From positions 1-25,051 of IMG/VR virus record IMGVR_UViG_3300031758_000537: a stretch of DNA of 25,051 nt; one strand, 5' to 3'. Below the pieces are notes generated by a model that saw only the letters and a list, made by a program, of their open reading frames with translations, did not search any database and was not told the origin of the DNA. Made by a program: the position numbers and the translations under genes. This DNA comes from a virus. Below are positions 1 through 25,051 of the stretch, in pieces; within the stretch, counting starts at the first letter, position 1, and every line of letters begins with the position of its first letter.

Positions 1-1514
1 CTGCGTCTTCAACTGGAAATGTTCAAGCTTATGAACTTTACGACCCAAAGAAACACGCTAATTTATTGCAAAAACCTATTGGGTCAGCATATCAGTCATA
101 CGCCAATGTTTATAACCAATTTGTTCCTAAACAAAACGCTTCTGTTCAACCTAAAAATAAAGGTGGGGTAATTAATAAATATCAAAACGGTACAACTAAA
201 GACGGTGTAGGTGAAAGCAAACCTGATTTAGCAGGAATATCGTCATTAGGGGGTGAACTAATTGGTACAGGTATTGATGCTTATGATAGAAGAGAAGGAA
301 GAAGTTCTATTGCGGGTCAATCTGCTTCAGGTTTTTATAAAGGAGCTGGAAAAGGTGCGGCTTTTGGTATGAAATTAGGTGGACCAAAAGGGGCAGCTAT
401 TGGTGCTGCCGTTGGGGGATTATATGGCGGAATAAGTGGTGCCATGTCAGGCAAAAAAGAAAAAGAAGAGCGTTTAGGTGCTGTAAAACAAGAAGCTTAC
501 GCGAAAGCAACAGGGGCTCAAGAATCAATGAATCCAAATAGAGGTCCTGTTAAATTAGAATCATATAATGAACAAGATACTAAAACCGGATTAGCTGGAT
601 TATTCGCAAAAGGCGGAACCATTAAAGGCGAAGGCACAGGAACTTCTGATAGCATAGTTACTGATATAAACAAAAGAGGTATTCCTGAAGGTAGTTTTAT
701 TACTCCTGCTAAGAATAATGAAATGGCAAAAGGAATTAGAAGAATAATATTAGGACAAAATCCTGATAAAGTTGCTGAATTTAAAAAAGGAGGTACTACT
801 AACTCTGATAAAGTTGCTGTAAGTAATGGCGAACATTTGTTTACTCCTGCTGAAAAAGAAAAAATCATTAAGTATTTAGGAAAAGAAATATTAGAAAAGT
901 TAGCTCCTGAAGCCGAAGAAAATGAAATGGAAAAGAAAAAAGGTGGCATGATTAAACGCGCCGATGGTTCCTATTCAAAAAGAGGATTATGGGATAACAT
1001 TAGAGCAAATACAGGTAGTGGTAAAAAACCAACTGCTGAAATGCTTAAACAAGAAAGAAAAATTGTTGCTGAAAAAGCAAAAGGTGGTTACGTAGTAAAA
1101 AGGTCAAGTGAAAGAAAAGGTAAAACTCACGTAGTAACTGGACCTGACGGAACTAAAAAATACTTTGGAGATTCTAATTTAGGACAACATCCTAATGACC
1201 CTGCAAGAAAAAAAGCTTTTTATGCAAGACACGAAAAGAATTTGAAAAAAAATCCGTACTTTAGAGCATTCGCAAGAGAAACATGGGCAGAAGGCGGAAC
1301 GGTAGGAAGTAAGATGAATAAAGCAAAAGGTGGCGAATTAACGAAGTCAAAAGCAAAAGAAATATTACACGATAAATCTGTTCACGGAAAGCCACTGACT
1401 GACAAGCAAAGAAAGTACATGGGCTATGTAGCAGGAGGCAAAAAGAACATGGGCGGTATTGTAGGAAAATACGCTATGGGAGGAAATGTAAACAGAGATT
1501 GGGATTGGGGTTAA
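1..1514 (+). CDS. KGG-punctuated modular virion protein, 5' partial
   Basis: The reading frame is open from base 3 and enters from outside the window; the TTG at 66 is only an internal codon, because the codons before it read as normal protein (…VQAYELYDPKKHANLL). About 500 residues are visible. Features in order: a glycine/alanine-rich zipper-like stretch near bases 340-455 that could contact membrane; two 'GTSDSI…GSFITPA' and 'NSDKVAVSNGEHLFTPAEK' units of the type common in phage tape-measure and internal virion proteins; a 'SKRGLWDNIRANTGSGKKP' module; a 'KYFGDSNL…ARKKAFYARH' module; and a 'VHGKPLTDKQRKYMG' module. Most modules begin with a Lys/Glu-Gly-Gly triplet. The positions before the ejection-like genes suggest an internal or structural virion protein. 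Exact function is unknown; the structural role is inferred from motif style and neighbours. Confidence 0.75.
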   Translation, partial: ASSTGNVQAYELYDPKKHANLLQKPIGSAYQSYANVYNQFVPKQNASVQPKNKGGVINKYQNGTTKDGVGESKPDLAGISSLGGELIGTGIDAYDRREGRSSIAGQSASGFYKGAGKGAAFGMKLGGPKGAAIGAAVGGLYGGISGAMSGKKEKEERLGAVKQEAYAKATGAQESMNPNRGPVKLESYNEQDTKTGLAGLFAKGGTIKGEGTGTSDSIVTDINKRGIPEGSFITPAKNNEMAKGIRRIILGQNPDKVAEFKKGGTTNSDKVAVSNGEHLFTPAEKEKIIKYLGKEILEKLAPEAEENEMEKKKGGMIKRADGSYSKRGLWDNIRANTGSGKKPTAEMLKQERKIVAEKAKGGYVVKRSSERKGKTHVVTGPDGTKKYFGDSNLGQHPNDPARKKAFYARHEKNLKKNPYFRAFARETWAEGGTVGSKMNKAKGGELTKSKAKEILHDKSVHGKPLTDKQRKYMGYVAGGKKNMGGIVGKYAMGGNVNRDWDWG

Positions 1515-1531
1515 TATAAAAACATTATACC

Positions 1532-2443
1532 ATGAAAGAGAAAAGAAGAATAACATCGGACGGTTACTTTGAAGTAAGTAAAGATGGCGGTAAGAGTTAT
1601 GAAAAAACAACAATGAAGCCTACGCGTCAAGAAGTTTCAGAATGGAGTAATATGCAAAGCTTTAAAGACGGAGGAACTCCTAAGTCTAAAAAAGGAGGCG
1701 TAAGAGAAAAATATTATTTCGATAATATGATACCAAAAGAAGTTACTTTGCCTGTTGGGGGTACAGATTTTTCAAAAATGTTTGAAAAAACTTCTAAGCC
1801 AAATAATCTTGAAGACATGGATGTTAAAGACACTGAACTACCAAGTTTAACTTCTTTATATCCTAAAAAACCTGTTGCGGAAAGAAAATACGGATCAGGA
1901 TTAGAAACCTTATTAGGTGCAGCGCAAGCAGGTTATGGCTTACAGCAATTAATGAAAGATAAACGACCTGTTGGTGAAATTGACCCTACGTTTAGCAGAT
2001 TAACGGATGAGGCTGTTGCTGCTTCAAGATACGGATTTACTCCTGAACAAAGAGCAGCATTAAATCAAGATATAGTAAACGCAAGAATAGCTCAACAGGC
2101 TCAAATTAATCAATTAGCGGGAGGTAGCGCAGGTGTTGGATTAGCAAATGTAAGAGCAGCATTGAACGAAGAATTAATGAATAAATACAAGCTTGCGTCG
2201 GAAGACGAACAAAGACGTATGCAAAAAGCACAACAAGCGGCAGGATTATCGGCGTATAAGGCACAAATGAGTAGAGGGTTATTTCATGACAAAATGAATG
2301 AATTTATGCAGAAACAACAAGCTGGTGCCGAGTTATTAGGCGCAGGTATTCAAAATGTTGTTGGAGCAAGAAGATACCAACGTGAAAGAGAAGCACAGGA
2401 TCAGATAAATAAAATGATGTACGGAAATTCATATTTAGGATAA
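1532..2443 (+). CDS. Ejection-like internal virion protein
   Basis: The protein has 303 residues and an ATG start 17 bases after the previous stop. The N-terminus has two Gly-Gly units (KDGGKSYEK and KDGGTPKSKKGGVREKYY) like those in the preceding gene. After a disordered stretch comes a helical, Ala/Gln-rich C-terminal half (about residues 115-303) with 'IDPTFSRLTDEAVAASRYGFTPEQ', 'GGSAGVGLANVRAALNE' and a long amphipathic helix around 'MQKQQAGAELLGAGIQNVVGARR'. This composition is typical of DNA-ejection or inner-core proteins of short-tailed phages. No enzyme motif is visible. The order KGG protein, this protein, then MAEYGTRRGL protein supports a set of co-packaged internal proteins. The role is inferred from style and context. 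Confidence 0.65.
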   Translation: MKEKRRITSDGYFEVSKDGGKSYEKTTMKPTRQEVSEWSNMQSFKDGGTPKSKKGGVREKYYFDNMIPKEVTLPVGGTDFSKMFEKTSKPNNLEDMDVKDTELPSLTSLYPKKPVAERKYGSGLETLLGAAQAGYGLQQLMKDKRPVGEIDPTFSRLTDEAVAASRYGFTPEQRAALNQDIVNARIAQQAQINQLAGGSAGVGLANVRAALNEELMNKYKLASEDEQRRMQKAQQAAGLSAYKAQMSRGLFHDKMNEFMQKQQAGAELLGAGIQNVVGARRYQREREAQDQINKMMYGNSYLG

Positions 2444-2447
2444 TATT

Positions 2448-2477
2448 ATGGCAGAATTTGGAATCAGACGGGGCTTG
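2448..2477 (+). repeat. Diverged copy of the downstream gene's first ten codons
   Basis: Codons 1-10 of the homing endonuclease read MAEFGIRRGL, and codons 1-10 of the next gene (3298-3327) read MAEYGTRRGL. By hand count 23 of 30 bases match and 8 of 10 residues match; five of the seven differing bases are silent. The A/T-rich bases just before the ATG are also alike (AATATTATGGCAGAA against TATAATATGGCAGAA). After codon 10 the two sequences part completely, so the endonuclease appears to use a captured start region of its target gene. Confidence 0.85.
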
Positions 2478-3296
2478 GTTATAGACGAATCTATTGAGGA
2501 TTTTCTTAATATTTCTTGTATTTATAAAATTATTAATCCTTCAAACAAAATATATATTGGTCAAACTATAAATCTTAAAAAAAGAATAGATAAATATAAT
2601 AGATTAAATTGCAAATGTCAATCAAGATTGTATAATTCATTTAAAAAATATGGATTAGAAAATCATAAAATATACTTAGTGACAAAATGTGATATTGACA
2701 AAATGAATGAAACGGAAAGATATTATCAAGAATTTTATGATGTAATTGGGAAAAGCGGATTGAATTGTAAATTAACATCTACAAAAGATAAAAAATTAAT
2801 TCATAGCGAAGAAACAAGAAAAAAAATGTCTGAAAAGTCAAAAGGAAGAAAAGACGCAAAAGAAGAAATAGAAAGAAAAAGATTATTTCAAACAGGGAGA
2901 AAAATGCCAAGAGAAGGGGTATTAAAAAGCGTAGAAAAAAGAAAAGGATTTAAGCATTCAGAAAAAACAAAACAAAAGTTAAGAGAAATATCTTTGAGGG
3001 ATAGAGATAAAATATCTAATAGGATGAAAGGTAAAAAACTTTCTGAAGAAACAAAATTAAAAATATCTATTTCTCAAAAAGGTAAAAAAAGAAATTATTC
3101 ATTTTATAAAGATAAAAATATTTTGCGTAAAAGAGTTTTATCTAATCCGCAAACAAAATTAGTTGTAAATTTAGAAAGTGGAATTTTTTATGATTGCACA
3201 AGAGATTCTTCTATTGCTTATGGAGTTAATTATAGCTATTTAATTCAGCAATTAAATGGAAGTAAAAAAAATAAAACATCATTAATGTATATATAA
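2448..3296 (+). CDS. GIY-YIG homing endonuclease with NUMOD3/NUMOD1-type modules
   Basis: A 282-residue nuclease. Residues 24-38 hold the GIY-YIG core (C-I-Y at 24-26, Y-I-G at 36-38), with R46 in the catalytic arginine position and E90 in 'NETERYYQEFY' as the likely metal-binding glutamate. C-terminal to this are three NUMOD3-like DNA-binding motifs (near 119-134, 167-185 and 200-216, each of the form SEETK..KS..KG.K) and a NUMOD1-like helix-turn-helix tail with 'YSYLIQQLNGSKKNKT'. This arrangement is established for phage and intron-encoded homing endonucleases. The gene is visibly richer in A/T and in AGA/AAA codons than its neighbours, a sign of separate origin. Its first ten codons copy those of the downstream gene. 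It separates two virion genes and leaves one base before the next ATG. It probably spreads by cutting phages that lack it. Confidence 0.93.
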   Translation: MAEFGIRRGLVIDESIEDFLNISCIYKIINPSNKIYIGQTINLKKRIDKYNRLNCKCQSRLYNSFKKYGLENHKIYLVTKCDIDKMNETERYYQEFYDVIGKSGLNCKLTSTKDKKLIHSEETRKKMSEKSKGRKDAKEEIERKRLFQTGRKMPREGVLKSVEKRKGFKHSEKTKQKLREISLRDRDKISNRMKGKKLSEETKLKISISQKGKKRNYSFYKDKNILRKRVLSNPQTKLVVNLESGIFYDCTRDSSIAYGVNYSYLIQQLNGSKKNKTSLMYI

Positions 3297-3297
3297 T

Positions 3298-4767
3298 ATG
3301 GCAGAATATGGAACCCGGCGCGGATTAGCCCAATCATTCGGTTTTGACCAAGCGACGGCAGATTTAGCAAGACAGCAAGACCAAATGCGTCAAGCTAAGA
3401 TTTATGCTGAAAATAAGGCTAAAATGTTGGCAGAAGATTTTGATTATAACAGCGCTATAAACGCGTGGGATAATACTGCTATTAAAGAATACGCTCAAGG
3501 CAAAATAAAAGAGTTAGGGGCTTTTGTAAGAGAGAATCCTGACTACTTATATAATGTAGATAAAAGAATCGCTTACAATAACATTAAAAGAGAATTAAAA
3601 GATAGTAAACCTTTAATGGAAGGCTTACAGGTTGATGCTAACGTTAAGGAAATGGAAAAATGGAAAAATGATCCTAAGAACGCTCCCTTGTTAGATACGC
3701 CTGAATTTCAAAAAACATTACAAGACTATCAAAATTACGTTAAGACAGGTAGTACGGACGGAAATACTGCTAACAGAAAATTGTTCACATTCTATCCTCC
3801 TGAAGAAAGGATGGATACATGGGGAGAATTAAATAAAATTGCAAAAGCAACACAATTAAAGGGAGAAAGCGCTTCTTATTTAAGAGGAACAAAAACAACT
3901 AAAAAATTTGTTACCGAAGCCGATAAGTTAGATCAAGCAAGGTTAGCATTATCAAACTTAAATTTAAGAAGAGGATTAGAGCATGAGTATAATAAGTATT
4001 TAGAAAGTGGCGTTCCTGAAGGTCAGAAGCCATTGACGTTAGAAAGATATGTTTACGCTAATATGAAAAACTTATTCCCTAACGATGAATATCGTGATAC
4101 TCATTTCCAAGTAAAAGAAGAAAGAGAGCCAAGAACGACAGGTGATGGAACCAAAAAAGCGGATAATTTAGGGCTTTATACTAATATTGTAGATGTAGCA
4201 ACATTAAATCCGGGTAAACCTGTTCAAGCAAATCCTAAAGGCGCAAGAGGTATAATTGCTGGCGCAGATCAATCAATTGATATAGGAAATGGATTTTTCA
4301 AAACTCCTGATGGTAAATATATTCCTATGAATAATTTATCTACTTCTAATTTTAGAACAAATAAATCGGAAATTATTTACGACCCTGCAAGAAAACAACA
4401 CTATATATCAGCTGATGTTACGCTAAATGAAAATGATGCCGAAAACGCGTTTCAAGAAATTAAACCTGTTGACACTCCTTTTGTTCATTGGTTTTGGTTA
4501 GATGAAACTAATATAGATCCTGAATATCAAGACAATATATCTTTACAAGGAACAGATGTAAATTTTAAAGTTTACTTCCCTATTCAAAAAGAAAATACAA
4601 GTTTAGCCGCAGCATATAATCACGAAGCTGGTCAAACATTGGAAAAGTCTGATACTAATCAGCCAAGTCAAGTGTATAGTAGAAGTCAATTAAAATCACA
4701 AGGGTACACGGACGCTCAAATAGATGATTTTAAAAAGAATTATAATGCTAATGTAACTGAAGATTGA
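3298..4767 (+). CDS. Internal virion-type protein, target locus of the homing endonuclease
   Basis: The 489-residue protein begins MAEYGTRRGLAQSFGFDQ at an ATG one base after the endonuclease stop. Residues about 20-230 are helical and charged, with 'QQDQMRQAKIYAENKAKMLAEDF'; residues about 330-440 look more beta-rich and aromatic ('KHYISADVTLN'-like strands, 'FVHWFWLDETNIDP'). The C-terminus has 'YSRSQLKSQGYTDAQIDDF', a short helical motif. No catalytic motif or signal sequence is seen. It lies between ejection-like and polyvalent protein genes and is likely expressed late as a virion component. The conserved 'YGTRRGLAQSFGF' N-terminus, which the endonuclease copies, suggests the start region is well conserved in related phages. 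Function is otherwise unknown. Confidence 0.7.
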   Translation: MAEYGTRRGLAQSFGFDQATADLARQQDQMRQAKIYAENKAKMLAEDFDYNSAINAWDNTAIKEYAQGKIKELGAFVRENPDYLYNVDKRIAYNNIKRELKDSKPLMEGLQVDANVKEMEKWKNDPKNAPLLDTPEFQKTLQDYQNYVKTGSTDGNTANRKLFTFYPPEERMDTWGELNKIAKATQLKGESASYLRGTKTTKKFVTEADKLDQARLALSNLNLRRGLEHEYNKYLESGVPEGQKPLTLERYVYANMKNLFPNDEYRDTHFQVKEEREPRTTGDGTKKADNLGLYTNIVDVATLNPGKPVQANPKGARGIIAGADQSIDIGNGFFKTPDGKYIPMNNLSTSNFRTNKSEIIYDPARKQHYISADVTLNENDAENAFQEIKPVDTPFVHWFWLDETNIDPEYQDNISLQGTDVNFKVYFPIQKENTSLAAAYNHEAGQTLEKSDTNQPSQVYSRSQLKSQGYTDAQIDDFKKNYNANVTED

Positions 4768-4769
4768 TT

Positions 4770-7700
4770 ATGGGAAAAAAAGACGTATTAAATCCGATAG
4801 CCCTTCAGTATGGCGTAACTCCAAAAGAAGAAAATGGAGAAGAAGAAAATCCAATAGCAAGGGACATTAGGTTAGGCATAATTGGGGGATCAAGACCTAC
4901 TAAAATTGAAGAATTATCACTTGAAGAATTAAAACAAAAAAACATAGAGGATTTTAGGCAAGCCGAAGTTCAAGAAGAAGCTTTAAGAAAAGATTTAGAT
5001 CAATACGTAGGATTAAATGAACAAGAAAAAAAATATTTAATAGATAAAAATCTTAAAGGTGAATTAAAGGGAGCAGATTTTTCTCAAACTTTATTTACTA
5101 TGGCGGGATTGATGCCTGAACAACAAAAGGTATTAACTAAAGACGCAAAAGGAAATAAAATATATGCGGACGAGAAAGATATGTTTGACATAATTGAAGA
5201 GCAAAAAAAAGATTTTAATTACGACAAATTAGTTTCTGATTTAACTTCAAAAACACAAACATCAAGTAAGAACAGTTATTACATGAAAGACAAGGGTGAC
5301 GGGACACTGATTGCCGTTCCTTTGGCTATAAACGAAAAACCTGAAGCGAAAGACGTTAAAGACGCTCAGGTATTTTCAAGTTTAGATGATGATGCTATTG
5401 GCGACAGTAGACTTGCTGACATTGCTAAAAAAGCATATAACATAATACCTTCCGTAGCGCAAGGATTTATTTCAATTCCTGAAACAGTTCAAGGGTTAGT
5501 TACGGGTAAAACAGGAGGAACTTATAAATTATTAAAAAGCATATTAGAAGAAAGTAAATTTAAAACCACACAAGAATATCAAAAAGGAATTTTAGACACT
5601 GAAAAAATAGATGAATTTTCAGATTTTTTATCTAAGGACGTTTATGATTTGTCAGGTGATAAGATTTTAAATACGGTAGTAAACGTAGCATCTTCGTTAG
5701 CCGAATTTGGATTAACGAGAAAAATGGTTCCTATTAAAGGAAAAGCTGGAATTTTTGCGGCAGGCATTGCTATGAATATAAAGGAGCCTTTACAGGCGGC
5801 AGAAGATGCGGGAGTAGAAGGTAGAGGGAAATATGCTGTTGCGGCTACTTACGCTTTGGCAGCAAGTGGATTAGAAACTTTTTTAGGTATCGAAGGTAAA
5901 TTATTTGACGATGCTGCTACTACTGCTAAAAAAGAAATGATTAATAAAATCATTAAAGACAATGTAGAAGTAGTGGGAGGTAAGTTAACAAAAGAATCAG
6001 TAGAAAATCTTTATAAAGAAACTTTAAAAGAAATTCCAAGTTTTTACGCTAAGTATGCAAAAAATACTGTTGGTGATGTTACCGATGAGGTTGTGCAAAA
6101 CATGATGCAAAATGCTACGCAGGAAATTCATGATATTGTAATGAGAGATGAGCCTGAAGCCGCAAAATTCAATACAAAGTTTTGGTCGCCTAAAGCATTA
6201 GGAGAATATATAAATTCTGCGGCAGGTGGACTTATAGGCGGTATGGGAGGTTCGTTGTTTATAAAAAACAAACAATCACAAACTGCTTACGATGCTATTA
6301 AAGACGGAAAAGAAAATGAATTAAAAGTTCAATTAACTTCGGGTTTAAAAGAAGGTAGATTAACTCAAGAAGATTATGATAGGGCTATATTTAAAATTGA
6401 TTCCTATAAAAGTTATTACGAAGCTACTAAGGACAGAAATGTTACAGACGAAGAAAAAAGAAAGATATTTGATTTAACATACGAAAAAGAAAATACTAAG
6501 TCGGGAGTAGAAAGATTAAAACAAAATAATCCCGGCGGAATTAACGATGGATTAATTGCTGCAAAAGAACAAGAAGTTAGGGATTACACGCAACAAATAA
6601 ATGATATTTGGTCAACTGCCGAAGCTAGAACATCTGAATCACCTGTTGAAGAAGCGAAAGTAGAAGTTCCTCAATGGAGGACTGCTATGGACGATTTTTC
6701 TAAAGAAATTGGGAACAAAGACAAACGACAATCAATAAACAATTCAACAAGAGATCAGATACAAACAGTTGTTGGGGCTTCTCCAGAATTAAATAAATTA
6801 GCAGAGCCATTTAGCGTTGACTTTACCTCTCCACATTTGCCTGAAGAATCAACGATACAAATTAGAAATGGTATTTTATATGAACCATATTTAGTAAAAC
6901 AAGAAGGCAAAGAGGATGTTATTGAAACAAGGCAATTACCTGTTTATGCTATGGAAGATAAAGATGGTGGAACGTGGTTATTTGCAGTAGGGCAAAAAAC
7001 GGAAACAGGCGCAGAAGACGTAACTTATTTAATTAAGTTAGACGAAGAGGGTAAATATGAAGGTCATCAAGAATTTAAGTATCGTACAGCTAAAAAGAAC
7101 GAATTAACTTTTGATGATATTAAACCTGCATTTGATAAATTAGGTATTCAAGCCGCATCTTTAACAAGTGAAATAAAAGGAATAGAAAATATTCCTCAAG
7201 CTGAATTTGAAGAAGTAGAAGAGTTTGAAGAAATTCCTGAAGAAAAAGGCATTGTTGAATCCGAACAATTTAAAAATGTTTACGAAAAAGTAAAGGCGGG
7301 TGTAAGTAAAGCAAAATTAAAATTACTACCAAACAATACTGTCGGAGTAACCATTGACGGAGAAGATGTTCCTTTTGCTTCACAAAGATATTTAAACAAA
7401 GAAGAATTGCCTTCGGGTGACGTAGAAGTTAATGTAAGAGTAGTAGAAAACATAGATGGTAAATACGGACGTGGCGTATTGATTGAAACTCAAGAAGGAG
7501 TTCCTTTGGGATACATTAGACGTGCAGGAAAAGAAACAGGAAGAGTTGCTGCTGAAAAAATATCACCAACAGAAGATGTTGATATTGATGTTCCTGTTGA
7601 GTTAAGTGATGTTGCAAAAGAAAGATTACAGCAAATAGAAAAAGACCAAGAGAATTACGAATTAGTAGAGGACGAATTAAGTCGCAGATATGTAAATAAA

Positions 7701-10076
7701 AAAACAGGCGAATCTTATACTTCTGTAAGTACATTTGTAAGTGGTAAATCTGGTGGCGATTTTGAAGGAAAAAATCAATTAAGAGAAACAGCATTTAAGG
7801 TAGGTAATATCATTAATGGAATAGTAAGAGATTTCTTTAACGGCACTATTAAGTCATATTCTAATTACGCGGAAAATATGTCCCGTGACGATTACGATGA
7901 TATTATTAGGCAATTACAAGACGTAATTCAATATGCAAAAGACAAAGGATATTCTATTGTTACTAAGCCATTGATTATTGCAGACGATGTAAATAAAATT
8001 GCAGGTCAGCCAAACTTATTAATGGTTGATGAAAATGGTAAATTTTATGTTTACGATGTGGCTACATTAAGAAATACAAAAGGATTAGAAACAAAAGAGT
8101 TACTGAATAGAAGATACAAAGACAGACCAACAAACGCCGAAAGAATATCTGCTCAAGTAAACATATTGGCTGATATTTTAAATAACAAATACGGATTAGA
8201 AGTAGGTAGAGTTGGGGTAATTCCTTTTGATGTAGATTATGAAGTTTTATCAAAAGATAAACCTGTTCAAATTACTCATGCGGTAAGAACTAAAAGAGTT
8301 GACTTTAAGCGTAAACAAATATTGAAACCAACAGGCAAAACATCTACTGCGGAAGTAAAAGAAAAAGTAGAAGAAGTAAAACCTATTGAAAAGAAAGCAG
8401 AAGAAAAACCAAAAGAAGCTAAGCCTGCCGAGAAAGAAGTTGTTAAGGAAAAAGTAAAAACGGAAGAGGAAGAAGCGAAAGAGCAGTTAAAAGAAACCGA
8501 AAATTTATTATCAGGCGATGCTGAAAAAAATAGAAAAGCAGGCAAATTTGTAAAGAACGGAATTGAATTTGTAAGAAACAAAAAAGGCGAGGGAGAAAAA
8601 GGAAGTCAAGGTCAAGTTAGGTTTACTAATGAGGCAGGAGGAGCAGGAGTTGTTGTTCCGTTTAGGTATAAAATTATAGAAGCCGAAACGTTACAACCTT
8701 CTCATGAAGGAGGAATTAGAAACCCATTACACTTTATTCCTGAAGCACAACCTAAAAACAGAAACGATGCGGGAAGTTTGCAAGCAGAAGATAGTTTTGC
8801 TGAAAATCCAAGATTTAATGAATTAGGCGAAAACACAAATGCTTACAGTGGAGCTCCAATAGTTAATGAAAGAAACGAAGTTATTCAAGGAAACAATCGT
8901 TCGGCAGGATTAAGAAAAGGTTATAAGCAAGGAAATGAAAAGTATAAAAACGATTTAGTTGATAATGCTGAAAAATTTGGATTTACTAAAGAGCAAGTAT
9001 CTAAATTTAAAGAACCTATTCTTGTAAGAGAAACTGCTGTTACAGATGAATTTTCAATAGAGTTAGGAAACTACGATGCAAAAGATTTGGAAACAGGAGG
9101 TAAAAGAAGAATTGATTCTATTGCTGTTGTAAGAAGAATGCCTTTTGATGTAAAAGGTAAAATAGCAAACATATTATTTAGAGAAGAAGATAAAACATTA
9201 AATCAGGCTATTAGAGATAATATTAAGGATTTTATTAATTTAATTAATCCTTATTTGAATCAGGCGCAAAGAAACACTATATTCAAAGATGGTGAATTAA
9301 CTGAAGCTGGAGCAAAAGATTTAGAAAGTGTAGTTCAACAATTTTTGTATGACGGCGGAGATGTTGCGTTACCTGAATTGTTTGAATCATTGTCTTATAA
9401 TCAAAAGGAGGGAATTAAAAAATCGTTGCCAAATATATTTTCTGTTGGTTACGAAAAATCAATAATTCCTGAAATACAAGAAGCTATAATAGCTTTAAGT
9501 AGCTTTAATGCAAGTGGAGTTGATAAGATCAACAATTGGTTAACTCAACAAGACATGTTCGCTGAAGGTAAAACTCCAAAAGAAATATATACTCCCGTTG
9601 CAATAGAGTTAGCTAAATCATTAAATTCTGCTACATCACAAAAACAAATACAAAAGATTTTTGCTGAATACGCAAGTTTAGTAAAGGATAAGCCTGCCGA
9701 TATGTTTGATGAAGCAAAAAAGGGATTAACAAAAAAAGAAGGTATAAAACAAATATTTAACGTAGAATATGAAGAATCAAAAAAAATTAGTGAGAGAGGC
9801 GGTATTGAGATTGATAAAAAGCCGTCAGCCGAAGGAGGCGAAGATGTTGCCCAGCAAAAAGCAAAATCAGTCAAATCAATCTTTGATGAAGCCGTAAAGT
9901 TATTCTATAAGATACGCGGAACAGAAGGAGCTGCTAAAAAAAGAAATTTAACACAAGAACGTAAAGAACTTTTAAAAGAAAATCCTACTGTAAGGTTTAT
10001 AGATAACAATATAAGTTCTATCTTTGAACAATTAGAAAATAAAAACATTATTAAACGTAAGGGTAACTGCCCATAA
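4770..10076 (+). CDS. Large polyvalent protein with ddrB-type ParB domain and degenerate PD-(D/E)XK-like module
   Basis: The ATG at 4770, two bases after the previous stop, is preferred to a TTG six bases earlier, giving 1768 residues. Residues about 300-375 and 477-500 contain Ala/Gly-rich hydrophobic segments ('IFAAGIAMN', 'AVAATYALAASGLE', 'AAGGLIGGMGGSLF') that may insert in membrane. Residues about 972-1160 resemble a RecB-type nuclease fold (YTSVSTFVSG … IAGQPNLLMV … YVYDVATLRN), but its usual catalytic residues are replaced. A Lys/Glu-rich linker spans about 1191-1240. Residues about 1298-1440 match the ddrB-like ParB superfamily: 'YKIIEAETLQPSH', 'YSGAPIVNERNEVIQGNNRS'. The C-terminus is helical. 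Such multi-domain polyvalent proteins are known from phages and conjugative elements and are thought to enter the host with the DNA and counter defences. That role here is inferred. Confidence 0.82.
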   Translation: MGKKDVLNPIALQYGVTPKEENGEEENPIARDIRLGIIGGSRPTKIEELSLEELKQKNIEDFRQAEVQEEALRKDLDQYVGLNEQEKKYLIDKNLKGELKGADFSQTLFTMAGLMPEQQKVLTKDAKGNKIYADEKDMFDIIEEQKKDFNYDKLVSDLTSKTQTSSKNSYYMKDKGDGTLIAVPLAINEKPEAKDVKDAQVFSSLDDDAIGDSRLADIAKKAYNIIPSVAQGFISIPETVQGLVTGKTGGTYKLLKSILEESKFKTTQEYQKGILDTEKIDEFSDFLSKDVYDLSGDKILNTVVNVASSLAEFGLTRKMVPIKGKAGIFAAGIAMNIKEPLQAAEDAGVEGRGKYAVAATYALAASGLETFLGIEGKLFDDAATTAKKEMINKIIKDNVEVVGGKLTKESVENLYKETLKEIPSFYAKYAKNTVGDVTDEVVQNMMQNATQEIHDIVMRDEPEAAKFNTKFWSPKALGEYINSAAGGLIGGMGGSLFIKNKQSQTAYDAIKDGKENELKVQLTSGLKEGRLTQEDYDRAIFKIDSYKSYYEATKDRNVTDEEKRKIFDLTYEKENTKSGVERLKQNNPGGINDGLIAAKEQEVRDYTQQINDIWSTAEARTSESPVEEAKVEVPQWRTAMDDFSKEIGNKDKRQSINNSTRDQIQTVVGASPELNKLAEPFSVDFTSPHLPEESTIQIRNGILYEPYLVKQEGKEDVIETRQLPVYAMEDKDGGTWLFAVGQKTETGAEDVTYLIKLDEEGKYEGHQEFKYRTAKKNELTFDDIKPAFDKLGIQAASLTSEIKGIENIPQAEFEEVEEFEEIPEEKGIVESEQFKNVYEKVKAGVSKAKLKLLPNNTVGVTIDGEDVPFASQRYLNKEELPSGDVEVNVRVVENIDGKYGRGVLIETQEGVPLGYIRRAGKETGRVAAEKISPTEDVDIDVPVELSDVAKERLQQIEKDQENYELVEDELSRRYVNKKTGESYTSVSTFVSGKSGGDFEGKNQLRETAFKVGNIINGIVRDFFNGTIKSYSNYAENMSRDDYDDIIRQLQDVIQYAKDKGYSIVTKPLIIADDVNKIAGQPNLLMVDENGKFYVYDVATLRNTKGLETKELLNRRYKDRPTNAERISAQVNILADILNNKYGLEVGRVGVIPFDVDYEVLSKDKPVQITHAVRTKRVDFKRKQILKPTGKTSTAEVKEKVEEVKPIEKKAEEKPKEAKPAEKEVVKEKVKTEEEEAKEQLKETENLLSGDAEKNRKAGKFVKNGIEFVRNKKGEGEKGSQGQVRFTNEAGGAGVVVPFRYKIIEAETLQPSHEGGIRNPLHFIPEAQPKNRNDAGSLQAEDSFAENPRFNELGENTNAYSGAPIVNERNEVIQGNNRSAGLRKGYKQGNEKYKNDLVDNAEKFGFTKEQVSKFKEPILVRETAVTDEFSIELGNYDAKDLETGGKRRIDSIAVVRRMPFDVKGKIANILFREEDKTLNQAIRDNIKDFINLINPYLNQAQRNTIFKDGELTEAGAKDLESVVQQFLYDGGDVALPELFESLSYNQKEGIKKSLPNIFSVGYEKSIIPEIQEAIIALSSFNASGVDKINNWLTQQDMFAEGKTPKEIYTPVAIELAKSLNSATSQKQIQKIFAEYASLVKDKPADMFDEAKKGLTKKEGIKQIFNVEYEESKKISERGGIEIDKKPSAEGGEDVAQQKAKSVKSIFDEAVKLFYKIRGTEGAAKKRNLTQERKELLKENPTVRFIDNNISSIFEQLENKNIIKRKGNCP

Positions 10077-10087
10077 AATAAAACAAA

Positions 10088-10591
10088 ATGAAAAAACCTA
10101 AAAAATTACCACAAGAAATTGTAGATTTATTACTGCCAAGATTAAAGGACGAGTTTACTGCTTATTATCATTATAGGGCGCTTTCTAACTATTGTCAAGG
10201 TGTAGGGTTTATGAAGGCTGCAAAGTTCTTTCAGGGAGAATCTGATAACGAATTAGGACATGCTAAAAAGATTGAAAACTATTTAGTTGATTGGAATGTA
10301 AATCCACAATTACCAAAAATTGATGAACCTAAGATTGAGTTCAAAGGATTGTTAGAAGGTATTGAAATGTCTTATAGTATTGAATACGCTTTGTACGAAG
10401 ATTACGAAGATACATCAATGAAAATTTTCAAAGAGGGTGATGTTTGTACTTTTGACTTTTTACAATTTTTCAGAACCGAACAAACTGCTGCTGTTGCAGA
10501 ATACTCTGATATGTTAAATATGTTAGAAGGAACTGATACTGCAAGTAAATTTGAATTATTAATGCTTGAAGAAAAATTATTTGGAGAATAA
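10088..10591 (+). CDS. Phage-encoded ferritin (bacterial non-haem ferritin type)
   Basis: A 167-residue four-helix protein, the normal length for ferritin. It keeps the ferroxidase ligands by alignment to E. coli FtnA: E22, E55 and H58 ('ESDNELGHAKK'), E99, plus E131 and Q132 in 'FLQFFRTEQ'. The typical 'LPKIDEPKIEF' segment between helices B and C and 'TFDFLQFF' are present. Known role of the family: oxidise Fe(II) and store iron in a 24-subunit shell. The FtnA third-site residues E129/E130 are Ala here (A134, A135). The gene starts 11 bases after the polyvalent protein stop behind an A-rich leader (AATAAAACAAAATG), and its stop overlaps the next start as TAATG. It is thus made with virion or injected proteins, not with metabolic genes. 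Confidence 0.93.
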   Translation: MKKPKKLPQEIVDLLLPRLKDEFTAYYHYRALSNYCQGVGFMKAAKFFQGESDNELGHAKKIENYLVDWNVNPQLPKIDEPKIEFKGLLEGIEMSYSIEYALYEDYEDTSMKIFKEGDVCTFDFLQFFRTEQTAAVAEYSDMLNMLEGTDTASKFELLMLEEKLFGE

Positions 10592-13500
10592 TGGCTAATT
10601 GTATTATTGTATATAATGGCAAAGAATATGACTACGCTGCGTTCGCAACAATGTTGCACGATGGCTTATTGCAGAAATTTGTATCCGATAAAGCCGTAAA
10701 TAAAAACGAGCTTAAAGGCGACAAAACTTTCTTAAAAGAAGCTGTTAAACGTAGAGAGCAAGTTCGTGAGAAAATCAACAAAGTGGTTGATGCTCTTAAA
10801 AAAGCAAATCCTAATTTAGTAATAGAGGAGGACGAAACTATTGTTGATAAAGATGGTCAACCATTGGCGGGTATCGTTATGAAAGACAAAGACGGTAAAG
10901 TAGTAGTTAAGATTAATCCTAATTACGCCGGATTAGATACTCCTATTCACGAGGTAGGTCATATATTCATTGATGCCATTGGTTACGATAATAAAGTAAT
11001 ACAAGCTGCTATTAACCAACTAAAAGATACTAAACTTTGGAATGATACAAAGAAAAGGTATCCTGAATTAAGTGAAAAGAATTTAGGCAAAGAGGTGTTG
11101 GCTGAAGCTATTGGTAGAGAAGGTGCTGACATATTTGAAAAAGACGAGCAAAAGAGTAAGTTCAAACAATTTTTGGATTACATCTTTGACAGGGTTAAGA
11201 GTTTATTTGGTATTCAAAAGAATCTTGCAAAAGAATTAGCTAAACAAGTATTGGCAGGTAAGTTTGAAGTTGCTGAATTAGAAGAAGAATCATACGAGCA
11301 AAGGACTGGTAAAACTCCTAAATTGACGCGTTCTGAATTTTTCAGTAAGGCTTACGGAAGAGTAGGTATGCAGTTAGAAACATTTGAAACAGAAATTGCA
11401 AGACTTGAAAACAAATTAAGACAGACGCTTACTGTATCTGAAAGAAAAGAAACTCAAAAGAAATACGATATTGCTAAATCAAGATTAGAAGATTTTGAAA
11501 AGGCTTTTAAAAAATATTCATTTGATTACAATAAGATAAACCGATTAAGGTTGTCGGAGGGTGATTTAGATAATAAGAGTTTAGACGAACTAACCGATTT
11601 ATATAACTTAACGGTAGAGTTTGATCCTAATTCTGACAATGCCTTTTTAGCAGAGGTAAAATACAGAATAGCTTATTTAGTTTCTGAAAAACAAAGAGAG
11701 TTTTTAGAAAACAAAGGTGCGGATGTTTCTCGTGCTAAATTTGAAGATTTAAAAGGTAAGGACGTTATCATGAAGGCTTTAGGTCACATGAGTGAAGCTT
11801 TCCCTGAATTGCAGTCGTTAAGCAAAATGTACGACAAGCAGGTTAATGATATGCAGACCGAAAGGAATGAGAAAAAACAAAAGTTACAAGAACTTGCGAA
11901 AGATGTTATTGCAGAAGAAAGTAAAAACATAGGCGTTAAGGTTAAAGACTTTACAGTAGGTAACGCTCACAAATTCTTTGCGTGGATGGATGCGGGTAAC
12001 GGAGAATATATTTCTATTGCAAAGGCAAGAAGTATGAGTGAGGCAAAAGGTAAGTTCTTAGAGTATATGTTAAAGCTCAAAGAAGATTACAAAGACTTAC
12101 AAGAAAAAACTCCTGCTGGATATAGTCCTTTGGAGGTAATTATGACTGACCCTAGTGTTGTAGAGAAATTTGAATCAAGCGGAATAGTAGGCGCTGCGCA
12201 ACAATATTTAGGTACAAACGAAAGATTACGTCAAGTTAAAATAAAATACACTGATAGTAATGGTAAAACATCTTTAAAGACTTTTGGAGAAATAGAACAA
12301 GAGTTACAAAAAGATTCTAAGGCAGGTAAAATATCAAAAGCTATTGCAGTATCAAAATCACTTTATTACAACCGTAAAGCAAAGGCTTTATTGAAAAAAG
12401 GTGTAGATGAAAGTGGCGAAGAAATAAACGCTTTACGTGCCGATTATATGCTTAATAAGCAAGGTAAGTTAGTCAATAAGTTTGGATTAAAAAGACCTGT
12501 TGATTTTGATTACTCACGTAATTTTTATGCTGCTGCGGTGCAGTATATTGATGATATGACTTGGAATAAGTATATTCAACCAATAGTTCCTGTTGTAGAA
12601 TCAATAGAGCATTTTAACAACACTACTGGTATTGATAGAGCGCCAAAACCAAACATTGTAAAATGGTTACAGATTTGGAAAAAGATGCACGTTTATCAAG
12701 AAAGACAAGACACTTTATTGCCTCCTGAAGTAAACTACTTAATGAGAACATTAAGACACATGACTTCATTAATACGATTAGGGTTTAACGCAAAAGCATC
12801 TTTAGTCAACTTAATAGCAGGTCAACAGAATAACTTCCGTGAATTAGGCGGTAAGGCATTGGTTAAAGGTCAATTAAGAATGTTAACGCCGACAAAAGGT
12901 GGAGCAATGAAATACTCTACTAAGGCATTTAATATGGTTAAAAAATATAATGTTGTTTCTACTGATTACGATGAAAAAGCAACGGTATCTGCAACAGGTA
13001 TTTTCAATACATTAGCTCAAGGATTAACGGTATTAGCCGAACATAATATTCAGGGAGCAATGTTCTTAGGGCAATTTTCTACTGCTGAATGGAATGATTT
13101 TGATAGTCAAGGAAATTACAAAGGTAGTGATCCTAATATGGCTCAAAAGATTGAAGAATATAAGAAAAGAACTTCTGATACTCATGGTAAGTACGCTGCG
13201 AAAGATAGAAGAAACTTTGAGTATTTTGAATTAGGTAAATTTATCGGGCAGTTTAAAACATGGGTTCCTGATTGGTGGAAGCAAAGATTTGGTAGCCGAT
13301 ATATTGACAGGGACGGAAAAGAACATTACGGAAGCTGGAGAGTTATTCAGTATGAGGGATTAAAGCAAATAAGAAAAGATATAGTTGACCCTGATTTTTG
13401 GAGGTCTGATAAGGCTTCAGCGGTTGCAATGAGAAAAAATTTAAGGTCTGCATTAATGATGGGAGCTTTATTAGCTGTATCATTAGGTGGCGATGACGAT

Positions 13501-13779
13501 GAAAGAAAACGTAAAAAAGGCGATGTGCTTTCTCAATCAATAAACAACTTAACTTTTATATTCAATCCTGAACAAGCTAAATTTATGATTAAACAATCTG
13601 CGGCAGGTACAGGATTATTATATGACTTTATAGATGCTTTAGATAGCGGAATAAAAGCTGAAAGATATAAGTCAAAAACAAGTAAACACGACAAAGGTGA
13701 CTTAGTAGCGTTTGATAAGGCTACAAGGTTAATACCGGGAACGAAAGTTATTAACGATATAACAGAAGAAAAAAAATAA
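10591..13779 (+). CDS. Polyvalent protein with N-terminal zincin metalloprotease domain
   Basis: A 1062-residue protein whose ATG overlaps the ferritin stop (TAATG), so translation is probably coupled. Residues about 85-215 form a zincin domain with H120-E121-V122-G123-H124 and a candidate third zinc ligand E172 in 'EVLAEAIGRE', like the MPTase domain of polyvalent proteins. A helical middle (about 220-640) is rich in Lys/Glu. Residues about 724-754 have 'LIRLGFNAKASLVNLIAGQ', a hydrophobic segment of a type seen in injected phage proteins. Near 950-970 a short hydrophobic helix 'ALMMGALLAVSLGG' is followed by a charged run DDDERKRKK. The protease may act on itself, on the neighbouring polyvalent protein, or on host proteins after entry. 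Catalytic residues are seen; targets are unknown. Confidence 0.82.
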   Translation: MANCIIVYNGKEYDYAAFATMLHDGLLQKFVSDKAVNKNELKGDKTFLKEAVKRREQVREKINKVVDALKKANPNLVIEEDETIVDKDGQPLAGIVMKDKDGKVVVKINPNYAGLDTPIHEVGHIFIDAIGYDNKVIQAAINQLKDTKLWNDTKKRYPELSEKNLGKEVLAEAIGREGADIFEKDEQKSKFKQFLDYIFDRVKSLFGIQKNLAKELAKQVLAGKFEVAELEEESYEQRTGKTPKLTRSEFFSKAYGRVGMQLETFETEIARLENKLRQTLTVSERKETQKKYDIAKSRLEDFEKAFKKYSFDYNKINRLRLSEGDLDNKSLDELTDLYNLTVEFDPNSDNAFLAEVKYRIAYLVSEKQREFLENKGADVSRAKFEDLKGKDVIMKALGHMSEAFPELQSLSKMYDKQVNDMQTERNEKKQKLQELAKDVIAEESKNIGVKVKDFTVGNAHKFFAWMDAGNGEYISIAKARSMSEAKGKFLEYMLKLKEDYKDLQEKTPAGYSPLEVIMTDPSVVEKFESSGIVGAAQQYLGTNERLRQVKIKYTDSNGKTSLKTFGEIEQELQKDSKAGKISKAIAVSKSLYYNRKAKALLKKGVDESGEEINALRADYMLNKQGKLVNKFGLKRPVDFDYSRNFYAAAVQYIDDMTWNKYIQPIVPVVESIEHFNNTTGIDRAPKPNIVKWLQIWKKMHVYQERQDTLLPPEVNYLMRTLRHMTSLIRLGFNAKASLVNLIAGQQNNFRELGGKALVKGQLRMLTPTKGGAMKYSTKAFNMVKKYNVVSTDYDEKATVSATGIFNTLAQGLTVLAEHNIQGAMFLGQFSTAEWNDFDSQGNYKGSDPNMAQKIEEYKKRTSDTHGKYAAKDRRNFEYFELGKFIGQFKTWVPDWWKQRFGSRYIDRDGKEHYGSWRVIQYEGLKQIRKDIVDPDFWRSDKASAVAMRKNLRSALMMGALLAVSLGGDDDERKRKKGDVLSQSINNLTFIFNPEQAKFMIKQSAAGTGLLYDFIDALDSGIKAERYKSKTSKHDKGDLVAFDKATRLIPGTKVINDITEEKK

Positions 13780-13795
13780 TTAATAAATTTGAAAC

Positions 13796-14458
13796 ATGGC
13801 ATTAGTATTAAAATCAACTGTAACAGTAATAGATGGTTGTTACGGTTTTAACTTTATAGATAGTACAGGAGATTACTCCGAAGAAAATCCCGGAGGATAC
13901 GGAGGCGATAATCCTAAAATAGACAGCGTTCTTAATTGCACGATAAAAGTTTATCCTCCAAACTCTACAATTCCTTATGTATTTTATTTTGAATGGGATA
14001 AATTTACATACAATTATACACTAGCTACATTAACAAAGCCTGATGGAACTGTTGTAGATATTTTAGCGGATGTATCAAGTTTGTATTTTCCTTTTTCGGT
14101 AGATAACGAATTTGAAATAAAAGAAACATATTTAGACTACGAAGACAATACATCAATAATTGATGGCGCGTGGACTATAAATTATGAAATTATAGTTGAA
14201 GAAGGAGAAGATGTTGAAATTACTTATTCTACTAACAGCTATCAATTAACAACTTGCGGTGCTTGCTGCTGTATTCAGAAATTATTCATTAATTTACCTG
14301 ATTGCGGTTGTGACGATGGTTATTTTAGAACTGCTCAATTGGCGGACGCTTATTTGAACTCGGCTATTTATTCAGCTAACATGGGTTACATGGAAAGAGC
14401 TCAAAAGAATATAGATAAAGCAAATGAAATTTGTAGTGGTAATTGTAAAACGTGTTAA
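13796..14458 (+). CDS. Cys-rich virion or appendage protein, function unknown
   Basis: The 220-residue protein has a beta-rich, aromatic N-terminal part (about 1-150, many Tyr/Thr/Asp) and a Cys-rich C-terminal part (about 155-220) with 'TTCGACCCIQKL', 'LPDCGCDDGYF' and the end 'CSGNCKTC'. The C-terminal part also contains a short helical 'LADAYLNSAIYSANMGYMERAQKNIDKANEI'-type stretch resembling a hairpin of helices. There is no signal peptide. Clustered Cys pairs could bind a metal or form disulfides after release. It lies directly before the fibre gene, whose product starts with a similar Cys-rich run, so an adaptor or fibre-base role is likely. This role is inferred from context only. Confidence 0.6.
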   Translation: MALVLKSTVTVIDGCYGFNFIDSTGDYSEENPGGYGGDNPKIDSVLNCTIKVYPPNSTIPYVFYFEWDKFTYNYTLATLTKPDGTVVDILADVSSLYFPFSVDNEFEIKETYLDYEDNTSIIDGAWTINYEIIVEEGEDVEITYSTNSYQLTTCGACCCIQKLFINLPDCGCDDGYFRTAQLADAYLNSAIYSANMGYMERAQKNIDKANEICSGNCKTC

Positions 14459-14475
14459 TTTAAAAAATAAAAGAA

Positions 14476-15354
14476 ATGAGTTGTAGTTGTAATATTAGCT
14501 GTAATTGTAATACGGTAATTCAAAAAGGAGATATAGGACCTCAAGGTCCAATTGGTCCACAAGGACCGCAAGGGGTACAAGGTGAACAGGGCGAACCGGG
14601 TGAAAATGGAAATACAATATTGAACGGAACTACTGATCCTTTGTTTCAAGGAGAAATTGGTGATTTTTATATAAACACAGCTACCAATGAATTGTATGGT
14701 CCTAAAACAGAATCAGGATGGGGGAGCCCAACAAGTTTAATTGGTCCACAAGGTCCTCCGGGTCCAAGTGGAAATTGTTGTTTTGAATATGAAATAGGGG
14801 AATATGTAAGTGCTGAAGGCGGAGTAGTGTTTCATAGATGGTTATCAACTACTTCTTACGGTATTCCTGAAAACGGAACAGTTCAAAATTACTTAATTGT
14901 ATCATTAGAAGACGTTTCTACAACAATGGAATGGATAAACGTAGCTTTAGATACTACATATATATCAGGAGCAACAAGTAATTGGAACGGTGAATCAAAC
15001 ACGAACGCTATTATGACCGCAGGGGCAACAAGTGGAGCTGCTTATGATTGCTCTAACTTTACAGGCGGAGGAAAATCTGATTGGTATTTACCTGCAATAG
15101 ATGAAATGTGGAAATTATACAATAATAGATGGGAAGTTAATCGCGGATTAGCAAGTGTATCTCCAACAGCTTACGATTTAATAGGGTATAAAGTTAGTTA
15201 TTGGACAAGTAATAATGATAGTAACGATGCTACAACCGCTTATCTATTTTATACAGGACCAAGTTCTTCTCCGGGTAATCCTACTTTTCAGCAATTATTA
15301 AAGTCTGATTTATATGATGTAAGAGCAGTTAGAAAATTTACATTTACGCCTTAA
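14476..15354 (+). CDS. Collagen-like tail fibre with DUF1566/Lcl-type lectin-like C-terminus
   Basis: A 292-residue fibre. It opens with MSCSCNISCNCN, then has nine collagen triplets at residues 18-45 (GDIGPQGPIGPQGPQG…), a linker with 'GDFYINTATNELYGPKT' and 'GWGSPTSL' that commonly joins collagen-like segments in Bacteroidota proteins, and a second short triplet run (GPQGPPGPSG). Residues about 105-292 look like the DUF1566/Lcl C-terminal domain, related to C-type-lectin folds: 'SDWYLPAIDEMWKLYN', 'YWTSNNDSND' and the terminal 'YDVRAVRKF'. The collagen part should trimerise and the C-terminal domain should bind the host surface. It is near the end of the late block, as fibre genes often are. 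An Asn-rich loop is notable. Confidence 0.85.
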   Translation: MSCSCNISCNCNTVIQKGDIGPQGPIGPQGPQGVQGEQGEPGENGNTILNGTTDPLFQGEIGDFYINTATNELYGPKTESGWGSPTSLIGPQGPPGPSGNCCFEYEIGEYVSAEGGVVFHRWLSTTSYGIPENGTVQNYLIVSLEDVSTTMEWINVALDTTYISGATSNWNGESNTNAIMTAGATSGAAYDCSNFTGGGKSDWYLPAIDEMWKLYNNRWEVNRGLASVSPTAYDLIGYKVSYWTSNNDSNDATTAYLFYTGPSSSPGNPTFQQLLKSDLYDVRAVRKFTFTP

Positions 15355-15365
15355 TATAAATTAAT

Positions 15366-15680
15366 ATGTTTGAATACGTAAATCCTCAATTGCAAACAAG
15401 TACGGTAAATACTGTATTGATTCTTAAATCATGGTTAGCAAATAAGTCTGTTGAAACAATAACAAAAGAGCAGATGGGTGAAGATATTTGTGAGTGTTGT
15501 AATGGTAAATTAGTATTAGCTACTAAATACATTCAATATATGCAATGTTATCAATTTTCTTATTATGAAATAAATGAAGAAAAAGAATTGGTAATTGTAA
15601 ATCCTTATAATTGTTTAACTGAAAAAGAGTTGAAAACTTTGTTAGAAAAATCTAATATACTTACTACACAGAAATGCTAA
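15366..15680 (+). CDS. Small unknown protein at the end of the late block
   Basis: The protein has 104 residues, with an ATG 12 bases after the fibre stop behind an A/T-rich leader. The N-terminal half is helical (LQTSTVNTVLILKSWLANKS), the middle has a 'CECC' cluster, and the C-terminal part has 'LTEKELKTLLEKSNIL'. No known family is recognised. It is the last gene before the convergent terminator. Its Cys cluster resembles in style the two Cys-rich proteins just upstream, so it may belong with the fibre assembly genes, or it may be a small late regulator. Evidence for being real: good spacing, same strand, consistent codon use. Confidence 0.6.
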   Translation: MFEYVNPQLQTSTVNTVLILKSWLANKSVETITKEQMGEDICECCNGKLVLATKYIQYMQCYQFSYYEINEEKELVIVNPYNCLTEKELKTLLEKSNILTTQKC

Positions 15681-15743
15681 AAAGTATTATCTTTGTAAAG
15701 ATTTCTTCATAGTTGTTTTAATTAGATTGATTAATTAGTTCTT

Positions 15744-15769
15744 AAAGCGGGGTTTATTCTCCGCTTTTT
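15744..15769 (+). terminator. Rho-independent terminator between convergent blocks
   Basis: AAAGCGGGG (15744-15752) pairs with CTCCGCTTT (15759-15767) as a 9-bp stem with one G-T pair and a six-base loop TTTATT, followed by a short T run to 15769. It ends the + strand late block. The stem overlaps the stop codon of the - strand HNH gene, so it may also slow leftward transcripts, although the - strand lacks a T tract after the stem. Confidence 0.8.
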
Positions 15770-16173
15770 GATTTATAATACTCTTCTTTAAGCATTTGAG
15801 CAATTTCTCTTTTTAAAGCGAATTTAGGATGGTTTCTGTCGCCAAACTCCCACTCTGAATGACAAGTGGCGCAAACTATAAACACGTTTCTTTTATCTAA
15901 ACGGTAGGACGGATATGCACCTTTAGATAGAATATGGCTAAAATTAATTGGAGATAAATTAAATATTGGAACTTTACAACATTGACAAACTGAATTTGTT
16001 TTTTTTGCTATTTCTTTAAATAAATCAATTTCGCCTGTTTTCTTTTTAAACTTTATTTTAGGTTTAGATTTGCCTTTTTTTAGCTCATTACATCGCTTAC
16101 AATAACCTTTCTTAACAACAATCATTCTTTGTTGTTTACATTCAATACAAGTGCTGTAATTAGGTTTAAACAT
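15754..16173 (-). CDS. NinG-like HNH nuclease with N-terminal zinc finger
   Basis: A 139-residue protein. The N-terminal treble-clef-like finger uses C9, C12, C25 and C28 ('CIECKQQ…GYCKRC'). The C-terminal HNH-type domain has Zn-binding C63/C66 and C101/C104 ('CQCC', 'CATCH'), with H80 in 'NFSHILSKG', N96 and H105 as candidate catalytic residues. This pattern is like NinG/Rap recombination proteins of lambdoid phages and related HNH endonucleases. Its start overlaps the RusA stop by one base (TAATG), so the two are probably translated together and act on branched DNA made during recombination or late replication. A packaging-linked HNH role is possible but less likely away from terminase genes. 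Confidence 0.75.
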   Translation of the reverse strand: MFKPNYSTCIECKQQRMIVVKKGYCKRCNELKKGKSKPKIKFKKKTGEIDLFKEIAKKTNSVCQCCKVPIFNLSPINFSHILSKGAYPSYRLDKRNVFIVCATCHSEWEFGDRNHPKFALKREIAQMLKEEYYKSKSGE

Positions 16174-16739
16174 TATTTGCCTTCTATTTCAATTATTACG
16201 CATCCTCCTGTTCCAAAAAACTTTCTTACGTTATCTTCGCCCCAAATTATACTATCGTCTGAATAAACTAACTCGCTCATTGAATCTAACACTAATTTTT
16301 TGAGGTTGTCGCATACGTCTGGACGAGTTGTCTTTGGAAACAATTTACCTTCTCTTATTTCCTCCATTCGTCCTTTTATTTTATGGAAAGCTTTTAATGG
16401 AGCATAAATGAAATGAAGTTTAGTGATACGCGCTTCTTCAGTAAACATTTGAAAATCTTTCGGGAGCTGATTTGTTATTTGTCTGCGATAATCTTTTTCC
16501 CGATCAATATACTTTTTAGGCTGAAAGAAATGACCTGACTTAGTGGCTCTGACTGATTGTTTAGCCATTGGTTCACCGAACAAAGTAAAAGAAACTTTTC
16601 TTAACTCATTACTTGCAACAGGAATTATTTTTTCTCTAGGTTGCTGAACTGTTTTCGCTTTTGAGTAACTCCCATCGCTATTGCGAACAAGTCCCATTTG
16701 CAATAAAGTTTCTTCTGATATAGATTGTTTTTTAGCCAT
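16173..16739 (-). CDS. rusA: RusA-type Holliday junction resolvase
   Basis: The ATG at 16739 (MAKKQSISEETLLQMG) is preferred to an in-frame ATG at 16772, whose extra residues (MRYFIATYLKN) read as non-coding leader; this gives 188 residues. After an N-terminal extension with 'LVRNSDGSYSKAK', the RusA fold begins near 'SFTLFGEPMAKQSVR'. The catalytic region reads 'TRPDVCDNLKKLVLDSM…VYSDDSIIW', with the acidic residues that bind Mg in the dimeric RusA family. Known activity: symmetric cleavage of Holliday junctions. One residue more than usual separates the first two aspartates (D-V-C-D rather than D-x-D). Coupled to the NinG-like gene downstream. Family call is firm; activity is unproven. Confidence 0.88.
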   Translation of the reverse strand: MAKKQSISEETLLQMGLVRNSDGSYSKAKTVQQPREKIIPVASNELRKVSFTLFGEPMAKQSVRATKSGHFFQPKKYIDREKDYRRQITNQLPKDFQMFTEEARITKLHFIYAPLKAFHKIKGRMEEIREGKLFPKTTRPDVCDNLKKLVLDSMSELVYSDDSIIWGEDNVRKFFGTGGCVIIEIEGK

Positions 16740-16781
16740 GTTTTTTAAATAAGTCGCTATAAAGTAACGCAAAGATGTAAG

Positions 16782-17156
16782 TTATAAGTAGTTGTCATAA
16801 AATATCTTTACAACCTTTAAAGTTTCTGTTTCAGCAAAAGTAATCATTTCTTCTTCTTTGTTAATCCAATCGTCATTAAATATTATTCCTGAAAGGTGCA
16901 TCATTTCGTGAAAAACAGTAGATGTTGTTGTTATCGTATCGGTACATCTGTTTAAATTAATAAATACAAACGGACTATTATTAATTGGAGAAAGATTGCA
17001 CCATCCTGCTATATAAGATTGTTCTTTATTGTTAATATGCTTTTTGCAATCTTCAGCGTTTAATCCGTGCATTTCTTTAGTGTTATAATATTCAAATATT
17101 TCACACGGATTAAAGCTTAATAAAAGAATGTAATTATCATTAATTATTGTTATCAT
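16782..17156 (-). CDS. Small zincin metallopeptidase-like protein
   Basis: A 124-residue protein with 'FHEMMHLSG' (H83, E84, H87) in a predicted helix, followed by 'NKEEEMITFAETE', where E102 or E103 would be the third zinc ligand. This is a minimal gluzincin layout, reminiscent of the ImmA/IrrE group (HExxH … E..A..FA), whose known members cleave repressors or anti-repressors. No signal peptide is visible, so it should act in the cytoplasm. It lies between the secreted-protein/46-residue ORF pair and RusA. Possible roles are cleavage of a host regulator or processing of a phage protein; neither is shown by the sequence. Confidence 0.7.
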   Translation of the reverse strand: MITIINDNYILLLSFNPCEIFEYYNTKEMHGLNAEDCKKHINNKEQSYIAGWCNLSPINNSPFVFINLNRCTDTITTTSTVFHEMMHLSGIIFNDDWINKEEEMITFAETETLKVVKIFYDNYL

Positions 17157-17184
17157 ATAAAGAATAATCTTATAGTTATTTCAA

Positions 17185-17325
17185 TTATGGTAATTTATTA
17201 GGGTTTTCGTTTAGTTTAGCTTTTATAATTTTAATGTAAAGATTGTAGTTAAATTGTTGACGTACTGAATTTTCAGTCTTTTCGCTCCAAAATTGGAGGC
17301 AACTCATAAGATTAAATTGTTTCAT
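17185..17325 (-). CDS. Small unknown protein of 46 residues
   Basis: A short frame beginning MKQFNLMSCLQFWSEKTEN and ending in …NENPNKLP, located in what would otherwise be a 180-base gap. Its ATG is 11 bases after the secreted-protein stop and is preceded by the leader ATAAAACAAATAAAT, nearly the same as leaders of two other early genes (starts at 24219 and 24844). The composition is hydrophilic and helical (QQFNYNLYIKIIKAKL). No family recognised. Evidence that it is real: leader, operon spacing and tidy fit in the gap. Evidence against: small size. Confidence 0.5.
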   Translation of the reverse strand: MKQFNLMSCLQFWSEKTENSVRQQFNYNLYIKIIKAKLNENPNKLP

Positions 17326-17336
17326 ATTTATTTGTT

Positions 17337-17861
17337 TTATTTAGTCCAATCAAATTTTAAATAATTAAAAGATAACAAATGGTATTGAAAAAATTTTTCG
17401 TGATGTTTGTCTGGTATATAAGTTTTGTGTCTAAGCTTAATTGATTTTATAGGAACAACAAACTCTTCAGGCTTTAAATTTTCTTCCGTAGTCAAATACC
17501 ATGTAAAGTCTAAGGGATTTAATAATTCTTTACTTAATTTAAAGTTTACAGTTTTATCTGCAAGCTCAAACTGAATAACTCTTAAATCATCATAATCATA
17601 ATTGTTTATGGTTTGAAATCCTAACGCAATTACTTTTACGTTATAGTCTACATCATACTTAACAACTAACCAAACGAACAATGTATCTTCTATATCGTTC
17701 TGATTAATGAATCCACTTAACATTTTTGATGTAAAATAAACTCCATCTTCGTAAACAGAATCAATAGTTTCAAATTTTTCGTACAAATCTGTAATTGGAC
17801 CCTCTTGAGCGCTAATTGTAAGCCCTGCAAACAATAAAGCTGTTGTGATTAATTTTTTCAT
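17337..17861 (-). CDS. Secreted protein with signal peptide, function unknown
   Basis: The 174-residue product starts MKKLITTALLFAGLTISAQ, a textbook Sec signal peptide: two Lys, a hydrophobic core, and a likely signal peptidase I site after A18 (…TISA|Q), a pattern common in Flavobacteriia. The rest is beta-rich and soluble, with many Tyr, Asp and Asn and no Cys or lipobox, so it should be exported to the periplasm or beyond. No family is recognised. The leader shares a palindrome and a 15-base block with the leader of the gene at 23069-23668. A phage gene for an exported protein in the early block could act in superinfection exclusion or envelope change, but it could also be a host-derived gene. 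Both are inference. Confidence 0.75.
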   Translation of the reverse strand: MKKLITTALLFAGLTISAQEGPITDLYEKFETIDSVYEDGVYFTSKMLSGFINQNDIEDTLFVWLVVKYDVDYNVKVIALGFQTINNYDYDDLRVIQFELADKTVNFKLSKELLNPLDFTWYLTTEENLKPEEFVVPIKSIKLRHKTYIPDKHHEKFFQYHLLSFNYLKFDWTK

Positions 17862-17915
17862 GATTGATAGTTTTTATATAACCTTTAACGTAGTAATTTG
17901 TATAAAGTTACAAAT
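17862..17915 (-). promoter_or_regulatory. Duplicated leader and palindromic operator-like element, copy A
   Basis: The + strand reads TGATAGTTTTTATAT near the start codon, then AACGTA, then a perfect inverted repeat ATTTGTA (17896-17902) and TACAAAT (17909-17915) with a six-base spacer. The same order of blocks precedes the gene starting at 23668. On the coding strand the left arm overlaps a TTTG that could be part of a Bacteroidota -7 element (TAnnTTTG, imperfect here). A repressor- or activator-bound promoter is the most likely reading. Confidence 0.6.
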
Positions 17916-17936
17916 AATTTTATAAAAAAATAATTT

Positions 17937-19274
17937 TTATTTGTAATAATTCATATAAGGTTGATAATCAGTAAATTTAGTTTTTTCATGCTCAAACGTT
18001 AACATTACATCTGCCAGTGGTCCGTTACGATGTTTGGCGATAATAAACATTGCCATTCCTGAAGTAGAGTTTCCTTTTTCGTCTTGCATTATACCATAAT
18101 ATTCAGGGCGATATAAAAACGAAACAACGTCTGCATCCATTTCTATACTGCCACTTTCGCGCAAATCAGAAAGCATAGGTCTTTTATCTTGTCTTGATTC
18201 AACGGCTCTACTTAATTGTGATAGCGCTATAACAGGCACTTTTAATTCTTTTGCAATATTTTTTAAAGACCTTGAAATTATACCTATTTCTTGTTCTCTA
18301 TTACCTTTGTGATCAGGAACAGTTATTAATTGCAAATAATCAACTACAATTAGCCCTAAATTCTTTTCTCTTTTAAGTTTACGGCATTTATTTTTTAAAT
18401 CAAATATTGATATTCCTGCTGTATCATCAATGAATATAGGGGCTCCAATAAGTCCTGCGCAATTATTAGTCAATTGGGTCATTTCATATTCATTTAATCC
18501 TGTTCTTAAAATTTTCTCAACAGGAATACCGCTTTGCTGTGATTGCATTCGTGCATAAAATTGTGATGTTGACATTTCAAGAGTGAATAAAGCAACTGAT
18601 TTTCCTTGAGTAATCGCAGGATTTGTAACAAGTTGTGCCGCTAATGAAGATTTTCCCATTCCCGGACGTGCAGCAAGTATAACCAAATCAGGCTCCTGCC
18701 ACCCTGCTGTAATTTTATCAATACCATTAAATCCAGAAGTAACTCCTAATTTTCCACCATTCTCCAATATTAACTTGTTTCTCTCAATCATATTTGCATA
18801 AATTTCACGAGAAGACGCTATATTGTTTCCTGTTAAGTTAGTAGTTATTTCTGTTAAATTCTTTTCGTATTTATCAATTAAGTCAGCTATTTTACATTGA
18901 GGATTATAGGCTTCAGTAAGTGTAGAGGATGCTATATTTATAACGTCACGCAACATCTTTTTTTCAACTAATATATCGCAATGTTTTTCAATATTGTCGT
19001 GTGATAATACGTTGTCTGTTAGTTTTGTTATAAAATACGCTCCGCCAATGGAATCTAAATACTTGTTATCTTTTAGCGCTTGAATAACAGTAACGTATTC
19101 AATAGGCTTTTTTGTATCGTATAACCACTTACAGCATTTGAATATAATGGCGTGTGAAGGGTGATAAAAATGTTCGTGAGTAAGCCTATTAACTACTTCG
19201 TCTATTGCTTTCGGAAAGTAAAGTATTTGCCCTAAAACTATGGCTTCTATATCTGTTGCTTGAGGTATGTTCAT
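17937..19274 (-). CDS. dnaB: Replicative DNA helicase, DnaB family
   Basis: A 445-residue, full-length DnaB. The N-terminal domain (about 1-150) has 'DIEAIVLGQIL' and 'HFYHPSHAIIF'. The RecA-like C-terminal domain has Walker A 'ARPGMGKS' near 200-208, 'LFTLEMS', Walker B 'LIVVDYLQL' near 306-314, 'PVIALSQLSRAVE' and the arginine-finger region 'IAKHRNGP'. Known role: hexameric 5'-3' helicase at the fork. Its start overlaps the stop of the preceding loader-like gene by ATGA, so the pair is co-translated, which fits loader plus helicase. No primase domain is fused and no DNA polymerase is in the window. All key motifs look intact. Confidence 0.97.
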   Translation of the reverse strand: MNIPQATDIEAIVLGQILYFPKAIDEVVNRLTHEHFYHPSHAIIFKCCKWLYDTKKPIEYVTVIQALKDNKYLDSIGGAYFITKLTDNVLSHDNIEKHCDILVEKKMLRDVINIASSTLTEAYNPQCKIADLIDKYEKNLTEITTNLTGNNIASSREIYANMIERNKLILENGGKLGVTSGFNGIDKITAGWQEPDLVILAARPGMGKSSLAAQLVTNPAITQGKSVALFTLEMSTSQFYARMQSQQSGIPVEKILRTGLNEYEMTQLTNNCAGLIGAPIFIDDTAGISIFDLKNKCRKLKREKNLGLIVVDYLQLITVPDHKGNREQEIGIISRSLKNIAKELKVPVIALSQLSRAVESRQDKRPMLSDLRESGSIEMDADVVSFLYRPEYYGIMQDEKGNSTSGMAMFIIAKHRNGPLADVMLTFEHEKTKFTDYQPYMNYYK

Positions 19275-19783
19275 CGTTTGTATATTTTAGGCTCAAATGA
19301 TATTCCTGTTGATTGATTAACTATTTTATGTTCTTCTTTCATCCAATTAGCAATCATTTTTTGTTTCCAATTAATAACTTTATCGCCGTTACGATCTTTC
19401 CAATCAGCCACCGAATAATACTCAAACGCTTTTTTGGCTTGAATATCTGAATACCCTTTTTCCTTGAAATATGAAACGACTTGTTCCTGCGTTGGCGGTA
19501 TAAATTCATTTTTACTTTTTTTACGTTTAGGTTTCTTAAAAAAGTTTAACCATTTGTCAGTAGGTTGATTTTCAATTAATAGTCCTTTTTCTCTTAACAA
19601 AGATATGTAAGGAACTATCTTATCAAATTCAATAGCAATATATTCAATAGATTTATCTGCTGGATTCTCATTTTTTTCAAAACATAAATTCATAAAATCC
19701 ATTACAACGTATTGCTGAAGAGATAAATCTAAATCAACTCTTACTGAATGATTAATCGTTGTTACTCCCGTTATCTTTATCAT
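19271..19783 (-). CDS. Replisome organiser or helicase-loader-like protein
   Basis: The ATG at 19783 (MIKITGVTTINHSVRV) is preferred to a TTG two codons earlier; 170 residues. The N-terminal half resembles a winged-helix/DnaD-like unit ('LSLQQYVVMDFMNLCFEK', 'ISLLREKGLL'). A basic linker KKPKRKKSKNE leads to a C-terminal module 'FIPPTQEQVVSYFKEKGY…AKKAFEYYSVADWKDRNG…INWKQKMIANW', the PPT…W…W motif often found in phage helicase loaders and initiators. It is directly upstream of dnaB with an ATGA overlap. Its 5' end overlaps the 53-residue membrane protein gene by 32 bases. It likely brings DnaB to the origin. Confidence 0.78.
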   Translation of the reverse strand: MIKITGVTTINHSVRVDLDLSLQQYVVMDFMNLCFEKNENPADKSIEYIAIEFDKIVPYISLLREKGLLIENQPTDKWLNFFKKPKRKKSKNEFIPPTQEQVVSYFKEKGYSDIQAKKAFEYYSVADWKDRNGDKVINWKQKMIANWMKEEHKIVNQSTGISFEPKIYKR

Positions 19784-19913
19784 TATCAAATACGCTTACA
19801 AATATTACAAAAAACCACATGAATAACCACATTGAACTCCCTGTCATTATTGATACAACAACAGGTAGATAAAGTGTTGTGAGTAGAAAAAATGCTTTAA
19901 TTATATTAATCAT
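19752..19913 (-). CDS. Small membrane protein of 53 residues with two TM segments
   Basis: An ATG at 19913 that overlaps the previous stop as ATGA opens a 53-residue frame beginning MINIIKAFFLLTTLYLPVVV and continuing with 'MTGSSMWLFMWFFVIFVSVF' to a polar tail DNDKDNGSNND. The two hydrophobic segments (about 5-22 and 28-43) with a short turn and an acidic tail predict a hairpin in the inner membrane. The 3' end overlaps the helicase-loader start by 32 bases. A holin-like or superinfection-exclusion role is possible; early-block position argues for the latter. No family recognised. Confidence 0.6.
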   Translation of the reverse strand: MINIIKAFFLLTTLYLPVVVSIMTGSSMWLFMWFFVIFVSVFDNDKDNGSNND

Positions 19914-20284
19914 GGCTTTATTAAATTAAGTTTTTTAACATCATCCTTAGTAGCTAATTTGATTTTCTTTTTCTTGGTGTAGTCTTCTTGATTTTTATTA
20001 GCTAAAAGATATTGAGCTACTTCTGCCATGCAATTAACTACTTCAAGTTTTAACTTACGCATTTTTTCTATTCTGTCGCGTTTTTCTTTTTTCTGTTTTT
20101 CGTTATAAACATTAGAAAGTTTAATGGCTTCCATGTTATCGTTTAATACTTGATCTACAATCATGAATGCAGCCAAATTGTGCTCGTTTGTTTGGTCGTA
20201 TGATATTTCATAGCCTTGCAATGTTAAAGTCATTTTAAATCCAATTTGACTTTCAATTTTGAGTGATTTTTCTTCTTGTTTCAT
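19910..20284 (-). CDS. Unknown charged early protein
   Basis: The protein has 124 residues, with an ATGA overlap at its start with the HTH gene. The N-terminal part is beta-like ('IESQIGFKMTLTLQGYEISYDQ'), the middle is a Lys/Glu-rich helix ('NVYNEKQKKEKRDRIEKMRKLK') and the C-terminus is basic (YTKKKKIKLATKDDVKKLN). No catalytic motif is visible. It sits between the HTH protein and the small membrane protein in the replication operon. Function is unknown; a coiled-coil partner in replication or recombination is one option. Confidence 0.65.
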   Translation of the reverse strand: MKQEEKSLKIESQIGFKMTLTLQGYEISYDQTNEHNLAAFMIVDQVLNDNMEAIKLSNVYNEKQKKEKRDRIEKMRKLKLEVVNCMAEVAQYLLANKNQEDYTKKKKIKLATKDDVKKLNLIKP

Positions 20285-20631
20285 TTTGTTCCGGGAAATA
20301 ATAATTTTAATTTTTTTAAACTTTGTTCTTCGTTAAATTCTTTTACAGCAAATTTTATTTTACCGTTCTCGTCAATTTCAGGACTACCAATTGTTAAGTT
20401 GATAAACACTCCGTAACGAGTTGCAAGCCAAATAATCTGATCTTCTCTTAATGAGCCTTTCATATCGCCGTGCTTTAAATATCTGCTAATCATATCAACA
20501 GGTAATTTATACCCTCTTAAAGCTGCATCGTTTATAACGTCTTGTTGCGTTAATTTAAGTATATTAATCCTATCAATTATCGCCTGTCTTATTTTTTGGT
20601 TAGTCTTAATAACCGAATATTTTCTACCCAT
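20281..20631 (-). CDS. Helix-turn-helix DNA-binding protein
   Basis: A 116-residue protein. Residues about 12-53 look like an XRE-type or homeo-like HTH: 'IRQAIIDRINILKLTQQDVI', a turn, then 'LPVDMISRYLKHG' as recognition helix, followed by 'LREDQIIWLATRYGV'. The C-terminal part is polar (EIDENGKIKFAVKEFNEEQS). It could regulate early or late expression, perhaps at the palindromic sites in front of the genes at 17861 and 23668, but nothing in the sequence ties it to them. The start overlaps the upstream gene by eight bases and the stop overlaps the downstream start by ATGA. Confidence 0.7.
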   Translation of the reverse strand: MGRKYSVIKTNQKIRQAIIDRINILKLTQQDVINDAALRGYKLPVDMISRYLKHGDMKGSLREDQIIWLATRYGVFINLTIGSPEIDENGKIKFAVKEFNEEQSLKKLKLLFPGTK

Positions 20632-20914
20632 TTTCTCGTTCCTCCAAAATTTTATCTATGTTATCAATCATGTAGTTAAATTGCTTATCAACTTGTTCTG
20701 AAGTTAATGGCGATGTAAATAGCAAGGAAAATATAATTTCTCCCCTTACTGCGTGTTCTATTGATGCAAAAGAATAAACATCGCCGAACGATTTTGTTTT
20801 TGCGACTGAATCGGAATAACACATTACCTTAGCAATATATTCTTCTCCGTCTTTATCTTTTACTCTTTGGATTTTTGCCATTTCAGGCTCTTTCCCTTCA
20901 ATGTTTAGTTTCAT
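20624..20914 (-). CDS. Unknown small early protein
   Basis: A 96-residue protein. The ATG at 20914 is chosen because it overlaps the upstream stop as ATGA; a second in-frame ATG lies at 20881 (MAKIQRVKDKDG). The sequence has beta-like 'EEYIAKVMCYSD' and 'FGDVYSFASIEHAVRGEIIFSLLF', then a helix 'LTSEQVDKQFNYMIDNIDKILEE'. No motif recognised, no signal peptide. It is one of a run of small overlapping genes between the NinB-like and loader genes. Confidence 0.6.
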   Translation of the reverse strand: MKLNIEGKEPEMAKIQRVKDKDGEEYIAKVMCYSDSVAKTKSFGDVYSFASIEHAVRGEIIFSLLFTSPLTSEQVDKQFNYMIDNIDKILEERENG

Positions 20915-21111
20915 AATTTATTCACTAAGTTTGTTAATTTTACAAATTCACTTCTTTCTACTTCAAACTGACTAATTACTTTTTCGTCTTTATCTAATCC
21001 GCTTATTACAACGCTTTTTTCGTTAAGATAAAAACATATTTCTTCTATTCTTTCATCGTATAATATAGCGTATTCAGTAGCCTTTAATCTTAATTCAACT
21101 TCCATTTTCAC
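20911..21111 (-). CDS. Unknown small early protein of 66 residues
   Basis: It starts MKMEVELRLKATEYAILYDE, with a second possible ATG two codons in. It overlaps the NinB-like gene by 17 bases and the next gene by ATGA. The predicted fold is mostly beta strands with alternating hydrophobic residues ('ICFYLNEKSVVISGLD', 'KVISQFEVERSEFVKLTNL'). No known family. The overlaps and shared strand support it as a real gene. Confidence 0.6.
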   Translation of the reverse strand: MKMEVELRLKATEYAILYDERIEEICFYLNEKSVVISGLDKDEKVISQFEVERSEFVKLTNLVNKL

Positions 21112-21550
21112 TTAATTTTAAATAATAATCTTCTGGCGACAATACTTCTATTCCAAATTCAACAGCTAACCATGCCAATACTTTTTCTATGAATTTACTC
21201 ATATCTTCCTTAGATAAAGATGAAGTACTCGTAACCTCTAATTTGTCCCAACGTATATTTTTCAGTCTAATAGGTTTAATGTAAGATAAAAACATTGGAG
21301 CTATAACATCTTCATGAATATCATCCGCTTTATTAAAATGGCTAAACGATTCGTGCTGATGAGCTGTTTGCAATATAGCTCCCCTGTAATATGCGTGTTG
21401 GTCAGTAGAAACTTTCTTATATCTTTTTTTAATAATCTCTTCAAACTCTTGACCTTCTAATGATTCAAGTTGTTTCTTATACAATTCGGTATTGTAGTAA
21501 ATCTTTTTACCATTCTGTATCTTTCCATAATGTCTTACTATTAAACTCAT
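21095..21550 (-). CDS. NinB-like recombination protein
   Basis: A 151-residue protein with the layout of NinB/Orf-type phage recombination proteins: 'YKKVSTDQHAYYRGAIL' (compare the usual R…NRYYWG), a helix with 'DDIHEDVIAPMFL' (compare EDMHE..K..FL), then 'TSTSSLSKEDMSKFIEKVLAW' (compare STT.L…F..y…W) and 'FGIEVLSPEDYY' near the end. Known members bind ssDNA and help load recombinase. It follows the OB-fold pair through an ATGA overlap, consistent with a recombination cassette. Similarity was judged by eye and is moderate. Confidence 0.6.
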   Translation of the reverse strand: MSLIVRHYGKIQNGKKIYYNTELYKKQLESLEGQEFEEIIKKRYKKVSTDQHAYYRGAILQTAHQHESFSHFNKADDIHEDVIAPMFLSYIKPIRLKNIRWDKLEVTSTSSLSKEDMSKFIEKVLAWLAVEFGIEVLSPEDYYLKLSENGS

Positions 21551-21954
21551 ACGTATATTTCTGATGTTATGTAAGTATAATTCTTTCCTGCTGGCTTGTA
21601 GTTTACTATTTTCATAGTGTATTCACCCGTTTCCTTGTTGATAATCTTTTGTATGAATATACAAACCTTTTTACCTATCACATCGTTTCTGCTAAAAGCA
21701 ATATCTTTTTTAAGAACTCCCAATATAGCAAGTAACTTTTTAAAAGTTTTATATTCAAACTGATCCCCAATACGGAATGCTTTTTCAAAAATATTACCGT
21801 TACAATTAAAAGAAAAAACTACACAAGGCGAAGCAAGGTATGTTATTAAATCTCCGTTTGCATCTTTTAAAGCATAAACATTGTCAATAACACATTCGTG
21901 AACTCCGTGCGGAATTTCTTCTTTCAATTGCGGTATAGTAACAGATAGTCCCAT
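21547..21954 (-). CDS. OB-fold-like ssDNA-binding protein, short paralogue
   Basis: A 135-residue protein starting MGLSVTIPQLKEEIPHGVHECVIDNVY. Its order of elements follows the next-upstream gene product: MGLS start, 'G-H-x-x-x-I-D', a hydrophobic strand with 'VVFSFNCNG', 'FEYKTFKKLLAILGVLKKDIAF', 'IGKKVCIFIQKI' and a final strand 'YTMKIVNYKPAG'. That is the order of the DUF669-like phage ssDNA-binding group. It lacks the Gln/Pro tail and the acidic tip. It is probably a structural or competitive partner of the longer protein, perhaps from an old tandem duplication. Confidence 0.55.
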   Translation of the reverse strand: MGLSVTIPQLKEEIPHGVHECVIDNVYALKDANGDLITYLASPCVVFSFNCNGNIFEKAFRIGDQFEYKTFKKLLAILGVLKKDIAFSRNDVIGKKVCIFIQKIINKETGEYTMKIVNYKPAGKNYTYITSEIYV

Positions 21955-21956
21955 GT

Positions 21957-22751
21957 TTAGAACGGCGCACCTTGATTATCGTCAATAAAAATACCTGTCT
22001 GTGGAGCGTTCATTTGAGGAGGAGCCTGTTGCTGAAATCCATTATTTTGTTGGAAAGGCATCTGCTGTTGAACAGGAGCTTGCTGTTGTACTGGTTGCGT
22101 AAAAACAGGTTGTTGATATTGTGGAGGCTGAAACGTTTGAACAGGCTGTTGAGGCATTGCTTGACCAACTTGTGGTTCAGGACCAAACTTAGTAATAATG
22201 TTTTGCCAATCTTGTGATTCTCTGATTTTCTTCTGAACGTATTGCCATAAAGAATGAAATTGTTGCCATGAAAACTTATCTAAATCGAATAAGAACGGCG
22301 CGTTTTTAGGTTGACCATAATTACTTGTCGGAGGCATAATCATTGTTCCTGATGCAGCTATGTTAGCGTAGGTAATATCGTCCTTTTGAGTGTGAACAAC
22401 CATTACTTGACATGACTGCCCTAAGTATGCAGGTAAGTCTTTTGCTAAATCAATTTTAGCTACCCCTCTCCATTGTTTAAGCATCTTGCAAAGGTTAGCC
22501 TTTTCATCTGAATAGAAATTGTAATCTTGCATAATAGATAATCTTTGAGGTCCTCTTGTTTCGTCAAATACCTGTTCAGGTAATGTTGGAAACTCGAAGC
22601 AGAACTTTACTTTAGGCTTACTGCTTACGTTGCCTTTGAAATTTTCTTGATGCGTACCCATATCAATTATTGCATAGCAAATTGCTGGGTGTAATCCTGC
22701 TGGAGGAATTGGCTTTTGGGTTCTTTGACCCTGTGGTGTTGATAGTCCCAT
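21957..22751 (-). CDS. Single-stranded DNA-binding protein with Gln/Pro tail and acidic tip
   Basis: A 264-residue protein. The N-terminal half (about 1-140) resembles DUF669-like phage OB-fold proteins ('IPPAGLHPAICYAIID', 'KPKVKFCFEFPTL', 'LCKMLKQWRG', 'YLGQSCQVMVVHTQ'). Residues about 200-250 are low-complexity Gln/Pro repeats, and the end is 'IFIDDNQGAPF', which copies the logic of the SSB tip DDDIPF used to recruit partner proteins. The leader is AAACAAACAAAAACAAAAACAAG, an unstructured A/C run that fits strong translation, as needed for an abundant protein. It lies in the recombination/replication cluster. Confidence 0.75.
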   Translation of the reverse strand: MGLSTPQGQRTQKPIPPAGLHPAICYAIIDMGTHQENFKGNVSSKPKVKFCFEFPTLPEQVFDETRGPQRLSIMQDYNFYSDEKANLCKMLKQWRGVAKIDLAKDLPAYLGQSCQVMVVHTQKDDITYANIAASGTMIMPPTSNYGQPKNAPFLFDLDKFSWQQFHSLWQYVQKKIRESQDWQNIITKFGPEPQVGQAMPQQPVQTFQPPQYQQPVFTQPVQQQAPVQQQMPFQQNNGFQQQAPPQMNAPQTGIFIDDNQGAPF

Positions 22752-22775
22752 CTTGTTTTTGTTTTTGTTTGTTTA

Positions 22776-23069
22776 TTAATAAATTAATTTATCCGTCTTT
22801 AACTCTTGTTTCCTTTTGTAATTAGTTAGTTTCTTAGTAATTCTCTTTCTCAATAACGTTGCTGACTTTCTCATCTTAGCATTGCTTTTAAATTCAAATC
22901 TGCCTAAACCTTTAACTGTTATTGATACTGCTGAAACATCTGACTTTTTCCTTTTAAACCTATCAGATATTCCCGTCCAAAAAGGATACAGCATAAAATA
23001 TAATTCTTTGCGTGTGTATTGCGGAAACATACTGATAAGTTTGTCGGGAACTTGTTTGTCTTTTGCCAT
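22776..23069 (-). CDS. Small basic protein, possibly DNA-binding
   Basis: The protein has 97 residues and is rich in Lys and Arg, especially in the last 40 ('KMRKSATLLRKRITKKLTNYKRKQ'). The middle 'SITVKGLGRFEFKSNAK' is faintly like the beta arm of HU/IHF proteins (V.GfG.F), but the rest does not fit well. The start overlaps the upstream stop as TAATG, so it is made together with the coiled-coil protein. A nucleoid-like or DNA-binding role is plausible and unproven. Confidence 0.55.
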   Translation of the reverse strand: MAKDKQVPDKLISMFPQYTRKELYFMLYPFWTGISDRFKRKKSDVSAVSITVKGLGRFEFKSNAKMRKSATLLRKRITKKLTNYKRKQELKTDKLIY

Positions 23070-23668
23070 TACTTAGTAACTACTGATACTTCTTTGTAAA
23101 ACTTAATACCTGCAATAATATCACCATCGTTAAGTGATTCTTTGTTAGCCTTAATCCATTCACGAACTTTTGCCTCGTCAACCATTAAGAATTGAACAGG
23201 AACTCTGCTAAGGTCAACAACATCAAATTTCCAATTGTGTCTGATGTTAGATGCTTTTTGTGATTCTAACATAGCTAACTCATGGTTAATGCTGTCTTCA
23301 AATAAACTGTTAGCTGGAGCTTGCTGTTTAAGTTCTTGCTCTCTTCTTAGTAATTCTAAGTTCCATTCCTTAATTTGATTTTTAAGGTACTGAATAGAAT
23401 TGTTAAGAGGTTCAGATAAATCTTTAGCAACTGCATCAACTTTTTTACCTGCATCAAGGTAAGGCTTTTTAAGTTCTGTCCTTTTCTCTTCAATCAGTTT
23501 TAAGTGATTGTTTACTGCGGATAACTTTTGATTTGCAATAGCTAAAGATACATCGTCTGTAACTTTAATTTGTAACGCTTCTTCAGATAACTGAATGAAT
23601 ACGTCTTTTGTAGATTGTAGTTTACTCCATTCTAAATCTACTCTGTCGGTTGTTGTGATTGTGTTCAT
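23069..23668 (-). CDS. Coiled-coil recombination-associated protein
   Basis: A 199-residue protein. Residues about 25-115 form a long helical hairpin ('ANQKLSAVNNHLKLIEEKRTELKKP', 'AKDLSEPLNNSIQYLKNQIKEW'). Residues about 140-199 form a small conserved tail 'RHNWKFDVVDLSRVPVQFLM…GIKFYKEVSVV', a pattern often found in phage proteins encoded next to ssDNA-binding and annealing proteins. The helical part is faintly like Gam-type host-nuclease inhibitors, but that match is not firm. It has its own leader with the duplicated palindromic control element and so probably heads a transcription unit running leftward. Confidence 0.65.
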   Translation of the reverse strand: MNTITTTDRVDLEWSKLQSTKDVFIQLSEEALQIKVTDDVSLAIANQKLSAVNNHLKLIEEKRTELKKPYLDAGKKVDAVAKDLSEPLNNSIQYLKNQIKEWNLELLRREQELKQQAPANSLFEDSINHELAMLESQKASNIRHNWKFDVVDLSRVPVQFLMVDEAKVREWIKANKESLNDGDIIAGIKFYKEVSVVTK

Positions 23669-23718
23669 GACTGATAGTTTTTATATGTATAACGTAAAAA
23701 TTTGTACAATGTTACAAA
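23669..23718 (-). promoter_or_regulatory. Duplicated leader and palindromic operator-like element, copy B
   Basis: On the + strand, TGATAGTTTTTATAT next to the start codon is followed by AACGTA and by the inverted repeat TTTGTA (23701-23706) and TACAAA (23713-23718) with a six-base spacer. Coding-strand TAATTTTG just upstream fits the Bacteroidota -7 consensus TAnnTTTG and overlaps the palindrome, so a bound protein would block the promoter. No good -33 element at the standard distance is seen. Confidence 0.6.
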
Positions 23719-23727
23719 ATTAATAAT

Positions 23728-23758
23728 CAATTTGCAAATTATTTTTGTAAAATCTTAC
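23728..23758. promoter_or_regulatory. Two further palindromes in the 92-base gap
   Basis: AATTTGCAAATT is a perfect 12-base palindrome at 23729-23740, and TTGTAA / TTACAA (about 23745-23759) forms a 6-bp inverted repeat with a four-base spacer. With copy B of the leader element they crowd the gap before the coiled-coil gene. Function unknown; AT-rich palindromes also arise by chance. Confidence 0.35.
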
Positions 23759-23760
23759 AA

Positions 23761-24219
23761 TTATTTTTTCTTACTAAACTTTTTCTTTGCTTCCGACTTA
23801 ACTTTATCAAGACTGTTTAGTTCTCTTTTGTAGTTCTCGTTCAGTCTTTTTTGTTCGTTCTGTAACTTTGCTTCGCGGTCTTTAACACGTTTGCTGATGG
23901 TTTCAGGCATCAATATAGCTTCGTCAGGCAATACACAGAATAAAGCTACTTCGTGCATAATAAAGTAATAGTTACCTTCAAAACGAATAGTTCTGTTTTC
24001 AAGGATGTTAAACATTACTTTGCTTCCTACTTTGATACGAGGATCACAATTATCAGCAACAGCCATTACTCTACCAATATTATTTTCTTCGGCGCTTTCT
24101 GTTAAGATAATTTTTGATACTTCTTTTTCTTCTTTGATTTTTTCTAAAATCACTGACTTGTTTAGTGGAATCGGAAATCCTGCCGGAACATCGAATCCTT
24201 TTTTTGTTGTTTTACTCAT
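23761..24219 (-). CDS. GroES-like co-chaperonin with coiled-coil tail
   Basis: A 152-residue protein. Residues about 13-97 match the Cpn10 fold: 'PLNKSVILEKIKEEK' (compare PL.DRV.VK), the mobile-loop region 'VSKIILTESAEENN' with the hydrophobic tripeptide I37-I38-L39 that in GroES binds GroEL, 'IGRVMAVADNC', 'IKVGSKVMFN' and the last strands 'YYFIMHEVALFCVL'. A 55-residue Lys/Glu tail (98-152, 'KRVKDREAKLQNEQKRLNENYKREL…') follows and is predicted coiled coil; ordinary GroES ends before this. T4 gp31 and other phages encode such co-chaperonins for capsid folding with host GroEL; no GroEL is in the window. Leader: AAAACAAATAAAC. Confidence 0.82.
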   Translation of the reverse strand: MSKTTKKGFDVPAGFPIPLNKSVILEKIKEEKEVSKIILTESAEENNIGRVMAVADNCDPRIKVGSKVMFNILENRTIRFEGNYYFIMHEVALFCVLPDEAILMPETISKRVKDREAKLQNEQKRLNENYKRELNSLDKVKSEAKKKFSKKK

Positions 24220-24484
24220 GTTTATTTGTTTTATATGTTTTCCATTCTCCCATTATTGTGTCTGCTATTGTATATGCTACAATTTCTTTTTCTTTGTTAT
24301 AAAAATTAATCCTGTATGACCCGTAGTTATCAGAAGTAAATAATCCCATTTCAACATCAAGTTTTAAATCATTTCCAAATTCAAGAATAATGTAATTTTC
24401 AATAATTTCTTTTAATGTTTTTACAAAATCTTTTTGTCTATTTTTCCAGTAATTATCTAACGTAGTAGTTGTTGTGTAGTTCAT
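24212..24484 (-). CDS. Unknown small early protein of 90 residues
   Basis: The product begins MNYTTTTTLDNYWKNRQKDF and has one amphipathic helix ('VKTLKEIIENYIILEFG') followed by beta strands ('LKLDVEMGLFT', 'YGSYRINFYNKEKEIVAYTI'). No motif recognised. Its 3' end (…YKTNKHE) overlaps the co-chaperonin start by eight bases and also supplies that gene's A-rich leader. The start overlaps the upstream gene by ATGA. Confidence 0.6.
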   Translation of the reverse strand: MNYTTTTTLDNYWKNRQKDFVKTLKEIIENYIILEFGNDLKLDVEMGLFTSDNYGSYRINFYNKEKEIVAYTIADTIMGEWKTYKTNKHE

Positions 24485-24687
24485 TTTCTTAAATCTATAA
24501 AGTAATTAGTTCTAACATTCATTAATTCATTTTTTACTCCGTGCCAATAAGGAACTTTGTTTTGTTTACAATTTTCCATTATTTTTTCTACTGATAAAAT
24601 AGAACATTCTTTTGCTAGTTCTAATGTTTTGCAAACTTTTAAATACTGATTAAGTATGTAATTTGCTTCGTTTTCTACTGTTTTCAT
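24481..24687 (-). CDS. Unknown small early protein of 68 residues
   Basis: A helical, soluble protein ('EANYILNQYLKVCKTLELAKEC', 'EKIMENCKQNKVPYWHGVKNE'). The start lies 38 bases inside the preceding gene, a long overlap for this genome, but the next internal ATG is at about residue 36 and would leave too little. The stop overlaps the following gene by ATGA. No family recognised. Confidence 0.5.
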   Translation of the reverse strand: MKTVENEANYILNQYLKVCKTLELAKECSILSVEKIMENCKQNKVPYWHGVKNELMNVRTNYFIDLRK

Positions 24688-24844
24688 GCTCTTTGATTAT
24701 TAAGTTAACAATATTTTCAGCATCCTTTTTTACATTTACCCAATGTTTATTTGTTTGACTTGGGTCATGCCACCTATTATCTAATTTTAAATCGTAACAT
24801 AAATAGTTGTAAACCATTTCAATTAATTTTTGTTTTGTTTTCAT
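24650..24844 (-). CDS. Unknown small early protein of 64 residues
   Basis: The product starts MKTKQKLIEMVYNYLCYDLK, contains 'RWHDPSQTNKHWVNVKKDAEN' and ends in a basic tail 'ENSRKRSKLHT'. The leader AAAAACAAATAAC matches those before 24219 and 17325. The start is one base after the preceding stop. Likely real as part of the operon; function unknown. Confidence 0.55.
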   Translation of the reverse strand: MKTKQKLIEMVYNYLCYDLKLDNRWHDPSQTNKHWVNVKKDAENIVNLIIKEHENSRKRSKLHT

Positions 24845-24845
24845 G

Positions 24846-25051
24846 TTATTTGTTTTTAGTTGTGTTCATGTTAAACGTGTGATTAAAGCATAGCTTAATA
24901 TCATTACTGTTGTAATGCTTAATTACGCCAGTATTCTCAAGAGCTACTGCCCAAATAGTATTTTCGTGTGGACCATAATCAATAATGAATAAAGCCATTC
25001 CGTCCCCGTGAGGCGTTGATACCCACAATATTTGTTTGAACTCATGTATTG
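24846..25051 (-). CDS. Unknown protein, 5' partial at the window edge
   Basis: The frame stays open to the right edge (…IHEFKQILWVSTPHGDGMALF), so the gene starts outside the window and the TTG near 25028 is not its start. About 68 residues are visible: beta-rich 'WVSTPHGDGMALFIIDYGP', 'TIWAVALENTGVIKHYN' and a polar end 'NMNTTKNK'. This W-V-x-T-P-x-G-x-G pattern is common in small phage proteins of unknown function. It is the first gene seen of the leftward early block. Confidence 0.6.
   Translation of the reverse strand, partial: IHEFKQILWVSTPHGDGMALFIIDYGPHENTIWAVALENTGVIKHYNSNDIKLCFNHTFNMNTTKNK

Follow-up and report, generated by a model that had tools for sequence, protein, structure and literature searches.

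Free-standing endonucleases are commonly viewed as intruders that settle between genes or split them. In the viral locus described here, a homing endonuclease gene and the gene directly behind it open with nearly the same ten codons, which raises the questions of how one gene start came to stand on both genes, which of the two copies is the original, and whether other endonuclease loci are arranged in a similar way. The window analyzed comprises 25,051 nucleotides of the IMG/VR record IMGVR_UViG_3300031758_000537 (positions 1 to 25,051), and its relevant features are given in Table 1.

Table 1. Features of the window discussed in the text, with coordinates counted from its first nucleotide.
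Feature	Position	Strand	Remarks
Upstream gene, 303 aa	1532..2443	+	Stop 4 bases before the endonuclease ATG; same neighbour in L003 and L005
Copy 1, codons 1-10, MAEFGIRRGL	2448..2477	+	Probable original start of the target gene; in-frame fusion to the endonuclease
GIY-YIG/NUMOD3 homing endonuclease ORF, 282 aa	2448..3296	+	Body (2478-3290) 23.1% G+C, against 37.2% and 33.8% in the neighbour genes
Copy 2, codons 1-10, MAEYGTRRGL	3298..3327	+	Probable recoded replacement start
Target gene, 489 aa	3298..4767	+	Without family match
1,770-aa protein	4764..10076		Directly after the target gene; ddrB-like ParB superfamily domain (PF18763, 90 bits)
Ferritin-like protein	10088..10591		PF00210, 77 bits; inside the phage gene cluster
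Protein with collagen-like repeats	14476..15354		Lcl_C match weak, under the cut-off

Paired starts and the genes that carry them

The coordinates, reading frames and peptides of the two starts agree with those reported in the initial annotation, as do the seven base differences among 30 (five of them silent) and the sharp loss of identity past codon 10; the copies thus match at 23 of 30 bases and 8 of 10 residues. The bases before the two ATG codons, described there as similar, do show some likeness, but only a loose one (GGATAATATT and TATATAAT). Five of the changes fall at 7.3 silent sites and two at 22.7 non-silent sites (pN/pS 0.13), and the probability under neutrality that two or fewer of seven changes would be non-silent is 0.011. 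Of the 81,612 pairs of plus-strand ATG codons in the window that are separated by 30 bases or more, only this one matches at 23 or more of 30 bases. A motif search of both strands of the window and of loci L001-L005 revealed nothing else close, the next-best scores being 22 in the window and 25 in L005 (against 27 for the true start of L005). Use of the same ten codons by other genes, which the initial annotation would have counted against its reading, was not seen in the window or the related loci. Both starts are rich in G+C (50% in copy 1 and 53% in copy 2, against 33% in the window) and contain rare codons; CGG accounts for 2 of the 212 arginine codons of the 13 genes counted, and one of those two sits in copy 2.

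The strength of the pair was also compared with that of other endonuclease loci. A start-anchored survey covered 270 distinct GIY-YIG/NUMOD3 ORFs among the matches listed, 243 of which had at least one testable downstream start (3,366 comparisons). The pair, represented by its identical copy in L001, scored 37; a single comparison scored higher (46, between two endonuclease starts in L224) and the next below it reached 22. Tandem endonuclease genes with alike starts occur in L224 and also in L070. In a looser scan of flank against flank (261 endonucleases), the window pair scored 42, which falls between the 95% (40) and 99% (46.4) points of a cross-pair control with a maximum of 111, so that the strength of the pair depends on both copies being located at starts.

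The product of the first gene matches the GIY-YIG domain (PF01541, 26.5 bits, cut-off 22.6), NUMOD3 (34.7 bits, cut-off 20.4) and the homing endonuclease family phrog_314 (E 3.6e-29). Residues Y26, Y36, R46 and E90 are invariant in an alignment of eight endonucleases, and CIY replaces GIY in the window protein. Its best relative among named phages, from Flavobacterium phage FL-1 (34.7% identity), starts MIGIYKI and has no leader; the window protein therefore has 23 residues ahead of CIY, ten of which are the shared start. In the seven loci of named-phage relatives inspected by eye (L019-L025), the endonuclease start was never common to the next gene. Loci L009-L012 were rejected as relatives, their matches being confined to NUMOD-like stretches, and a sequence search of the PDB returned no meaningful match. 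The view of the initial annotation that the element is neither an intron nor an intein was borne out. Searching the insert against Rfam gave no group I or II catalytic core and no intron at gathering scores (two unrelated sub-threshold matches had E values of 2.5 and 2.8), and an intein is rejected because the ORF has its own stop at 3294-3296 and the frame is not continuous through both flanks. By its domains, and by its site being empty in relatives, the protein is a free-standing GIY-YIG homing endonuclease whose cleavage and homing activities are predicted from sequence.

For the target gene, no match was found in Pfam or PHROG, nor in the named-phage collection or the genome contigs, and scans of viral contigs with three different queries returned only five related records. 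Its position makes it plausible that it is a virion gene.

Empty sites in relatives and similar layouts at other loci

Three of the five related viral records, which may be fragments, carry the endonuclease, and two (G003 and G005) hold no relative of it. The stretch 2448-3296 is identical in the three carrier records. The initial annotation had recommended aligning the locus with phages lacking the endonuclease, and this comparison agreed with its expectation: the insert is absent in L003 and L005, where the upstream gene, which terminates GGATAATAGT, adjoins the target start, its stop being directly followed by one ATGGCAGA start. This single start reads MAEFGVRRGL in L003 and MADIGIRKGL in L005, and neither locus has the pair of starts that would have spoken against the reading. 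By comparison with these empty sites, the insert splits the target gene at about codon 10, and the same sequences support the view that the endonuclease occupies the former start of the next gene, a copy of which now serves it. The single gene with a single start in both endonuclease-free relatives also makes a tandem duplication very improbable as the source of the pair, in which the endonuclease would later have replaced the first of two paralogues except its start, even if neighbouring phage genes with alike starts do occur in control loci.

The first 20 codons of the target gene form a peak of divergence in three comparisons, with 17/60 against 52/420 (p = 0.003), 19/60 against 29/420 (p = 3e-7) and 21/60 against 48/420 (p = 1e-5) in the first 20 codons and the remainder, respectively. 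Divergence at this spot is by itself no sign of the insert, because the third comparison, between the endonuclease-free L003 and L005, shows the same peak. The peak fits a site under repeated attack or exchange, and also a weakly constrained N-terminus. A different idea is that the endonuclease acquired the ten residues as a functional tag, one that might direct packaging into the particle. Eight of the ten are kept despite five silent changes, which speaks for it; however, the three orthologues vary especially strongly at positions 3-8 within their first 60 residues, and the corresponding fused start in L278 comes from a sulfotransferase-like enzyme, so that a shared tag appears extremely improbable.

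Further endonuclease loci formed a convenience sample drawn from three pattern scans of viral contigs, among the matches listed. A direct-repeat test on DNA (267 endonucleases) gave nine rows scoring at least 18, the window included, against a shuffled maximum of 16; two of these rows (L267 and L138) were discarded as non-coding or A+T-rich. A translated flank scan (261 endonucleases) gave 16 rows scoring at least 53, of which nine were kept: L147, L360, L268, L124, L111, L209, L090, L278 and L204. The start-anchored tests contributed the window's own pair, which makes ten cases. Rows L180, L363, L226 and L190 were dropped for stop codons in the match or RNA-gene-like sequence (the L190 match presumably resembles a translated tRNA), L357 and L317 for frames that were G+C-rich or held stops, and L041 for copies lying 230 and 140 bases from the ORF. 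In L363 and L190, the repeats with stop codons or RNA-gene-like sequence flank the endonuclease on both sides, and RNA genes are possibly the targets there. L238 has a short, likely C-terminal copy (VLDGGTY plus stop) on both sides of its endonuclease, with a score of 40 that is too weak to count.

Diverged coding copies of the end of a neighbouring gene thus lie on both sides of the endonuclease in nine loci besides the window, so that such layouts make up a few per cent of the endonuclease genes surveyed. Four involve a 5' end, of genes encoding a sulfotransferase-like protein (L278), a PD-(D/E)XK nuclease by its matches (L147), an endonuclease VII by its matches (L360) and a protein of no family (L209). 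The other five involve a 3' end, of genes encoding an SbcC-like protein by a weak match (L268, in which the endonuclease is broken into two ORFs), a helicase (L124), gyrase B (L204), a protein of no family (L090) and a protein with a weak DnaB match (L111).

In a control on the same loci that disregarded the ORF's own sequence, flanks scored at least 55 for 9 of 208 endonuclease ORFs (150-400 aa) and for 6 of 1,264 other ORFs (Fisher p = 4e-5); the numbers were 7 against 6 when two non-coding endonuclease rows were subtracted (p = 8e-4), the control rows being left unpruned. These counts exclude the window and L278, because their upstream copy is within the endonuclease ORF, and L268, because its endonuclease ORF is short. 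Inclusion of the ORF's own start, at a score of at least 50, gave 12 of 208 against 26 of 1,264 (p = 0.007), a weaker contrast because adjacent phage genes can have alike starts without any endonuclease. Neighbouring phage genes other than the surveyed endonucleases are alike over about 20 start residues in L279, L303, L034 and L353.

Pooling the ten pairs gave a pS of 0.74, a pN of 0.20 and a pN/pS of 0.27, with one L360 codon counted twice in two overlapping ungapped blocks; the pN/pS of L278 was 0.12. The pooled ratio indicates that the copies diverged within working genes, and to judge from these substitutions the members of a pair resemble alleles of functional genes that belong to different phages.

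The closest parallel to the window is L278. Its endonuclease ORF (1572-2387) opens with MKAPILITGAARSG, joined directly to IYEIVCLPTGKRYIG, and takes the G of its GIY from the fused start. The sulfotransferase-like gene behind it (2387-3112) is intact and begins MNKINNLPSPILITGAARSG. The relative L461 (56% identity), on a contig from a Firmicutes metagenome-assembled genome, has an empty site with the start MKEFSPIFVTGAARSG. The ATG of L461 overlaps the stop of the preceding gene as ATGA, as does that of the fused copy in L278, whereas the intact gene of L278 does not have this start; the support is one of geometry, because the upstream genes of L278 and L461 differ. In L360, the remnant scores 157 against the endonuclease VII start of Vibrio phage phiKT1024 and the intact copy 141. 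The intact copy of L147 outscores the remnant against every one of the 41 relatives compared; these relatives were chosen from 80 loci (of which L381 is L147 itself), and those omitted were near-duplicates or had no N-terminus. Decay of the remnant would give the L147 result, and so would a native intact copy. The comparison of L124 with its relative L462 pointed clearly to neither copy.

Origin of the two starts

Nucleotide distances in the window decide nothing on the polarity of the pair: of 30 bases, 9 differ between copy 1 and the L003 start and 12 between copy 1 and the L005 start, the corresponding counts for copy 2 being 8 and 11. Polarity is read in the window from two residues: F4 of copy 1 is as in L003 and I6 as in L005, whereas Y4 and T6 of copy 2 are found in neither relative. 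Because F4 and I6 match the relatives, and because the fused copy of L278 keeps the ATGA overlap of L461, the fused copy is likelier to be the original than the downstream copy. Copy 1 is thus probably the original start, now serving the endonuclease, and copy 2 a diverged replacement. The initial annotation had proposed that the endonuclease captured and recoded the start of the gene behind it. That a copy of the next gene's start is in use by the endonuclease was upheld, but the start was probably not captured and recoded by the element, as indicated by the same residues and geometry.

In the capture originally envisaged, the downstream copy would be the original and the endonuclease would have brought a foreign start along as a leader. 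Copy 2 runs on without interruption into the gene body, its distances to the relatives are no larger than those of copy 1, and the L147 relatives resemble the intact copy more closely, all of which is consistent with this order of events. However, both residues that distinguish copy 2 are its own, the upstream copies of L278 and L360 show the start geometry of their relatives while the start of the intact gene is altered, and most parallel cases contain an unfused remnant and no leader. The capture of a foreign leader is therefore quite unlikely.

Another alternative is a target-site duplication, in which a long staggered break was copied, over about 35 bp, to both sides of the insert, the two copies then drifting in place. 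Such an event would agree with the position of the copies directly next to the insert at each side, with their abrupt end at codon 10, and with a state common to all three near-identical carriers. It is nonetheless unlikely, as the direct repeats are not identical (23/30): 7 of 30 bases differ, although the endonuclease region shows no differences in three other records. Moreover, silent sites are near saturation and non-silent sites are not, both in the window and in the pooled pairs, whereas a freed copy should change everywhere.

We consider it probable that the endonuclease inserted after codon 10 of the target gene, the old ten codons now leading the endonuclease and a recoded version keeping the target gene whole. 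What is observed is that the endonuclease gene is inserted and fused in frame, that the second copy has diverged and that parallel cases exist elsewhere; the most likely course of events behind this would be the following. A phage carrying the endonuclease and a relative would co-infect one cell, and the enzyme would cut the gene of the relative near codon 10. The carrier would serve as the homologous template for repair of the gene body, and the other end would be joined to the front of the endonuclease gene with little or no homology, leaving the endonuclease with the old start and the gene with that of the carrier. Copy 2 would accordingly have been brought in, along with the endonuclease, from a related phage when the break was repaired, and the lasting fusions would be only those that kept the endonuclease in frame. 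The recoding may render the carrier resistant; the silent changes, taken in the initial annotation as possible protection, are equally expected if the two copies derive from different phages. With distances of 4 bases at the endonuclease and 1 base at the target gene, translation of both genes could be coupled to the stop just before each.

Relation to known systems and implications

Replacement of a gene end along with an endonuclease ORF has been described in fungal mitochondria, according to the available text of three studies (PMC3630166, PMC4019555 and PMC7315562). In the hybrid genes of Glomus (atp6, atp9, cox2 and nad3) and Allomyces (atp6), as far as presented in the accessible portion of PMC3630166, an endonuclease ORF is likewise inserted in a gene, one gene end lies on both sides of the ORF in copies that resemble each other in protein but much less in DNA, and the native end remains behind the ORF as a remnant; two such ends in Glomus are 63.5% identical in DNA and 91% in protein. 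The fungal elements replace the C-terminus, with the gene before the endonuclease, whereas in the window the N-terminus is replaced, the gene lies behind and the host is a phage; in addition, unlike in the fungal hybrids of that text, the remnant start in the window is fused in frame to the endonuclease. The fungal orientation, at the 3' end, is found in five of the ten phage cases (L268, L124, L204, L090 and L111), and the 5' orientation in the other five. Mitochondrial introns of Tremella are said, in the available part of PMC7315562, to hold N-terminal duplications of host genes, and partial gene replacement was proposed; like the window element, they are mobile and bear a diverged piece of the gene they entered, but they are predicted introns inside genes, whereas the insert in the window is filled by the endonuclease ORF and showed no intron.

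Among phages, the Seg and Mob proteins of T4-type viruses are, like the window protein, free-standing endonucleases located between or inside genes, and the overlapping stop and start of T4 mobE is suggestive of coupling (PMC2988022, in the text available). In contrast to the window, duplication is not mentioned in that text, and split genes stay as two pieces without a second copy of an end. No such layout appears in the accessible text of this T4 review or of a study of phage nuclease genes (PMC10448857). Replacement of gene ends by endonucleases in phages was likewise not found among the matches listed in a search of open-access literature, as far as their text was available, subscription journals being mostly outside its scope. 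A phage endonuclease has been linked to amplification of gene segments, which, from the part of PMC13096335 available, is a different process. Synthetic cleave-and-rescue gene drives, a subject of PMC7951863, similarly combine a nuclease with a recoded copy of the gene that it cuts; those systems are engineered, whereas cutting and protection at the present locus are deduced.

The nearest known systems are the fungal mitochondrial endonuclease ORFs that replace gene ends; the layout described here is a variant of them in phages, and in five of the ten cases it is the mirror image, located at the 5' end. It is quite possible, although we propose it tentatively, that these loci represent natural cut-and-patch elements of phages, in which the endonuclease travels with a recoded end of the gene it cuts. 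Each invasion would swap that end for a cleavage-resistant version and leave a remnant, 5' or 3', in a few per cent of GIY-YIG/NUMOD3 loci, and a 5' invader could seize the start codon of its victim. If this is true, such elements would enter coding sequence harmlessly while gaining immunity to their own enzyme in the same step, and diverged gene ends would spread between phages. The remnant would mark the point at which the break was joined, and target sites could therefore be read from sequence. Phages would then share a phenomenon described in fungal mitochondria, and these elements would be a natural counterpart of engineered cleave-and-rescue drives.
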